Assembly: GCA_020851035.1 (NCBI GenBank)
Contig: JADZDM010000006.1
Coordinates: 62,001 to 126,000, forward strand
From: Gemmatimonadaceae bacterium
GTDB taxonomy: Bacteria; Gemmatimonadota; Gemmatimonadetes; Gemmatimonadales; Gemmatimonadaceae
Reading direction: 5' to 3'
DNA: 64,000 bases
The first letter of the stretch is position 1. Every line of letters starts with the position of its first letter. The translations under genes were made by a program, and so were the position numbers. The notes beneath the pieces are model-generated. The model made no database searches and was not told the origin of the DNA. It saw only the letters and a list, made by a program, of their open reading frames with translations. This document shows positions 1 to 64,000 of this stretch, piece by piece.

Positions 1-1179
1 ACGCTGCTGATCCTGGACGAGCCGACGGCGGTGCTCTCGCCGCCGGAGGTGACGGAGTTGTGGAAGGTGCTGCGGACGGTGCGTGATGGCGGGGCGACGA
101 TCGTGCTGGTGACGCACAAGCTGGACGAGCTGATGGACGTGACGGACCGGATCACGGTGATGCGTCGCGGGGCGACGGTGGGGCGGATGGTGACGCGGGA
201 GACGACGCCGGCGGCGATTGCGACGGCGATGGTGGGGCGCGAGGTGCGGCTGGATGCGAACGGGATGCCGACGGGGGCGGATGGGGAGGCGGTGGGTGCG
301 GCGGTGGCGGATGCGAACGTGGGCACGGACGCGGGGGGCCCCCCCGATCAAACAATCGTCGCCACCCGCCGCGATCGCATCACCGGAACCACGCCAGCCG
401 CCATCTTTTCCACCCCCACCCCCGCCTACACCGCCGCCCCCCGCCTCCACCTCGCCGCCATCACCGTCGCCGGCCGCTCCTCCGCCCGCGCCGTCGACGC
501 CCTCTCCCTCTCCATCGCCCCCGGCGAGATCCTCGGCATCGCCGGCGTCGAGGGCAACGGACAGACGGAACTCGTCGAGGCCATCGCCGGCCTCCGCCCC
601 GTCGCCAGCGGCACCATCAGCGTCGACGGCACCGACGTCACCCGCTTCCCCATCGGCAAGCGGCTCGCCCACGGCATCACGCACATCCCCGAGGACCGGC
701 ACGCGCGCGGACTCGTGCTCGACTACTCGATCGAGGACAACCTCATCCTCGGCCGGCAGAAACAGTACTCGTGGAGCGGCAACATCGATCGCGCCCGCGC
801 CCGCGCGTTCGCCGAGGACCGCATCACGGCGTTCGACATCCGCCCCGCCGATCCCACCGCGCCGGCCCGGTCGCTGAGCGGCGGCAACCAGCAGAAGATC
901 GTCGTCGCGCGCGAGATGCCCGCCGACTTCCGCGTGCTGCTGGCCGCGCAACCCACCCGCGGCGTCGACGTCGGCGCCATCGAGTTCATCCACGACCAGC
1001 TCCGCATGGCACGGCGCGCGGGCAAGGCGATCCTGCTGGTGAGCGCCGAACTCCACGAGATCCTCGCCCTCAGTGACCGCGTGGCCGTGATGTACCGCGG
1101 CCGGATCGTCACCGAGATGCCGCGGGCCGAGGCGTCCGAGGACGTGCTGGGCCCGTGGATGACCGGAGCGCGCTCGTGA
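1..1179 (+). CDS. Nucleoside/sugar-type ABC importer ATPase, tandem NBD (5' truncated)
   Basis: Cytoplasmic ATPase of a BMP-family (YufO-like) importer for nucleosides or similar solutes. The reading frame is open from base 1, so the start and first Walker A lie outside the window. The window opens on the first Walker B (LLILDEPTAVLS), with the H-loop VTHK close behind. The second NBD has a lysine-less Walker A (GVEGNGQT, about 544-567), an LSGGNQQK signature (about 871-895) and the Walker B variant AAQPTRGVD. These losses in the second half are usual for this family. A linker of about 60 residues rich in A, G, T and P joins the halves. Base composition switches from G-rich to C-rich inside the linker at a G6C7 tract (333-345). 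The stop overlaps the next gene's GTG start. Family assignment is firm; substrate is inferred. Confidence 0.93.
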   Translation, partial: TLLILDEPTAVLSPPEVTELWKVLRTVRDGGATIVLVTHKLDELMDVTDRITVMRRGATVGRMVTRETTPAAIATAMVGREVRLDANGMPTGADGEAVGAAVADANVGTDAGGPPDQTIVATRRDRITGTTPAAIFSTPTPAYTAAPRLHLAAITVAGRSSARAVDALSLSIAPGEILGIAGVEGNGQTELVEAIAGLRPVASGTISVDGTDVTRFPIGKRLAHGITHIPEDRHARGLVLDYSIEDNLILGRQKQYSWSGNIDRARARAFAEDRITAFDIRPADPTAPARSLSGGNQQKIVVAREMPADFRVLLAAQPTRGVDVGAIEFIHDQLRMARRAGKAILLVSAELHEILALSDRVAVMYRGRIVTEMPRAEASEDVLGPWMTGARS

Positions 1180-2255
1180 GCCGTGGCACCATGCACGCCA
1201 TCGAGGACGGAGTGCTCCCGACACTCACCGCGCTGCTGGTGGCGCTGGTGGCCGGTGACCTGCTGATCCTCTCCTACGGGCAGGCACCCGGTGAGGTCTG
1301 GCGCCTCATGCTGAGCGGCACGTGGGGCAACGCCTATGGCATCGCGCAGGTGCTGTACAAGGCCACCACGCTCGTCTTCACCGGCCTCAGTGTGGCCATC
1401 GGCCTGCGCGCCGGCCTGTTCAACATCGGCGCCGAGTCGCAGCTCGCCGCCGGCGGGTTCTGCGCCGGCGCCCTCGGGCTGATGCTGCCCGCCGGCATCA
1501 CGCCCTGGGTCGCGATCCCGCTCTGCCTGCTGGCGGCGATGATCGGCGGCGCCCTGGTCGGCCTGATCCCGGGTGTGTTGCGTGCGCGGTTCGGCGCGCA
1601 CGAGGTGATCGCGACCATCATGCTGAACTTCATCGTGCTGGCCTTCCTGAACTGGGCCATCTCGGCCACCGGCCTGGCCGTACCCGAGACGCTCCACACA
1701 CCCCCCGTGGCCAGTTCCGCGATCCCGCGACTGGCCTCGTGGTTCCCGGCGTTCCACGGGTCCGCGGCCAACGCCACCATCCTGGTCGCGCTGCTGGCGG
1801 TCATCGTCGCCGCGTGGATGTTGTTCCGGTCGCGCTACGGATACGAACTGCGCGCGGTGGGGCTGCAGCCGCTGGCGGCCGAGTCGGGTGGCATCCGCGT
1901 GCCGCGCATCTGGATCAGCGCGATGGTCATCGCCGGTGCCGTGGCGGGACTGGGCTCCGCGAACTTCGTGCTCGGCTACAAGAACTACTTCGAGGACGGC
2001 TTCTCCGGCGGCGCCGGGTTCCTTGGCATCGCGGTGGCGCTGGTGGGGCGGAACAACCCGTTCGGCGTGCTGCTGGCGGCGCTCTTCTTCGCCACGCTAA
2101 GCCAGGGCGGACTCGCCATCCACGCGCTGGTGCCGAAGCAGATGGTGGAGGTGCTGGAGGGGATCGTGATCCTCGCCGTGGCGGTGAGCGTGCCGGAAGT
2201 CCGGCGACTGCTGCGCGCGCGGCCCGTGCGCGCGGCGGCGGGAGCGAAGGCCTGA
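1176..2255 (+). CDS. ABC importer permease 1 (YufP-like)
   Basis: Inner-membrane permease of the nucleoside-type importer, about 359 residues with many hydrophobic segments. Family features include GLRAGLFNIGAESQ near residue 80 and the cytoplasmic-loop stretch GAHEVIATIMLNFI. I chose the GTG at 1176 because it overlaps the upstream TGA (GTGA) and has a GGAG at 1165-1168; a GTG at 1155 is also open. Its stop overlaps the next permease start by one base (TGATG). It should pair with the permease at 2255 and the ATPase at 1. The substrate-binding lipoprotein is not in the window and is probably upstream. Confidence 0.92.
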   Translation: MSRGTMHAIEDGVLPTLTALLVALVAGDLLILSYGQAPGEVWRLMLSGTWGNAYGIAQVLYKATTLVFTGLSVAIGLRAGLFNIGAESQLAAGGFCAGALGLMLPAGITPWVAIPLCLLAAMIGGALVGLIPGVLRARFGAHEVIATIMLNFIVLAFLNWAISATGLAVPETLHTPPVASSAIPRLASWFPAFHGSAANATILVALLAVIVAAWMLFRSRYGYELRAVGLQPLAAESGGIRVPRIWISAMVIAGAVAGLGSANFVLGYKNYFEDGFSGGAGFLGIAVALVGRNNPFGVLLAALFFATLSQGGLAIHALVPKQMVEVLEGIVILAVAVSVPEVRRLLRARPVRAAAGAKA

Positions 2256-3136
2256 TGAAGCTGCTCGGGTTGCTGCTGCTGCAGACGCTGCGCATCGCGG
2301 TGCCGTACCTGTTCGCGGCGTCGGGCGGCGTGCTCGCCGAGCGTGCCGGCATCGTCAGCCTCACGCTCGAGGGCTTCATGCTGAGCGGCGCGTTCTGTGC
2401 CACGCTCGGCAGCTTCTACTTCGGCAACCCCTGGATGGGCGTGCTGCTCGGCCTGGCCGGCGGGGCGCTGTTCGGGGCGCTGCATGCGGTGGCCACGATC
2501 CGCTTCAAGGCCGACCAGATCGTGAGCGCCGTCGCGATCAACCTGATGGTGGTGGGCCTGACGCGGTTCTTCCTGCGGATGGCGTTCGACAGCTCCAGCA
2601 ATTCCCCGCGCGTGGCCGGCTTCGGCGGTGAGGGGAGCGCCGGCGTGATGGCCACCTTCGGCAACCCGCTGGTGTGGGTGGGCATCCTCGTGATGCCGGT
2701 GCTGGCGTGGGTGATCGCGCGGACGCGGTTCGGGCTGCGGGTGCGCGCGGTGGGTGAGAAGCCCGAAGCGGCCACCACGCTGGGCGTGTCGGTGAGCCGT
2801 ATCCGGTACGGCGCGGTGATCGCGTCCGGGGCACTGGCCTCGCTGGGGGGCGTGTATCTCGCGCTGGACCAGCACCAGTTCACCGACCAGATGACCGCGG
2901 GGCGCGGGTTCATCGCGCTCGCGGCGGTGATCTTCGGGCGCTGGACCCCCGTGCGTGCCGGCGTGGCATGCCTGCTGTTCGCGTTCGCGGCGGCACTGCA
3001 GATCCAGGTGCAGGGAGCGGGGGTGCTGCCCTCGCAATTCGTCTCGATGATCCCGTACGTCCTCACCCTCGTGGCACTGGCCGGTGTGGTCGGCCGCGCG
3101 GTGCCACCCGCCGCGCTCGGGCGCGCCGAAGGATGA
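2255..3136 (+). CDS. ABC importer permease 2 (YufQ-like)
   Basis: Second inner-membrane permease of the importer, 293 residues. It has the family opening RIAVPYLFAASGGVLAERAG and the stretch FKADQIVSAVAINLMVVGLT. Downstream, GVSVSRIRYGAVIASGALASLGG and GRGFIALAAVIFGRW match the conserved C-terminal half of this permease type. The ATG at 2255 shares one base with the previous stop, which indicates translational coupling. Together with the first two genes it forms the usual ATPase-permease-permease order. Confidence 0.92.
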   Translation: MKLLGLLLLQTLRIAVPYLFAASGGVLAERAGIVSLTLEGFMLSGAFCATLGSFYFGNPWMGVLLGLAGGALFGALHAVATIRFKADQIVSAVAINLMVVGLTRFFLRMAFDSSSNSPRVAGFGGEGSAGVMATFGNPLVWVGILVMPVLAWVIARTRFGLRVRAVGEKPEAATTLGVSVSRIRYGAVIASGALASLGGVYLALDQHQFTDQMTAGRGFIALAAVIFGRWTPVRAGVACLLFAFAAALQIQVQGAGVLPSQFVSMIPYVLTLVALAGVVGRAVPPAALGRAEG

Positions 3137-3140
3137 CGTC

Positions 3141-4508
3141 GTGTTCCTGATGGAAGTGGCGGCACCGTCGTTCGCCGATGCGGGCGTGCCCCTGTGGCTG
3201 GTGTGGACCGTCGGGCTCACCCTCACCGGCGCCACCGTCTGGCAGCTCCGCAACGTGCCGCGCGAGCTGGTGATCCTGATGATCACCGCGATGATCGACA
3301 TGATCGGCGTGCTGATGATCCTGCCGCTGCTGCCCTTCTTCGCGCAGCGGCTGGGGGCGGGCGGGCTCATGGTGGGACTGCTGGTGTCGAGCTTCTCGCT
3401 GGCACAGCTGATCAGCGCGCCGATGTGGGGCCGGTTGAGTGACAAGTGGGGCCGGCGGCCGGTGATCATGGTCTCGCTGGCGGCGAGTGCGATCTCGTAT
3501 GCCGTGTTCGGCTTCGCGCACTCGCTGCTGGTGCTGTTCCTGTCGCGCATCGTGCAGGGCGCCGGCGGTGGCACGGTGGGGGTGATCCAGGCCTACGTGG
3601 CGGATGCCACCAAGCCCGACGAACGGACGAAGGCGCTGGGGTGGCTGTCGGCGGCCACGAACTTCGGCGTCGCGATCGGCCCGGTGATCGGGGGCTACTT
3701 CGCGACGCTCGGCAAGCAGCAGGTGGCGGCCGGGAACTGGGCGCAGTGGGGAGGCGATGCCGCACCGGGGCTGGCGGCGGCAACGCTCTGCCTCCTGAAC
3801 ATCGTGTTCGCGTGGAAGTACCTGCCGGAAACCCGACCGCGCGCGGTGCGTGTCGACGGCGCGCCCGAGGCGCCGCGGCCGCCGCGGAAGAGCGGCACCA
3901 GCATGGCGGCGGTCGCGCGGGTGGTGTCACACCCCGGGGATGCCCCGTCACGGCTGATCTGGATCTACTCCATCGCCATCGGTGCCTTCCAGGGGCTGAC
4001 ATCGATCCTCGCGCTGTTCCTGAGCCGCAAGTTCAACGCGAACGAAGCCACGATGGGGCTGCTGTTCGCCTACGTCGGTGTGATGAGCGTGATCACGCGG
4101 GTCTTCATCCTCGGCCGGATGGTGGACTGGCTGGGGGAGGCGCGGCTGTCGCGGCTGGGCACGGTGCTGCTGGCGTTCGGCACCGCCACGCTGCCGTTCG
4201 CGCCGAGTGTGGGCTGGGCGGCGCTGAGCATCGCGTTCTGGCCGCTGGGGACGGCGTTCACGTTCCCGGCGGTGACGGCGATGCTGAGCAAGGTGATCAG
4301 CACCGAGGACCGCGGCTTGTACATGGGCGTGCAGCAGACCTTCGGCGGGATGTCGCGGGTGATCTTCCCGATCGGGCTCGGGTGGGCGTTCGACCACATG
4401 GTGCCCGGCGCGCCGTTCTGGATCTCGGCGACGCTGGTGATCCTGACGCTGGCGTTCAGCGTGGCGCTGCCGGCGAGCGTGACGCAGCGGAAGCCGGCCG
4501 GGGGCTGA
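3141..4508 (+). CDS. MFS transporter (DHA1/TetA-like)
   Basis: Inner-membrane secondary carrier of 455 residues, probably 12 or more transmembrane segments. The MFS motif A is clear between TM2 and TM3 (GRLSDKWGRRPVIM), followed by LLVLFLSRIVQGAGGG, as in drug/H+ antiporters and TetA-like exporters. The GTG at 3141 has GAAGGA seven bases upstream; an ATG at 3150 is the alternative. An extra hydrophobic stretch (LWLVWTVGLTLTGATVW) precedes the core. It starts five bases after the ABC permease, so it probably belongs to the same operon. It may export a metabolite linked to the importer or a drug; the sequence does not decide. Confidence 0.87.
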   Translation: MFLMEVAAPSFADAGVPLWLVWTVGLTLTGATVWQLRNVPRELVILMITAMIDMIGVLMILPLLPFFAQRLGAGGLMVGLLVSSFSLAQLISAPMWGRLSDKWGRRPVIMVSLAASAISYAVFGFAHSLLVLFLSRIVQGAGGGTVGVIQAYVADATKPDERTKALGWLSAATNFGVAIGPVIGGYFATLGKQQVAAGNWAQWGGDAAPGLAAATLCLLNIVFAWKYLPETRPRAVRVDGAPEAPRPPRKSGTSMAAVARVVSHPGDAPSRLIWIYSIAIGAFQGLTSILALFLSRKFNANEATMGLLFAYVGVMSVITRVFILGRMVDWLGEARLSRLGTVLLAFGTATLPFAPSVGWAALSIAFWPLGTAFTFPAVTAMLSKVISTEDRGLYMGVQQTFGGMSRVIFPIGLGWAFDHMVPGAPFWISATLVILTLAFSVALPASVTQRKPAGG

Positions 4509-4534
4509 GCGCTCATGCGCGACATCTGCCCGTA

Positions 4535-5338
4535 ATGTCGGACGCGGCTCCGCCCGCACTCGCGGCAGGACCCGCCACCGAGGCGCCGCGTGCCATCGGC
4601 GTCTTCTTCACGCTGACCTTCGCGTTCTCGGTTCCGTTCCTGGTTGCCGGCAGCCTGACCGGAGCGTTCCTCCTGCCCGGGCTGCCCGTTGCCGCGCTGA
4701 TGGCGGTGTGTCCGGGTGCCGCGGCGCTCGTGCTCGCCTGGCGGCATGGAGGCGCGCCGGAGGCCGGCCGGCTCGGGCGGCGGGCGATCGACGTCCGGCG
4801 CCTCTCGCCGCCAGGGTGGTGGCTGGCTGTCGCGGGCCTCTTCCCTGCGATCGCACTCGTGACGTACTGGCTGCTCCGCCTGGCCGGCGCGACGCTGCCT
4901 GCGGCGACCGTCACACCGCTGGAGCTTGGTACGCTGGCCGCCGTCTTCATGGCGTCGGCACTGGCCGAGGAGATCGGCTGGACCGGGTACGCCACCGACC
5001 CGCTGGTGACCCGGTTCGGCGTGCTGCGCGGCGCCGTCGTCCTTGGAATCGTGTGGGCAGCGTTCCACGTCGTGGCGCTGCGGCAGGCGGACCGGCCGGT
5101 GGACTGGATCGCCTGGTGGACGCTGTACACGATCGCGACGCGCGTGATCCTGGTCCAGCTCTACGCGCATGCCGGCCGGAGCGTCTGCGCCGCGGCGGTG
5201 CTGCACATGTCGCAGAACGTGAGCTGGCAGGCGTTTCCGCAGAACGGATCACACTTCGACCTGCACATGGTGGCCCCGCTCACTGCAGCTGCCGCCATCG
5301 CGATCAGCCTGGCGGCACGGCGGACGACGACGACGTGA
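4535..5338 (+). CDS. CPBP family intramembrane metalloprotease
   Basis: Polytopic membrane protein of 267 residues with the CPBP (CAAX protease/bacteriocin-processing, ABI) motifs in order: EEIGWTGY, then WAAFHVV, then LHMSQN. The EE pair and the two histidines are the expected metal and catalytic residues. The common EEIGWRGY form has T instead of R here. The ATG at 4535 follows the MFS gene by 26 bases without a clear Shine-Dalgarno. Substrate is unknown; family members act in prenyl-protein processing or bacteriocin self-immunity. Confidence 0.85.
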   Translation: MSDAAPPALAAGPATEAPRAIGVFFTLTFAFSVPFLVAGSLTGAFLLPGLPVAALMAVCPGAAALVLAWRHGGAPEAGRLGRRAIDVRRLSPPGWWLAVAGLFPAIALVTYWLLRLAGATLPAATVTPLELGTLAAVFMASALAEEIGWTGYATDPLVTRFGVLRGAVVLGIVWAAFHVVALRQADRPVDWIAWWTLYTIATRVILVQLYAHAGRSVCAAAVLHMSQNVSWQAFPQNGSHFDLHMVAPLTAAAAIAISLAARRTTTT

Positions 5339-5442
5339 CCGCCCGGAGGGTGGCGCGCGATGGCCGCCCCCGCAGTGCATCGGGCCCGGGTGGAAGGCTC
5401 GCGCGCTCCGCACCAAGTTGCGCCTGTCTCCAGCCCCCGCCC

Positions 5443-6648
5443 ATGACCATGCATCGTCTCGTACTGCCTGCTGCCGCGATCCTCGCCTCCGCCACCCCGC
5501 TGCCGGCGCAGCCAGGCGGTGGGAACCGCGGCACCCCGATCCGTGCCGGCGAGGCGTGTCCGGCCGGCATGACCGAGGTGCGGCCGGGCAACTGCCAGGC
5601 GCCGACGCTCGCACCGCCCAGCATCCTCGACTACCGGCCCCGCTCCACACTGGTGACGACCGGCCACGTCGTGCCGAAGGCGAAGTTCCCGGCCATCGAC
5701 TTCCACGGACACCCGAACGCGCAGCTCGGCTCGGAGGCGGGGCTGGCAGAGCTGGGGGCACAGCTCGACTCGCTGAACGTCCGCATGATGATCGCGGCGA
5801 ACAACGTCTCGGGCGACGCGCTGGTGCGGCAGATGGCGGTGGTGCGGGCGTCGCCGACGATGCGCGACCGGGTGCGGATCCTGGCCGGCGTCAACTTCGG
5901 CGGCGTCGGGCCGGGTTGGGCAGCGCGGGCGGTGGCGCAGCTCGAGGCGGATGTCGCGGCCGGCGCCATCGGCATCGGCGAGATCGGGAAGGGGCTGGGG
6001 CTCTCGACGCGCAAGGCGGACGGCACGCGGCTGCGGATCGACGATCCCGAGCTGACCCCCGTGTGGGAGGCGGCGGCGCGGCTGCGGCTGCCGGTGTTCA
6101 TCCACACCGCCGACCCGCAGGAGTTCTGGAGCCCGCTCGACTTCGCGAACGAGCGGTGGCTGGAGCTGGCCCTCTTCCCGGGGCGCCGGTATCCGGCGGA
6201 CCAGTATCCGGCGTTCGAGACGCTGATGACGGAGCGGGACAACCTCGTGCGGCGCAATCCACGCACGACCTTCGTGATCGCGCACATGGGCTGGCACGCG
6301 AACGACCTGCCGCGGCTGGCGGGGATGATGGACGCGATGCCGAACCTGTACACCGAGGTCGGGGCGGTGCTCTACGACATCGGGCGGCAGCCGCGGGCGG
6401 CGCACGACTTCTTCGTGCGGTACCAGGACCGGATCCTGTTCGGCAAGGACTCCTACCAGCCGGTGGAGTATCCCTACTACTGGCGCGTGTTCGAGACGCG
6501 CGACGACTACTTCGACTACTACCGCGACTACCACGCGAGCTGGAAGCTCTACGGCATCGACCTGCCGGACGCGGTGCTGAAGAAGGTCTACTTCGCGAAC
6601 GCGCTGCGGATCACGTCGCGGTTGCCGCAGGCGGGGTGGCCGAAGTAG
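5443..6648 (+). CDS. Exported amidohydrolase family protein
   Basis: Secreted or periplasmic metal-dependent hydrolase of the amidohydrolase_2 (ACMSD-like) family, 401 residues. The N-terminus (MTMHRLVLPAAAILASATPLPAQ) is a signal peptide. Metal-ligand positions of the fold are visible in order: DFHGHPN (HxH), an acidic residue in IGIGEIGKG, FIHTAD, VIAHMGW, and FGKDSY near the end. The substrate cannot be read from the sequence. It lies 104 bases after the CPBP gene and is followed by a repeat-rich gap. Upstream TTG or GTG starts are possible but would break the signal peptide. Confidence 0.85.
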   Translation: MTMHRLVLPAAAILASATPLPAQPGGGNRGTPIRAGEACPAGMTEVRPGNCQAPTLAPPSILDYRPRSTLVTTGHVVPKAKFPAIDFHGHPNAQLGSEAGLAELGAQLDSLNVRMMIAANNVSGDALVRQMAVVRASPTMRDRVRILAGVNFGGVGPGWAARAVAQLEADVAAGAIGIGEIGKGLGLSTRKADGTRLRIDDPELTPVWEAAARLRLPVFIHTADPQEFWSPLDFANERWLELALFPGRRYPADQYPAFETLMTERDNLVRRNPRTTFVIAHMGWHANDLPRLAGMMDAMPNLYTEVGAVLYDIGRQPRAAHDFFVRYQDRILFGKDSYQPVEYPYYWRVFETRDDYFDYYRDYHASWKLYGIDLPDAVLKKVYFANALRITSRLPQAGWPK

Positions 6649-6679
6649 GCGGGGAGTCGGCGGGCTGACTTGGTCACGC

Positions 6680-6803
6680 TGACTCTGGGTCAGGCTGACT
6701 CTGAGTCACGACGCGGCTGGTGACTCTGAGTCAGGAGCGATCGAAACTCGGCCGCTGACTCTGTGTCATTAGCGGTCATAACTCGGTCGCTGACTCTGTG
6801 TCA
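6680..6803. repeat. Family A repeat cluster, TGACTCTGAGTCA type, five copies
   Basis: Five 13-base copies start at 6680, 6696, 6721, 6756 and 6791. The central base of the second half varies (TGACTCTGGGTCA, TGACTCTGAGTCA, TGACTCTGTGTCA). The AG form is a perfect palindrome around a central T. The last three copies lie in a 35-base tandem array whose tails share AGCG, ACTCGG and CGC. The same 13-mer recurs at 50885-50945 with a different period. Position before a gene start and two-fold symmetry suggest protein binding. Confidence 0.85.
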
Positions 6804-6820
6804 GGAGCGGTCCGTCGCGC

Positions 6821-6961
6821 ACAATTGTCATAACAAGTGACATGTCAGAGTTACGTCTTTTACCTCGACGTGACGACACTGCCTGTTGCGCAAACGACCA
6901 AGCGTCGTTTAGATACATAGCAGATAGTCGTTGCTGTATGTTAAGCTGCTATGACAATTGT
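6821..6961. repeat. AT-rich segment with perfect 12-base terminal inverted repeats
   Basis: ACAATTGTCATA at 6821-6832 is the exact reverse complement of TATGACAATTGT at 6950-6961. Both ends contain the palindrome ACAATTGT. The interior is far richer in A and T than its surroundings and holds another palindrome, TGACATGTCA (6838-6847). It could be a miniature non-autonomous element, or a pair of operators flanking the promoter of the gene at 6989. No transposase or target-site duplication is evident. Confidence 0.7.
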
Positions 6962-6988
6962 ACGCCTCCCCATCTCCACGGAGTCACC

Positions 6989-7387
6989 ATGCGGTCCCGT
7001 ATCACCCTCGCTGCCCTCGCACTTGCCGCGGCACCCCTCGCCGCACAGCAGTCCAGCGCCCTCCCCACCAGCCCGGCCGCCCGCGTCGTCGCCACCTACG
7101 ACTTCCGGAACGCCCCGCGCGACGTGGCCTTCCCCACCTCCGTCACCGTCGCCGACTCGGCAGGCACCATCCGCGCCACCGTCGCACTGGCCGGCAACAC
7201 CAGCCGCACCGTCCCGATGGAAGTCACCGTCATCGAGTCCAACCTGATCCTCCAGGGCATGACCCCCGAAGGCGTCCTCACGCTCGTCCTCGACCGCCAG
7301 AACGAAGGGGGCACCACCCGTCTCGCCAGCGGCACCTGGACACTCGGCAAGTACCAGGGGCAGCTCCGCGGCCAGGTGCAGCCATGA
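6989..7387 (+). CDS. Small exported protein of unknown function
   Basis: A 132-residue protein with a clear signal peptide (MRSRITLAALALAAAPLAAQ) and a mature part predicted to be mostly beta strand. I do not recognise a family. The ATG at 6989 follows CACGGAG at good ribosome-binding distance; a longer frame upstream to 6842 lacks a site and has an implausible N-terminus. It is preceded by the family A repeats and the AT-rich inverted-repeat segment, and followed by a strong hairpin. It is probably a single-gene unit under its own control. Confidence 0.72.
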   Translation: MRSRITLAALALAAAPLAAQQSSALPTSPAARVVATYDFRNAPRDVAFPTSVTVADSAGTIRATVALAGNTSRTVPMEVTVIESNLILQGMTPEGVLTLVLDRQNEGGTTRLASGTWTLGKYQGQLRGQVQP

Positions 7388-7393
7388 CAGGTC

Positions 7394-7437
7394 ACTAGTT
7401 TGGGTGGGGAAGCTGTCCTGTCCCCACCCGAACTGGT
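7394..7437 (+). terminator. 17-bp stem hairpin between the exported protein and the regulator
   Basis: Bases 7394-7410 pair with 7421-7437 (core GGGTGGGGA / TCCCCACCC) with only two G-U pairs and a 10-base loop. No U-run follows, so intrinsic termination is uncertain. The hairpin ends seven bases before the GTG start of the regulator at 7444 and covers the place where its ribosome-binding site should be. It might instead limit translation of that gene. Confidence 0.6.
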
Positions 7438-7443
7438 TCCGTC

Positions 7444-8556
7444 GTGCCGATCGCCCGTTCCCAGAGCAGCAAGCACCACGAGGTCTTCGCGACACTGCTG
7501 CGCGAGATCCAGGACGGGCAATGGAAGGAAGGTGACCGCCTGCCCAGCGAGGCCGCGCTCGTCGAACGATTCGGGCACTCGCGCATCACGGTCGGTCGCG
7601 CCCTGCGCGACCTGCAGGCAGCCGGCGTCATCAGCCGGCGCGCCGGCTCGGGCAGCTTCGTCCGCCCGTCACGCACCACCAGCGGTCGCACCTTCGGCCT
7701 GCTGATCGCCGACCTCGGCGAAGCCGACGTCTACGAGTCGATCTGGCGCGGCATGATGGCCTCGCCGCAGGCCCGCGAGCATGCGGTCGTCTGGGGCAGC
7801 GCACCGGCCGGCATCGATCCCACCGACGTCGAGGCCCGCGGGGAGCGCGCCTGGCAGCTCTGCCGCCAGTACATCGACCGGCGCGTCGATGGCGTCTTCT
7901 TCGCCCCCGTCAGCGTCTCCCCGGTCGCCGGCGACGTGAACCACCGCATCCTGCACGCCCTCGACGAGGCGCGCATCCCGGTGGTGCTCCTCGACCGGCC
8001 CGTCACGCCCTACCCCGATCCCGGTCGCCACGACCTGGTGGGCATCGACAACCGACTCGCGGGCTACGTGATGACCGCGCACCTGCTCGCCCGCGGCGCG
8101 CAGCGCGTGATCTTCGTGCGCACCGCCAGCAGCGCCCCCACCGTGGATGCGCGTGAGTCGGGGTACCGCCGTGCCATGATGCAGTCGGCATTCGAGCCCG
8201 CCGACGCCGTGCGCCTCGATCCGGGCAGCGCCACCGCCGTCCGCGCCATGCTCCGCACGCACGCCCCCGACGCCATCGTCTGCGCCAACGACCGCACGGC
8301 CGGCCGCCTGATGCACACCCTCCTCGGCGTCGGCGTCCGCATCCCCGGTGACCTGCGCATGGCAGGCATCGACGACGTGGAGTACGCCTCGCTGCTGCCG
8401 GTGCCGCTGACGACCTACCGGCAGCCCACGCTGCAGATCGGCGAGGTCGCGCTCACGATGATGCTCACCCGCGTGGCCCAGCGCGACCTGCCCGCGCACG
8501 ACATCCGGCTGCGCTGCGAGCTGGTCGTGCGCGAGTCGTGCGGCCGGCCGGGCTAG
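7444..8556 (+). CDS. GntR-type HTH / LacI-type sensor transcriptional regulator
   Basis: Cytoplasmic DNA-binding regulator of 370 residues. Residues about 8-78 form a GntR winged helix (DRLPSEAALVERFGHSRITV, ending AGSGSFV). The remainder is a LacI/GalR-like periplasmic-binding fold (VVLLDRPV, VGIDNRLAGY, IVCANDRTAG). This AraR-like architecture usually senses a sugar or related small molecule. The GTG start lies directly behind a strong hairpin, and no Shine-Dalgarno is visible. The neighbouring palindromes at 6821-6961, including TTGTCATAACAA, are candidate operators, which is inference from proximity. Confidence 0.9.
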   Translation: MPIARSQSSKHHEVFATLLREIQDGQWKEGDRLPSEAALVERFGHSRITVGRALRDLQAAGVISRRAGSGSFVRPSRTTSGRTFGLLIADLGEADVYESIWRGMMASPQAREHAVVWGSAPAGIDPTDVEARGERAWQLCRQYIDRRVDGVFFAPVSVSPVAGDVNHRILHALDEARIPVVLLDRPVTPYPDPGRHDLVGIDNRLAGYVMTAHLLARGAQRVIFVRTASSAPTVDARESGYRRAMMQSAFEPADAVRLDPGSATAVRAMLRTHAPDAIVCANDRTAGRLMHTLLGVGVRIPGDLRMAGIDDVEYASLLPVPLTTYRQPTLQIGEVALTMMLTRVAQRDLPAHDIRLRCELVVRESCGRPG

Positions 8557-8577
8557 GCGCCGGCGGCAGCCAGCGCG

Positions 8578-10239
8578 TCAGGGCTGGCGCGTGAGCACGA
8601 AGTCCCAGGCGCGGCTGCTGCCGAAGTGCATCGCCGTCACCCGCCCCCGCGCGTCACGCGCGAACCACACGCTGCCGCCCGGCGCACTGAAGGCGTCACG
8701 CCATGCCGGCGTGAGCGTGGTCGAGACGCCGACCCGGGGGCTCACGGTCAGCGCGCCGTTCACCACCCGCACGGTGTGCGTCGCGCCGATCTCGTCGCTC
8801 CGGTACCGGCCTTCCAGCGCCGCCAGCTCCTGCGGTGCCGGGGTCCACGCGCGCGCCGCCATCCGCACGTGCACGACCGTGTCGCCGTCGGCGGTGCGCA
8901 CCCGGATGGTCGGCGCCGCCCCATCACGGCCTGCGGCGAGCCGCAGGCGCGTGCCGCCACGGGCGAACGCACCGTCGCGCAACGGTGTCAGCGCGGCCCC
9001 GTCGATGCGCAGCCGGCCTCCGGCGGTGTCCACCACCACCACCATGTTCGTGCGCGTGTCGCGATAGAGTCCCGCCCACCCCGACAGCGCCGCCGCGTCG
9101 CCGGCGATCGAGTCGGGTGCCGGCGCGCGCGCCAGCGAGGGCGCGAGTCCATCGACCAACGCATGCGCATATCCGGTGGCACCGAGGCCCGCGCCGTTGC
9201 ACATCACCGCCACCGAGAGGTGGTCGAGGTCGGGATAGCGCGCGAGGTACGTGCTGTAGCCGGCGGTGGAGCCGGAGTGCGCGATCTCGCGCGTGCCGCG
9301 GTACGACGAGACGACGACGCCGAGCGCGTACTGGATGGTGGTGCCCCCGGTGAGGCGCATCTGGCGCGTGAGCGAGTCACCGACGGCGGGACCGAGTGCC
9401 TTCGCGTCGAGTGCGGCGTTCCAGGTGAGCCAGTCACCGACCGTCGACAGCAGGCCGCCGGCGCCGATGACGTTGTCGAACGGCATGTCGAGGTGCCACG
9501 CCCCGTCGCGCAGGGAGTACGCCTGCGCCAGCCCGGGCACCACCTCGGTGAAGTCGTCGCGCCACCGCGTGTGCCGCATGCCGAGCGGGGTGAAGATGCG
9601 CGTGGCGGTGAACCGCGTGAACGGCATGCCGCTGACCCGCTCGACGACGGTGCGCAGCAGCAGGAAGCCCGAGTTGGTGTAGGAGTAGTGGTCGCCGACG
9701 GGATAGTTGAGCGAGCGCTGGCGCGTGATGGCGTCGATCACGTCGGTGTGCGTGTGCAGCCGCGTGCCGCGCGGCCAGCCCTGCCACTCCATCAGGTTGC
9801 TCCACTCGCGCAGCCCACTGGTGTGCGTGAGCAGGTGGCGGATGGTGATCGTACGCGCGTAGGCAGGCAACTCGGGGACGTAGGTCCGGACGTCGTCCTC
9901 GAGGGAGAGCCTGCCGTCCTGCATCAGCAGCAGCACGGCGGCGGCGGTGAACTGCTTGGCCACCGATCCCGACTCGAGGATGGTGGCCGGCGTGAGTGCA
10001 CGCGCGGCATTCAGGTCGGCCATGCCGTAGGCGCGCTCGAGCAGCGTGCGGCCACCCTGCGCGATGCCCACGGCGCAGCCGGGGCCGTGGATGTTCTCAC
10101 GACTCGCGAAGACGCGGTCGGCGAGCCGGACGATCGCCGTCGTGTCCTGTGCGTGTCCCGGTGTGACCACAATCGCGCCGACCAGCGTCGCGACGACGAG
10201 GACCCGGCTGGCGCTGGCGGCACGATTTCGGATGGTCAT
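8578..10239 (-). CDS. Exported serine hydrolase, beta-lactamase/class C-like fold
   Basis: A 553-residue periplasmic or secreted penicillin-binding-like serine hydrolase. A signal peptide ends at GHAQ. Catalytic motifs appear in order: SVAK (S92xxK95), YTN in HYSYTNSGF, and HSG in place of KTG (IAHSGSTAGY). A C-terminal beta-rich domain of about 150 residues follows. The HSG form is common in esterase, DD-peptidase and amidase relatives, so true beta-lactam hydrolysis is not implied. The ATG at 10239 is preferred over a start nine codons upstream because the signal peptide begins there. Its promoter region carries the CACGGAG repeat at 10304-10346. Confidence 0.87.
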   Translation of the reverse strand: MTIRNRAASASRVLVVATLVGAIVVTPGHAQDTTAIVRLADRVFASRENIHGPGCAVGIAQGGRTLLERAYGMADLNAARALTPATILESGSVAKQFTAAAVLLLMQDGRLSLEDDVRTYVPELPAYARTITIRHLLTHTSGLREWSNLMEWQGWPRGTRLHTHTDVIDAITRQRSLNYPVGDHYSYTNSGFLLLRTVVERVSGMPFTRFTATRIFTPLGMRHTRWRDDFTEVVPGLAQAYSLRDGAWHLDMPFDNVIGAGGLLSTVGDWLTWNAALDAKALGPAVGDSLTRQMRLTGGTTIQYALGVVVSSYRGTREIAHSGSTAGYSTYLARYPDLDHLSVAVMCNGAGLGATGYAHALVDGLAPSLARAPAPDSIAGDAAALSGWAGLYRDTRTNMVVVVDTAGGRLRIDGAALTPLRDGAFARGGTRLRLAAGRDGAAPTIRVRTADGDTVVHVRMAARAWTPAPQELAALEGRYRSDEIGATHTVRVVNGALTVSPRVGVSTTLTPAWRDAFSAPGGSVWFARDARGRVTAMHFGSSRAWDFVLTRQP

Positions 10240-10303
10240 GTTCCTGGTCCTTGTTGGGAGGCGCACGCTCGGCGGTCGTTCGTGTGACGGGGTGACTGGT
10301 TCT

Positions 10304-10346
10304 CACGGAGCCACTGAGACCACGGAGGACACGGAGGAGGCGGAGG
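10304..10346. repeat. Degenerate CACGGAG/CACTGAG short repeat
   Basis: The stretch repeats CACGGAG-like units several times in 43 bases (CACGGAG, CACTGAG, CACGGAGG, ACACGGAGG, CGGAGG). It is purine-rich on the plus strand and lies between the beta-lactamase stop and the serine hydrolase start. Its function is unknown; similar intergenic motifs occur in other soil bacteria. Confidence 0.55.
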
Positions 10347-10375
10347 AGTGGGCACTGCCGGGGCGGTCTCGCGCC

Positions 10376-11284
10376 CTACCCTCTGTGCTGCGGTGACGGC
10401 GCGCCGAGCCAGGTGACGAGTGCCTTCCCGACGTCGGCGATGGCGGCGTTGCGGTCGTCCACGCTGGCGCTGGTGCCGGTGAGGTATGCCGTGACGAGGA
10501 TAGGGCGGCGATCGGTGGCCCAGGCGATGGCGACGTCGTTCGTCGACCCGTTGGCGCCCATGCCGGTCTTGTCACCCACGCGCCACGACGGCGGCACGCC
10601 TGCGCGCAGCTTGGCGGCGCCGGTGCTGGTGGCCAGCAGCCACTCGACGAGCAACGCACGGGATTCCGGCGTGAGCCGCCGGCCGAGGAGGAGCGTGCGC
10701 ATCACGGCGAGCATCGCGGCGGGTGTGGTGGTGTCACGCGGGTCGCCGGCGATGGCGGTGTTCAGGTCCGGCTCGTTGCGGTCGAGGCGCGTGAGGCCGT
10801 CGCCGCTGGCGCGGAGGAACGCGGTGAGTCCGGCGGGGCCACCGGCGGTGGCCAGCAGGAGGTTGGCGGCGGTGTTGTCGCTGAGGGAGACCGCGGCCTC
10901 GCACAGGGCGCGCACGGTCATCCCCCCGGCGGCGAGGTTGGCGCGGGTCACGGGGGCGTACTCGAGCAGGTCGGCAGGGCCATAGCCCACCATGCGCGTG
11001 AGCTGCTCCTGTCCGGCATCCACCCGCGCCAGCACCTGCGCCGCGAGCAGCAGCTTGAAGGTGCTGCACAGGGGAAAGCGCTCGCCGGCGCGGTGGCCGA
11101 ACCGCCGGCCAGACGCGGTGTCGAGAAAGGCCACACCGAGCCGGCCGCCGACGCGGCGCTCGATGGCCGCGATCTCCGCGTGGGTGTCGGCGGCGGCGGT
11201 CGCTGTCATGCGCGGGAGCGTGCCGAGCAATCTCGGCAACGCCGGCAGCGCGAGGCCTGCGGCGAGGAAGTGGCGTCGGTGCAT
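10376..11284 (-). CDS. Class A beta-lactamase, Tat-exported
   Basis: A 302-residue serine beta-lactamase that hydrolyses beta-lactams in the periplasm. All four class A motifs are present: STFK (S74-K77), SDN (135-137), EPDLN (E171 to N175, the omega-loop glutamate motif) and KTG (239-241). Length fits the class. The N-terminus MHRRHFLAAGLALPALP has a twin-arginine motif (RRHFL), so folded export through Tat is likely. It lies 136 bases from the convergently oriented serine hydrolase start on the same strand. It is probably intrinsic, since base and codon use match the neighbours. Confidence 0.94.
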   Translation of the reverse strand: MHRRHFLAAGLALPALPRLLGTLPRMTATAAADTHAEIAAIERRVGGRLGVAFLDTASGRRFGHRAGERFPLCSTFKLLLAAQVLARVDAGQEQLTRMVGYGPADLLEYAPVTRANLAAGGMTVRALCEAAVSLSDNTAANLLLATAGGPAGLTAFLRASGDGLTRLDRNEPDLNTAIAGDPRDTTTPAAMLAVMRTLLLGRRLTPESRALLVEWLLATSTGAAKLRAGVPPSWRVGDKTGMGANGSTNDVAIAWATDRRPILVTAYLTGTSASVDDRNAAIADVGKALVTWLGAPSPQHRG

Positions 11285-11327
11285 GGCGATGGTGGGGGGT
11301 CGCGTGCCCGGAACAATACCCCCGTGG

Positions 11328-12905
11328 CTAGTGCACCCGCGACAGCGCGGCGAACGCGCGCCGCAGGCCGTGCACGCCCGCCGTGATCGCGCGGTCGTCG
11401 AAGCCGGCGTAGTTCAGGACCAGCGCACCCCGTGCCCCCTGCGCCTCGTGCATGCGGTACCGCGACAGGGCGGAGGTCGCCACACCCTCGCGCAGCGCGG
11501 CCTGCACCACCGACTGGTCGTCCACCCCCTCGCGCAGCCACGCCACCAGGTGCAGGCCGGCGGCATCCGGCGCCACGGTGAGCTCACCCGCGAGCAGCGA
11601 GTCGACGGCGTCGAGCATCACCCGCTGCCGTTCGGCGTACAGCGCACGCGCCCGTCGCACATGGCGCGCGTAATGCCCCTCGGCGATGAAGTCGGTGAGG
11701 ACGCCCTGCTCCAGCGTCGGGGCATAGCGGTCGAGGGCGCGGCGCGCGGAGCGGAAGGTGTCCACGAGCGACTCGGGGACGATGAGGTACGCCAGGCGGA
11801 AGCCCGGCGCGAGCGTCTTGCTGAACGTGCCCACGTAGAGCACGCGCGGATCGACGTCGCGCGCCGAGCGTTCCACATCCAGCCCCTGCAGGCAGGGCAG
11901 CGGGCGGCCGCTGTAGCGGAACTCGGAGTCGTAGTCGTCCTCGAGGATCCATGCGTTGGCGCGCCGGGCCCACGCCAGCAGGGCCAGGCGTCGCGGCGCG
12001 CTCATCACCACACCGAGCGGGAACTGGTGCGACGGCGTGACGCAGGCCAGCCGCGCCTGTGGCGCCAGTCGCTCGCCGGCAGCGACGTCGAGGCCCTGGT
12101 CGTCCACCGGCACCGGGACCAGCCGCGCGCCGGCGTCACGCACTGCGATGCGCGCATGCATGTACCCCGGGTCTTCCATCCACACCTCGTCACCGGCGTC
12201 GAGCAGGATCCGTGACACGAAGTCGAGGGCCTGCTGTGCGCCGTTGACGACGAACACCTGCTCCGGCGTGCACCGCACGCCGCGCGCATTGCCGACGTGT
12301 GCGGTGATGGCGGCGCGCAGCTCGGGATCGCCGGCCACGTCGCCCTCGCCGAGGTGCGCCACGCCGCGCTTCCAGCGCCGGGTGGTGAGTCGCATCCAGA
12401 GCGAGGCGGGGAAGATGTCGATGGCCGGCGTGCCGAGCTGGAAGGCACGGGGCTCGCGGGACTCGACATGCTCGCGTCCGGCCGCGACGAGTGCGGCACC
12501 ACGGGCCGGCAGCGCGACCGGCGCCAGCCGGCCGGCGGTGGCCGGGCGCGCCGGCACACGGGCCGGCTCGCGCACACGCGCCGGCCGGCGCGGCACCTCG
12601 AGCAGCACCTCCGGCGCCGCGTCACGCACGCGCGTGCCGCCGCCACGGTGGCCGACGAGGTACCCCTCGGCGCGCAGCTGCTCGAAGGCGAGCGTGACCG
12701 TGTTGCGAGCCACGCCAAGGTCGTCGGCGAGCACGCGGGTGGAGGGCAGGCGCTCACCGGCGGCGAGCCGGCCGGCGAGGATCGCGTCGCGCAGGCCGTC
12801 GTAGACCTGCCGGTGCAGCGGGGTCGATGCGTTGGCATCCAGCGCCACCAGCACCTCTGGGGCGTCCGCGACGCGCTTGCGGGCTACTCTTCTTGGACCA
12901 GTCAT
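11328..12905 (-). CDS. MocR/PdxR-type regulator (GntR HTH fused to aminotransferase fold)
   Basis: A 525-residue transcriptional regulator. Residues about 28-93 form a GntR winged helix (GERLPSTRVLADDLGVARNT), and the rest is a fold-type I aminotransferase domain. The PLP-binding lysine lies in VGTFSKTLAPGFR. These proteins normally sense PLP or amino compounds and bind operators beside divergent genes. The ATG at 12905 is 52 bases from the divergent DoxX gene. An inverted repeat (CTTGGA...TCCAAG) in between is the likely operator. A longer frame upstream overlaps the DoxX gene and is not credible. Confidence 0.92.
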   Translation of the reverse strand: MTGPRRVARKRVADAPEVLVALDANASTPLHRQVYDGLRDAILAGRLAAGERLPSTRVLADDLGVARNTVTLAFEQLRAEGYLVGHRGGGTRVRDAAPEVLLEVPRRPARVREPARVPARPATAGRLAPVALPARGAALVAAGREHVESREPRAFQLGTPAIDIFPASLWMRLTTRRWKRGVAHLGEGDVAGDPELRAAITAHVGNARGVRCTPEQVFVVNGAQQALDFVSRILLDAGDEVWMEDPGYMHARIAVRDAGARLVPVPVDDQGLDVAAGERLAPQARLACVTPSHQFPLGVVMSAPRRLALLAWARRANAWILEDDYDSEFRYSGRPLPCLQGLDVERSARDVDPRVLYVGTFSKTLAPGFRLAYLIVPESLVDTFRSARRALDRYAPTLEQGVLTDFIAEGHYARHVRRARALYAERQRVMLDAVDSLLAGELTVAPDAAGLHLVAWLREGVDDQSVVQAALREGVATSALSRYRMHEAQGARGALVLNYAGFDDRAITAGVHGLRRAFAALSRVH

Positions 12906-12922
12906 TCTGCCGGAATTTGGCG

Positions 12923-12939
12923 CTTGGAAGCAGTCCAAG
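12923..12939. promoter_or_regulatory. Candidate MocR operator
   Basis: CTTGGA-AGCAG-TCCAAG is a perfect 6-base inverted repeat in the 52-base gap between the divergent MocR and DoxX genes. A related TTGGACCAG lies at 12892-12900, just inside the MocR coding end. An inverted repeat plus a related half-site is typical of MocR-family operators. The sequence shows the symmetry; binding is inferred. Confidence 0.55.
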
Positions 12940-12957
12940 ACGCCGTAAGATAGGGGC

Positions 12958-13401
12958 ATGACTTCCGAACGGCAGACCCCAGGCGTCGTCCCGGCACGCG
13001 ACCGGCTGTCACTCCGCTTCGCCCGGTATGCGCTCGGCGCCGGCTTCCTGTCCGCCGTCGCCGCGCGCCTCGGCCTCTGGCACGGGCACCTCTCGCCGGA
13101 ACGCTTCGCCGCATTCGTCACGTACACCGGTGACGTGAACGCCTTCCTGCCGAGGGCCGCCATTCCGGCGGTGGCGGTGGCGGCGACGCTGGCCGAGTCG
13201 GTACTCGGCATCGCGCTGCTGTGCGGGGTGCTCCCGCGCCTGACCGGGCTGGCGAGTGCGGCGTTGCTGCTCGCCTTCGGGACCGCGATGGCGATCTCGT
13301 ATGGCGTGAAGGAACCGCTGGACTATTCCGTCTTCGCGGCGGCAGGCGCGGCGCTGCTGGTGGCGATCCATCCGGCGCACGATCGCCGGCCAGCCACATG
13401 A
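12958..13401 (+). CDS. DoxX family membrane protein
   Basis: A 147-residue inner-membrane protein with four hydrophobic segments, matching the DoxX/SURF4-like family in length and pattern (RFARYALGAGFLSAVAARLG, TLAESVLGIALLCGVLPRLT, ISYGVKEPLDYSVF). DoxX proteins are linked to redox and thiol stress and respiration, but roles vary. It is the first gene of a plus-strand operon with the Tsx-like protein (ATGA overlap) and the EamA carrier. AGGGG lies close before the ATG. It is divergent from MocR and probably controlled by it. Confidence 0.82.
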   Translation: MTSERQTPGVVPARDRLSLRFARYALGAGFLSAVAARLGLWHGHLSPERFAAFVTYTGDVNAFLPRAAIPAVAVAATLAESVLGIALLCGVLPRLTGLASAALLLAFGTAMAISYGVKEPLDYSVFAAAGAALLVAIHPAHDRRPAT

Positions 13402-14153
13402 GGCTCGCGACCACCCTGCGTCTCGTCGGTTGGCTTGCGCTGACCCTGGCGGCGCCGGTGGCCGGCGCGCAGGGCGCCACGGCGCTGGCGCAGTTCAACC
13501 ACGGGTCACGCTTCGACGATCGCGTCTACGAGCTGAACACCGCCACGCAGCGGATGAGCACCATCCTCCTCGATGCGACCGTCCCCGGTCCGATCGGCGA
13601 GAACACCTTCTTCGTCCGCTTCTTCTCCGGTGCCTTCGTCGACGCGCAGGGTGTCGAGACCGGGCAGCACACGCGCATCTATGGCGAGTGGACGACGCGT
13701 CTCAGCCTGCTTTCGCGCGCGCGCCGCCGCTCCACGACGGCGCGGGTGCGCGACGTCTTCATCGCCGGGCAGCTGAACCGCGGCGGCACCGGGTTCCGTG
13801 CGGACCTGATCGGCGTGGGCGCCAAGCTCCGGGGGCCGGCCGGCTTGCTCACCACCTCGAGCGTCTACTTCCGCCGCACGGACGGCGACGTGAACGCACT
13901 CAAGGCACGGACCTCGTGGTACCTGCCGTTGCACGTGTCGGCGATGGCGTTCTCGTTCGAGGGGAGCGCCGACTTCGTCTCCGCCTCCAGCACCGGCCCG
14001 GACGTGAGCGCGATGCCGGTCGTGCTGGTGGATGTGAGTCCGCTGTTCCGCGCCCCGCGCGGCTCGCTCGGCGTGGGCACGGAGTGGTTCCTCCATCGCA
14101 CGCGCGGTGCGCGACTCAGTGCACCACAACTCATCGCCCGCTGGAGCTTCTGA
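13398..14153 (+). CDS. Tsx-like outer-membrane nucleoside channel
   Basis: A 251-residue outer-membrane barrel. After a signal peptide (ending VAGAQ), the order of motifs resembles Tsx channels: RFDDRVYELNTATQRMSTI, GENTFFVRFF, RIYGEWTTRLSLLS, DVFIAGQLN, LIGVGAKLRGP, SSVYFRR, WYLPLHV, and a terminal aromatic (RWSF) as for BAM-assembled barrels. Tsx admits nucleosides. It overlaps the DoxX stop by four bases and abuts the EamA start. A link to the nucleoside-type importer at 1-3136 is plausible but inferred. Similarity is by pattern, so moderate confidence. Confidence 0.7.
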   Translation: MRLATTLRLVGWLALTLAAPVAGAQGATALAQFNHGSRFDDRVYELNTATQRMSTILLDATVPGPIGENTFFVRFFSGAFVDAQGVETGQHTRIYGEWTTRLSLLSRARRRSTTARVRDVFIAGQLNRGGTGFRADLIGVGAKLRGPAGLLTTSSVYFRRTDGDVNALKARTSWYLPLHVSAMAFSFEGSADFVSASSTGPDVSAMPVVLVDVSPLFRAPRGSLGVGTEWFLHRTRGARLSAPQLIARWSF

Positions 14154-15053
14154 ATGTCCTTCCGCGAGACGCTGTCCCTCTTCGCCCTCGCCGCGATCTG
14201 GGGCGCGTCATACCTCTTCATCCGGGTGGCGGTGCCGGCGCTCGGTCCGCTGCCGCTGGCCGGCGGCCGCGTGGCACTCGCAGCGCTGGTGCTCTTCCTC
14301 GGCCTGCGGCTGACCGGGGCGCCGACGGACCTGCGTCCACACTGGCGGAAGCTCCTGGTGCTGGGCGGGCTCAACGCCGCGCTGCCCTTCAGCCTCATCT
14401 CGGCCGCGGAGCTGCACGTGACCGCGAGCCTTGCGGCCATGCTCACGGCGACGGCACCGATGTGGAGCGCGCTGTTCAGCGCCCTGTGGCTGGACGAGCC
14501 GATCCGGGCGCGCCGTGCCGCCGGGCTGGCCCTTGGCGTGGCGGGGGTTGGAGTCCTGGTGGGGTGGAGTCCGCTGGCCCTCTCGCCGGCGGTACTGCTC
14601 AGCATCCTCGCCGTGATCGTCGCCACGGCGTCGTATGCCGGCGCCACGGTCTACAGCAAGCGGCACCTTTCGGCGGTGCCCGCGCCGACGCTCGCGCTGG
14701 GCCAGCAGGTGGCGGCCACCACCCTGCTCGCGCTGCCGGCCCTCGTGCGCGCGCCGGCGGCGCAGCCCACGGCCGCAGCGATCACCGCCCTCGTCGCGCT
14801 GGCTGTGGTCTGCACGGCGGTCGCGTACCTGATCTTCTTCCGCCTGCTGGCGACCATCGGCCCCACCCGGGTGTCGACCGTGACGTACCTGATTCCCGTC
14901 TTCGGCACCGTGTGGGGCGCGCTCTTCCTGCACGAGCAGGTGAGCCGGGGCATGATGGCGGGCCTGGTGCTGATCCTGGTGAGCGTGCTGCTGGTGAACG
15001 GTGTGCGGCTGCGGCTGCCACGTTCGCTGCACCGGAAGGCCGTGGTGTCCTGA
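14154..15053 (+). CDS. EamA/DMT family transporter
   Basis: A 299-residue inner-membrane carrier with ten predicted hydrophobic segments and two EamA repeats. The first begins AAIWGASYLFIRVAVPALGP, and the second ends VSTVTYLIPVFGTVWGALFLHEQV. Family members export amino acids, purines or other metabolites. Its ATG immediately follows the Tsx-like TGA, so the two are co-transcribed. A purine or nucleoside product would fit the context but is not shown. Confidence 0.9.
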   Translation: MSFRETLSLFALAAIWGASYLFIRVAVPALGPLPLAGGRVALAALVLFLGLRLTGAPTDLRPHWRKLLVLGGLNAALPFSLISAAELHVTASLAAMLTATAPMWSALFSALWLDEPIRARRAAGLALGVAGVGVLVGWSPLALSPAVLLSILAVIVATASYAGATVYSKRHLSAVPAPTLALGQQVAATTLLALPALVRAPAAQPTAAAITALVALAVVCTAVAYLIFFRLLATIGPTRVSTVTYLIPVFGTVWGALFLHEQVSRGMMAGLVLILVSVLLVNGVRLRLPRSLHRKAVVS

Positions 15054-15172
15054 CCACCCGGCCGAGGCTGCCACCGTGTGCTTCGCCCCACTGCGACGCG
15101 GGGGGTACGTTCGAGGCGCACACTGCACTGCGTGGTTCCAGCAGGCTGGCACTTCACGGCACGAGGGGGATC

Positions 15173-16639
15173 ATGGCGACGATCAGGTATCCGGCGCAGG
15201 GCACGCAACAGAGCTTCTCGATCACCCGGCTGTCCACCGTCGAGCAGGCCGCCGCACCGCGGCCGTCGCGGGCGGCACCGGGGACATCGAAGGCGAAGCG
15301 GGCGACGGCGGCCGCCGCGGCCGCACCGGTGGCGTTCGATGCCCGCTCGTTCGTCTCGGCCATGCGCATGTCCGAGACGATGCGCATGCGCATCCCCACC
15401 GACGACCCGAAGCGCCTGGCCCTGGTGCAGCCGCCCTCCGGCCCGGCATCCGCGTCGGCACGCCCGCGCTACGCCGGCGGGATGACGATCATGACGCCGT
15501 CGATCATCGTCGAGGGCGCACGCATCGACGACATCAAGGCGGCGCGCAACGCCGGCGCCCGGATCGTGGACGAGGGCTTCGACGGCAAGGCCCTGCTGCT
15601 CGTCGACTCACTCGCCGACGTGACGAAGATCTGCGCGCTGCTGGCGAAGCGGCAGGTCGGGTCGGTGACCCCGAACTTCCTGCGCCGCTACGGGCACACG
15701 CCACGCAGCACGGCGCAGGCGGCGTGGGCGCACCGCAAGATCAACCTCGCCGCGGCGTGGCGCATCACGAAGGGGGCGAAGACGGTGCGGATCGCCATCC
15801 TCGACGAAGGCGTGGACACGGCGCACCCCGCCTTGCGCACGGCGGTCGTGGCACAGCGCGACTTCATCGGCGACAAGGGCAACTCCGCGATGCCGGACGG
15901 CGATGACGCGCATGGCACGGCCTGCGCGGGCGTCGCGGTGGGTCGCGGCACGCGGGCGCCGGGGGTGGCGCCGCGCTGCTCGCTGATCGCGGCGCGCATC
16001 GCGATGGACGATGGCGCCGGCCACTGGGTGTTCGACGACTACGCCACCGCCGATGCCATCGACTGGTGCTGGCGGAACGACGCCGCCGTGCTCTCCAACT
16101 CGTGGGGCGGCGGTGTGCCGAGTGATGCCATCAGCCGCGCATTCGGGCGGGCGCGGACGCAGGGGCGCGGCGGGAAGGGCGCGGTGGTGTGCATCGCCGC
16201 CGGCAACGACCAGATCGCGATCGACTTCCCGGGTGAGCTGCCGGGGTACGTGACCGTGGGCGCCTCGACGCCGGCCGACGAGCGCAAGACACGCCGGTCG
16301 TCGGATGGCGAGGGCTGGTGGGGGAGCAACTTCGGCGAGACGATGTGGCTGCTCGCCCCGGGCGTGTTCATCCACACCGCCGACATCTCCGGCGCGCGCG
16401 GGTACGAGCCCGGGAACTACACCGGCACGTTCAACGGCACCTCGTCCGCCACCCCGCACGTGGCGGGCGCCGTCGGGTTGATGCTGAGTGCCAATCCCGG
16501 CCTCACGGCCAGTGCGGTGCGCACGATCCTGCGCGAGACCGCGGTGCCGCTGCCGGGACAGTCGGGGTGGACGAAGGAGCTCGGCTACGGTCGGCTGGAT
16601 GTCGGGAAGGCCGTTGCTGCCGCGAGACGGCACCGCTAG
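15173..16639 (+). CDS. S8 family subtilisin-like serine protease
   Basis: A 488-residue subtilase. Catalytic residues: D211 in AILDEGVD, H247 in DDAHGTACAG, oxyanion N345 in IAAGND, and S424 in NGTSSATPHVAG. Residues about 100-172 form a propeptide-like region before the catalytic domain, ending SVTPNFLRRYG. The first 100 residues are low-complexity (A, P, K, M), and no signal peptide is visible, so it may act inside the cell or be exported by another route. GAGGGGGA lies just before the ATG. It is followed ten bases later by a gene resembling a detached propeptide. Confidence 0.93.
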   Translation: MATIRYPAQGTQQSFSITRLSTVEQAAAPRPSRAAPGTSKAKRATAAAAAAPVAFDARSFVSAMRMSETMRMRIPTDDPKRLALVQPPSGPASASARPRYAGGMTIMTPSIIVEGARIDDIKAARNAGARIVDEGFDGKALLLVDSLADVTKICALLAKRQVGSVTPNFLRRYGHTPRSTAQAAWAHRKINLAAAWRITKGAKTVRIAILDEGVDTAHPALRTAVVAQRDFIGDKGNSAMPDGDDAHGTACAGVAVGRGTRAPGVAPRCSLIAARIAMDDGAGHWVFDDYATADAIDWCWRNDAAVLSNSWGGGVPSDAISRAFGRARTQGRGGKGAVVCIAAGNDQIAIDFPGELPGYVTVGASTPADERKTRRSSDGEGWWGSNFGETMWLLAPGVFIHTADISGARGYEPGNYTGTFNGTSSATPHVAGAVGLMLSANPGLTASAVRTILRETAVPLPGQSGWTKELGYGRLDVGKAVAAARRHR

Positions 16640-16649
16640 GAATCACCGG

Positions 16650-17147
16650 ATGCCCCTGTATTACTACGCCGGCGGGACGAAGCACCCGCTCGAGCGCGTG
16701 ACCGATCGCGTCGTGCTGGACGCACGCGCGGCGGCACACGCGGGGGTCACCGCCCGTGTGACGGAGGCCGCGGTGCACTCGCGGCTGCCCGGCGGGCTGC
16801 AGGTCGTCTCCACCGCCGGGATGGCCGACGGTGCGTTGGCGGCGCTCCGGTCAGCGGGTGCCCTCCAGCCGGTGTTCCGGAGCGGGAAGACGCTGGTGAT
16901 CCTGCTGCCGGAGGTGCGCGTGGAGCTGGAACCGGGGCAGCAGGACGCCGTGCTGGCGGCGGTGCGCGCGGCCGACGTGGCATCGGAGGTCACGGAATCC
17001 ACCGACGCGCGCGTGTCGCTGCGACCGGTGTCCGGACTCGGCGAGGATGCGCTGCGCCTGGCGAATTTCATCTGCGAGACCGCGCACCCGGCAGCAGCGA
17101 CGGCGCGGATGCTGACGGTGATGGCGCGGCCGATGGTGCGGAAGTAG
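16650..17147 (+). CDS. Free-standing subtilase propeptide-like protein
   Basis: A 165-residue protein without signal peptide. Its pattern resembles the N-terminal region of large S8 proteases: LERVTDRVVLDAR near the start, then QPVFRSGKTLVILLPEVRVEL, LEPGQQDAVLAAVRAA, and DALRLANFICETAHPAAAT. In such proteases this precedes the catalytic domain as an I9-like chaperone or inhibitor. Here no catalytic domain follows. It sits ten bases after the S8 gene, so it may act in trans on that enzyme. The resemblance is by eye; function is inferred. Confidence 0.6.
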   Translation: MPLYYYAGGTKHPLERVTDRVVLDARAAAHAGVTARVTEAAVHSRLPGGLQVVSTAGMADGALAALRSAGALQPVFRSGKTLVILLPEVRVELEPGQQDAVLAAVRAADVASEVTESTDARVSLRPVSGLGEDALRLANFICETAHPAAATARMLTVMARPMVRK

Positions 17148-17218
17148 GCGCCACCCGCGACGGTGTGTGCGGTGCCGGCGGAAGCACGGGGGCCGGTGCC
17201 GGGCTATATCTGTCCGAC

Positions 17219-20200
17219 ATGCTCCCGTCGCCAGCACCCGTCCCGCCGTGGGGCGCCGAACTGCCGCTCGTCGGCCGGCGCGGCGAACTCGCCACCCTCC
17301 GGCGCCACCTGGCCGACGCCATGGACGGCCGCGGCCACTGCGTGCTGCTGACGGGTGAGGCGGGGATCGGGAAGTCGCGCCTGCTGGTGCAACTCGCGCA
17401 GGATGCCGCGGCGCGCGGGGTGCTGGTCGCCGCCGGCAGCGCCTTCGCGATGGAGGCCGGGGTGCCGTACGGCGCCGTCGCCGATGCGCTCGCCCGTCCG
17501 CTGCGCGCCCTGGATGCCGCCACGCTCACGGTGCTCGCCCGCGGCACCGAGGCCGACCTGCGTGCAGTGGTGCCCGGCCTGTCCGGTGCCGCAGCGCCGC
17601 GGCGCGACACCGATGGCACGGCGCACCTGCGCTGGAACGTCACGCAGTTCCTCGCGCGGCTGGCCGCGCGCACGCCGCTGCTGCTGGTCCTCGACAACGC
17701 GCACGAGAGCGACGCCTCGTCGCTGGAACTGCTCCACTTCCTCGCGCGCCAGCTCGCCGGCACGCGGATCCTCGTGGTGCTGGCGTACCTGGACGATGGC
17801 CGCGACGGCAACCCGGCGCTGCAGGGCATGGTGCGCTCGCTGCTGGCCACGCGGGACGCCACGCAGGTCCGTGTCGAGAGCCTCACGCGCGCGCACCTGG
17901 AGGAGCTGCTGCAGCGCGCCTTCCTGCTCGACGCCGACGAGGCACGCGACCACGCCGCGGTGCTCTGGTCGCACACCCGTGGCAACCCGTTCTTCGTGGA
18001 CGAGTCGCTGAAGGCGCTGGCCGACGCGGGGCGCATCCGGAAGACGGCGTCGGGCTGGCTGATCGAGGCCACGCAGCCACACACGCTGCCTCCCACCGTG
18101 CGCGATGCGGTCCTCGCGCGGCTGGAGTCACTCGACGCCGGCGCGCGGCGCCTGGCCGAGGCCACGGCGATGGTGGAGTCACGCGCCTCGCTCGCCCTGC
18201 TCGGCCGCGTGACGCAGATGGACGACGTCGCACTCGCCGACGGCATCGACGCGTTGTGCCGCCGGCGCATCCTGCTCGAGCATCGCCTCGACGACGGTGC
18301 CGAGTACGAGTTCGCGCACCCGATCATCCAGTCCACCGTGCGCGCCACACTCACCGCGGCGCGCGAGCGGGTGCTGCATGCCGCCATCGCCACCGCGCTC
18401 GAGTCGCTGCACGGGGACGCGGCGCTGGCGCGCGCGGGTGAGCTGGCCCGGCACCTGGTGCTGGGGCACGAGCTCGGGCATGACGAACGGACGCTGACCT
18501 ACCTCAGCGCCGCCGGTCGCGATGCGCTGGCCCGGCGCGCCGACGGGGAGGCCACGCGCTGGCTGCGTGAGGCCCTGGCCATCGCCGACGGCCTCGGCAA
18601 CGCGGCTGCCACGGCGCGCCTGCTCGAGGATCTCGCCACGGTGCGCATGCGCCTCGGTGACTTCGGCGAGGCGGGAGCGCTGTGGCGCCGCGCCCTGCAG
18701 CTCGCGACGGACCGGCGCGACGAGACCGCGCGGGCGCACCTGCTGCACTGCCTGGCCCAGGAGGCAGCGCGCACGGGGCAGACCGCCAAGGGGCTGTCGC
18801 TGCTGGACGAGGCAGTCGCCGCCGCCGACGCCGCGCAACGTGCCGACCTGGCGGTGCGGATCGGCGTGGCACGCGCCAAGATGCAGCAGGCCATGGGCCG
18901 GCACGACGACGCCACGGCCACCGTGCACGCGACGCTGGCGACGGCGACGGCGCTGGGTGACACCGCCCTGCTGGCCCGCGTGCACCAGGTGGCGCTGCAG
19001 CTCTATGCGTGGACGGGGCCGGCCAGCACCGCGCGCGAGCATGGCGTCCGCGCGCTCGCCCTCGCCGCGGAGAGCGGCGACCGCGAGGTGGCGTGGGCCG
19101 CGCACTGGGCGATGGCGATGCTCGAGGGCTTCACCGGTGACGTGGACGGTGTCGCCGGGCACCTGCGTGATGCCGCCGCGATCGCCGATGCCCTCGGCTC
19201 ACCGTCGCTGCAGGCGATGACCGCCGAGATCGAGATCGAGCACGCGTCGGGCACGGGGCGCTGGGACGAGGCGCTGGCGATCGCGGCGCGGACGATCCCG
19301 TTCGCACGTGCGACGATGCCGCGGTCACTCCTCCCCCGCTTGCTGGTGTGGACCGGCATGGTGCTGCTCGAGCGCGACGAGACCGAGCAGGCGCGGGCGT
19401 CGTTCGAGGAGGCGTGGACGCTCTCCGGCGCCGCCGGTGCGGGGACCGGTGACGCCGCGATCGAGAATGTGCACAACGTGATCCTCGCGCACACGGGGAT
19501 GGGCCTCTACGCACTGTCCCACGGCGAGTGGGCGCGGGCGCGTGACTACGGCGAGCGCGGGCTCGCGCTGGCGGACCGCTTCGGCTACGTGGCGTGGGCG
19601 ATCCACCGCCTGCTGCCGATGATCATGGAGGCGGCGCTGCGCACGCACGATTTCGATCGCGTCGAGGGGCTGATGTCGCGCCTGCGGCTGCAGTCGACGG
19701 CGCTGGGGCACCGTCTGGGGCTGGCCTGGGCGACGGCGGCCGAGGCGCTGGTGGCGCGGATGAAGCACCACGCGCCAGACGCGGCCGCACGGTTGCTTGC
19801 GGCGGCCGACGAACTGGACGCCGTGCCCTTCATCTTCCATGGGGCCCGCATGCGGCGGAATGCGGCGCAGGTGCTGGAGCTGGATGGCGACGTGGCCGGT
19901 GCGGTGCGCGAGCTACGGCGCGCGCACGACGTGTTCGTGCGGCTGGGCGCCGAGCTGGAACTGCGCGGCGTGCGCACCCAGTTGCGCGGCCTTGGCGTGC
20001 GACTGCCGCCACGCACGACGACCGAGGGCGCCGCCACGCTCACGGGTCGCGAACTCGAGATCGCACGGGCGGTGGCGCGGCGAATGAGCAACAAGGAGAT
20101 CGGCACGACCCTCGACATCTCCTCGCGCACAGTCAGCACCCACCTCTCGAACATCTATGCGAAGCTGGGCGTCGACTCGCGCGGTGCACTGGCCGATGCC

Positions 20201-20233
20201 CTGCGCGAGGATCCGCGGCTTGGCGGTGGCTGA
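17219..20233 (+). CDS. Large ATPase-LuxR regulator (MalT/LAL-like)
   Basis: A 1004-residue regulator. The N-terminal AAA/STAND ATPase has Walker A GEAGIGKS (46-53) and Walker B LLLVLDNAHESD. The middle 500 residues are helical TPR-like repeats (RADGEATRWLREALAIADGL and many others). The C-terminus is a LuxR HTH (LTGRELEIARAVARRMSNKE, then STHLSNIYAKLGV). LAL proteins bind ATP and an inducer, oligomerise and activate promoters. I prefer the ATG at 17219, which puts the ATPase close to the start; a GTG at 17165 is open. It lies 71 bases after the propeptide-like gene and may regulate it. The target is unknown. Confidence 0.92.
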   Translation: MLPSPAPVPPWGAELPLVGRRGELATLRRHLADAMDGRGHCVLLTGEAGIGKSRLLVQLAQDAAARGVLVAAGSAFAMEAGVPYGAVADALARPLRALDAATLTVLARGTEADLRAVVPGLSGAAAPRRDTDGTAHLRWNVTQFLARLAARTPLLLVLDNAHESDASSLELLHFLARQLAGTRILVVLAYLDDGRDGNPALQGMVRSLLATRDATQVRVESLTRAHLEELLQRAFLLDADEARDHAAVLWSHTRGNPFFVDESLKALADAGRIRKTASGWLIEATQPHTLPPTVRDAVLARLESLDAGARRLAEATAMVESRASLALLGRVTQMDDVALADGIDALCRRRILLEHRLDDGAEYEFAHPIIQSTVRATLTAARERVLHAAIATALESLHGDAALARAGELARHLVLGHELGHDERTLTYLSAAGRDALARRADGEATRWLREALAIADGLGNAAATARLLEDLATVRMRLGDFGEAGALWRRALQLATDRRDETARAHLLHCLAQEAARTGQTAKGLSLLDEAVAAADAAQRADLAVRIGVARAKMQQAMGRHDDATATVHATLATATALGDTALLARVHQVALQLYAWTGPASTAREHGVRALALAAESGDREVAWAAHWAMAMLEGFTGDVDGVAGHLRDAAAIADALGSPSLQAMTAEIEIEHASGTGRWDEALAIAARTIPFARATMPRSLLPRLLVWTGMVLLERDETEQARASFEEAWTLSGAAGAGTGDAAIENVHNVILAHTGMGLYALSHGEWARARDYGERGLALADRFGYVAWAIHRLLPMIMEAALRTHDFDRVEGLMSRLRLQSTALGHRLGLAWATAAEALVARMKHHAPDAAARLLAAADELDAVPFIFHGARMRRNAAQVLELDGDVAGAVRELRRAHDVFVRLGAELELRGVRTQLRGLGVRLPPRTTTEGAATLTGRELEIARAVARRMSNKEIGTTLDISSRTVSTHLSNIYAKLGVDSRGALADALREDPRLGGG

Positions 20234-20339
20234 CGGGGTGAACTGCGCGCGGTGGGCGGCATGACGGGTCATGGCGGTGGCCTCGATCCAGGGAGACGTG
20301 GTGCTTTCCCAGGATGGATCCTCCGCCACCGGTCAGCGA

Positions 20340-20355
20340 TACGTCAGCTGACGTA
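20340..20355. promoter_or_regulatory. Perfect 16-base palindrome between convergent genes
   Basis: TACGTCAGCTGACGTA reads the same on both strands and has no loop, so it is better suited to a dimeric protein than to RNA folding. It lies 107 bases after the LuxR-type gene and 34 bases before the stop of the minus-strand AraC gene. No U-run follows. Role unknown. Confidence 0.45.
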
Positions 20356-20388
20356 GGCATCGGCCGTGTCACGCGGCCGCGCGGGCGG

Positions 20389-21483
20389 TCAGCCTGCTGG
20401 CCGGCGCCCTTCCTGGCCCGCGCGCCCGCCGCGCCACGACAGCGGGGTCGCGCCCGTCCACCGCTTGAACGCGCGCGAGAAGGCGGCGGGCTCGGAGAAC
20501 CCGACCAGCGCCGCCGCCTGCTGCACGGTGGTGCCGGGCTGCCCGAGATACGCCACGGCCGCTGCCTCGCGGAGCGCATCCACCACCCGGGCGAAGGTCG
20601 TGCCCTCGGCCTGCAGGCGTCGGTAGAGCGTCTGCCGACTCATCGCGAGACTGGCGGCGACGTGGGCCATTGCCGGCACCCCTGCGGAGAGTCGCGGGCC
20701 GACGAGCGCCTCGACCATGCCACGACAGCTCCGGCTCCGCTCCAGCGTCGCGAGCTGCGCGTCGGCGTGGGCGGTCAGCACCCGAAAGGCGTATCGCGCC
20801 GTCGGCTCCACGGGCTGGTCGAACCAGGCGGGATCGAAGAGGATGGCATTGCGGTCGGCACCGAACCGCACCGGCACCCGGAACACCGCCGCGTATGCCG
20901 CGCGATGTGCAGGCGCCGGATGCCTGAGACGCACCGCGCGCACCACCGGCGCATCGGTGCGCTGGCGGATCCCCGTCACGAACCGCGCGAACGTCGCCTC
21001 CGTCACTTCCGGTGACATCTCCGACCCGGGACGGGTATCGCACATCCAGGTCCCCGCCGGCGACGCCTGCAGCACATACCGATCCTCGCCAGGCGCCTGC
21101 CCGAAGTCGAGCGTGAGGCGGGCGTAGCGATTGAGCATGGCGAAGGCGTCGCGGATGGTGCCGGTGGCGCTGCCGATCACACCGGCGGCCGCGACCTGTG
21201 CACACGCCACCGCCTCGCCCCAGTGCAGCGCAAAGGCCGCGTCACCCGTCAGGGCCGCTGCACCGCGCACCAGCCGCAGGTAGTCGGCCAGAGGAATCCG
21301 CGCGTCCGCGTCGGCCAAGGTGGCGTCGTCGATGCCGGCTGAGCGGAGCAGCTGGAGCCGCTGCACTCCGCGCGTGACGGCAAAGTCCACCACCCCGCCC
21401 GCGTACCCTGCCGAGACCGTCGTGCCAGGGCTGGCCTGGCTCGGAATGGCGCGTGCGACCCGCGGTTCGGCGAGGGCGATCAT
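20389..21483 (-). CDS. AraC family regulator (OruR-like, arabinose_bd N-terminus)
   Basis: A 364-residue regulator. The N-terminal two-thirds match the arabinose_bd/OruR type sensor (ARIPLADYLRLVRGAAALTG near the start). The C-terminal 85 residues carry two HTH motifs (HVAASLAMSRQTLYRRLQAE; VGFSEPAAFSRAFKRWTG). The ATG at 21483 has AGGAG upstream; a longer frame to 21543 lacks one. It is divergent from the DUF2306 gene with a 197-base gap and could control it. The ligand is unknown. Confidence 0.9.
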   Translation of the reverse strand: MIALAEPRVARAIPSQASPGTTVSAGYAGGVVDFAVTRGVQRLQLLRSAGIDDATLADADARIPLADYLRLVRGAAALTGDAAFALHWGEAVACAQVAAAGVIGSATGTIRDAFAMLNRYARLTLDFGQAPGEDRYVLQASPAGTWMCDTRPGSEMSPEVTEATFARFVTGIRQRTDAPVVRAVRLRHPAPAHRAAYAAVFRVPVRFGADRNAILFDPAWFDQPVEPTARYAFRVLTAHADAQLATLERSRSCRGMVEALVGPRLSAGVPAMAHVAASLAMSRQTLYRRLQAEGTTFARVVDALREAAAVAYLGQPGTTVQQAAALVGFSEPAAFSRAFKRWTGATPLSWRGGRAGQEGRRPAG

Positions 21484-21680
21484 GGCCTGCTCCTGGTTAC
21501 GAAGTGGACAGCTGTCTCCCTCCACAACGGGCGTGCCGCCCATCCGGATTCACCGGCGCTCCGCGGCTGGCCCGCAGGGTCATGCGATTGGCTCCGGCGG
21601 TCATGGGCGGCGCGGTCGGGCCCGCCGATACTGGGTACTCGGTGCGTCGCGCCGCCCGAATCCCCGCCAGTGAGCCAGCC

Positions 21681-22532
21681 ATGCCCGCCTCCACCGCCAT
21701 CCGGACCGACCCCGATATCCGGACCGACCCCGATATCCGCGCCATGCGGGCGGCGCGCGTGCTGCGCGCCTCGGTCACGCTCTGGACAGTCGTCGCGCTG
21801 ACCGGGCAGCTCATCTTCGCCGTCTACATCGCGGGCTTCTACGGTCGCGGTGCACTGTCCGGCACGCTGGCGACGACGCTCAACACCGTGATGCCGCACG
21901 GTTATGTGCCCGGCGACCTGACGGGCAACGCGATCCAGCTTGCACACCTGCTCTTCGCCGTGGTGATGATCGGGTGCGGTTTTCTCCAGCTTGCCCCGGT
22001 GGTGCGTCGTCGCATGCCACGCCTGCATCGGGTGAGCGGCCGGCTGTACCTGCTCTCGGCCCTGATCCTGAGTGTGGGCGGGCTCCACCTCGTGTGGGTG
22101 CGTGGTGGCGTGGGTGGGCTCGGCAACCATCTGGGCGTGAGTGCCAACGCGCTGGTCATCCTCGCCTGCGGCAGCATGGCACTGCGAACGGCGCGCGCCC
22201 GGGACTTCGCGGCGCACCGGCGGTGGGCGCTGCGGACCTTCCTGGCCGCGAACGGCGTGTGGTTCTTCCGGATCGGGCTGCTGCTCTGGCTGCTCGCCTG
22301 GCAACGCCCGGTGGGATTCGACGCTGACCGGTTCCGCGGCCCGTTCCTGGACGTGCTCAGCTTCACGCAGTTCGTCGTGCCGCTCGCGCTGCTGCAGCTG
22401 TACCTGCGCGTCCAGGAGGCCGGCAGCGCGGCCGCGCGGCAGGCGCTGGCGGTGGCGGTGTTCGTGCTGACGCTCGCCACCGCGGCCGGGATCTTCGGCG
22501 CGACGATGGCGCTGTGGAAGCCACATCTCTGA
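21681..22532 (+). CDS. DUF2306 family membrane protein
   Basis: A 283-residue inner-membrane protein with about seven hydrophobic segments. It matches DUF2306 (NAIQLAHLLFAVVMIGCGFL, HRVSGRLYLLSALI, FAAHRRWALRTFLAANGVWF). The histidines in HRVSGR and AAHRRWALR recall heme-binding membrane proteins, but function is unknown. Near the N-terminus an 18-base unit is exactly duplicated (21699-21734), encoding RTDPDI twice. It is divergent from the AraC regulator. Confidence 0.85.
   Translation: MPASTAIRTDPDIRTDPDIRAMRAARVLRASVTLWTVVALTGQLIFAVYIAGFYGRGALSGTLATTLNTVMPHGYVPGDLTGNAIQLAHLLFAVVMIGCGFLQLAPVVRRRMPRLHRVSGRLYLLSALILSVGGLHLVWVRGGVGGLGNHLGVSANALVILACGSMALRTARARDFAAHRRWALRTFLAANGVWFFRIGLLLWLLAWQRPVGFDADRFRGPFLDVLSFTQFVVPLALLQLYLRVQEAGSAAARQALAVAVFVLTLATAAGIFGATMALWKPHL
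21699..21734 (+). repeat. Exact in-frame 18-base tandem duplication
   Basis: ATCCGGACCGACCCCGAT occurs at 21699-21716 and again at 21717-21734, followed by ATCCGC, the start of a third unit. It keeps the frame and adds six residues before the first membrane segment of the DUF2306 protein. Such duplications usually arise by slippage. Confidence 0.85.
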
Positions 22533-22586
22533 GCCGGTGGGGAGCACGCTCTGGCGCAGGGCATCACACGTCCTTTATTGCAGTGC

Positions 22587-24152
22587 ATGCCGACCGCCTG
22601 CCTGCCGTCCCGCCGCGTGCCGATCCTCGCCACGCTGTTCCTGCTGGGCGCTGCGGCGCTGCCGGCGCAACCGACGAACGCACCGCCCACCGGCGTTGGC
22701 GCGCCGGGCCCACGCGCCTGGGCGGCCATCCGTGAGTCCGACCTGCGTCGCGACCTGTTCGCGATGGCCTCCCCGGCCATGCGCGGGCGCGAGGGCGGCT
22801 CGATCGACGAGCTGAAGGCGTCGATCTGGGTGGCCGAGCAGTATGCGAGGATCGGCCTCGTACCGATGGGCGATGACGGCACCTGGTTCCAGTGGTTCAA
22901 CATCACGCGCACGCGCGTCTCGGCCAGCGGCAGCACGGCGAGCGTGGCGGGGCGGCCGCTGCAGGTGTACCGCGACATCGTGCCACTCACCGGCTTCCCG
23001 GTCGAGGCATCCGGCGCGGTGCTGTGGCTGGCCAATCCCCTCGACACGACGGTCGACGTGCGCGGTCGCATCGTCGCGACGCCGGTGCAGGTGCCGCCAG
23101 CGGCGGCGGTGCGCAGCACCAGCTATCCCACGCGTGTGCGCTACTCCGAGGCGGCGACCGCCTACACGCTGCGCACGCTGACGCGGCGCGGGGCCCTGGC
23201 GGTGCTGGTGGTGGCCAGTGACTCGGTGGACGCGGCGTTCGATGCCGTGGCGGTGCAGCGTGAACGCGGCTCCTACGACGTGGACCGCGGCACCCCGCGG
23301 GCGTACGGCCAGTCCGACCGGGTGGCGCCGCTGCCGGTGGCGGGTGCCGGTCCCACACCGGCGTTCCTCGTGCGCGCTGCCCTCTGCAGCACGCTGCGCG
23401 AGCAGCCGGCGGTGCAGCTCTCGGTGCGCCTGGACCGCTTCGACGTGCCGAGCGTGAATGTCATCGGCGGCCTGCGCGGCGCGGATGCCACGCTGCGCAA
23501 CGAGTGGGTGCTCTACAGCTCGCACCAGGATGCCAACGGCACGCGCAACCTGGCGGCCGGCGACTCCGTGCTGGCCGGCGCCGATGACAATGCCAGCGTG
23601 AGCGTGGCGCAGTTCGGCGCCGCCCGCGCGCTGGTCGCGCAGCGACCGCGGCGGAGCGTGCTCTTCGTGCACCACGGTGCCGAGGAGCGCGGCCTGCTGG
23701 GTTCGCGCTACCACTCGGCGCACCCGGTGGTGCCGCTGGCGCAGGTCGTGGCCGTGCTCAACGGCGACATGATCGGCCGCAACAATCCCGACACCGCGGC
23801 GCTCCTCGGCGCGCAGCCGCCACACCGCGGCTCGGCCGACCTCGTGCAGTGGGCGCTGGCGGCGAATGCGCGCACCGGCAAGTTCGTGATCGACACGCTC
23901 TGGGATCGCCCCACGCACCCCGAGGGCTGGTACTTCCGCAGCGACCACGCGCCGTACGCGCGGCTGGGCGTACCGGCGCTGATGTACACCACCAACCTGC
24001 ATGACGACTATCACACCGCCGGCGACATCCCGGAGCGGATCGACTATCCGAAGCTGCTGCGCATGACGCAGTGGATGTACCTGACGGGCTGGTACGTCGC
24101 GAACGCTCCGAAGCGGCCGGCGGTGGATCCCGGGTTCAGGCTGGAGCGGTAG
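22587..24152 (+). CDS. Exported M28 family metallopeptidase
   Basis: A 521-residue secreted zinc aminopeptidase-like enzyme. A signal peptide ends ALPAQ. Metal and catalytic residues of M28 appear in order: H in YSSHQDANGT, D in GADDNASVS, EE in HHGAEERGLLGS, D in NGDMIGRN, and H in HDDYHTAGD. An inserted PA-like domain lies between residues about 90 and 270. The ATG at 22587 is preferred over TTG 22578 and GTG 22584. It is followed by a very stable hairpin at 24162-24210. It probably degrades peptides outside the cytoplasm. Confidence 0.93.
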   Translation: MPTACLPSRRVPILATLFLLGAAALPAQPTNAPPTGVGAPGPRAWAAIRESDLRRDLFAMASPAMRGREGGSIDELKASIWVAEQYARIGLVPMGDDGTWFQWFNITRTRVSASGSTASVAGRPLQVYRDIVPLTGFPVEASGAVLWLANPLDTTVDVRGRIVATPVQVPPAAAVRSTSYPTRVRYSEAATAYTLRTLTRRGALAVLVVASDSVDAAFDAVAVQRERGSYDVDRGTPRAYGQSDRVAPLPVAGAGPTPAFLVRAALCSTLREQPAVQLSVRLDRFDVPSVNVIGGLRGADATLRNEWVLYSSHQDANGTRNLAAGDSVLAGADDNASVSVAQFGAARALVAQRPRRSVLFVHHGAEERGLLGSRYHSAHPVVPLAQVVAVLNGDMIGRNNPDTAALLGAQPPHRGSADLVQWALAANARTGKFVIDTLWDRPTHPEGWYFRSDHAPYARLGVPALMYTTNLHDDYHTAGDIPERIDYPKLLRMTQWMYLTGWYVANAPKRPAVDPGFRLER

Positions 24153-24161
24153 GCTGCGCGC

Positions 24162-24210
24162 GCAGGGGGCAGGAATCCCGACGGGTGATCGGGAGTTCCC
24201 TGCCCCCTGC
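24162..24210. terminator. Bidirectional terminator-like hairpin between convergent genes
   Basis: GCAGGGGGCAGG (24162-24173) pairs perfectly with CCTGCCCCCTGC (24199-24210), and inside it TCCCGA (24176-24181) pairs with TCGGGA (24189-24194). It sits between the stops of the M28 gene (plus) and the DUF4402 gene (minus). There is no U-run, but the stem is strong in both directions. Confidence 0.7.
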
Positions 24211-24270
24211 GACTGCCGTGTGCCCTGCACTCCGCGTGTGCGGAGCCGCAGTCACGCCCACCGTGCCCGT

Positions 24271-24837
24271 TCAGGCGCCGGTGTAGTTCACCGTGACCGA
24301 GATCTGTCCGAGGTACGAGCCCGTGGCCTGCGAGGCGCCCGGCGTGGCGGTGCCGATCACGCGCAGGTAGAGGTTGCCGCTGCCGCCGGCGGAGCCGGAC
24401 AGCGTCACCGTGTACGTGTTGTCACCGGTGGCGAGCACGGCGTCGGTCCCCGTGCCGTCGACATCGGTCGTGCTCCGTCGCAGCGAGAACGAACCGACCG
24501 GCAGCGTCTCCGTGCCGCTGACGCGCGTGATCACCGATGGCACGTTGACCACCAGGCTCAGCTCCGCACCACCCTCGCCGGCGACGGTGAGTCGCGCGCG
24601 GCCGGCAGCGGCGGTGTTGTCGGTGAAGGCCACGGCCTTGGCGGCGTAGGGCGCGAAGAGGTTGCCGAAGCGCAGGTCCTCGTTCTTCGTGACCGAGAGC
24701 GGGGCGAAGACGCGGGCGGTGATCTGCGCATTGGTGTTGACCGTCGGCGAGGCCTGCGCCTGCGCCTGTGTCACGACGGCGAACAGTGGGAGGATCGCCG
24801 CAGTCAGGACGCGGCGCACGAGTGTGGGAAGGTTCAC
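24271..24837 (-). CDS. DUF4402 family exported structural subunit
   Basis: A 188-residue exported beta-strand protein. The signal peptide begins VNLPTLVRRVLTAAILPLF and ends AQAQA. It matches DUF4402: an early FG motif (DLRFGNLFAP), a glycine-rich middle, and the C-terminal strand GSYLGQISVTVNYTGA. I chose the GTG at 24837 because it starts the signal peptide and has GGAG eight bases before it; ATG 24873 is in frame but lacks a site. Likely a fibre subunit handled by the chaperone and usher encoded from 25636. Confidence 0.82.
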   Translation of the reverse strand: MNLPTLVRRVLTAAILPLFAVVTQAQAQASPTVNTNAQITARVFAPLSVTKNEDLRFGNLFAPYAAKAVAFTDNTAAAGRARLTVAGEGGAELSLVVNVPSVITRVSGTETLPVGSFSLRRSTTDVDGTGTDAVLATGDNTYTVTLSGSAGGSGNLYLRVIGTATPGASQATGSYLGQISVTVNYTGA

Positions 24838-24874
24838 GTGCCGGTCTCCGGAATGGGAAAGTGGTGTCGGCATG

Positions 24875-25435
24875 TCAGGCGCCGACGTAGTTGAGCGAGA
24901 TCTGCACCGTGGCGGCATACGCCCCGGGGGCCTGCGTTCCGTTGGGCAGGGCCGTGGCCCGCACGCGGAAGTAGAGCATGCTTGCCACGCCAGCCGCCCC
25001 GGGCATGCGCATCGAGGCGCGGTTCACGCCGGGGAAGAGTGCGACGTCACTGCCGCCGTTGTCGGCGTCGACCGTGTTCATCCGCATGCCCCAGTCGGCG
25101 AGCGGGAGCACGCCGCTGCCGCCGCGCATCGCGTCGGGCACGGTGAGCTCCATCATGAGCTCCGTGTCGCCCTCGCCGCGGATCGTGAAGCGTCCGCGGC
25201 GGCCGAGCGGGCCGTTGTCCGTGAACGACACGCGCCGCGCGGCGAACGGCGCCGTGAACGTGCCGAATGCCAGGTCATCCTGCGTCGTGACACTGAGTGA
25301 CCCGTTCACGCGCGCCGTGACGTTCACCGTGCCGGACACCTGCGCGTGCACCCGCACACTCCACACGGCCGGCAGCAGCAGCATGACGGCCACGGCGCGC
25401 AGGAGCGTGCGAAGAGAGTGAGAGAAGGGAGCCAT
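24875..25435 (-). CDS. DUF4402 family exported structural subunit
   Basis: A 186-residue paralogue of the next gene downstream. A signal peptide ends VRVHAQ. The FG motif (DLAFGTFTAP) and C-terminal strand GAYAATVQISLNYVGA are conserved. It is first in a two-gene minus-strand unit and divergent from the chaperone gene across 200 bases, so subunit and assembly genes could share regulation. Probably polymerises by donor-strand exchange; this is inferred from family and context. Confidence 0.83.
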   Translation of the reverse strand: MAPFSHSLRTLLRAVAVMLLLPAVWSVRVHAQVSGTVNVTARVNGSLSVTTQDDLAFGTFTAPFAARRVSFTDNGPLGRRGRFTIRGEGDTELMMELTVPDAMRGGSGVLPLADWGMRMNTVDADNGGSDVALFPGVNRASMRMPGAAGVASMLYFRVRATALPNGTQAPGAYAATVQISLNYVGA

Positions 25436-25635
25436 GGGCCTGGATACCTGAACGTCCGCAAGTCATGTGAAGGCGCGCTAACACCTCCCAGTCTCGGAAC
25501 GAACCGGAGCGTGCTGAAGCATTCCCCGGAAATCGCCCGACATGATGGTCGCTTGAGTGCCGGGCCCCACCGGCCGACACTGGCCCCCAGAACAGGCGTT
25601 TACCCCAACCACGACTGATTGCGACTGGTGAAGTG

Positions 25636-26487
25636 ATGAGTGTCCCCGGCGGTCTCCGATTGTGTCGCGTGACGCTGCTCGTGATGGCGATGCTTGGCAT
25701 CGCGGACGCGGCGGCGGCGCAGGCTGCAAGCGTGTCGCCACAGGCCCTGCTGCTCACGAGCCAGTCGCGGATCGGCACGCTGCATGTGCTCAACCCGTAC
25801 TCGACGCCGATCGAGGTGGTGATCGACCTGCGCTACGGCTACGTCACGACCGACAGCGCCGGCCAGGCGATCGTCACGCTCCCGGATGACTCGGTCGCGG
25901 CACCGAACTCCGCGGTGCCGCTGCTGCGGGTGACCCCTGCGCGCTTCATCCTGGTGCCGGGCGCAGTGCAGCTCGTGCGGGTCGCCGCATTCCCGCCGGC
26001 GACGCTGGCCGAGGGGGAGTACTGGGCGCGCATCGGCATCCGGGCGATTCCGCCCTCGAACACCGGCGGGGCCGAGGGCCGTGGCATCGCGGTGGGTGTC
26101 GGGATCCAGGTGAAGACGGTGCTGCCGGTGTTCTATCGCCATGCGCGGGTGGCGACCGGCGTGCGCATGGCCACGCTGGCGCCGCGCCGGCTGGACGACA
26201 GCCTGATCGTGCAGCCGACGTTCACGCGCTCGGGCAGTGCCGCAGCGCTGCTGGCGGTCGAGACGGTGATCACCGACGGGGCGGGCGAGGTGCTCGCGCG
26301 CTCGATGCGGCAGGCGGCGGTCTACCACACGCTGTCGCCGCGGTATGCCTTGGCGCTCACGCCGGCACAGTGGGCACGCGCCACGACCGTGCGGGTCACC
26401 GCCACCAGCCAGCGACCCGATCTCCCGGCGGGCCTCCCGCTGCCGGTGCTTCCTGTGTCGCAGTCGGTCGCGATCCGGTCGCCGTAG
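25636..26487 (+). CDS. Periplasmic PapD-like fimbrial chaperone
   Basis: A 283-residue exported protein with signal peptide ending AAAAQ. The first domain has the PapD-like Ig pattern (VSPQALLLTSQSRIGTLHVL, then LLRVTPARFILVPGAVQLVR) and ends with VKTVLPVFYRH before a second Ig-like domain. Chaperones of this type hold subunits until delivery to the usher. The ATG at 25636 overlaps an in-frame GTG at 25633. The usher-like gene follows after 25 bases. Confidence 0.8.
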   Translation: MSVPGGLRLCRVTLLVMAMLGIADAAAAQAASVSPQALLLTSQSRIGTLHVLNPYSTPIEVVIDLRYGYVTTDSAGQAIVTLPDDSVAAPNSAVPLLRVTPARFILVPGAVQLVRVAAFPPATLAEGEYWARIGIRAIPPSNTGGAEGRGIAVGVGIQVKTVLPVFYRHARVATGVRMATLAPRRLDDSLIVQPTFTRSGSAAALLAVETVITDGAGEVLARSMRQAAVYHTLSPRYALALTPAQWARATTVRVTATSQRPDLPAGLPLPVLPVSQSVAIRSP

Positions 26488-26512
26488 CGATCGCCCCGCC
26501 CCCGGCGTCCTG

Positions 26513-29500
26513 ATGTTTCCCTGGTTTCGCACCCGAGCGAGAAGCGGACGCGTCACCCTGTTGGTGCTGTGCCTGGTGATCCTGGCGCTGGTGCTCGGGG
26601 TGTCGTGGTCGCAGTCGTGGGCACCATCGCCGCCGGAGACCGGGGGCGCGCGGGTGGCGGGCTCGCGCATGCCGCGCAGCGACGCTCCGGGCCGGCAACA
26701 CACGGATGCGAAGCAGGGTGCGCCAGCGGCGGTTCTGCCGAGTTCGGTGGATCTGCCGAGTGCGGTGCCTCCCGGACCACGAACCAGCGCCGATCCGGCA
26801 AGCCATTCCGCCGACGGTCAGGCACGCCGGCGCCCGAGGTCGATCGTAAGCCTGCACTCTGACGCGACATCAACGCGCCCTGAACAAAGCAGAAGCGCGA
26901 CAGGAGCTTCGGATCCCGTGTCGCATCCAGCCGTCTCCGCACCGGTCGACGGCGCCATACCGGTGCCGGTCATTCCCACGCCGAACGCGGACGCACCCCA
27001 GGGGTTCGTCATCCTGTCCGCCGGCGACGACGAGCTGGCACCGATCACGACCCTGGTGACCGACGCCGGCCCTATGCTCCCGCTCTTCGAGTTCGCGAGC
27101 CAGATCGGCGCCACCGCCACCGACGAGGGCGACCGCGTGAGCCTCGCACTGCGCACCGCCGACCCGGTCTCCGCCTCCGTCTCCGCCTCGTCCGGGCGGG
27201 GCCAACGCACCCGCCAGGGTGGCAGCCAACCGCTGCACCTCCGGCCGGGTGACCTCGTGCGGCGCGATGGCCAGTGGTATGCCAGCATCGATGCCCTCCG
27301 TGCGATGACGTCGCTCGAGATGGCCTTCGACCCGCGCAGCCAGAGCGTGATCATCACCTCGCCGCGTGCCGAGATCCCCCGGTACGCGGCCGCCGTGCGC
27401 CGGGCACAGCGCCAGCCGGCCAGCCCGTCCGACGCCGAGTACGGCGTCGGACTCCGACCGGCCGCCAGCGCCCGGGTGTCGAGCAGCGGACTGCTTCCAC
27501 GCAGCGCCTCACTGACCTACGCGCTCAGCCACGACAACCGCACCGGGGCGGTCTCCGGGCAGGGCACCTTCGGCGCGACGCTGCTCGGCGGCGGCCTCTC
27601 CGTCACCACCGCCCTCGCGGCCCGTGGCCAGAAGCAACCAGTGCCCGACGTGACCTGGCTGGGCGGGAACCCGCTGAGCCGCTTCCTCACGCAGGCCCGG
27701 GTGGGCTGGGGCGCGGCCACCGGCATCGCGCCGCTGCCGGGCAACGGCATCTCGCTCACCAATGCCCCCTTCTCGCGCGCCATGGGCCTCGGCTCGCTCC
27801 CGATCTCGGGGATGAGTGCGCCCGGCGACGAGATCGAGATCCAGTCCGGCGGGCGGCTCCTGGGTGTGGTGACCGCCGATGCCAACGGGCAGTGGACCTC
27901 CAATGTGCCGGTCGGCTTCGGCCAGAACCTGCTCGACATCGCGGCGTACGGCCCGCAAGGCGTGACGCGCCGCTCCGTGCTGCGGTCGTTCGAGGGTGAC
28001 CACCTGGCCGCCGGCAAGGTCGAATACGGGGTGACGGCGCAGCGGAGCAAGCAGGATGCGTTCACCTGCGCCCTGCTCTCCTGCGGTGACCTCGGCAACG
28101 TCGACCTGCGCTGGGGGGCGACCTCGCGCGTGACGCTGCGCAGTGGCGTGAGCCTGCTGCGCGCACGCGACTCAGCCAGCGCCGCCGACCACCGCACGCG
28201 GGTCGCGCCGTACGCCAGCGTGGTGGCTGCCCCCACCGGGTGGCTGCAGCTGCGCGAGGATGTGGGGGGCCGAAACTGGTCACGCACGCGAGCGATCGTG
28301 CAGCCATCGCTGGCACTGCGCCTGGACGTCGGCCACGAGATGTTCGGCGCCGGCGGCGGCGAAGCGCCGTTCTGGCTCTCGCAGCGCGCCACCACCACCC
28401 GCGCCGAGTCGTTCGCGTCCACCACGTGGCGACCAGTGCCCGGTGACCTCGGGAAGTTCTGGATCAACCTGATCGGCCGCAACACGCTCGGCACCCGCAC
28501 CAACAGCCAGACCGGCAGTGTCGTGCTGGGCGGCCGGGTGGCGGGCTCGCTCGTCACGTTCGGTGCGGACCGCGCCGTGATCACCCCGATCGACGTGGGC
28601 GGCAGCTACGGACGCACGCGCCTGTCCAGCGGCCTCACCGTGCCGCAGCTCCGTCGCGGGCCGCGCTGGCTTGCCGCCAGCTTCGCCACGTTCGGCGCCT
28701 CGCTGGTGGCGCAGGAGGCGCGCTCGCTGACCATCAACAGCGGACTCACCTCCACGCTGCGCGGCGGGTTGATGATGCAGGTGGGCAGCGACTGGCGGCC
28801 CGGCTCGGCACCGGCCATCCGCGTGCAGTTCCAGCGACACTCGCGCGCCGCGATCGTGATGCAGAGCGTCACCAGCACCGGCGTGCGCAACGCCCCGCTC
28901 ACGGCCAGCACGAGTGTGCTCGGCTCGGTGATCGCGCCGCTGGACGGCAGCGCCCCGTCATTCACCAGCGACCTCGTCGCACTCCGCGCGCGGGTGCGGG
29001 TGAAGGCGTTCCTGGACCGGGATGCGAACGGCCTCGCCGATCCCGACGAGGAACGGGTGCCCGACCTCGGCCTCTTCGTCGGCACGCAGCGCGCCGTGAC
29101 CGATGCCAGCGGCACCGCCGTGGTGGACGGCCTGCCGGTGCTGGACGCGATGATGGTGCGGTCGGAGCAGCTCTACGTGAACGCGGCCGACGGCTCGATC
29201 TGGGTGCTGTCAGGGCCATCGCCCTGGGCCAGGCTGGTGCCGTACGCCGAGACGCTGGTGCGCCTGCCTTTCGTGCTGTCGGCGAACGGCACGTTCATCA
29301 GCGAGGAGGCACTGCCGGGTGACCTCACCGTCTGGAGCGCGATGCCGGAGCAGCCGGTCGTGCCGGCCACCGCGCACCGGTTCTTCGCCGACGGGACCGC
29401 GCCGCTGGGGCCGATGGCGCCGGGCCAGTACCGGTTCGAGCTGCGCCGCGACGGCGTGGAAACGCCTGCGGCGGTCTGCGTCGCGCTGCTCCAGTCGGGG

Positions 29501-29581
29501 CAGGACCTGCGGTTGCGCTTCCCGCCCGGCCTGGACGCCGGCGCCCGCTGCCTCATCGACGCCTCCCCACCGGGAAAGTGA
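26513..29581 (+). CDS. Usher-like outer-membrane assembly protein
   Basis: A 1022-residue protein. A membrane or signal segment (VTLLVLCLVILALVLGVSW) is followed by about 130 disordered residues rich in P, S and R. Next is a copper-amine-oxidase-like or plug-like segment (LRPGDLVRRDGQWYASIDAL), then a long region of alternating beta strands consistent with a barrel. The end has an SdrD/CNA-like segment (VKAFLDRDANGLADPDEERV). Order and length fit an outer-membrane usher, but motifs are divergent and the disordered N-terminal part is unusual. It should thread DUF4402 subunits to the surface. Confidence 0.68.
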   Translation: MFPWFRTRARSGRVTLLVLCLVILALVLGVSWSQSWAPSPPETGGARVAGSRMPRSDAPGRQHTDAKQGAPAAVLPSSVDLPSAVPPGPRTSADPASHSADGQARRRPRSIVSLHSDATSTRPEQSRSATGASDPVSHPAVSAPVDGAIPVPVIPTPNADAPQGFVILSAGDDELAPITTLVTDAGPMLPLFEFASQIGATATDEGDRVSLALRTADPVSASVSASSGRGQRTRQGGSQPLHLRPGDLVRRDGQWYASIDALRAMTSLEMAFDPRSQSVIITSPRAEIPRYAAAVRRAQRQPASPSDAEYGVGLRPAASARVSSSGLLPRSASLTYALSHDNRTGAVSGQGTFGATLLGGGLSVTTALAARGQKQPVPDVTWLGGNPLSRFLTQARVGWGAATGIAPLPGNGISLTNAPFSRAMGLGSLPISGMSAPGDEIEIQSGGRLLGVVTADANGQWTSNVPVGFGQNLLDIAAYGPQGVTRRSVLRSFEGDHLAAGKVEYGVTAQRSKQDAFTCALLSCGDLGNVDLRWGATSRVTLRSGVSLLRARDSASAADHRTRVAPYASVVAAPTGWLQLREDVGGRNWSRTRAIVQPSLALRLDVGHEMFGAGGGEAPFWLSQRATTTRAESFASTTWRPVPGDLGKFWINLIGRNTLGTRTNSQTGSVVLGGRVAGSLVTFGADRAVITPIDVGGSYGRTRLSSGLTVPQLRRGPRWLAASFATFGASLVAQEARSLTINSGLTSTLRGGLMMQVGSDWRPGSAPAIRVQFQRHSRAAIVMQSVTSTGVRNAPLTASTSVLGSVIAPLDGSAPSFTSDLVALRARVRVKAFLDRDANGLADPDEERVPDLGLFVGTQRAVTDASGTAVVDGLPVLDAMMVRSEQLYVNAADGSIWVLSGPSPWARLVPYAETLVRLPFVLSANGTFISEEALPGDLTVWSAMPEQPVVPATAHRFFADGTAPLGPMAPGQYRFELRRDGVETPAAVCVALLQSGQDLRLRFPPGLDAGARCLIDASPPGK

Positions 29582-29710
29582 GCCGGCGCATCCCGTCCGC
29601 CGGTGCGATGGGCCGTGACAGTGGTGGACGGAGCCTGGCGGTTCAGGCTGCGCTCGAATGCGTCGACACTTGCTGCGGGCAACCGCCCCTTCGTTTCCCC
29701 TTCCGCAGCA

Positions 29711-30655
29711 ATGCCGACGCCTCTCGTCACGCCCCGCCGACTGCGGCGCATCTGCCTCTGGCTCGGTGCGCTGGTCGCCGCCTCCGGATTCGCCGACGCG
29801 CAGGCGATCCGCGTGACGGCGACGACGCCACTGGACTTCGGCACGCTGTCGCCACTGGTCACGAAGACGGTCACACCCGCCTCGGCCTCGGCGGGTGTGT
29901 TCACCGTGCAGGGACCGGCGAGCAGCACCGTCTACGTGCTGGTCGTGACGCCCAACCAGCTCAGCGGCACATCGCAGTGGGTGCAGCCCACGTCCTGGGT
30001 CGCGACCGTGACCACGCAGTTCGGCACCAGCCCCAGTGCGATCCCGCTGGTGGCCGGCGCCGAGCAGACGGTGACGCTGGGCACCGACGGCCTGGCCACC
30101 GTGCGCATCGGCGCCACGCTCACGCCGCCGATGACCGTCGGCAGCGGCACCTTCACCGGCGGCATGACGGTGGTGGCGCGCAGCGATGTCGCGAGCGGCT
30201 TCTACAGCCTCACCGCGCAGAGCACCGTGACCGCGATCGTCCGGCAGCCACTGGTGCTGACGGCGGTGCCGATGGCATTCGGCTCGGTGTTCGTGAGCAC
30301 ACCCAAGACGCTCGCGCCCACCGACGTGAGCGCCTTCCGGATGCTGGTGGATGGCGCCACCGGTGCCACCATCGAGGTGACGCTCGAGAGTGTGCCCGCG
30401 AGCCTCGACCGCTCCGGCGGTGGCGGGACGCTGGCCATCGGGTCGTGGCTGTCGCGCAGCGGCGGTGCCTCGTGCACCGGCTCCGCCGTGACACCCACGG
30501 TCGGCGTGGCGCAGTCGCTGGACCTCACGTCGCCGGCAGGCAGCAGCGGGCGCACCAGCTATTGCCTTGGGGCCACCGTCACGCCATCGGCGTTGCAGGC
30601 CGCGGGCAACTACACCGGCACCGTGGTGCTCTCGGTGCGGTACACCGGGGCGTGA
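29711..30655 (+). CDS. Two-domain DUF4402-like fibre subunit
   Basis: A 314-residue exported protein with signal peptide ending GFADAQ. It contains two DUF4402-like domains in tandem: one from LDFGTLSPL and a second from MAFGSVFVS. It ends GNYTGTVVLSVRYTGA, the same final strand as the two minus-strand subunits. A double-domain subunit could be the adaptor between rod and tip. The lipoprotein gene starts two bases after its stop. A longer frame upstream to 29603 lacks a signal sequence. Confidence 0.78.
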   Translation: MPTPLVTPRRLRRICLWLGALVAASGFADAQAIRVTATTPLDFGTLSPLVTKTVTPASASAGVFTVQGPASSTVYVLVVTPNQLSGTSQWVQPTSWVATVTTQFGTSPSAIPLVAGAEQTVTLGTDGLATVRIGATLTPPMTVGSGTFTGGMTVVARSDVASGFYSLTAQSTVTAIVRQPLVLTAVPMAFGSVFVSTPKTLAPTDVSAFRMLVDGATGATIEVTLESVPASLDRSGGGGTLAIGSWLSRSGGASCTGSAVTPTVGVAQSLDLTSPAGSSGRTSYCLGATVTPSALQAAGNYTGTVVLSVRYTGA

Positions 30656-30656
30656 C

Positions 30657-33491
30657 ATGAGGCCTGCATCCTCCGGGACACGGGTGGCGCGCCTGGTGCG
30701 GTGGTTGGTGCGCGTCGCGACGCGCCGGCACCGCGTGGCACTCATGGCCGCTGTGGCGGGGTGCGTCGATGCGGCGGCGCCGGTCACGCCCGTCACGCCC
30801 GATCCGGGCGGACTCAACCTATCCGGGGTGAACATCGTCCCGACGGCGCAATTCGCGGTGTCGCCGCGGTGGCCGGCCGTGGGTGATACCGTGACGCTGG
30901 ATGCGCGATACAGTCACGACAACGACGGCCAGGTCACGGCGTATCGCTGGGTGATCTCGAACGGTATCGCCAACACCAGCGGCCAGGTCACACGACTGGT
31001 GTTCCGAACGGCGGGCACCCACACCGTCACGCTCACCACGTACGACGACACTGGCGACAGTACCAGCACCACGCTGTCGTTGCCCGTCGGTCCAGGCGGC
31101 GCGCCAGCCGGCGCGGTGGACGCGACACAGAGCCACCTCACGCTCTCCGCGCCCACGACCACCGGTGGCACAGCCGTGACCGCGACGGTGACGGCGAAGA
31201 CATCGGCCGGCGCCGTGATCTCCGGTGCCTCGGTCGCGATCGCCGCCAGCGGCCTGCGCGTGACCGCGTCGCCGATCAGCGGAACCACGAACGGTTCGGG
31301 GGTGTGGACCGCGAGCCTGAGCGCAGGCCACGCGCAGTCGGTGGTCGTCCGCGCCGTGGCGGAATTCACGGCGCTGGTGGACACGGTGCCGCTGACGATC
31401 AGTGCGGCAACGGCGAACGTGAGCTCGGTGCGGCTGTCGCAGGCCACGCTCACCTCGGCCAGCGACAGTGCGCTGCTGGAAGTGACCGTGACCGACACGG
31501 CGGGCAATCCGCGCCCTGGCGTGAGCGTCGCCGCCAGCGGCTCGCCTGGCGGGCTGAGCGTGACGAACGCCGGTACGACCGACGCGAACGGGCGCCGTGT
31601 GATGGTGGTGAGGAGTACGGGGTGCAGTGGTGCGCACACGATCACGATCACGGTTGGTGGCGCGGCCCTGGGAGCGACGCTGTCACTGACCCCGGCGATG
31701 CTGTCGGCGTACTCGATCTGCGGGCCCACGCTCTGGCTTGATGCCAGCGACGCCTCCACCTTCACGATGGAGAGCAGCACGCGCATCACGCAGTGGCGCG
31801 ACAAGAGTGGAAACGCGCTGCACGCCTCGGCGCCGACCGGCACCTCCGCGCGCCCACACTATGCGGCCACGGTGTTCAACGGCCGGCCGGCCGCGGTATT
31901 CACCGGTGGCATCAACAGCACTCCCACACCGGAGCATCTCAGCCTCGCCGGCTTTCCGGCTCAGGGACTGGCCGCCGTGAGCTACTTCGTCGTCTACAAG
32001 CGTACCGCGTCGTCGAATTGTGACCGCCTCTTCGATTTCGGCAGCAGCACCACCGTCCATGTGTTCTTCACCGTGGACTGCGGCGGATTTCAACGGTACA
32101 CGCAGACGACGAGTGGGGGTGCCGGAGAAGTCTCCTCGTCGGTGGCGTCGGCTGCGCTCGGCACGGGCCAGATGCTGTCGATCATCCACTCCGGCACGGC
32201 GTCAGTTCGCCTCAACGGCGCCGGCGTCGCGACCTCGGCCGCCATCCCCGCGCCAAGCGCAATCGGCACCCCCACGAACAGATGGCTCGGCCGCAGCCAG
32301 TACGCAGCCGACGGCTATCTCAGTGGCCAGATCGCGGAAGTCGTGGTGTTTCCGCGGGCGCTCAACAACCTCGAGTACGCCGCCGTCGAGATGGCGCTGA
32401 TGCGAAAGTGGGGGCTTGGGGTGCTGTCGGTGACACAGGGCGCCGGGCAAAGCGCGCCCGCCGGCACCTCGCCGACATCGGGGCTGGGGTTCAAGGTGGC
32501 CGACGCATCAGGCAATGGAATCTCGGGGGCGACGCTGGTGTTGCAGGTGACGACCGGCGGCGGCCGGCTCAACGGCGGCACGACCCTCACGCTCACCACC
32601 GACAGCAATGGCAACGCCTCGGTGCCGGCGGGCACCTGGGTGCTGGACTACGGCACCAACGTCATCACGGCCTGGTATAGCAGCACGGCCGGCCAGGGGC
32701 AGAGCATCGCGATCACCGGCACCGGGACGTTGCCGGCGAACCTCGTGATGCAGTACGACGCGGGGAACGCCGGCTCGCTGTATCGCGCATCGAGCTGCAC
32801 CGGCACGCTGGCAGCGGTGGGTGACAGCGTGGGGTGCTGGAAGGACCTCACGGGCAACGTGCGGCACGTCACGCAGCCGACGGCCGCGGCGCGCCCGACG
32901 GTGTCCACGTTCGGGAGCACCGGCCGGACCACGCTCCAGTTCGTGCTCGGGCGCGAGAACTACCTCGAGTCGTCGGCCACCGGCCTGAGCGCCATTGCGT
33001 CGGGGGCGCGTACGATTGTGGCGGCGGCGCGAGGCAACGGCTCGGAGGACGCAGGCACCAATGCGGGTGGCGCAATCGTGGTGTTCCCGGGCTATCACGT
33101 CGGCCTGCATTTCTACGATCACCCGACGGCGACACTCGTCTCGGGCGAGCAGTGGCGGGATGACGGCACGCTGCTCTGGTCGGAGGCGCCGTACACGGCG
33201 AACGCGGGTGTGGTGGCGACGCAGGTGGTGTCGACGTCGGCCGGGGTGATCAGCAACACCGTGCGTGCCAACAGCGTCACGTCGGGGACGACGTCGCTCG
33301 CGGGGACGGCGATGGCGTACCCCAACCTGATGCGCATCGGCCAGGGCAACGTCGCACCCACCACCGACTACCGCTGGCGGCTGGACGGCCAGGTCGCGGA
33401 GGTGATGGTCTTCAGCCGTGCCCTGAGCAATACGGAGCGGCAGCAGGTGGAGCGATACATGGGGTGGAAGTGGGGGATCACGGTGCCGTAG
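30657..33491 (+). CDS. Large lipoprotein with PKD, Big_1-like and LamG-like domains, probable tip adhesin
   Basis: A 944-residue surface protein. The lipobox VAGC lies at about residues 33-36. Domains in order: PKD (SPRWPAVGDTVTLDARYS, about 60-140), two Big_1/invasin-like Ig domains (about 150-340), a ConA/LamG-like domain (GPTLWLDASDAS, about 360-590), another Big_1 domain (about 600-690), and a second LamG-like domain (NLVMQYDAGNAGSL to the end). The two LamG-like halves both end with EVxVFxRAL. It closes the fibre operon, so a carbohydrate-binding adhesin is the best guess. Ligand unknown. Confidence 0.75.
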   Translation: MRPASSGTRVARLVRWLVRVATRRHRVALMAAVAGCVDAAAPVTPVTPDPGGLNLSGVNIVPTAQFAVSPRWPAVGDTVTLDARYSHDNDGQVTAYRWVISNGIANTSGQVTRLVFRTAGTHTVTLTTYDDTGDSTSTTLSLPVGPGGAPAGAVDATQSHLTLSAPTTTGGTAVTATVTAKTSAGAVISGASVAIAASGLRVTASPISGTTNGSGVWTASLSAGHAQSVVVRAVAEFTALVDTVPLTISAATANVSSVRLSQATLTSASDSALLEVTVTDTAGNPRPGVSVAASGSPGGLSVTNAGTTDANGRRVMVVRSTGCSGAHTITITVGGAALGATLSLTPAMLSAYSICGPTLWLDASDASTFTMESSTRITQWRDKSGNALHASAPTGTSARPHYAATVFNGRPAAVFTGGINSTPTPEHLSLAGFPAQGLAAVSYFVVYKRTASSNCDRLFDFGSSTTVHVFFTVDCGGFQRYTQTTSGGAGEVSSSVASAALGTGQMLSIIHSGTASVRLNGAGVATSAAIPAPSAIGTPTNRWLGRSQYAADGYLSGQIAEVVVFPRALNNLEYAAVEMALMRKWGLGVLSVTQGAGQSAPAGTSPTSGLGFKVADASGNGISGATLVLQVTTGGGRLNGGTTLTLTTDSNGNASVPAGTWVLDYGTNVITAWYSSTAGQGQSIAITGTGTLPANLVMQYDAGNAGSLYRASSCTGTLAAVGDSVGCWKDLTGNVRHVTQPTAAARPTVSTFGSTGRTTLQFVLGRENYLESSATGLSAIASGARTIVAAARGNGSEDAGTNAGGAIVVFPGYHVGLHFYDHPTATLVSGEQWRDDGTLLWSEAPYTANAGVVATQVVSTSAGVISNTVRANSVTSGTTSLAGTAMAYPNLMRIGQGNVAPTTDYRWRLDGQVAEVMVFSRALSNTERQQVERYMGWKWGITVP

Positions 33492-33581
33492 CCGGCGCGT
33501 CGCGATCGTGTCACGGTGCGCGGGTGCGGTTCCGGTTTGGGAGCGAACGGTGCACACCGTGTCAGTGATCGCCGCACAGTG

Positions 33582-33599
33582 CCGTCACCGCGCCGTGAC
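33582..33599 (+). promoter_or_regulatory. Candidate Pho box upstream of pstS
   Basis: CCGTCAC and CCGTGAC are two 7-base direct repeats separated by four bases (period 11), about 44 bases before the pstS ATG. PhoB boxes have this 7-4-7 layout (CTGTCAT-N4-CTGTCAT). The match is imperfect, so it is a candidate only. Confidence 0.4.
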
Positions 33600-33642
33600 A
33601 CATGCGCGGTAGCGTGATGGTTCACCACCCTGAGTGAACCTC

Positions 33643-34470
33643 ATGCGTCACCTGCCCCAGTTGCACCCTGCCATTCGCCTGGCACTCCTGTTCGGCGTGA
33701 CGGCCTGCACCCGCCAGGCCGACGCGCACACCGTGGAGCGCGCGGCCGTGACACTGGCCGGTTCGACGTCCATCCAGCCGTTCGCCGAACGGTGGGCGGA
33801 GGAGTATCGCGGCGGGCGGATCATCGTGCAGGCGGGTGGCTCGACGGCCGGCATCAAGGCGGCCCACGACGGCACCGCCGACATCGGGATGGCATCACGC
33901 ACCCTGAGCGCGGCGGAAGCCACCGGGCTGGTCCAGACGGTGGTGGCGCGCGACGGCATCGCCATCATCGTGCACGCGAGCAATCCGGTGAGGACCCTCA
34001 CCCTCGCGCAGCTGCGGGCGGTGTATGCGGGGCAGATCCGGAACTGGCGCGACCTGGGCGGCACCGACGCGGCGATCACCGTCATCACGCGTGAGGATGG
34101 CTCCGGGACGCGCGATGCGTTCGAGGGGTTCGTGATGGGCCGCGCCCGGGAGGCGCAGGAGATCGCCGCCTCGGCGCTGGTGACCGCGTACTCCGGTGGG
34201 CTCCGGAAGATGGTGTCCCAGGATCCAGCGGCGATCGGCTACGTGACCTTCAGCCAGCTCAATCCGCAGGTGCGCGCGCTCGCAGTCGACGGCGTGCTGC
34301 CGACCGAGGCCTCGATCGCGAGCGGGACCTACCGGCTGCAGCGACCGTTCGTGTTCCTGACCCGTGGCGCGCCGGACGGCGCCGCCCGCGAGTTCATCAG
34401 CTTCGTGCTGTCCATCGCCGGCCAGCAGCTCGCGCGCAGCGAAGGTCTCGCACCGGTGGCGCTCCAGTGA
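33643..34470 (+). CDS. pstS: Phosphate ABC transporter substrate-binding lipoprotein
   Basis: A 275-residue periplasmic phosphate receptor. The lipobox GVTAC puts the lipid-modified cysteine at residue 22. Phosphate-binding segments of the PstS family are present: AGSTSIQPF, GGSTAGIKAAHDGTADIG and REDGSGTRDAF. ATG 33643 is chosen; GTG 33634 is open upstream. It heads a tightly overlapping operon with pstC, pstA and two pstB genes. No phoU follows, which is unusual for a pst operon. A Pho-box-like repeat lies upstream. Confidence 0.93.
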   Translation: MRHLPQLHPAIRLALLFGVTACTRQADAHTVERAAVTLAGSTSIQPFAERWAEEYRGGRIIVQAGGSTAGIKAAHDGTADIGMASRTLSAAEATGLVQTVVARDGIAIIVHASNPVRTLTLAQLRAVYAGQIRNWRDLGGTDAAITVITREDGSGTRDAFEGFVMGRAREAQEIAASALVTAYSGGLRKMVSQDPAAIGYVTFSQLNPQVRALAVDGVLPTEASIASGTYRLQRPFVFLTRGAPDGAAREFISFVLSIAGQQLARSEGLAPVALQ

Positions 34471-35387
34471 TGATGATGATCGCGCGGGCCCGGCACTGGG
34501 CGGCGACGTCGCACCTCAGCGACGCGATGGTCGAGCGCATGCTGCTGCTGGCAGCGCTGTCTGCGGTGAGCACACTCGCGCTGATCACCCTCTTCATCCT
34601 GCGTGAAGGGATGCCGGTCATCCTCGATCGGGGCCCGCTGGAGTTCCTCGCGGGGATGAAATGGGCGCCAAGCCGCGGCCACTTCGGCCTCCTGCCGATG
34701 ATCGCCGGCACCGCCGTCGTGACGCTGGGCGCCCTCGTCATCGGGGTGCCACTTGGCCTCGCGGGGGCGATCACGCTGGCCGAACTGGCGCCACGGACGG
34801 CACGACAGTACCTGAAGCCGATGATCGAGCTGCTGGCCGGCGTGCCCTCGGTGGTCTACGGGTTCATCGGCATGGAGATCCTCGTCCCCTTCATCCGGGA
34901 GCGCGGTTCGCTCGGTGGCCCGGGGTACTCCGCACTGGCGGCGTCGATCATCCTCGGCATCATGGTGCTGCCGACGATCATCGGGATCAGCATCGATGCG
35001 CTCGAGGCGGTGCCAAGGGCGTACCGCGACGGATCGCGTGCGCTGGGCGCGACGCAGTGGCAGACGATCACCGGCGTGGTGCTGCCGGCGGCCCGCAGCG
35101 GGATCGTGGCCGCGGTGATCCTCGGCATGGGCCGCGCCGTGGGCGAGACGATGGCCGTGATCATGGTGGCGGGCAACGCCGTCCAGTTCCCGGGTTCGAT
35201 GCTCGCGCCGGTGCGCACCCTCACGGCGAACATCGCGCTCGAGATGAGCTATGCCAGCGGGGCACATGCCCAGGCGCTGTTCGCAACCGGGATCGTGCTG
35301 TTCATCGTGAGCCTGAGCCTGAACGGCGTGGCCGGACGCGTGCGCCAGGCCGCGCGAGGCACCGGCACACCCGGGGCGGTCCGGTGA
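34470..35387 (+). CDS. pstC: Phosphate ABC transporter permease PstC
   Basis: A 305-residue inner-membrane permease with six hydrophobic segments. The EAA loop that docks the ATPase is EAVPRAYRDGSRALGATQWQ. Other family features are GVPLGLAGAITLAELAPR and VPSVVYGFIGMEILVPF. The start overlaps the pstS stop (TGATGATGATG, several in-frame ATGs). It pairs with PstA. Confidence 0.95.
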   Translation: MMMIARARHWAATSHLSDAMVERMLLLAALSAVSTLALITLFILREGMPVILDRGPLEFLAGMKWAPSRGHFGLLPMIAGTAVVTLGALVIGVPLGLAGAITLAELAPRTARQYLKPMIELLAGVPSVVYGFIGMEILVPFIRERGSLGGPGYSALAASIILGIMVLPTIIGISIDALEAVPRAYRDGSRALGATQWQTITGVVLPAARSGIVAAVILGMGRAVGETMAVIMVAGNAVQFPGSMLAPVRTLTANIALEMSYASGAHAQALFATGIVLFIVSLSLNGVAGRVRQAARGTGTPGAVR

Positions 35388-36232
35388 CGCTGCCGCGCCT
35401 GCTGGCACCGCGGACGGCACAGCGCGTCGCCACGACGCTGCTGTGGTCGGCCACCGGGGCGACGGTCGCGCTCCTGCTCTTCATCATCGGCTTCGTGCTC
35501 CGACGCGGCGCCAGCACGCTGTCGTGGGACTTCCTGCTGTCGAGCCCGCGCCACTCCGGCGCCCTTGGCGGCATCCTGCCCACCGTGGTATCCACACTCT
35601 ATGTCTCGGCGGCGGCAGTGCTCGTCGCGGCACCCCTCGGCGTGGCGGCGGCGGTGTACCTCGCCGAATACACTCGCGATGGCAGGCTGACGCGCCTGAT
35701 CCGCGGGGGCACCGAGGCGCTGGCTGGCATCCCCAGCATCATCTTCGGCCTGTTTGGCTTCGCCTTCTTCGTGACGACCCTTGGCATGGGCTGGTCGATC
35801 CTTTCCGGCGGGCTGACGCTGGGCCTGATGATCCTGCCGACGGTGATCCGGACCAGTGAGGAGGCGCTGCGGGCCGTGCCGCGCCACTACCGCGACGTCG
35901 CCCAATCACTGGGCGCATCGAAGTGGCAGTCCATCCGCACGGTGGTGCTGCCGGCGGCCGCACCAGGCGTCATGACCGGTGTCGTGCTCGGCATCGGGCG
36001 CGCGGTGAGCGAGACGGCCGCCGTGATCTTCACCGCCGGCGTGGCACTGAAGATGCCCTGGTCGCCCTTCGATTCCGCCCGCACGATGAGCGTGCACTTC
36101 TACACGCTCACCATGGAGGGGATCAGCGACGACATGGCGTACGGCACCGCGTCGGTGCTGGTGATGACGATCCTGGTGATCAATGTCGGGGCCTACGCCA
36201 TCATGAACCGGCTCACGCGGCGCTACCGGTGA
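35384..36232 (+). CDS. pstA: Phosphate ABC transporter permease PstA
   Basis: A 282-residue inner-membrane permease, partner of PstC. The EAA loop is EEALRAVPRHYRDVAQSLGA. GIPSIIFGLFGFAFFV and GGILPTVVSTLYVSAAAVLV match the family. GTG 35384 overlaps the pstC stop (GTGA), and its own stop overlaps the pstB1 start the same way. Confidence 0.95.
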   Translation: MTLPRLLAPRTAQRVATTLLWSATGATVALLLFIIGFVLRRGASTLSWDFLLSSPRHSGALGGILPTVVSTLYVSAAAVLVAAPLGVAAAVYLAEYTRDGRLTRLIRGGTEALAGIPSIIFGLFGFAFFVTTLGMGWSILSGGLTLGLMILPTVIRTSEEALRAVPRHYRDVAQSLGASKWQSIRTVVLPAAAPGVMTGVVLGIGRAVSETAAVIFTAGVALKMPWSPFDSARTMSVHFYTLTMEGISDDMAYGTASVLVMTILVINVGAYAIMNRLTRRYR

Positions 36233-37023
36233 CACCGGCGCCGCAGGCCGTGGACGACGCGGCCGACGACACGGCCATCGACATCCGGAACCTGTCGATC
36301 CGGTACGGGGCGGTGGAGGCGCTGCGGCCCACCACGCTGCGCATCGCGCGCGGCACCATCCACGGCATCATCGGGCCGGCGGGCAGCGGCAAGTCGTCAC
36401 TGCTGCGCACACTCAACCGGCTCAGCGTGGAGCGCGATGGTGCCACCGCATCGGGTTCGATCCGCATCGATGGCACCGACGTGCTGGCGCTGCGTGGCGA
36501 TGCGCTGGCCGCGTTCCGCCGCGGTATCGGGTTCGTCTTCGCCACCCCACAGCCGCTGCCCCGCACCATCTTCGAGAACGTGGCATTCGCGCCGCGCATG
36601 GCGGGGATCCGCGACCAGGCCGCGCTCGCCGCGATGGTGGAGCGCGCCCTGCGCACCGCGCAGCTCTGGGAGGAGGTGGCGGACCGGCTCGACCTGATGG
36701 CGACACAACTCTCCGGGGGGCAGCAGCAGCGGCTCTGCATCGCCCGGGCGCTGGCCCTCACGCCAGGGGTGATCCTGCTCGACGAACCGTGCTCCGCGCT
36801 GGATCCGATCACGACGTACCGCATCGAGCAGACGCTGCTGCGGCTGACCCCGGGCGTGACGGTGGTGCTCGTGACGAACAACGTGCATCAGGCGGAGCGC
36901 ATCGCCCACGACACCAGTTTCATCCTCAGCGGTGACCTGGTGGAGACCGCCCCCACCGCACGGCTGTTCTCCGCACCGTCCGACACCCGGACGCGCGACT
37001 ACCTCGCCGGCCGGTTCGGGTGA
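36229..37023 (+). CDS. pstB: PstB-like ATPase 1 with degenerate Q-loop and H-loop
   Basis: A 264-residue cytoplasmic ABC ATPase. Walker A (GPAGSGKSS), signature ([15 protein letters not shown]) and Walker B with catalytic glutamate ([13 protein letters not shown]) are intact. The Q-loop reads [10 protein letters not shown] where PstB normally has [10 protein letters not shown], so the glutamine is alanine. The switch histidine is asparagine ([11 protein letters not shown] instead of IVTHNM). GTG 36229 overlaps the pstA stop. The next gene encodes a second PstB with the opposite defect, so the two probably form an obligate heterodimer. Confidence 0.92.
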
Positions 37024-37775
37024 GCGACAAGGTCATCGTCGAGGACCTCGACCTCTGGTATGGTGACTTCCAGGGGTTGAAGCAGGTCAGCATCGCCTTC
37101 CCGGACAGGCGCATCACGGCACTCATCGGCCCGTCCGGATGCGGCAAGTCCACGTTGTTGCGATGCCTGAACCGGATGAACGACCTCGTCGACGGCACGC
37201 GCATCACGGGCCGCGTGCTGCTCGACGGCACCGACATCCATGCGGCAGGCTTCGACGTGGAACAGCTGCGGCGGCGCGTGGGGATGGTGTTCCAGCGGCC
37301 GAACCCGTTCCCGCTGTCGGTGGAGGAGAACGTCGCCTACGGACCGCGGCTGCACGGTGAGCGGCGCCCCCACGTGCTGCGCGGCATCGTGCACGACTCC
37401 CTGCAGGCCGTCGGCCTGCTCGGCGTGGCCGGGGTGCGCCTCGACCAGCCGGCGCTGGACCTGTCCGGCGAGCAGCAGCAGCGCCTCTGCATCGCCCGCG
37501 CGCTGGCCACGTCACCCGACGTGCTGCTGATGGACGAGCCCTGCAGCGCCCTCGACCCGATCGCCACCGCGGGCATCGAGGCGTTGATGCAGCGGCTCGT
37601 CGCGCAGTACACGATCATCATCGTGACCCACAACATGGCGCAAGCGATGCGCGTGTCGCACCGGACCGGCTTCATGCTGATGGGCGAGCTGATCGAGGTC
37701 GGCGACACGCCACAGCTGTTCGGCAGCCCGCGAGACGAGCGTACCGGGAGCTACATCGCGGGACAGTACGGCTGA
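37020..37775 (+). CDS. pstB: PstB-like ATPase 2 with altered signature motif
   Basis: A 251-residue cytoplasmic ABC ATPase, start GTG 37020 overlapping the pstB1 stop. Walker A (GPSGCGKST), Q-loop ([10 protein letters not shown]), Walker B ([12 protein letters not shown]) and H-loop ([10 protein letters not shown]) are canonical. The signature reads [13 protein letters not shown] instead of LSGGQ, replacing the glycine that contacts ATP across the dimer. In a PstB1-PstB2 heterodimer this yields one canonical site (PstB2 Walker motifs with PstB1 signature) and one degenerate site. Confidence 0.93.
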
Positions 37776-37983
37776 GGGACGGGCGGCGACAGCATCGTGC
37801 GTGCACCAACGGTCACGAGCCCGAGACGCGACGGATACATCCGGGCGACGCAGCGCGCCGTTTCGCCGGTGAATCGCCACGCCGGGTGCGGATTCCCACA
37901 GCTGTCCACGACTTGTCCACGCCGGGTGCGCCGGCTTGTCACGAACGTGCACCGTGCGTTCAGGCGGTCGCGACGGTGGCACC

Positions 37984-38259
37984 CTACGCCGGCGCGCGTC
38001 CCGCGTCGATGGCGCCGTCCAGCCGCTGCACCAGGGCCCGCACCCGCTCCAGCATCGTCCGCACCTCAGGCGAGGCATCGTCGTCGTGCTCGCCGTCGAT
38101 GCCGAAGTGGAGGGCGCCATCGTGGTGCAGGTGCGCCAGCGCACGGGCGGCATCGTCCAGCGACACCTCCCCGCTCATGTAGGCGAAGAAGGTGTCGGCG
38201 TCGGCCTGCGAGAATTCGGGCGAAGGCCCGTCGGCGGGGGGCTGAGTCTGGTCGGTCAT
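37984..38259 (-). CDS. Small acidic protein of unknown function
   Basis: A 91-residue soluble protein, acidic and helical (FSQADADTFFAYMSGEVSLD, then DASPEVRTMLERVRALVQRL). No family is recognised. It lies alone on the minus strand between the pst operon and the TerY-P operon, divergent from the latter across 249 bases. Codon use and the well-behaved C-terminus support a real gene. A role with the divergent signalling operon is possible but unsupported. Confidence 0.6.
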   Translation of the reverse strand: MTDQTQPPADGPSPEFSQADADTFFAYMSGEVSLDDAARALAHLHHDGALHFGIDGEHDDDASPEVRTMLERVRALVQRLDGAIDAGRAPA

Positions 38260-38414
38260 GCGGGAAATCTTGCCCGGTCCTGGAGGCGGGGCGAGAGGTC
38301 ACGGGGTGCGCAACGGGCCGGGGTTGCCGCCAGGGACCGCCAGGACGCAGGACCCCGGCCCGCGTGCCCGTTCGCATGACGGACGGCCGATCGGCGGTGC
38401 AAGTTGGAGGGAGA

Positions 38415-38442
38415 GGCCGGCCGTCGAAACGAACGGCCGGCC
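38415..38442 (+). promoter_or_regulatory. 10-bp perfect hairpin in the TerY-P operon leader
   Basis: GGCCGGCCGT (38415-38424) pairs perfectly with ACGGCCGGCC (38433-38442) around an 8-base A-rich loop. It is 66 bases before the VWA gene start, in the gap between divergent genes. It could be a leader structure or a protein-binding site. No U-run follows. Confidence 0.45.
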
Positions 38443-38508
38443 CGCCGTGTTTCGAAGGCGTCGGGGTGTGTCCCGTCGCCCCAGACCGCCCCTGCTCCCG
38501 GAGTGTTC

Positions 38509-39150
38509 GTGTCGCTGCGCCGCCTGCCCGTCTACATCCTCGCCGACGTCTCCGGCTCCATGCGTGGCACCCCGGTCGAAAGCGTGAAGGCCGGGATCCG
38601 GCAGTTGCACCGCGACCTGCTCACCGACCCGCAGGCGGTCGAGAGCGCGTACCTGAGCGTGATCACCTTCGCCGACGTGGCCATCCAGGTGGTGCCGCTC
38701 ACCGAGGTCAGCAGCTTCATCCCGCCGGAGATGGAGGCGAATGGCCAGACCAACTACGGCGATGCGCTCCGCGTGCTGCTGGAGTGCTTCGAGATGGAGG
38801 TCGTCCGCACCACACCCGAGCAGAAGGGGGACTGGCGCCCGCTGGTCTTCATCCTCTCCGACGGCGCGCCGACAGACACCGGCTGGACGGAATACGCGGC
38901 GCAGCTTCGCAGCCGCCGCCCCGCCAACATCATCGCCGTCGCCTGCGGAGACCACGCCGACCTGGCCGCCCTGCGCGAGACCACGGACACGGTCATCCAG
39001 ATGCGCGACATGTCGCCCGATGCGTTCCGCGCCTTCTTCAAGTTCGTGTCCGCCAGCGTGAAGACCACCAGCGCCAAGGTCGGCTCGGTGGGTGAGGGCG
39101 GCGCGATCACGCTGCCGCCGCCACCGCCCGGCATCACGATCATTCCCTGA
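38509..39150 (+). CDS. TerY-type von Willebrand A domain protein
   Basis: A 213-residue single-domain VWA protein. The MIDAS metal site is complete: DVSGSM (13-18), the threonine in GQTNYGD, and the aspartate in LSDGAPTD. It has the compact form of TerY proteins from tellurite/stress operons. A proline-rich tail ends it. GTG 38509 follows GGAG; GTG 38503 and an upstream frame are alternatives. It is the first gene of a VWA-phosphatase-kinase set, the TerY-P triad, thought to couple metal-dependent binding to protein phosphorylation. Confidence 0.87.
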   Translation: MSLRRLPVYILADVSGSMRGTPVESVKAGIRQLHRDLLTDPQAVESAYLSVITFADVAIQVVPLTEVSSFIPPEMEANGQTNYGDALRVLLECFEMEVVRTTPEQKGDWRPLVFILSDGAPTDTGWTEYAAQLRSRRPANIIAVACGDHADLAALRETTDTVIQMRDMSPDAFRAFFKFVSASVKTTSAKVGSVGEGGAITLPPPPPGITIIP

Positions 39151-39153
39151 CGG

Positions 39154-40149
39154 GTGCGCGACGAGACCGAGGCTCCGACACCGCCGGTGCCGGAGGCGAT
39201 CATCGAACCGGCATCGTGGAGCTCGCGCGCGCCCGATGCCGAGTGGGCGCCGGCACCACTCGTCGAGGCACTCGGCGAGCGCTTCATCACGATGGCAGCC
39301 GCCGAGCCGTGCACCATCGACCGCCAGGTCGACGGGTGGGCCGTGCTCGGCGCCAGCGTGCGCGGCAAGTCGCATGGACATCGCGGCGAGCACCGCGACG
39401 ATGCCATCGCGTGCGTGTCGCGCGACGGACTGCTGGTGATGGCGGTGGCCGATGGCGCGGGATCGAGTGCACTCAGCCGGATCGGTGCGGCCGTGGTTGC
39501 CGACATCGCCACGCACCGCACCGCCGCACGGTTCGCCGCCGACGGGCACAACGCCGACACCACGTCGCGACTCGGCACCGCCATGGCGCACGCGGTGCAC
39601 GACGCCGCGATGCGGCTCCATGCACTCGCCGCGGCCGCGGCCGAGCCGCCGACGGCGTTCCGCACCACGCTGCTGCTGGTGGCGATGGTCGGTGACACGA
39701 TGCTCGTGTCGCAGGTGGGGGATGGCGCCGTGCTGGTGCAGCAGGCCGATGGCCGCGTGCTGCGTGTGGGCGGGGCACGTGACACGATGTGGGCGGGCGA
39801 GGTGACCTGCTTCGTGCCCGATCCGTGTGCCATGACCGCGGCGGCGGAATTCCGGCAGCTCCGCACCAGCGATGTGGCGCTGGTGGCGCTGCTCACCGAC
39901 GGCATCGACGATCCGTTCCACCCGCTGGAGCAGAGCGGCGACCGGCTCGTGTCGCAGTGGCGGCACGGCACCACCGAGTCCATCGGCGTGGCACGGCAAC
40001 CACCCGCCGGTGCCGTGCTCGGTGATGCCGCGGCCCTGCTCACCTGGATGGGGTTCGAGCAGCGGGGCGAGTCCGACGACCGGTCGTTGCTGCTGGCCTG
40101 GCGTGACGTGGCAGTGACGCCACCGGTGACGCCACCGGTGACGAAATGA
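39154..40149 (+). CDS. PP2C-family protein phosphatase
   Basis: A 331-residue PPM/PP2C serine-threonine phosphatase. Metal-binding motifs: RDDAIA, VADGAGSS, VGDGAVLV, LTDGIDDPF, and SDDRSLLL near the end. The catalytic domain starts about residue 60 after a variable N-terminus. GTG 39154 begins three bases after the VWA stop. It overlaps the kinase start by four bases (ATGA). It is the natural antagonist of that kinase. Confidence 0.9.
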   Translation: MRDETEAPTPPVPEAIIEPASWSSRAPDAEWAPAPLVEALGERFITMAAAEPCTIDRQVDGWAVLGASVRGKSHGHRGEHRDDAIACVSRDGLLVMAVADGAGSSALSRIGAAVVADIATHRTAARFAADGHNADTTSRLGTAMAHAVHDAAMRLHALAAAAAEPPTAFRTTLLLVAMVGDTMLVSQVGDGAVLVQQADGRVLRVGGARDTMWAGEVTCFVPDPCAMTAAAEFRQLRTSDVALVALLTDGIDDPFHPLEQSGDRLVSQWRHGTTESIGVARQPPAGAVLGDAAALLTWMGFEQRGESDDRSLLLAWRDVAVTPPVTPPVTK

Positions 40150-41630
40150 GTGCGAGTGCGACACGCGCGCTGTCGGTGCCGGTGAAGACCACCGACGGCC
40201 GCACCATCACGCTCCGCGGCACGCCGCTCGCGAGCGGGGCCGAGAAGGTGGCGTTCCTGTCGATGGATGGGCGCGATGTCGTGGCGTTCTACTTCGGCAC
40301 GCTCCGGGATCGCGCGGAGCGTGTCGAGCGCCTGAAGCGCATCGTGTCCAGCTACGATCCCACCCGCGGCGCCGGCGGCGAGTACTGGCGCAGCGCGTTC
40401 TGCTGGCCCACCGGCATCGTGGACGGCGCCGCCGCGGTGCCGGCGGACTTCGCACGCGCCCATGCGCTGGCACAGCCGTCACTCGGCGTGGTGATGCCGG
40501 TGTACCGCGGCGTGTTCTTCATGCACGATCGCTTCGGGAACCGCGTGGAGAAGGAAGTGCGCTGGTTCACGGGCCGGAAGGCGGGCGCCCTGATCCCCGA
40601 GGCCGAGAAGGGCACGCTGCTGACGCGGCTGCAGGTGTGCATGCGGCTCGCACGTGCGGTGCGGCGGCTGCACTTCGCGGGCCTCGCGCACAGCGACCTC
40701 TCGAACCGCAACGTGCTGGTGGACCTGCGCGGGGGTGAGGCGTGCGTGATCGACATCGACGCGCTGGTCGTGCCCGGGCTCGCGCCGCCGACGGTGCTCG
40801 GCACGCCGGGGTACATGGCCCCGGAGATCGTCGCGGGGCGGTCACTGCCGACGATCGAGACCGATCGGCATGCGCTGGCGGTGCTGTTCCACGAGCTGCT
40901 GCTGCAGCGGCACCCGCTGCGCGGCCGGCTGGTGCACAGCACGCGCAGCGCCGAGGAGGACGAGCAGCTCTCGATGGGGGTGAAGGCGCTGTTCGTGGAG
41001 CATCGCACCGACCGTCGCAACGCCCCCGAGTCGCCGATCACCGTCAGCGTGGATGCCCTCGGCCCGCACCTCGCGCCCCTCATGCGCCGCGCGTTCGAGG
41101 AGGGGCTGCACGCGCCGTCGCATCGCCCCGATGCGGTGGAGTGGGAGGAGGCGCTGTACCGCACGCTCGAGCGCATCCTGCCGACGCCGACGGGGCGAGG
41201 CTGGCTGATCCTGCCGGAGCGTGGTCCGACGGTGGATCCCTGGACCGGCGAGGTCGTGCACCGCGTGGTGCCGCAGTTGCGTTCCGGGCGTGGGACCGGC
41301 GGCGACTGGCGGGACGACGGGATCGTGACGGCACTCTTCCATCACCGCACGCTGCACCAGTGGCACCTGGACACCGGGGTGCGTCCGCGGGAGGCGGTGT
41401 CGCGGGAGGCGGTTGGGTACGTCTCGTTCCACGAGGGGGCGTGGTGGCTGGTGAACCTGACGGATCGGGAGTGGCGGGTGGTGCAGGCCGTTCGAGGGGA
41501 CGGGGATCCTGAACGGGTGATCGGCCGGAACACGCCGGTGCAGCTCCGCGATGGGCTCGAGCTGGCCGTGGCCGACGGCGCCGACGGCGTCGCGGGCCGC
41601 ACCTGGCGCGTGTCGATGCGGGGGGCCTAG
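40146..41630 (+). CDS. TerY-P type serine/threonine kinase with C-terminal domain
   Basis: A 494-residue protein kinase-like enzyme. The catalytic loop is HSDLSNRN (D184, N189), the DFG equivalent is VIDID (203-205), and the activation segment ends GTPGYMAPEI. The usual HRDLKPxN arginine and lysine are altered, and the beta-3 lysine is not obvious (VVAFYFG), as in TerY-associated kinases. Residues about 360-494 form an additional beta-rich domain that may bind partner or ligand. It is translationally coupled to the phosphatase. Confidence 0.85.
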   Translation: MSASATRALSVPVKTTDGRTITLRGTPLASGAEKVAFLSMDGRDVVAFYFGTLRDRAERVERLKRIVSSYDPTRGAGGEYWRSAFCWPTGIVDGAAAVPADFARAHALAQPSLGVVMPVYRGVFFMHDRFGNRVEKEVRWFTGRKAGALIPEAEKGTLLTRLQVCMRLARAVRRLHFAGLAHSDLSNRNVLVDLRGGEACVIDIDALVVPGLAPPTVLGTPGYMAPEIVAGRSLPTIETDRHALAVLFHELLLQRHPLRGRLVHSTRSAEEDEQLSMGVKALFVEHRTDRRNAPESPITVSVDALGPHLAPLMRRAFEEGLHAPSHRPDAVEWEEALYRTLERILPTPTGRGWLILPERGPTVDPWTGEVVHRVVPQLRSGRGTGGDWRDDGIVTALFHHRTLHQWHLDTGVRPREAVSREAVGYVSFHEGAWWLVNLTDREWRVVQAVRGDGDPERVIGRNTPVQLRDGLELAVADGADGVAGRTWRVSMRGA

Positions 41631-43040
41631 GTGGCCGCGCTGCTCGACGTCCGGGGCGCACTTGCGGCAGAGCTGCAGCGGCTGGTGCGCGATGCTGCCG
41701 AGTGGCCGCTGCGGGATCGACGGCGGTTCAGGAACCTGCTGCTGGATGCCACGAGCAGCGATGCGATGCCGCTGGTGGAGCTGCTGCTGCGCGCACATGA
41801 CGACGGCTTGCTGCGCTCGTTCCCGGCCCGCACCGCGCCGCGCGCCGCCTGGGATACGGCGACCGCCCGCCTGGCGAGCGACCTACAGACCCAGCGCTTC
41901 GTGGAACCCGGCGTCGCGCGGTTCGTGGCCGAGTCGTGGGCGAGGGCACTGGGCCCCGTGATGGTGACGCCGACACCGGCGCCCAGCGCGCGCGCGGCGG
42001 CACCGGCACCACGTGGGCCGGTGCGCAGCAGCGCGAACCTGCCGCCGCGCCCGTGGACCGCCGCACCCGCGGCGAGCGCGGCCCCGCAAGCGCCGTCGCC
42101 CGCCCAGGTGAAGGCGTACCGCCAGCAGAACATGGTGTTCGTGGTGGTGCTGGTCGCGATCACCGCCCTGACGATCGTGGCGATCCGCAGCGGGTCGTCC
42201 CGTGGCGACGACACGCCGGGCGCGACCGCCTCACGCACGGTGCCGTCTGCCGCCACGCCGCGTGCGCCAGCCCGCACCGCGCCGGCGCCGGCGCCTGCCC
42301 CCTCACCGCCAGTCGCCGCGACGCGCGCGTCACCGGATTCCACGCCGCCGGCTGTCGACACCGCACGCACGGCCCCTCCCCGGCCCGACTCCATGCCGCG
42401 TGTCGGGCGCGCGCCGGTGCCGGTGGCCGCCGCGCGCGAGCGGGCCTCGGACGACATCGTGCTCAATGCCGGGCGCGTGTTCGAGGGTCGCGTGCTGAGC
42501 GTGCGCGAGCTGAGCATCACGGTGAAGGACGACGAGACGGGGCTGGAGTTCGAGATCCCGAAGTCTGACATCGAACGCATCGTGACCCGCGATGGCCGCA
42601 CGATGCGATTCGGTGGCGACAACGTGCCGCTGATCGGCACCGACGACGACGTGGCGGCGGCGAGCCACGGCGGACGTTACCGCGTGCGGTACACCGAGCG
42701 GTGGGGGACCGAGCGCAGCGAGTGCAAGGATGTCGCGCGCCGGTTCGCGCCCGGCACCGACCTGCTGGTGCAGCACCTGCGCGGCGCCCCGATGCTCCGG
42801 CTGGCGTTCCTCGGCGGCCAGGGCTTCAACGCCGCGGTGCGGGCCGACGGCCTGTTCGCCACGGTGGCGGACGTGGCGCCTGTGCGCGGGCCGCAGGGCA
42901 GCGCCGTGACGGCGCGGTTGTCGGGGCGGATCAGCCGGGCCGGCGTGCTGGCGGGGATCGCACGACTGACGGCCGTGGCACCCGACGGGCAGGTGGTCTG
43001 TGACCTGGCGCTGACGATGGACGGCGCAATCCTGCCGTAG
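41631..43040 (+). CDS. Single-pass membrane protein linked to the TerY-P triad
   Basis: A 469-residue protein of unknown family. A helical N-terminal domain (about 1-105) is followed by a proline/alanine linker, one membrane segment (about 167-184, VFVVVLVAITALTIVAI), a second P/A/T-rich linker, and a C-terminal beta domain with RVFEGRVLSVRELSITVKDD and EIPKSDIERIVTR. The GTG at 41631 directly abuts the kinase TAG. It could be the kinase substrate or membrane anchor of the triad; that is inference from position. Confidence 0.7.
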   Translation: MAALLDVRGALAAELQRLVRDAAEWPLRDRRRFRNLLLDATSSDAMPLVELLLRAHDDGLLRSFPARTAPRAAWDTATARLASDLQTQRFVEPGVARFVAESWARALGPVMVTPTPAPSARAAAPAPRGPVRSSANLPPRPWTAAPAASAAPQAPSPAQVKAYRQQNMVFVVVLVAITALTIVAIRSGSSRGDDTPGATASRTVPSAATPRAPARTAPAPAPAPSPPVAATRASPDSTPPAVDTARTAPPRPDSMPRVGRAPVPVAAARERASDDIVLNAGRVFEGRVLSVRELSITVKDDETGLEFEIPKSDIERIVTRDGRTMRFGGDNVPLIGTDDDVAAASHGGRYRVRYTERWGTERSECKDVARRFAPGTDLLVQHLRGAPMLRLAFLGGQGFNAAVRADGLFATVADVAPVRGPQGSAVTARLSGRISRAGVLAGIARLTAVAPDGQVVCDLALTMDGAILP

Positions 43041-43058
43041 CGCCGCGCGGGTGCGGCG

Positions 43059-43577
43059 TCACCGGATGGTGAGCACGCCGTGCATGTTCAGGCTGCGGTG
43101 CGGCGCGCAGTAGAAGAGGTAGTCACCCTGCGGCAAGCCGCTGGTGCTGATGACGTACGCCGAGTCCTGCGTGGCCACCACCGGTGCCGCGAACTCGCGC
43201 GCGCCGATGGCCGCGAGGTTCGCGAGGAGCTGCGGTTTCGCGGCGGGGGGCACGAAGGCCTCGTCGAAGGCGACGTTGTGCGGCACGCCGCTGATCATGA
43301 TGAATCGCACACCGTCGCCTTCGCTGACCGTCAGGTAGGCGGGGTCGAAGCGGAACCCTTCGTCGTCCAGCACCATGTGCACGGTGTGGATGGTGCCACG
43401 CACGGGCTGGGCGGGCGGGCCGGACGGAACGCGCGACGCGGCGCGGCCTCGCGCGCTGGCATCACCGCCGCTGCAGGCGACCAAGGCAACCGCGACCAGC
43501 ACCCGCAGCCCCCGACCGATCGCGCGGGAGGAGCCAGCCGATCGTCGGGTGCCTGTCGTGCGCCGCTGTGTCCGCAT
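43059..43577 (-). CDS. Cupredoxin-domain lipoprotein
   Basis: A 172-residue exported blue-copper-like protein. The lipobox VALVAC gives a lipid-modified cysteine at residue 35. Type 1 copper ligands are visible: H in SGVPHNVAF, then C, H and M in YCAPHRSLNMHG. The fold matches plastocyanin/azurin-type cupredoxins used in electron transfer. It is convergent with the TerY-P operon and stands alone. A redox partner is not nearby. Confidence 0.88.
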   Translation of the reverse strand: MRTQRRTTGTRRSAGSSRAIGRGLRVLVAVALVACSGGDASARGRAASRVPSGPPAQPVRGTIHTVHMVLDDEGFRFDPAYLTVSEGDGVRFIMISGVPHNVAFDEAFVPPAAKPQLLANLAAIGAREFAAPVVATQDSAYVISTSGLPQGDYLFYCAPHRSLNMHGVLTIR

Positions 43578-43920
43578 GACGTCGATCTTACACCGGCTCA
43601 GTGTCTCCCGGGTGGCGCACCGGCCGGTGCCGTTTCCTGCACCAGCGCCCGGTCTGCGGCGTGGATCCGGGCGTCGAGGGCACGGCCGCGCACCGGCCCG
43701 AACCCGACAGGCTCCGGCTGACCCTGCTCGCAGGGTGGCGGGACGCTGGTTAGATCCCCTGATGTTTCAGGATACCTCGAAGTCGGAATGTGGCCGTCGC
43801 TGTTGCCTTCGCCCGGGTTGCTGTCGAACGCAGGACACCCACTCGCCACGTCGTCATGGCCACGTTCAGGACAGTCGTCCGTTCCCGCGGGTGTGAGCGC
43901 CGTCATCGCACCTCGGTGGC
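43578..43920. other. Intergenic region without a supported gene
   Basis: This 343-base gap separates the cupredoxin gene from the three-gene unknown operon. A minus-strand frame (43598-43906, ATG with GAGG close before it) encodes a 102-residue low-complexity sequence without family, and I do not call it. A short CCTGA/TCAGG hairpin lies near 43758-43771. The promoter of the unknown operon is probably here, but no clear -35/-10 pair is visible. Confidence 0.5.
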
Positions 43921-45633
43921 GTGCATGGTGCTGAGCCGCGCGTGAGCTGGACGTACATCCCCGGTATCGGCACCCCCGCTGACGTGCTGCGCGAGGCGGC
44001 GACGGAGATCGAGCCGGTGCTGATGGATGCGGCACTGGCGGTGACCGACCCGGACTACCGGGGCAGCCAGTACCTCGAGGTGGCCCGCGGCAACCGCCTC
44101 AAGCCGGTTCACGTGATGGTCGACTTCCTCGGCAACGTCTTTCACGTCGCCCGCGCCGAGGCGGAGACGTTCCGGACCGAGTCGCTCACGATCACCTACC
44201 TGCCATCGTGGTTCTACCAGGTGATCAAGCAGTACCGGCGCGCCGATGCCTGGCCGCGGGACCGCGAAGTCGTGATTGCGCCGATCATCGACCGCCTCTC
44301 GGCCTACCCGCTGCGGATCACCGCCGAGGTGGACACGTCACCGGACAGCGCGCGCGGCAAGGGCACCGATCCGCGCATCATCTACCAGTACCATCCGTCG
44401 GAGCCTGCGGGCGCCGAGAAGGAAGGCAATCCAGCGGTGCTCGAGCGCATCCACTGGAGTGCGCCGCAGTGCCGGATCATCGCCGCGCCGGGCGTCACGC
44501 TCTCGGTGGAATGCACCTTCGGGAAGTTGAGCGGCATGCTCTTCGGCTCGGCGTCGCTGCCGCCGGTCTCGGAGTGGGGCGAGGCGCTGTGGGGTGAGCT
44601 CGTGTTGTACGCCGCCGCCGGTGCGGCCGACGCCGCGGCGGCGGCGACCGCGCGCACGGCGTCACCCGTCTCCACGTCACAGACGCTGCGGCTGGAACTC
44701 GAACGCCGCCAGCACGCGTCCCTGCTGCCGTCGCTCGATGCCCCGCTGCGGGAGGCCGGCGCAGCCGAGGCGGACCTGCTCACCACCGAGCTCGCCCGCG
44801 CGAATGCACAGTGGGTCGATACGACACGGCCGGATGGCGTGGACCTGTCGTTCCTGACGTCGATGGCGACGTGGAACCTGCAGCGCCAGCTCACGCTCGC
44901 GCAGTCGGCGCTGGAGGCGGTCGGCGAGAGCATTCACTACGCGAACGGCACCTTCGACGCGCTGCAGCCCGTTCCCGTGCGGATCCGGGTCGACCCCATG
45001 AGTCCACGCGACCGGTTCGTGTGTTGCGTGAGCTACCTCGATGATCGCGGCACGCCGATCCCGTATCCACCGAGCAGCAGCAACGGCCAGCCGATGTTCC
45101 GGCTCACCGTCGTGCGCACGAGGCAGGTGCAGGTGTACGCCGACCTGCGCATCGCACTCGAGGGCCGCGTGCAGCTCGCCGCGATACTCGACTACCGGGA
45201 GCATGTCGTCGACCACGCCGATGACGTCCCGCTGGCGCTCGATCCACTGACCACCGGTGTCTTCCCGCGCGTGTCGATCAACGACCGTCCGTGGACTGCC
45301 GCCGAGGCATTCGACGTCGTGATGACGCCGGTGGGCGTCCTGCCGTTCCCGGCGACGCAGGTGGCGGCCGACTACTACGACTACGCGACGCTGGCGACGT
45401 ACCTCGTCTTCGGCACGGACCCCTTCGGCCGCGAACTGTCGCGCTGGGACTTCGGGATCACCCTCGGTGGGATCCTGCTGCCCGAGGCGGCCGAGCGCAT
45501 GTTCCGCGGCGCCGCCCGGCTGGCGCGCCTGCGCAAGCTCGGCGCCCATCCCGGCGGTCGCATGATGGACGCGCTCGAGCAGAGCGAGCTGGCCGACGCG
45601 CTCCTTGCCATCGGCCCGGTCGCCGACCGATGA
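43921..45633 (+). CDS. Unrecognised protein, first of a three-gene operon
   Basis: A 570-residue soluble protein without signal or membrane segment. I do not recognise a family. The N-terminal 220 residues are mixed alpha/beta (SWTYIPGIGTPADVLREAAT; PVHVMVDFLGNVFHVARAEA). A helical segment follows (about 245-340), and the rest is beta-rich (VCCVSYLDDRGTPIPYPPSS). The C-terminus is basic and helical. GTG 43921 or GTG 43942 may start it. Its stop overlaps the next gene (ATGA). Base and codon use match the genome, so no sign of recent transfer. Confidence 0.75.
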   Translation: MHGAEPRVSWTYIPGIGTPADVLREAATEIEPVLMDAALAVTDPDYRGSQYLEVARGNRLKPVHVMVDFLGNVFHVARAEAETFRTESLTITYLPSWFYQVIKQYRRADAWPRDREVVIAPIIDRLSAYPLRITAEVDTSPDSARGKGTDPRIIYQYHPSEPAGAEKEGNPAVLERIHWSAPQCRIIAAPGVTLSVECTFGKLSGMLFGSASLPPVSEWGEALWGELVLYAAAGAADAAAAATARTASPVSTSQTLRLELERRQHASLLPSLDAPLREAGAAEADLLTTELARANAQWVDTTRPDGVDLSFLTSMATWNLQRQLTLAQSALEAVGESIHYANGTFDALQPVPVRIRVDPMSPRDRFVCCVSYLDDRGTPIPYPPSSSNGQPMFRLTVVRTRQVQVYADLRIALEGRVQLAAILDYREHVVDHADDVPLALDPLTTGVFPRVSINDRPWTAAEAFDVVMTPVGVLPFPATQVAADYYDYATLATYLVFGTDPFGRELSRWDFGITLGGILLPEAAERMFRGAARLARLRKLGAHPGGRMMDALEQSELADALLAIGPVADR

Positions 45634-47231
45634 CCACCGAATCGCGGATCATCACCGGGTCACTCGCCGGTCCATCGGAGGTGCTGCTGCGGCGCTTCCA
45701 GGGGCGTTTCGCCAAGGCGGGTGTCAGCCATCTCGCGGAGCCGGCGCTGGTGTATGCGCTGGACCAGGTGATGGATCGTGGTGCCCGTTGCCTCTACACG
45801 CGCCGGATCCTCGAGCCCTTCGAGGCCGCACGTCGCGCGCAGCCGGGCCTGACCCTCGCCGACTTCTTCGCGCGGGGGACACCCGAGGTGCGAGCGCTCG
45901 GCGAGCAGCTCTTCGGCACGGACGGCTTCACGCTCGTCACGCTCCAGGGTGGACGCGGGTACTTCGACGCGTGGAAGCGGGTGATGGACTCGTTCCGGCA
46001 CGCCGCGCCACCGACGACGTTCGGCCCTGCGTGGGGGCACTGGTCGACACGCAGCGTCACGCTCGGTGCCAACACCACCACGCCGCATGTCGTGCCGATC
46101 GACTTCCCCGCCCGCCGGGTGGATGGCGACACGGTCACGTGGGTCTATCCGCGTTGGGACACCATCCGGATGCGCGCGTACGTGCTTCTCGGGCACATGG
46201 AGCTCGCGCGCGCACTGGGAAAGGACGTGCCCCTCGACCTGCGTGGCGCCGCCCTGTTCGACTGGGCCGGGCTGGGTGGCACCAGGGTGACTCCGCTCGC
46301 CTTCGCGGCACACCCGGACCTCAGGATGAGCCGCACGCAGATGGCCCAGATGCTGAGCACCGGGCGCGCGCCGGCGTTCCAGTCACAGATCCTCCCGGTC
46401 GGTGCGACACGTCCGAAGGGACTCCGGCACTCGGCCGTCCGCAACGCGGAGGACGCGTCGTGGGAGCTGGCGCGCCGGTTCAGCGACGCCCGGTTCGTGG
46501 ACCCGGCCACGTTCGAGGCCGCGGTGGCGGATCACGCCGCGGCGCTGCTCGACACCAGCCTTCCGTCGCAGGTGAACCCCGCCCACCTCGTGACGACGGT
46601 GTCGCCGGCCGACCTGCTGCGGATCGCGCGGAGCGATCCCGGCGCCCCGCAGATCGTCACCATGGTCTGGGAGCTCGAGCACCAGCGCGCCCAGCGCTCG
46701 GTGCGCTCGCTGGAGTCGATGCTCGCCGCACTCGACACCACGGTCGACACGAGCCTGATCCGCAACCTCTGCGGCCTCGGTGACCCGCACAACCTGGCGC
46801 TGGTGACCCCGTACGGGCACGCGGCGCGCGACATGTACGCGGCCATGATGGGGAGCGGCCAGCGCTGGAGCGTGAATGGCGCGCGCCTGGCGCCGGACCT
46901 CGCGCTCGCGGGCAACACGTCTCCCGTGGCCCCCGCCATGCCGGCCACCACGGTGAGCGACCAGGTGCCCGCGGGCTTCAACCAGGAATTCGACTCACAC
47001 GACGACTACCCGCGCGCGATGAACGTCTTCTTCGGGTTCACGCCGCGGGAGCTCGACCGCGTGGCACGGATGCTCTCCGGCGCACCGGTCGCCGATCTCC
47101 TCGCCCGGTACGATGCCACGCGGGCCACCCAGGTTCGCGAGACCTACAACCACCTCGCCGGCTGCATGAACGCCGCCATCAATTCGTACCAGCTGGACAA
47201 GACGCTGCTCCTGGACTTCATCCCACTCTGA
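45630..47231 (+). CDS. Unrecognised protein, second of a three-gene operon
   Basis: A 533-residue soluble protein, mostly helical, no signal peptide and no recognised motif. Recognisable stretches: GGRGYFDAWKRVMDSFRHAA, VTWVYPRWDTIRMRAYVLLG, and CMNAAINSYQLDKTLLLDFI at the end. The latter half ends with a helix-rich segment after a flexible region with GSGQRWSVNGARLAP. ATG 45630 overlaps the previous stop, and the third gene begins 12 bases later. The operon looks like one functional unit, possibly assembling a large complex, but nothing proves it. Confidence 0.75.
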   Translation: MTTESRIITGSLAGPSEVLLRRFQGRFAKAGVSHLAEPALVYALDQVMDRGARCLYTRRILEPFEAARRAQPGLTLADFFARGTPEVRALGEQLFGTDGFTLVTLQGGRGYFDAWKRVMDSFRHAAPPTTFGPAWGHWSTRSVTLGANTTTPHVVPIDFPARRVDGDTVTWVYPRWDTIRMRAYVLLGHMELARALGKDVPLDLRGAALFDWAGLGGTRVTPLAFAAHPDLRMSRTQMAQMLSTGRAPAFQSQILPVGATRPKGLRHSAVRNAEDASWELARRFSDARFVDPATFEAAVADHAAALLDTSLPSQVNPAHLVTTVSPADLLRIARSDPGAPQIVTMVWELEHQRAQRSVRSLESMLAALDTTVDTSLIRNLCGLGDPHNLALVTPYGHAARDMYAAMMGSGQRWSVNGARLAPDLALAGNTSPVAPAMPATTVSDQVPAGFNQEFDSHDDYPRAMNVFFGFTPRELDRVARMLSGAPVADLLARYDATRATQVRETYNHLAGCMNAAINSYQLDKTLLLDFIPL

Positions 47232-47243
47232 GAGGCCGACACG

Positions 47244-50036
47244 ATGGCGACGACTCCCCAATCGCTCTTCAAGTTCGTTCAGCTCCGGCGCCTGACGGAC
47301 ACGGCCCCCGAACCCTGCACCACCGGCGCCGGGGTCGTGCGGGACGCGATGGACTTCAGCGCCGCCGGCACGCCGCCAGTCCGCAAGGCGGCGGCGGCAG
47401 GCGACCTGGAACAGGGCACCGCGCTCTACACCGAGCGCGCGAAGGCACTGACCGGTGACGCCCGCGCGGCGGCGCAGTTCGCGCTCCGGCAGCTCAAGCT
47501 CGCCAGCACCAACGAGCGGCTCACCATCGGGCAGGTCCGCGCCAACCTCAAGGCGTGGGAGAAGCAGACGGGCATCACCGGTGCCCGGCAGAAGAAGGCG
47601 TTCGGCGAGGCGATTGCGTGGGCGGCCGACATGGTGATCCTGCAGCGCTGGCTCCGGCCGTCGCTGCCCGCGTCGAGTGGCGATCCGGTGCGCCTGCTGC
47701 GCGGTCTCGGCATCGTCGCGCTCTCGCAGGCCGAGGCCGACCCCGGCTGCCGTGTGCGGTCGCTGGTGGCGAAGGCGGAAGTGCAGCTCCCGGACGTGGT
47801 GGTCCCGCCACCGCCGAAGCACCCCGACGTCGTGAAGGCGAACCAGCTCGACGCGATGCAGGCGGACCTCGCACGCCTGCAGGTACGCGCACGCGCATCG
47901 CGGCCCGGCGCCGACCCCACCATCGAGGAACTCGGCAAGGCCGGCGCGAGCGACATGGATGCCCAGGTGAAGGCGATCCAGGGTGCCGCAAAGACGATGG
48001 GCCTGCCCGTGACCACGACGGCGAGCTCGATGCAGGAGGTGCTCGGCCTGGAGGCAGCGACGGCGCGCACGAAGAGCCCGCCCTCCAGTCCCGGGTCGAT
48101 CGCCAGCCCGGGCGGTCCGCACATCGACATCGACGACGTCATCACGATTCCCGCGCCGAGGCCCTCGGTCCCGGTGCTGACCGCCGAGGCGCGTGTGCTC
48201 GGGCGCGGTGACCTGATGCTCGTGCGCACCGCACTGCTGCGCTACGAGCCGAACGAGATCTCGCACATCGAGAATGTGCTCGCGACGGAGGTACGCGAGC
48301 GGACGCACGTCCTCGACGTCACCACCAGCGAGACCGTCACGGAAACCAGCAAGAGCGCCAGCGAGACCACCCGCGACCTCGAGACCACGGAACAGCACGG
48401 GCTGGAGCGCGCCACCGCCACGGCCGCGAGCACCAGCAGCAGCATGTCGATGGGACTCAGCGTGAGCGGTGGGCTGGGTCCGATCCAGGCCGGCATCGAC
48501 ATCGATGCCTCGCGGTCCACCACCACGTCGTCCAGCTCCAGCGCCGCGGTGTCGTACGCAAAGACGATCACCGAGCGCGCCTCGGAGACGCTCCGGAGCG
48601 AGGCCAGCTACCGCCGCACCGTGACCAGCACGACGCAGGTGACGGAGACCAACCTCCACAAGTTCGACAACACCGCGGGCGCCGCGAACATCGCCGGCAT
48701 CTATCGCTGGGTGGACCGCGTGGACCAGGCGCAGATGTACAACTACGGCGAGCGTTTGCTGCTGGAGTTCGTCGTGCCCGAGCCGGCTGCACAGTTCGTG
48801 CACCTCAGGCAGGCGACGGAGGCGGCGGATCCCATCGTGCCGCCGCCCGGCTGGAACCTCGAGATCACGGAGCTCACCGAGGCCAACTACGTCCGAAAGG
48901 CCGCACGGTGGAACGTGCTCGGCCTCGAGACGCCTCCGCCGCTGGAGGTGTTCACGACGGCGTCGTTCGCCGATCCTGCGGCCCGCCCGTTCGACTACAA
49001 GACCGATTCGACGGACCAGAGCCAGCCGGAGTGGGGGTACAGCTCGTACGTCAACGAGGTCGCCATTCCGGAGGGCTATGCGGCCGCGACCGCGTGGGCC
49101 ACGGTGACGTGGGGGCTCTCGCAGGGCGAGTATGACACGAAGGACAGCGGCACCACGCAGAACACGCAGGCGGTGGAGATCGTGATCGGGTCCGACAAGG
49201 CCACGATCAGCGATTCCGGCGACAGCGGTGCGGAGTTCGACCTGAATGGCGAAGTGGGCGGACCGCTCCCGATTGCGGTCAGCGCCGACCAGCGCGGGGG
49301 GTTCGCGATGGCCGTGCGGGTGAAGTGCCAGCGCACGCGCGAGGCGTTCGAGGCGTGGCGGCTCAAGACCTACGAGACCATCCGCGCCGGCTACCTGTCG
49401 CTCCAGCAGCAGTACGAGACGGCCCTGTCGGTGGCGGAGATCCGGCAGGCGTACGCCGCGACCACGCCCTCGGACATGAATCGCACGATCGAGATGCGCG
49501 AGCTGAAGCGCGCCTGCCAGACGGTGATGACGGGACAGGACTTCGACCTGTACGGTGCGATGACCTTTCCTGCGGGCGAGATCCCACGCGTGGACGCCAG
49601 CGAGGCGACGGCCGAGGCGGACTCGATCCAGTTCTTCGAGGACCTCTTCGAGTGGGAGAACCTCGTGTACCTCTTTTACCCCTACCAGTGGGCGGGGCGG
49701 TCGCGCTGGGCGGAGCTGCTGTCGCGCTCGAGCACGGATCCGTTGCACGAGGCCTTCCTGCAGGCCGGCGCGGCGCGCGTGGTGGTGCCGGTGCGCTCGG
49801 GGTACGAGCACGCCGTGGGACGGTACCTCGCGACCTCGGTGGTGCCGAGCCTAGAGCCCGCGACGTGGCGGGGGCAGAAGAATCCCTATCCGCCGATCGA
49901 GGAGCTGATCGCGGACGGGCTGGACCGACCGGGGGACGAGGTGGCGGTGGGCGATCCGTGGGAGGTGGTGACGCCGACGTCGCTGGTGTACCTGCAGGCG
50001 GGAGCGGATCTGAACCCGGCTGACGGCACGGCGTAG
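47244..50036 (+). CDS. Large unrecognised protein with a Ser/Thr-rich amphipathic core, third of the operon
   Basis: A 930-residue protein with no signal peptide. The N-terminal 280 residues are helical. Residues about 305-500 begin with RYEPNEISHIENVLATEVRE, followed by Ser/Thr/Glu-rich alternating segments (TSETVTETSKSASETTRDLE, SMGLSVSGGLGPIQAGIDID), and end with IAGIYRWVDRVDQAQMYNYG and LLLEFVVPEPA. This recalls a long helical stalk around a small hydrophobic hairpin, as in pore-forming or shaft proteins. Residues 600-720 are beta-rich, and 740-870 helical (FEDLFEWENLVYLFYPYQWA). AGAGG precedes the ATG. Function not known. Confidence 0.78.
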   Translation: MATTPQSLFKFVQLRRLTDTAPEPCTTGAGVVRDAMDFSAAGTPPVRKAAAAGDLEQGTALYTERAKALTGDARAAAQFALRQLKLASTNERLTIGQVRANLKAWEKQTGITGARQKKAFGEAIAWAADMVILQRWLRPSLPASSGDPVRLLRGLGIVALSQAEADPGCRVRSLVAKAEVQLPDVVVPPPPKHPDVVKANQLDAMQADLARLQVRARASRPGADPTIEELGKAGASDMDAQVKAIQGAAKTMGLPVTTTASSMQEVLGLEAATARTKSPPSSPGSIASPGGPHIDIDDVITIPAPRPSVPVLTAEARVLGRGDLMLVRTALLRYEPNEISHIENVLATEVRERTHVLDVTTSETVTETSKSASETTRDLETTEQHGLERATATAASTSSSMSMGLSVSGGLGPIQAGIDIDASRSTTTSSSSSAAVSYAKTITERASETLRSEASYRRTVTSTTQVTETNLHKFDNTAGAANIAGIYRWVDRVDQAQMYNYGERLLLEFVVPEPAAQFVHLRQATEAADPIVPPPGWNLEITELTEANYVRKAARWNVLGLETPPPLEVFTTASFADPAARPFDYKTDSTDQSQPEWGYSSYVNEVAIPEGYAAATAWATVTWGLSQGEYDTKDSGTTQNTQAVEIVIGSDKATISDSGDSGAEFDLNGEVGGPLPIAVSADQRGGFAMAVRVKCQRTREAFEAWRLKTYETIRAGYLSLQQQYETALSVAEIRQAYAATTPSDMNRTIEMRELKRACQTVMTGQDFDLYGAMTFPAGEIPRVDASEATAEADSIQFFEDLFEWENLVYLFYPYQWAGRSRWAELLSRSSTDPLHEAFLQAGAARVVVPVRSGYEHAVGRYLATSVVPSLEPATWRGQKNPYPPIEELIADGLDRPGDEVAVGDPWEVVTPTSLVYLQAGADLNPADGTA

Positions 50037-50061
50037 CGGGGCGCGAGCGTCGGCTGATCCA

Positions 50062-50111
50062 GTGCGGCGCGTGCGCCGGGACGGGTGTGCGGCGCGTGCG
50101 CCGGGACGGGT
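50062..50111. repeat. 25-base tandem repeat after the unknown operon
   Basis: Two 25-base units beginning GTGCGGCGCGTGCGCCGGGA start at 50062 and 50087. Each contains the palindrome CGGCGCGTGCGCCG. A third, inverted partial copy follows and closes the hairpin at 50094-50124. Confidence 0.8.
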
Positions 50112-50124
50112 GTCCGGCGCACGC
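50094..50124. terminator. 11-bp perfect hairpin between convergent genes
   Basis: GCGTGCGCCGG (50094-50104) pairs exactly with CCGGCGCACGC (50114-50124) around a 9-base loop. It lies 57 bases after the stop of the unknown operon and 87 bases before the stop of the minus-strand TetR gene. It lacks a U-run but suits bidirectional termination. Confidence 0.6.
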
Positions 50125-50211
50125 GAGACCCTGGCACAGCGGGCGTCTCGCGGGACTGGGTGTCAGCGCCTGCGCCGCGCTCCGGCGCTCGGCGTGTCCG
50201 GAGCGTCGTAC

Positions 50212-50820
50212 TCAGCCGTCCCGCAATTCGAGTGACCGTCGCACCCCGCGGAGCACCGCCGCGATGGCATCGGCTGCCGTCGCTGGCGGCACGAGCATTC
50301 CGCGCACCAGGATCCCGGCCAGTCCATGCACCGCGGACCAGGACACTATCGGTGCATCAATGCGCCGCTGTGCCGACAATTCTCCGACTGAAACGAGTCT
50401 CTCGAGTGCCGACTCGAGGACGGCCCAGGCGGATGGATCGTCGGCGCAGGAGGGCGGCGCGGTGGGGGCCTGGAACGCCGTGTCGAAGAGCTTGGGGTGT
50501 CGGACCGCGAACTCGACGTACGCCCTGCCGATGGCGTCGAAGCGTCGGATGGCGTGCAGACCGGCGTCAGGCTCCGCCGGGACCGCATCCGCCGCATGGA
50601 GCATCGCCCGCGCCAGGCGCCGCCGTGCGAGCCGACCGACCTCTGCTGAGAGATGTGCGAGGTCGGGGAAGTGGCGGTACACGGCGGACGCGGACACCCC
50701 TTCCGCCCGGGCCAGGTCGCGCAGCTGCAGGGCGGCGGGGCCGTCCGCTTCCGCGATCCGCAAGCCGGCCTCGAGTAATGCAGTCCGGAGGTTGCCGTGG
50801 TGGTAGCGGGCGGTGTTCAC
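50212..50820 (-). CDS. TetR family regulator
   Basis: A 202-residue regulator. The N-terminal HTH is clear (LRDLARAEGVSASAVYRHFP, about 38-57), with a TetR_C-type helical sensor domain behind it. GTG 50820 (VNTARYHHGN) starts at the conserved part. Three in-frame ATGs lie farther upstream (50898, 50922, 50946), each supplied by a family A repeat, so the true start is unclear. It is divergent from the epimerase gene. AT-rich inverted repeats in the shared 287-base gap are probable operators. Confidence 0.88.
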   Translation of the reverse strand: MNTARYHHGNLRTALLEAGLRIAEADGPAALQLRDLARAEGVSASAVYRHFPDLAHLSAEVGRLARRRLARAMLHAADAVPAEPDAGLHAIRRFDAIGRAYVEFAVRHPKLFDTAFQAPTAPPSCADDPSAWAVLESALERLVSVGELSAQRRIDAPIVSWSAVHGLAGILVRGMLVPPATAADAIAAVLRGVRRSLELRDG

Positions 50821-50884
50821 GGGATGCGGATGGGTCAATCGGGTGAGGCCAAGTTGGTGGTCGGGAGAGGGGCCGTGAAAGCTG

Positions 50885-50945
50885 CGACTCTGAGTCATTT
50901 TGCGGATGTGACTCTGAGTCATTCTGAGGATTCGACTCTGTGTCA
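50885..50945. repeat. Family A repeat cluster, three copies with 24-base period
   Basis: Copies start at 50885 (CGACTCTGAGTCA), 50909 (TGACTCTGAGTCA) and 50933 (CGACTCTGTGTCA), exactly 24 bases apart. On the minus strand each contributes ATGACTCAGAGT or ATGACACAGAGT in the reading frame of the TetR gene. The 13-mer is the one found five times at 6680-6803. Confidence 0.87.
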
Positions 50946-50949
50946 TTTT

Positions 50950-50990
50950 AATGTTGACAAAAGAAACATTCGAATGCAATATGTTGACAA
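50950..50990. promoter_or_regulatory. Promoter/operator region between TetR and epimerase genes
   Basis: On the plus strand TTGACA (50954-50959) is 17 bases from CAATAT (50977-50982), a plausible sigma-70 promoter with a good -35 and weak -10. ATGTTGACAA is repeated exactly at 50951-50960 and 50981-50990. AATGTT and AACATT (50950-50970) make a 6-base inverted repeat over the -35. This suits repression of the epimerase gene by the divergent TetR protein; binding is inferred. Confidence 0.55.
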
Positions 50991-51107
50991 TGTTCACATC
51001 TGCACCGCCGCCCGAGTCGCCACAGCCGGAGAGCCATCCATGCCAGATCGCATCCTGACCGCAGACCTCCCCCCCGCCATACCGTCCATCATCACCAGGG
51101 ACGCCCG

Positions 51108-52079
51108 ATGACCGCCGGCCCGCTGCACACCATCCTTGGTGCGAACGGCGCCGTCGGGCGCGCACTGTCGGCCGAGCTGTCCCGCCTCCCGGTGCGCGTT
51201 CGGCAGGTGGCGCGCACGCCGCGCGCCGAGTCGGAGGGAGACGAGCTGGTGGCCGCCGACCTGCTCGACGCCGCGGCGACCGACCGCGCCGTGGCCGGGA
51301 GCGACGTCGTGTACCTCCTGGCGGGGTTGCCGTACAGCGCCGCGCTGTGGGAGGCGCAGTGGCCGCGCGTGATGCAGCACGTGCTCGACGCCTGCACACG
51401 GCATGGCGCGCGACTCGTGTTCTTCGACAACGTCTACCCCTACGGCGCCGTCGACGGCGTGATGACCGAGGAGACGCCGTTCAACCCGTGCAGCCGCAAG
51501 GGTGAGGTGCGCGCCCGCATCACGACCACGCTGCTCGATGCGATGCGCCGGCAGCAGCTCACCGCCATGATCGTGCGCTCGGCCGACTTCTACTATCCCG
51601 ACGGCGCGGGCGCGACCACCGGCCTGCTGAATGGGGTCGTCTTCGACCGCCTCGCCGCCGGCCACGGGGCGCAGTGGCTGGGGTCCGCCGATGTCGTGCA
51701 CAGCTTCACCTACACGCCGGACATCGCGCGCACACTCGCGCACCTGTCCGCACGCGACGACGCGTATGGCCAGAGCTGGCACGCACTGACGTCACCGGAG
51801 GCGCGCACGGGGCGCGAGTTCGTGCAGATGGCCTGCGCGCAGCTCGGGCAGCCCGTGCGGGTGCAGAACGCCGGCCGCACGATGTTGCGCCTGCTCGGGC
51901 TGTTCAATCCGGTGCTGCGGGAGCAGCTCGAGATGCTGTACCAGTTCGAGCGGCCGTATCGCTTCAGCAGTGCGAAGCTGGAGCGCGCCTCGGGGCTGGT
52001 GCCGACGTCATACGCGGCGGGTTTCGCCGACGTGATCGCGCGGCTGCCCACCGGCGCCCCACGGGCCCGCACGGCCTGA
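51108..52079 (+). CDS. NAD-dependent epimerase/dehydratase-like protein
   Basis: A 323-residue extended-SDR protein. The dinucleotide motif is LGANGAVGRAL (GxxGxxG) at residues 10-20. VVYLLAGLPYS and RLVFFDNVYPYG follow. The classical YxxxK pair is not clear (KGEVRARI), so it may be an atypical SDR with a binding rather than catalytic role. It is divergent from the TetR regulator and probably its target. The substrate is unknown. Confidence 0.85.
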   Translation: MTAGPLHTILGANGAVGRALSAELSRLPVRVRQVARTPRAESEGDELVAADLLDAAATDRAVAGSDVVYLLAGLPYSAALWEAQWPRVMQHVLDACTRHGARLVFFDNVYPYGAVDGVMTEETPFNPCSRKGEVRARITTTLLDAMRRQQLTAMIVRSADFYYPDGAGATTGLLNGVVFDRLAAGHGAQWLGSADVVHSFTYTPDIARTLAHLSARDDAYGQSWHALTSPEARTGREFVQMACAQLGQPVRVQNAGRTMLRLLGLFNPVLREQLEMLYQFERPYRFSSAKLERASGLVPTSYAAGFADVIARLPTGAPRARTA

Positions 52080-52102
52080 GCGCTGCCGTGCGGCTGGTGC
52101 GG

Positions 52103-53413
52103 TCACACCATCGCGAAGTGCCGCGTCGCCCGCGTCGCCCGCGTCAGCTCCCCCCGCACATCGGGATGTGCGATCGAGATCAACAACTCGGCGCGCTGCC
52201 GCAGCGTCTTGCCGTGCAGGTTCACGGCCCCGTATTCCGTCACCACCCAGTGCACGTGGCCGCGCGTCGTCACCACGCCGGCGCCCGGCTTCAGTTCGTG
52301 GGTGATGCGCGACAGGGTGCCCCCGGCCGCCATCGAGGGCAGGGCGATGATCGGCTTGCCACCCTTCGAGAGTGCGGCGCCGCGGATGAAGTCCATCTGG
52401 CCGCCGATGCCGCTGTAGATGCGGTGGCCGATGGAGTCGGCACACACCTGGCCCGTGAGGTCGATCTCGATCGCCGAGTTGATCGCGACGACCTTCGGGT
52501 TCTCGCGGATCAGGCTCGGGTCGTTGGTGCGGTCGCAGGGATGGAACTCGATCGCGAGGTTGTCGTCCACGAAGTCGAACAGCCGCTTGCTGCCGTTGAT
52601 GAAGCTCGTGACGGTGCGGCCGCGGTGGACTTCCTTGTGCTCGTTGGTCACCACGCCGTTCTCCATCAGCGGGATGAGGCCATCGGAGAACATCTCGGAG
52701 TGCACGCCGAGACCGACCTTGTTGCCGAGCCGCGCGAGCACCGCATCGGGGATCCCGCCGATGCCGAGCTGCAGGGTGGAGCCGTCCTCGACGAGTCCCG
52801 CGATGGTCTCCCCGATGCGGTCCTCGATCTCGCTGGCCGGGGATGGCGCGTGGGTGTGCAGCGGGCGGTCGGTGGCGGTCCACGCGTCCACGCGTGACAG
52901 CGGCACGGCGGAATTGCCGGCCGTGCGCGGCATCTGCTGGTTGATCTCCGCCAGCACAGTGCGGGCGTTGAGGCTCGCGGCCAGCGCACAGTCGACGGAG
53001 GTGCCGAGCGTCGAGTTGCCGTGCTTGTCGGGGGGCGAGAGCTGGAGGATCGCGACGTCGAGGTCGATCACGCGATCGGCGAAGAGCGACGGGATGTCGC
53101 TGAGGAAGACCGGGATGAAGTCGGCACGCCCCTCCCCGATGGCGGCACGCACGTTCGCACCCGAGAAGAGTGAGTTCGACGAGAAGTGTCCTGCCTGTTC
53201 CCGGTCGACGAACGGCGCCTCCCCCGCCAGGTGCAGGTGGTAGAGCTGCACGTCACGGAGGTCGGTGCGCGCGGCCAGTGCCTCGAGCAACGGGGTGGGG
53301 GTGGCGCAGGCGCCGTGGATGAAGATCCGGTCGCCGGACTTGATGTGACTGACGACGTCAGCGGGGGACGACGCGTGCTGGCGCCAGTCGGAGGAGCGAG
53401 GGTGTGCGGGCAT
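52103..53413 (-). CDS. Acetyl-CoA hydrolase/4-hydroxybutyrate CoA-transferase family enzyme
   Basis: A 436-residue cytoplasmic CoA-transferase that moves CoA between acetate and another short-chain acid. Family features: GDRIFIHGACATPTPLLEAL near the start, LQLGIGGIPDAVLARLGNK and GLGVHSEMFSDGLIPLMENG in the middle (region of the catalytic glutamate), and GGQMDFIRGAALSKGGKPII and RGHVHWVVTEYGAVNLHGKT near the end. ATG 53413 is used; GTG 53419 is open two codons upstream. It likely serves acetate, propionate or butyrate metabolism. Confidence 0.92.
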   Translation of the reverse strand: MPAHPRSSDWRQHASSPADVVSHIKSGDRIFIHGACATPTPLLEALAARTDLRDVQLYHLHLAGEAPFVDREQAGHFSSNSLFSGANVRAAIGEGRADFIPVFLSDIPSLFADRVIDLDVAILQLSPPDKHGNSTLGTSVDCALAASLNARTVLAEINQQMPRTAGNSAVPLSRVDAWTATDRPLHTHAPSPASEIEDRIGETIAGLVEDGSTLQLGIGGIPDAVLARLGNKVGLGVHSEMFSDGLIPLMENGVVTNEHKEVHRGRTVTSFINGSKRLFDFVDDNLAIEFHPCDRTNDPSLIRENPKVVAINSAIEIDLTGQVCADSIGHRIYSGIGGQMDFIRGAALSKGGKPIIALPSMAAGGTLSRITHELKPGAGVVTTRGHVHWVVTEYGAVNLHGKTLRQRAELLISIAHPDVRGELTRATRATRHFAMV

Positions 53414-53505
53414 GCACACAAAATGGCGGGTCCGGTCGATCCCGAGAACCGCTGGCCGTCACGCGCCTGCAGGTCCGGGGCGCGTCACGTGCGCGTCACG
53501 GACAC

Positions 53506-54360
53506 TCAGGGCACCACGTCGATGCGCACCGAGCGCACGAGCGCCGTGTCGTTGCGCGCGGGCTGCGCAAACCGCATCACGCGCACCTGCACGGTGGTCG
53601 TGCCGGGCTTCGCGGCCAGCCACCGTCCATTGCCGACCTGCCGCACGCTGCTGCCGGCGGGGATCGGCCCCAGCAGCGGTACCACGCGCGGGACGAGCAC
53701 TCCGGCGGAATCGAGGCCGCTCACGTGCAGCGCGATGAAGGGAGACAGCGTGTCGCCGACCCGCGCCACCAGGCGGTCCGGCTCGACCTGCAGCACCCGC
53801 ACCCGCGCGTTCACCGCATCCGCCTGCGCGCGACTGTCGCGATCGATGCTCGACCCGGTGGGAATCGCCCGGCCGCTGCTGTCGCGGCGGATGACCGATG
53901 TGCTCCTGACGATGGTCACCGGTCCGGCGGCATCGCCCGTGGCCTGACTGGCGGGAAGCGCCACCAGCTCCACGTCGATGTGCAGCGTCGAATCCGGCGG
54001 CGTGTTCGCCGGATATCCCGTCCGCCGGCTCAGCGCGGGCGGCACGACGAGCAGTCGCCGTTCGCCCACGCGCATGCCCGTGACGCCCTCGTCCACGCCG
54101 GCGATCACCTGCCCGCCGCCGAGCAGGAACGTGATCGGTGCCCCGCTGCGACTCGTGTAGATCAGCCGGCCGCTCGGTAGCGTCGTGGTCTCGTGGATGG
54201 TGACCCGTTGTCCCGGCACGGCCGCGGGACCGTCACCGCGGCTGAGCACGCGGTACTGGAGTCCGCTCGGCGTGGGGACGAGGGCGGGGCGCGAGGCGCA
54301 CGCGACGAGCACGACCGCCATCGAGAGCCGAGCCACGCGACGAAGGGAGAGGTCTGGCAT
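53506..54360 (-). CDS. FKBP-type peptidyl-prolyl isomerase lipoprotein with Ig-like domain
   Basis: A 284-residue envelope lipoprotein. The lipobox VLVAC is near residue 20. An FKBP domain follows (GLQYRVLSRGDGPAAVPGQR; GAPITFLLGGGQVIAGVDEG; MRVGERRLLVVPP), predicted to catalyse proline isomerisation of exported proteins. The last 130 residues form a Big_2-like Ig domain (GDTLSPFIALHVSGLDSAG, GTTTVQVRV). FKBP plus Ig is an uncommon pairing. The start codon is 57 bases from the first family B repeat, whose cluster fills the promoter region. Confidence 0.83.
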   Translation of the reverse strand: MPDLSLRRVARLSMAVVLVACASRPALVPTPSGLQYRVLSRGDGPAAVPGQRVTIHETTTLPSGRLIYTSRSGAPITFLLGGGQVIAGVDEGVTGMRVGERRLLVVPPALSRRTGYPANTPPDSTLHIDVELVALPASQATGDAAGPVTIVRSTSVIRRDSSGRAIPTGSSIDRDSRAQADAVNARVRVLQVEPDRLVARVGDTLSPFIALHVSGLDSAGVLVPRVVPLLGPIPAGSSVRQVGNGRWLAAKPGTTTVQVRVMRFAQPARNDTALVRSVRIDVVP

Positions 54361-54416
54361 GAGGTCTGGGGCTACGATCACACTGCACCAGTCTGCAGCG
54401 GGGGCAATTCGGGACA

Positions 54417-54636
54417 ATCCGGTGACAGGGACAATCCGGTGACAGTGCACCAATATCCCCGGCAATTCGGTGACAGACAACAATCCGACAATCCGGTGAC
54501 AGTGCACCAATATCCCCGGCAATTCGGTGACAGACAACAATCCGGTGACAGTGCACGAATATCTCCGCCACGCCGCGGCACACGACAATCCGGTGACAGT
54601 GCACCAATATCCCCGAACAATCCGGTGACAGTGCAC
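54417..54636. repeat. Family B repeat cluster 1 (five full GGTGACAGTGCAC copies)
   Basis: Full copies at 54438-54450, 54495-54507, 54544-54556, 54592-54604 and 54624-54636 all point the same way. Three partial copies (near 54420, 54469 and 54526) keep GGTGACAG only. Each core is preceded by AATCC or AATTC and followed by AATAT. Larger units of 48-57 bases are partly duplicated (for example the stretch CTCCGCCACGCCGCGGCAC occurs twice). The cluster sits between the FKBP start and the DUF4440 stop, both on the minus strand. Confidence 0.9.
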
Positions 54637-54683
54637 GAATATCTCCGCCACGCCGCGGCACGGCCTGCCCGGCCGGGGGTCGC

Positions 54684-55142
54684 TCAGCGCGGAGACCGGT
54701 TCGCGTTGTCCATGTCGGAGGTGATGCGCCACACACCGTCACGCTCCCGGCGCAGCGTCAGCGTGAACTTGCCCACGTCGCTCGTGTCGTCGCCGTAGCC
54801 GTACCCGCCGACGATGTATCCGACCGTGCCGGAGACGGCGGCCGCGAGTGCCCGGAGCCTCAGCGCGTTCCCACCATGTCCGGCGTAAGCGGCGGCGATC
54901 GCGGCCCTGCCGCGCACCGGCGGATGGCCATCCTGGAGCACGAAACCATCCTCGGTGAAGAGGGCGGCCAGCGCAGCGGGGTCGGCGCGTCGCCAGGCCG
55001 ACTCGTAGTCGCGAAGGACGCGGTCCAGGTCGGCGGGCAATGCCACCGCTGGCAGCGGCGTCGGTGCCTCGACCACCTGGGCGTCGAGTTGCGGCGCGCC
55101 GACCAGGAGTGCCGTGACCGCCAGAAGGACAGACCAGCGCAT
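54684..55142 (-). CDS. Exported DUF4440/SnoaL-like protein
   Basis: A 152-residue exported protein with NTF2-like cone fold. The signal peptide (MRWSVLLAVTALLVGAPQLDAQ) is clear. The domain begins LRDYESAWRRADPAALAALF and contains DGHPPVRGRAAIAAAYAG and TLTLRRERDGVWRITSDMDN. Such domains bind small ligands or act as isomerases; no catalytic set is diagnostic here. It is divergent from the lipoprotein at 55417, and the gap holds family B repeats. Confidence 0.83.
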   Translation of the reverse strand: MRWSVLLAVTALLVGAPQLDAQVVEAPTPLPAVALPADLDRVLRDYESAWRRADPAALAALFTEDGFVLQDGHPPVRGRAAIAAAYAGHGGNALRLRALAAAVSGTVGYIVGGYGYGDDTSDVGKFTLTLRRERDGVWRITSDMDNANRSPR

Positions 55143-55184
55143 TGGAGCAGGGGCGAATGGTGACGGGTCAGTACGGTCAGGGGC

Positions 55185-55304
55185 AATACGGTGAGCAATA
55201 CGGTGACAGTGCACGCATTGCTTCAATACGGTGACAGTGCCCACGAAAGCGCGCAATGAATGCACTGTCACCGATTTAGTGTCACCGATGTCGATGTCAC
55301 CGAT
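55185..55304. repeat. Family B repeat cluster 2, including an inverted pair
   Basis: GGTGACAGTGCAC at 55202-55214 and GGTGACAGTGCCC at 55230-55242 point one way, and TGCACTGTCACC at 55261-55272 the other, so the last two can pair as a hairpin with an 18-base loop. Partial copies (AGTGTCACCGA, GATGTCACCGA) follow. The cluster lies in the divergent gap between the DUF4440 and lipoprotein genes. Confidence 0.85.
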
Positions 55305-55416
55305 TCCGAAGGGGCCGTTGCACTCTGCGCGGCCACAGGCAATAGTCAGGGCTGCGGAGGCGCGCAGCGGCGCGCGCGGCTGGGTGCGATCATCACGGCG
55401 CTGCACAGGAGCACAT

Positions 55417-56328
55417 ATGTCGATCTCGTCCGTTCTGGCACGTCTGCGTCGTCTGGAGGTGCTGGCGGTATCGACGCTGACACTGGCCGCCTGCGGAGGT
55501 GGGGGCGGCGGGGGACCGACGGGTGGGGGCACCACCGGCTCGATGAGCGCGTCGATCGACGGGACGAGCTGGTCGAGCACGACGGCGTCGGCGACGGCGA
55601 CCCCCGGCGGCATCTTCACGCTCACCGGGGTGCAAGCCGGCTCAGGCGTCGGCGTGACCATGACGATCTACCACATCGGTGCCCCCGGCACCTACCCACT
55701 CGGCGTCGGCAGCACGGTGGCGGGCGGACTCGCCTCCGTGGTCGAGGGCACCTCGGGCTGGTCCACGCCGCTCAGCGGTGCAGCGGGCACCGTCACCGTC
55801 ACGTCCGTGTCACCGACTCGCATCGGCGGCAGCTTCGCGTTCACCGCCCCGCGCGTCACCGGCGCGTCCGGCCTCGCGACCCGGGCGATCACCACGGGCC
55901 TGTTCGATGTCCCGGTCTCCGGCCCCGCCACGCTCGTCGTGCCGGACAACGCCGGCGGCAAGATGACCTGGGGTGTCGGGTCCACGGCGCACACGGCGTC
56001 GTCGATCGCGTCGGTCTCCGCACCCTCGGCTGGCGTGCTGACCTTCGCCGGCTCCAACACCGCGCAGACGCTCAGCATCATCGTCTCGGAGTACACCGGA
56101 ACTGGCATCTACATCCTGGGCAGCGGCGCCTCCCGCTCCGTGCGCCTGACGCAGGTCGCGCCCGGCGGCGTCTGGGGCGGCACGAACGCCAGCACGACCG
56201 GGTCGCTGACGGTGACCACTGCGACGGCCTCGCGCATCATCGGCAGCCTGTCGGTCACGCTGCAACCCGTCGGCGGCACGACGGGCGGAACGGTGCGGGT
56301 GTTCGCGACATTCGACATTGGGATCTGA
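55417..56328 (+). CDS. Gly/Ser/Thr-rich exported lipoprotein
   Basis: A 303-residue lipoprotein; the signal ends LTLAAC followed by seven glycines. The mature part is a repeated beta structure: SASIDGTSWSSTTASATATP starts one unit, and a second related half (VVPDNAGGKMTWGVGSTAHT) starts near residue 170. Both end in VTLQ/FTAP-type strands. No family is named with confidence; it resembles DUF6252-like surface lipoproteins. AGGAG precedes ATG 55417. The frame is open to 55231, but that part is encoded by family B repeats. Confidence 0.75.
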   Translation: MSISSVLARLRRLEVLAVSTLTLAACGGGGGGGPTGGGTTGSMSASIDGTSWSSTTASATATPGGIFTLTGVQAGSGVGVTMTIYHIGAPGTYPLGVGSTVAGGLASVVEGTSGWSTPLSGAAGTVTVTSVSPTRIGGSFAFTAPRVTGASGLATRAITTGLFDVPVSGPATLVVPDNAGGKMTWGVGSTAHTASSIASVSAPSAGVLTFAGSNTAQTLSIIVSEYTGTGIYILGSGASRSVRLTQVAPGGVWGGTNASTTGSLTVTTATASRIIGSLSVTLQPVGGTTGGTVRVFATFDIGI

Positions 56329-56408
56329 CGCGGCGCCTCAGCCAAGCGCATCACGGTTCACCGTGCTCCCTGCTGCGTGCGCTGGAACTGATCCCCGGCC
56401 GCACCCGG

Positions 56409-56594
56409 CTACCCGATCCGCCCGTCACCGTTGATGTCCTCTCCAAGCTTCTGCTCGAGGCGGATCATCAGCTCACGCACGACCGCGCGCGTGTCCTTCA
56501 GCTGGCGTTCCAGCCGATCGACACGCGCCTCGATGTTCTCCGCATCGGCGCGCTGATCCGACAGGCGCCAGTCCTGAATGAGATCCCAGAGCAT
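56409..56594 (-). CDS. Small coiled-coil protein with acidic DINGDGRIG end
   Basis: A 61-residue protein. An amphipathic helix (MLWDLIQDWRLSDQRADAEN, then IEARVDRLERQLKDTRAVV) predicts a coiled coil. The tail GEDINGDGRIG resembles an EF-hand/dockerin calcium loop fragment. Sizes and patterns like this occur as conserved small proteins in several soil phyla. A family B remnant lies 46 bases upstream at 56641-56657. Function unknown. Confidence 0.6.
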   Translation of the reverse strand: MLWDLIQDWRLSDQRADAENIEARVDRLERQLKDTRAVVRELMIRLEQKLGEDINGDGRIG

Positions 56595-56640
56595 CGGGTT
56601 GCCGGAATGAGGTGGATGGTGACGGCCACTGCATGGAGAT

Positions 56641-56657
56641 ACGGTGACACCGTGCCC
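56641..56657. repeat. Family B remnant (ACGGTGACACCGTGCCC)
   Basis: ACGGTGACACCGTGCCC keeps ACGGTGACA and GTGC of the family B unit with ACC in the middle. It is preceded by GAGAT, as other copies are preceded by an A/T-rich base triplet. It lies 46 bases upstream of the minus-strand gene at 56594, the same position class as the larger clusters. Confidence 0.55.
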
Positions 56658-56697
56658 ATGTCCACCTGGGGCGCAGCCTGTCGCCCACCCGGCGGCA

Positions 56698-58320
<1,623 letters not shown>

Positions 58321-58497
58321 GCGGAGTTGGAAGGGGGCCGGTCAGCCGGCCGGAGAGCGCGGCATCGAAGCGGTGGAGAATACCGGATCCCGGGTGCGGG
58401 GACCATGTCGCGTGCACAGATCGCGAGGCCCGGCGAGCCACTGCGCTCCGGAACGGGCACCGACGGTTGTCCGCGCCGGTGCGAAGTCCCGCAGCGC

Positions 58498-58905
58498 TCA
58501 GTCGTCGATCGGCTCCTTTCCCGCGATGCCCTCCTGCATCGCCTGGATCTCCTCCGGCGTGTGGCCCTCCCACGCCAGCAGCTCTTCGACCACCCGCAAC
58601 GGGTCGCGCGACCGGTACGACTTCGTGGGATTGCCGGGAAACTTCCGGTCCGTGAGGTTGGGGTCGTCGACGTAGGCACCGGTGGGTTCGACCACGTAGA
58701 TGCGACCGCGTCCCTCACCCCGCGCCAGCTCCGCGCCCCACGTCGCGGCGCCGAGGGTTGCGCTGAAGTACGCCCACGGCGAGCGTCGCTCCGTGTAGTT
58801 GGAGGCGTAGCCGGGGTGAATCAGGTCACCGGGCGCCAGGTCGGCGCGGGTACCGTGGAAGAACCGTGTGCTCGGCGCGTCAGGTGCGGGCGGAGTGGAC
58901 ATCAT
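58498..58905 (-). CDS. arr: Rifampin ADP-ribosyltransferase (Arr)
   Basis: A 135-residue enzyme that ADP-ribosylates rifamycins with NAD+. Length and motifs fit Arr: FFHGTRADLAPGDLIHPG (active-site His), PWAYFSATLGAATWGAELA (Tyr), GRIYVVEPTG, and DDPNLTDRKFPGNPTKSYRS (Asp). Two adjacent ATGs (58905, 58902) can start it; a longer frame to 59010 runs through family B repeats and is unlikely. Base composition matches the neighbours, so it appears native rather than recently acquired. Family B repeats 30-80 bases upstream occupy its promoter. Confidence 0.92.
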   Translation of the reverse strand: MMSTPPAPDAPSTRFFHGTRADLAPGDLIHPGYASNYTERRSPWAYFSATLGAATWGAELARGEGRGRIYVVEPTGAYVDDPNLTDRKFPGNPTKSYRSRDPLRVVEELLAWEGHTPEEIQAMQEGIAGKEPIDD

Positions 58906-58933
58906 GTGGTCAGCATCCCGGCCATCGATGTGA

Positions 58934-59055
58934 AAACCGGTGACAGTGCACTCATTGCGCGGAAAAACCGGTGACAGTGCACCCATCGCGCGACCTGGAA
59001 CCGCCGTCATCGACTCAGCGGATCGAGTGCACTGTCACTGAATTGTTGTCACTGA
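58934..59055. repeat. Family B repeat cluster 4
   Basis: GGTGACAGTGCAC at 58939-58951 and 58970-58982 (31-base period) point one way and are each preceded by AAAACC. GTGCACTGTCAC at 59027-59038 points the other way, followed by two TGTCACTGAATTG units 14 bases apart. The cluster lies between the Arr start and the DUF2207 stop. Confidence 0.87.
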
Positions 59056-59076
59056 ATTGTGGTCGCCGGATCATCG

Positions 59077-61095
59077 TCACCACCCGCCGCCGCCACCTCC
59101 GCCGGAGCTGCCGCCGCCACTGCTGCTGCTGCCTCCCCCGCTCGAGCTGCTCGGTGCGGACACGCCACTCGACATCGCGCCCACCGCCGACCCGAAGGCC
59201 ACCGTCGCGCCCGCGCCGCTGAAGCCGCCGCCGCCGCCGAAGCCGCCGAACGACCCACCACCCGACCCGCCGCCCGACGCGCCCGAGCCCTGACTGGCGA
59301 CGCCGATGCCGCTGCCAGAACGGTCCGCGTCCTGGCCACCGAAGGCCCGGAACCACTTGTCGACGTGTCGCCCGAGCCCGAACGCGAGCAGGTAGGGGTA
59401 CCAGCGGTCGTCCAGGGCAGGCGCGGGCTTCCGCAGCTCGACCCGGCAATACTCCCGCGCCGAGGCGAGCGTCTTGCGGAGCAGCAGCCGCTCGCGCGTG
59501 ACGAGCGAGCGCGCGCCGTTGAACACGGAGCGCCAGGCGGCGACCAGCAGCACAGCCAACCCCACGGATGCGACGAGGCCGAGCATCCCGAATCCCGTCG
59601 CGAGGCCCCAGCAGAGCGCGCCGGTGAGGAGCGCCAGCGGGAGCAGGACGCGCACAAGGTGCCGCCCGGGGCGGACCACGCGCCGTCGCCAGAACGCGGC
59701 CTGCAGACGCGCGAAGAGGAAGCCGGGCACACCCGCGAGTGCGAGCGTCAGCAGCGCCAGCACGGCGTCGGCCTGCCGCGTGACGATCGTCAGCAGGATC
59801 AGCACGACACCCGTCAGGCACATCGCCAGCGTGAGTGGCCACCGTCGCGGCTGCGCGGCCGTCGTCGTCGCCATCCCGGACATGTGCGTGAACTGCTCCT
59901 CCAGCGGCCGGCGGATGATGGAGGACGGATCGAAGCCCTTGCTCTTGTAGCGCTCCCGGATGTCGTCGGTGCTGGTGGTCGTCTCATCCGGCCGGAAGAA
60001 GGCATCCACCAGTGACCGTTCGTATCCCTGGAGCGCGCCGCGGGGCACCAGCAGCTCGAGATGTAGCACGTGGCGCGCCGTCCAGCGCCCGCCCGACGAT
60101 TCGACCCGGCTCCCCAGCTTCTTCTCGGTTACGAGTCGCGCCAGGACGGCCGAGACCTCAGCCGGTCCCACCTGCTCATCCCAGATGTAGCCCACGAGTT
60201 CCGGTCGGTACGGGAGGACGTGTGTCTCGAGCCAGGCCCGGTCGATGCTGCCCAGTGGCGTGAGCGGCACGAACCGACCGGCCGCCACCTCGGCTCGCAC
60301 GAGCTGTGTGGTCATCACGACGATCACGAGCAGCACGGCCGCCGCGAGCCCGAGCCGCAGCGGGAGTGCCGGGCTTCGACGCACCGCCGAGGGGAGGCCG
60401 GCCGCGCGCCAGGCAAGCGGGATGTTCACGACGTATGCGACGCCCGGCTGGAGCACGGGCTGCCGGAAGGTGCCGGTGAATCCGTCGGGCGTGCGCCAGG
60501 CCGGGTCGACGCGCAGTGTGAGGTCGAAGTTCGCGATCGTGCCTGCCCGGTCGCGAAAGGCGAACTCGTGGTCGAGCCGGTAGCGTGACCCTTCGGAGAC
60601 GAGGATGTCCGCGTATTCGTACTCGAGCACATACGTGATCTTCGTGTTCAGGAACGGCGGGTCGCCGGGCAGCCGGCTGCGCCAGCGGAGTGTCCGGCCC
60701 CCGGTCATCTCGTAGCCGTCGACGTCGTCGAGCGCCCCCTCGCGCATCGGCACCTCGGCGCCGGTGAGGCTGTCCACGCGCAGGATGCGCCGGAAGGCGA
60801 AGCGCTGCCCCTGCCGCAGGTCGAAGCGTCGCTCGCCGCCGTTCCAGTCTCCGGTGAAGAGCATCTCCTGCCGTTCGCGGACGAACAGGGTCCCGGTGCT
60901 GTCGAGCCGGGCCTCGACGGAGAAGGCGGTCCAGTCCAGGCTCTTCGCCGCCTGGGGAGACGCCGGGGCGGCGGCCAGCACGAACGCGGCCGCGAGCGCC
61001 GCGGCGCGCCGGCAGAGGGCCGCCAGAAATCCGGTGACAGCCAGAAATCCGGTGACAGTGCACCAATTCTCTAAGAATGAGTGCACTGTCACCAC
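59077..61095 (-). CDS. DUF2207 family membrane protein with Gly/Ser-rich tail
   Basis: A protein of up to 672 residues. After a signal segment (AALAAAFVLAAAPASPQAA) comes the DUF2207 ectodomain (FSVEARLDSTGTLFVRERQE; DWNGGERRFDLRQGQRFAFR), a membrane segment (LGLAAAVLLVIVVMTTQLV), a cytoplasmic part, and more membrane segments (MCLTGVVLILLTIVTRQADA and later). It ends in a long G/S tract finishing GGGGGGW, typical of this family. The start is uncertain: the in-frame GTGs (61095, 61092, 61086) fall inside family B repeats, and no ATG lies near the signal. Confidence 0.82.
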   Translation of the reverse strand: MVTVHSFLENWCTVTGFLAVTGFLAALCRRAAALAAAFVLAAAPASPQAAKSLDWTAFSVEARLDSTGTLFVRERQEMLFTGDWNGGERRFDLRQGQRFAFRRILRVDSLTGAEVPMREGALDDVDGYEMTGGRTLRWRSRLPGDPPFLNTKITYVLEYEYADILVSEGSRYRLDHEFAFRDRAGTIANFDLTLRVDPAWRTPDGFTGTFRQPVLQPGVAYVVNIPLAWRAAGLPSAVRRSPALPLRLGLAAAVLLVIVVMTTQLVRAEVAAGRFVPLTPLGSIDRAWLETHVLPYRPELVGYIWDEQVGPAEVSAVLARLVTEKKLGSRVESSGGRWTARHVLHLELLVPRGALQGYERSLVDAFFRPDETTTSTDDIRERYKSKGFDPSSIIRRPLEEQFTHMSGMATTTAAQPRRWPLTLAMCLTGVVLILLTIVTRQADAVLALLTLALAGVPGFLFARLQAAFWRRRVVRPGRHLVRVLLPLALLTGALCWGLATGFGMLGLVASVGLAVLLVAAWRSVFNGARSLVTRERLLLRKTLASAREYCRVELRKPAPALDDRWYPYLLAFGLGRHVDKWFRAFGGQDADRSGSGIGVASQGSGASGGGSGGGSFGGFGGGGGFSGAGATVAFGSAVGAMSSGVSAPSSSSGGGSSSSGGGSSGGGGGGGW

Positions 61096-61273
61096 ATTTC
61101 CGCCGAGTGCACTGTCACCACATTTCCGCCGAGATATGAGCGCACTGTCACCGTATCACCTGTCACCGTATTACCTCGAGATATGAGTGCACTGTCACCA
61201 CATTTCCTGTCACCACATTTCCGTTGTCACCACATTTCCGTGTCACCACATTTCCGCTGAGTGCACTGTCACC
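61033..61273. repeat. Family B repeat cluster 5, largest, both orientations
   Basis: GGTGACAGTGCAC at 61051-61063 faces GTGCACTGTCACC at 61081-61093, forming a 13-bp perfect hairpin. More GTGCACTGTCACC copies lie at 61107-61119, 61187-61199 and 61261-61273, with CGCACTGTCACC at 61141-61152. Shorter TGTCACC units fill the space (61160, 61207, 61225, 61240). Each is followed by two variable bases and ATTT or ATxx. The DUF2200 stop codon is inside the last copy. Confidence 0.9.
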
Positions 61274-61637
61274 GTATTTCCCGGGGTTGCCCGCGCAGGA
61301 TCTTCTCCATCACCCTGCCGCGGGCGAGTTCGTCGATGAGCTTGTCCAGCTGCCGGATGCGGCGCATCAGCGGGTCCTCCACCGCCTCCACGCGCACGCC
61401 GCATACGGCCCCCGTGATCAGGGCGCTGTTGGGATGCATCGCCGGCGCCTGCTCGAAGAAGGCCCTGAAGTCGGTGCGGCGCTCGAGCTGGTCCCGCAGT
61501 CCGGCGTCGTCGTAGCCCGTGAGCCAGCAGATGATGCGATCGACCTCGGCTTTCGTGCGGCCCTTTCGCTCCGCCTTGTTCACGTACGCCGGGTAGACCG
61601 ACGCGAAGGGCATCGAGAAGATCCGGTGTTCGGCCAT
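61269..61637 (-). CDS. DUF2200 family protein
   Basis: A 122-residue cytoplasmic protein matching DUF2200 in length and sequence: [40 protein letters not shown], and [20 protein letters not shown], then an extended C-terminal helix ([20 protein letters not shown]). AGGAGG lies at ideal distance before ATG 61637. Its TGA is formed by the family B core CTGTCACC (61261-61273). Function of the family is unknown. Confidence 0.88.
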
Positions 61638-61719
61638 GGGACGCCTCCTGGACAGGTGTGCAGCGAGTGAGGGTACCGCCCGCCGGACGTTCGAGGCAGC
61701 GCGGGAAGTCGCGGCCCGC

Positions 61720-63105
61720 CTACTTCCGCGCGAACGAGCGCAGTCCCTGGTGCAGGTACACCGGCTGTCCTGCGGCGTCGCGCACGATCGTGAAGACGCG
61801 CACCTGACCTCCGGGCGCGGTGACCTGGAGCTTCTCGGAGCCCACGAGCCGGGCGGGGAGCGCCGTGGTGCCCTGCACGAACACGAGTGCCCCATCGCGC
61901 TCGGCGAGAGCCACCGACACCGCTCCCATGGCGTACGTGCCGGCGAGCTGCTGCCGTTCCACCGCCGTCGCCTCGCGCGCCGGCGCGGACGGGGGCGCAG
62001 GCGGCGGCGCGATCCCCGCCACGCGCGATGCGACGGCATCGATCACCCCGTTCATCGGCGCACCGCCGCGGTTGTCCACCAGCACCACCGACAGCCTGCG
62101 ATCGGGGAACATGACGACCTGTGCATCGAAGCCCGTGATCGCACCGCCATGCTGCCAGACGCGCTCACGCCCGCGCGTCCCGATCACCAGGCCGTAGCCG
62201 TACTTCGAGGTCGGGTCGGCGGGCATCACCTGATACCCGGTTGTCATGCGCCGCACGGCGGCCGTGTCGAGCACACGCGCACCATCGAGCATCCCGCCAT
62301 CCATCAGCATGCGCGTGAACTGCGCCACCTCGGCCGCGCTGGCCATGAGGAAGCCGGCCGCCCATTGCGCCGTGTTCTCGGTGTAGGGCCGCACCACCGT
62401 CGGCGCACCGTTCCCGGAGGCCAGGTGCCCCTGCGAGAAGTCACGTGTCATCGCCTCCAGCGGGCGGAACGTGGCGTGTGGCATGTTCGCCTTCTTCAGC
62501 ACCAGTCGGTCCACCAGCGCGGCGTAGCGCGCCTTCCCCGCCACCTCGGCCACGTACCCCGCCATGGAGAAGGCGGGATTCGAGTACGAGAGCACGCGAC
62601 CCGGCTCGGTGAAGAGGAGCGTGTCCGTCACGACGCGGAACACTTCGCCCAGGGCACCCTCGCCCATCCGGCCGTACGCGACGGCGTTGTCGAGCCAGCC
62701 GGCCGAGTGCGTCAGCAGCTGGTGCGTGCTGACCATGCCCACGCGCTTGCCGGTGAGTTCCGGTACGTAGGCCTGGATCGGCGCCATGAGGTCGACTGTC
62801 CCCTCGGCCGCCAGCTGCGAGAGCGTGGCCGCCGTGAACATCTTCGTCACCGAGCCGACGCGAAACAGCGTCCGTGTGGTGACGGGGCGTCGCGTCTCGG
62901 CGTCGGCCACTCCGTACACTCCCGCATAGGCGAGCTGTCCGTCCACCACCACGGCGAGTTGCGCGCCGGGCGTCCCGGTCCGCGCCATCTCGCGCTGCAC
63001 CAGCGAGTCGATCGAGGCCGCCCAGTCTGGCCGGGTCGAGGACGGCTGTGCGATCGCGAGCGCGGGAACGGTCAGCGCCAGGCAGAGGGAGCGAAACGTG
63101 GTCAT
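61720..63105 (-). CDS. Exported serine hydrolase, beta-lactamase/class C-like fold
   Basis: A 461-residue secreted serine hydrolase. The signal peptide ends ALAIAQ. Motifs: SVTK (S85xxK88), YSN in [10 protein letters not shown], and HGG in [10 protein letters not shown] in the KTG position. A C-terminal beta domain ([20 protein letters not shown]) matches the DUF3471-like tail of such enzymes. Peptidase or esterase activity is likelier than antibiotic hydrolysis. ATG 63105 begins the signal. It is the second enzyme of this fold in the window, after that at 8578-10239. Confidence 0.88.
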
Positions 63106-63494
63106 CGTGGCGCGTGGTGAGAGGGCGGACGCGGGCTCCTGCGGCAAAGGTATGCGTCGAGCCGTACGATGTGCCCCAGCGCGTGTTTCGCGCCACCGCC
63201 ACGACTTGTGTCCACTGCCGCCCGCCCGTACCCGTGCGGCAGTCGCGCCCGACCTCGTACGCATACGCGGATGCGCACGATGCGTGATCACGGCAATCGT
63301 CCGGCTCGGTATCCGGGGAGTTGACGTCGCGCGTCGCGCATTGCCATCACGCTGGGAATGACAACGTCCCGCAACCGCGGGTGAGCCGGTCCGAGCGGAC
63401 GTCGTGTGATGGTGCACAGGGGGACATTCCGGGAACCTCGCGCTGCGGTGGCGCATAGCTCACCGGCTGCCTTCACCCGTTTCTGTGACCACCC
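63106..63494. other. Intergenic region between divergent genes
   Basis: This 389-base gap separates the minus-strand serine hydrolase from the plus-strand DUF3047 gene and should hold both promoters. TTGACG near 63319 could be a -35, but no matching -10 is obvious. No repeats of family A or B and no convincing gene are visible. Confidence 0.5.
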
Positions 63495-64000
63495 GTGATC
63501 CCACTGTTCACACCTCCCTGGATCGCCGTCGCCCTGACGCTGCTGGCCGGCGCCGCCGACACTGGCCGCGTCCCTCGCGGGTGTCAGCACGCGCTGCTGA
63601 CCTTTGCCGACGATGGGTTGCCGCGTGCGCTCCCTTCGGGATGGGCCGTCCGTGCAGTCCGTGGGTTCAGGGAGCCGCTCAGCGAGGTGGTCGATTCCGG
63701 TGGTCTCCGATTCCTTCGCCTGTCGGGGACCGGCCGCGCGGCGTTCTTCGTGCGCAGGCTCGAGACGCCGTTGCGATCGACCTCCGGCCGCCTGGGCTGG
63801 ACCTGGCGCGTGCCGGTGACGCCCGTTGGTGCGTCCGCCGCGTCCCCCGCGACCGATGATGCGTCCCTGCGCGTCTTCGTCGTCTTCGAGCGGCACGCCA
63901 CCTTCGCCCGCGCGCCGCGCGCGCTGTTCTACACCCTCGGCGACGGAGACCCCGCACAGCGCACCGCAGGGCGCGGGGCGGTACAGTCGATCAATGCCGG
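63495..64000 (+). CDS. DUF3047 family exported protein (3' truncated)
   Basis: The frame is open from GTG 63495 to the end of the window (168 residues seen). A hydrophobic N-terminus (IAVALTLLAGAAD) suggests export. The pattern then matches DUF3047: TFADDGLPRALPSGWAVRAV, LRFLRLSGTGRAAFFVRRLE, LGWTWRVPV, ATDDASLRVFVVFERH, and ALFYTLGDGD. Family function is unknown. The start is uncertain because no ribosome-binding site is clear. Confidence 0.75.
   Translation, partial: MIPLFTPPWIAVALTLLAGAADTGRVPRGCQHALLTFADDGLPRALPSGWAVRAVRGFREPLSEVVDSGGLRFLRLSGTGRAAFFVRRLETPLRSTSGRLGWTWRVPVTPVGASAASPATDDASLRVFVVFERHATFARAPRALFYTLGDGDPAQRTAGRGAVQSINA

What the first reader, a model, noticed from the sequence alone, without database searches (positions are those of the whole stretch)
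43921..50036. Three large unrecognised genes in one tight operon
Proteins of 570, 533 and 930 residues are translationally coupled and match no family I know. The third has a Ser/Thr/Glu-rich alternating core flanked by conserved-looking blocks (HIENVLATEVRE, GIYRWVDRVDQAQMYNYG), reminiscent of stalk or pore-forming proteins. No signal peptides are seen. This could be a new multi-protein machine.
Basis: partly seen in the sequence, partly recalled or inferred. Interest (0 to 1): 0.65.

Follow-up and report, generated by a model that had tools for sequence, protein, structure and literature searches.

The report
Undescribed carrier protein with swappable partners
The third of the three genes belongs to a large protein family, absent from the reference family libraries searched here, that recurs across bacteria and archaea and is nearly always paired with one of many different enzymes or toxin-like proteins, so it looks like the shared half of an unrecognised two-part weapon or delivery system.

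Summary
In detail: 43921-45633 (P1, 570 aa), 45630-47231 (P2, 533 aa) and 47244-50036 (P3, 930 aa) are real genes in one tight operon. None has a convincing match in Pfam, PHROGs, NCBIfam or the PDB. P1-P2 overlap by ATGA; P2-P3 are 12 nt apart.

They are not a co-conserved trio. P1 and P2 were found nowhere else. P3's C-terminal 600 residues define a widespread unnamed family: 286 relatives in one genome scan, in many bacterial phyla and in archaea, scattered as if moved sideways. An N-terminal LFxFxxxR motif is conserved too.

In 87 of 92 loci examined a partner gene follows P3 closely (median gap 20 nt). The partner varies: patatin, phospholipase D, Het-C-like, LodA oxidase, arginine deiminase, M23 peptidase, pre-toxin TG proteins and several unnamed families. 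The partner class changes at least 30 times on the P3 tree, while P3's N-terminus follows its own core. In the window P1, which has a weak TG-like region, and P2 take the partner place, but upstream.

Best reading: a generic, non-secreted carrier or pore protein plus interchangeable effector. The module is well supported; the carrier or pore mechanism is inferred (about 45%). Contractile-system linkage was tested and not seen.

The parts
43921..45633 (+). P1, 570 aa, GTG start (alternative GTG at 43942). N-terminal part not assigned; occupies the partner place of the module
   Evidence: GC3 0.893
45316..45510 (+). P1 residues about 466-530: pre-toxin-TG-like region (motif GTDPFGRELSRWDFGITLGGILLP)
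   Evidence: hhalign to partner clusters 1 and 3, the two TG-bearing clusters; scores 37.0 and 40.1 against at most 26.1 for 60 shuffles and 30.5 for 40 natural decoys. Below Pfam's threshold
45630..47231 (+). P2, 533 aa, ATG overlapping the P1 stop (ATGA). Orphan; possible effector enzyme or toxin
   Evidence: single-sequence AF2 model uninformative, pLDDT 34.5
47244..50036 (+). P3, 930 aa, ATG: member of the unnamed widespread carrier family
47265..47288 (+). P3 residues 8-15 (LFKFVQLR): conserved N-terminal motif, R15 invariant in the alignment of 47 full-length proteins
   Evidence: motif in 71 of 92 P3 proteins against 5 of 71 partners
48171..50018 (+). P3 residues about 310-925: conserved core
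48318..48635 (+). P3 residues 359-464: Ser/Thr/Glu-rich insert of near-constant length between two 30-residue strands (317-346 and 482-512 in the AF2 model)
48438..48527 (+). P3 residues 399-428: amphipathic beta-hairpin tip (family consensus KAGLxVSxxYGPxVExxAxA)
   Evidence: family-averaged beta hydrophobic moment 1.7-2.0 against alpha 0.35-0.46 for the windows starting at residues 399-411
48939..49337 (+). P3 residues 566-698: jelly-roll-like beta sandwich
   Evidence: AF2 model; VIA-align Z up to 8.0, generic level

Best explanation
P3 is the constant half of a two-part module. It is a large soluble protein without a Sec signal that handles, and probably delivers or helps to deliver, an interchangeable effector encoded next door. 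Most likely it oligomerises on a target membrane: the long-strand region (317-512) with its 107-residue insert and amphipathic hairpin tip would form a pore or translocation stem, the jelly-roll domain (566-698) could bind the target, and the partner supplies the harmful activity. In this genome the partner place is held by P1, which ends just after a pre-toxin-TG-like region, and P2, an orphan that could be the active part. Shown: the family, the pairing, the partner swapping, the lack of signal peptides, and the periodicity of the insert. Inferred: oligomer, pore, delivery, target, and the roles of P1 and P2.
For: P3 core relatives: 14 plasmid records; 286 loci in genome contigs, 80 kept, in many bacterial phyla plus methanogens and haloarchaea; 3 viral contigs. 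Pairing: 87 of 92 loci have a downstream same-strand ORF of at least 140 aa, nearly all within 300 nt, median gap 20 nt; 63 of 92 have the next gene within 60 nt, against 30% of 756 control genes in the same loci. The partner is not a chance neighbour: 61 of 78 first-downstream genes fall in families shared between loci, 47 of them in families spanning two or more phyla; for the first upstream gene it is 2 of 43 and 0, for the second downstream gene 4 of 39 and 2. Partner types: patatin 6, PT-TG 7, PLD 3, LodA, PAD, M23, PhoD-like, Het-C-like, glycoside-hydrolase-like, lectin-like. G021, a genome of the window's own family, pairs a divergent P3 with a PLD protein. Swapping: at least 30 changes of partner class on the P3 tree; 72 pairs of P3 proteins with core identity of 60% or more have different partners yet alike N-termini. 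Pore-like pattern: two 30-residue strands, an insert of near-constant length and an amphipathic hairpin tip. No Sec-like N-terminus in 71 partners. P1 has a TG-like region.
Against: No sequence or fold match to any known pore-former or binary-toxin component, though the fold searches mostly tested residues 566-699 only. The insert is modelled at low confidence (pLDDT mostly under 60) and partly helical, which would also suit a coiled stalk. No secretion route is identified. P1's TG-like match is below Pfam's threshold. P1 and P2 lie upstream, not downstream, and have no relatives beside any other P3. The partners share no common docking region, apart from the TG region shared by two classes, so how one P3 would recognise them all is unexplained.
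Confidence: 0.45

Rival explanations
1. P3 is a carrier, scaffold or storage protein (for instance a cage or fibre that holds the effector and is released by lysis or loaded into another delivery machine) rather than a pore. The N-terminal LFxFxxxR motif would be the docking or loading signal.
For: N-terminal motif with an invariant Arg over great distance; no signal peptides; jelly-roll domain and long strands also suit fibres and shells; generic P3 with swapped partners.
Against: No sheath gene near any P3 relative and a sheath gene in only 17 of 51 genomes, so at least contractile systems are not the regular vehicle. The amphipathic hairpin tip has no obvious place in a shell.
Confidence: 0.25
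2. The module is an intracellular defence or self-killing system: P3 senses an invader and releases or activates the partner, as in CBASS-like sensor-effector pairs.
For: Patatin and PLD partners resemble effectors of anti-phage systems; sporadic, partly plasmid-borne distribution; cytoplasmic proteins.
Against: M23 peptidase, LodA, arginine deiminase and lectin-like partners are odd for killing one's own cell. Annotated plasmid neighbourhoods read here are mostly not defence islands. The PADLOC hits come from patatin and PLD folds, not from P3.
Confidence: 0.15
3. P3 is a dedicated immunity protein, chaperone or maturation factor for its partner.
For: Tight two-gene coupling.
Against: Closely related P3 proteins sit beside unrelated partners: 72 pairs of different partner class at core identity of 60% or more, all with alike N-termini; a specific binder should co-vary with its partner.
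Confidence: 0.07
4. P1, P2 and P3 form a three-protein machine specific to this lineage, and the likeness to paired modules elsewhere is incidental.
For: The three genes are tightly spaced with the same codon use; P1 and P2 are seen nowhere else.
Against: P3 relatives occur without P1 and P2 in all other loci. Partners upstream of P3 also occur elsewhere (L011, L069). P1 carries a TG-like region as partner classes 1 and 3 do.
Confidence: 0.08

Closest known systems
Polymorphic toxin systems with pre-toxin TG (PT-TG, PF14449) proteins
   Same: Interchangeable toxin-like enzymes linked to a constant part; 7 of the 65 partners scanned match PT-TG; Het-C is a known polymorphic-toxin domain (PMC3482391).
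   Different: Here the constant part is a separate protein (P3) of an unnamed family, not an N-terminal trafficking domain fused to the toxin; no recurrent immunity gene follows (4 of 39 second-downstream genes shared between loci); no secretion signature.
Two-component (A plus B) toxins of the protective-antigen / C2II / Vip1 type
   Same: Separate effector and carrier genes side by side; the carrier has long strands flanking an amphipathic Ser/Thr-rich hairpin (the likeness to the insertion loop of these pores is from memory: a lead, not a test).
   Different: No Pfam, PDB-sequence or Foldseek match; no signal peptide; partners far more varied, and the family reaches archaea.
Extracellular contractile injection systems (PVC/Afp type) and their cargo
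   Same: Effectors of similar kinds (Het-C reported with PVC-type systems, PMC3482391); non-Sec proteins.
   Different: No sheath gene within the flanks of any P3 relative; P3 matches no injection-system component in the libraries searched.
CBASS-like and other modular defence systems with patatin or PLD effectors
   Same: A constant protein with swappable effectors; patatin and PLD partners hit those profiles.
   Different: No known sensor domain in P3 by Pfam; partners include a peptidoglycan-type peptidase, an amino-acid oxidase and an arginine deiminase.

Membership tests
Polymorphic toxin system | pre-toxin or toxin domain of known type in the variable protein | tested here: inconclusive
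   Met at family level (7 PT-TG partners). For P1 only by hhalign, above shuffles and decoys but below Pfam's threshold.
Polymorphic toxin system | constant trafficking domain fused to the toxin | tested here: not met
   The constant part is a separate gene in the loci studied.
Polymorphic toxin system | adjacent immunity gene | tested here: inconclusive
   No recurrent second downstream family: 4 of 39; 39 modules have the partner alone.
Binary toxin B component (protective antigen / C2II type) | sequence match to the known family | tested here: not met
   No Pfam match to a binary-toxin or other pore-forming family at E<=0.1 in P3 and 46 relatives; no PDB chain by profile at E<=1.
Binary toxin B component (protective antigen / C2II type) | same fold as a known B component | tested here: inconclusive
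   Not among the listed matches, but the searches were filled by residues 566-699.
Binary toxin B component (protective antigen / C2II type) | amphipathic hairpin between long strands | tested here: met
   Pattern only: insert of near-constant length with strong beta periodicity at its tip; membrane insertion itself not testable here.
Binary toxin B component (protective antigen / C2II type) | ring-shaped oligomer that passes the effector through a membrane | not testable with these tools
   Needs biochemistry or cryo-EM.
Contractile injection system or its cargo | linkage to sheath genes | tested here: not met
   0 sheath hits among 2,819 ORFs in 1.79 Mb of flanks.
Contractile injection system or its cargo | co-occurrence in the genome | tested here: inconclusive
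   17 of 51 P3-bearing genomes have a sheath gene, the window's genome among them; no matched base rate.
Toxin complex (Tc) proteins | Tc domains by sequence | tested here: not met
   No Pfam match in P1, P2 or P3 at E<=1.
Anti-phage defence system | match of the constant component to a known defence family | not tested
   P3 itself was not scanned with PADLOC; only the partner set, P1 and P2 were.

The most novel reading that the evidence does not exclude
P3 founds a new class of protein-delivery or pore-forming component: one conserved, non-secreted protein shared by bacteria and archaea that accepts many unrelated effectors encoded as swappable neighbouring genes, outside all known secretion systems and toxin families.
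Probability: 0.35. Interest if true: 0.85.

Novelty: new variant of a known kind. Interest (0 to 1): 0.64.

Why it matters
A protein family with several hundred relatives in a single scan, spread across bacteria and archaea and tied to a rotating set of lipases, oxidases, peptidases and toxin-like proteins, is missing from Pfam, PHROGs, NCBIfam and the solved structures searched. If it delivers or deploys these partners, it opens a new class of interbacterial or host-directed weapon and gives a marker for finding many unknown effectors (many partner classes have no family either). Even if the mechanism proves different, the pairing pattern gives function-finding leverage on dozens of orphan proteins.

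Tried and rejected
Sequence families for P1-P3: nothing beyond chance in Pfam, PHROGs, NCBIfam, PDB. P1 and P2 relatives: none in plasmids, 150 genomes of the phylum, or viral contigs. P2 fold: single-sequence AF2 useless (pLDDT 34.5). P2 against neighbour clusters by hhalign: nothing. P3 fold: Foldseek and VIA-align return only generic matches, mainly jelly rolls on residues 566-698, best Z 8.0; no pore-former or toxin carrier appears in the lists, which is not proof of absence, since the rest of the model was barely tested. N-terminal variable part of P3 as a partner-specific dock: rejected, it follows the core's relatedness and not the partner. Contractile injection system: rejected as a regular neighbour. 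Fusion of P1 and P2 broken by a frameshift: considered; both junction ends look natural (ATGA overlap) and no relative exists to decide. Recent-transfer signal by composition: none; GC and GC3 match the surroundings, so any acquisition is old. Literature: no paper found in the open-access library that describes the family; it cannot be searched by sequence, so a description under another name is possible.

Full report
THE OBSERVATION. Their third-position GC (0.89-0.92) matches the neighbours, so they are coding. P1 and P2 overlap as ATGA; P2 and P3 are separated by 12 nt with a good ribosome-binding site. None has a convincing match in Pfam, PHROGs, NCBIfam or PDB sequences. No signal peptide or transmembrane segment by hydropathy. 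The window is G000:C6:62001-126000 of a 4.97-Mb genome. Downstream of P3 lies a TetR-family regulator on the other strand; upstream are a plastocyanin-like gene and a vWA/PP2C/kinase set.

P3 DEFINES A WIDESPREAD UNNAMED FAMILY. tblastn against plasmids found 14 records in Actinomycetota, alpha- and betaproteobacteria, Bacteroidota, Cyanobacteriota and a haloarchaeon. Only residues about 305-925 align; the N-terminal part varies, apart from a short motif. A scan of 84,980 genomes with the core alignment gave 286 relatives, of which 80 loci were kept; a viral-contig scan gave three. In the window's own phylum it is rare: 3 of 395 genomes, and not found in two genomes of the same genus. Those two keep the neighbouring genes up to window position about 43,420-43,444, some 500 nt before P1, where alignment stops, which suits gain or loss of the block. 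In an alignment of 47 full-length proteins the N-terminal LFxFxxxR motif is shared and R15 of P3 is invariant. No Pfam family is shared by the relatives, and a profile of 78 sequences finds no PDB chain.

THE CONSERVED UNIT IS A PAIR. In 87 of 92 loci a same-strand ORF follows P3, median gap 20 nt; 63 of 92 are within 60 nt, against 30% of 756 control genes in the same stretches. That next gene is one of many unrelated kinds, but the kinds recur: 61 of 78 fall in families shared between loci, 47 of them in families that span phyla. The first upstream gene (2 of 43, none across phyla) and second downstream gene (4 of 39) do not recur. So the unit is P3 plus partner. Identified partners: patatin lipases, PLD proteins, Het-C-like proteins, LodA/GoxA-type oxidase, protein-arginine deiminase, M23 peptidase, PhoD-like, lectin-like and glycoside-hydrolase-like proteins, and pre-toxin TG proteins; several large classes match nothing. 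Het-C and pre-toxin domains are recognised parts of polymorphic toxins (PMC3482391), and LodA-type oxidases belong to enzymes whose hydrogen peroxide is antimicrobial (PMC4417212). G021, a genome of the window's own taxonomic family, carries a divergent P3 followed by a PLD protein.

PARTNERS ARE SWAPPED. On a tree of 78 cores the partner class changes at least 30 times and the host phylum at least 31 times (quick tree, long branches present, so counts are approximate). 72 pairs of P3 proteins with cores at least 60% identical have different partner classes and still have alike N-termini. The N-terminal region therefore follows the core, not the partner. This argues against P3 as a partner-specific inhibitor or chaperone and for a generic role.

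P1 AND P2. Neither was found outside this genome. Profile comparison of P1 with all neighbour clusters gave two outstanding matches, to clusters 1 and 3, over P1 residues 390-530. These are the two clusters that share a TG region with each other (95.8% probability); cluster 1 contains proteins that match Pfam PT-TG. Scores of 37.0 and 40.1 exceed all 60 locally shuffled P1 sequences (at most 26.1) and 40 natural decoys (at most 30.5). The motif reads GTDPFGRELSRWDFGITLGGILLP in P1. On the tree one of the nearest P3 proteins to the window's is L033, whose partner is of cluster 3, but this join involves long branches and is unsure. P1 ends about 40 residues after the TG region, where other TG partners continue into a C-terminal domain, and P2 starts there. 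That P2 supplies the active part is an inference. The window's order (partners upstream) is unusual but has parallels in L011 and L069.

HOW IT MAY WORK. The AF2 model of P3 (mean pLDDT 67; core mostly above 80) shows two strands of about 30 residues (317-346, 482-512), a jelly-roll domain (566-698), a long helical hairpin (699-763) and a C-terminal strand. Between the two long strands lies an insert of almost constant length in the whole family (99-118 residues). Its tip has the strongest beta periodicity of the region (moment about 2.0 against 0.4 for alpha) around a Gly-Pro turn, with helical or polar Ser/Thr/Glu-rich flanks. That combination is what one expects of a pore-former's insertion hairpin, and is also compatible with a stalk. 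The fold searches matched mainly the jelly roll, at generic level. I therefore commit to a carrier or pore protein with swappable effectors as most likely (0.45), with a non-pore scaffold or carrier next (0.25) and a defence system third (0.15). No sheath gene occurs in 1.79 Mb around the relatives, and 17 of 51 P3-bearing genomes have one anywhere, so contractile machines are not the usual vehicle. No partner has a Sec-like N-terminus, so release by lysis or an unknown route must be assumed.

WHAT IS NEW. The family, the pairing and the swapping are not in the libraries or papers I could search. The logic (constant part plus variable effector) is known from polymorphic and binary toxins, so I file it as a new variant of a known kind; if the delivery role is proven it would deserve more.

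Noticed in passing
window 38404-43040 (+): vWA protein, PP2C phosphatase, protein kinase and an unassigned 469-aa protein in one tight row, a signalling set; part of it is conserved in same-genus genomes up to position about 43,440.
   Followed up: partly
window 54411-54647, further copies at 55194, 55222, 58962, 59030, 61043, 61264: Short repeat CACTGTCACCGGATTGTC in 12 copies (up to 3 mismatches) against 0.07 expected, partly as a 57-nt perfect tandem.
   Followed up: partly
G000:C5:519500-527000 (L123): Two phage-tail-sheath genes close together elsewhere in the window's genome, possibly a contractile injection system or prophage.
   Followed up: no
window 35923-37775 (+): Two consecutive PstB-like ATPase genes after phosphate-transporter permease genes, by reading the translations only.
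   Followed up: no
L033:2214-8870: 2,218-aa ORF without any Pfam match just upstream of a P3 relative in an uncultured gammaproteobacterium.
   Followed up: no
L092:12258-14900: Beside the Azospirillum P3 relative: a candidate partner with a Gly/Ala-rich hydrophobic stretch, followed by what reads like an IS110-type transposase.
   Followed up: no
partner clusters 0, 5-8, 10, 17, 18, 21: Partner families that match nothing or only marginally in Pfam, several spanning phyla: candidate new enzyme or toxin families.
   Followed up: no
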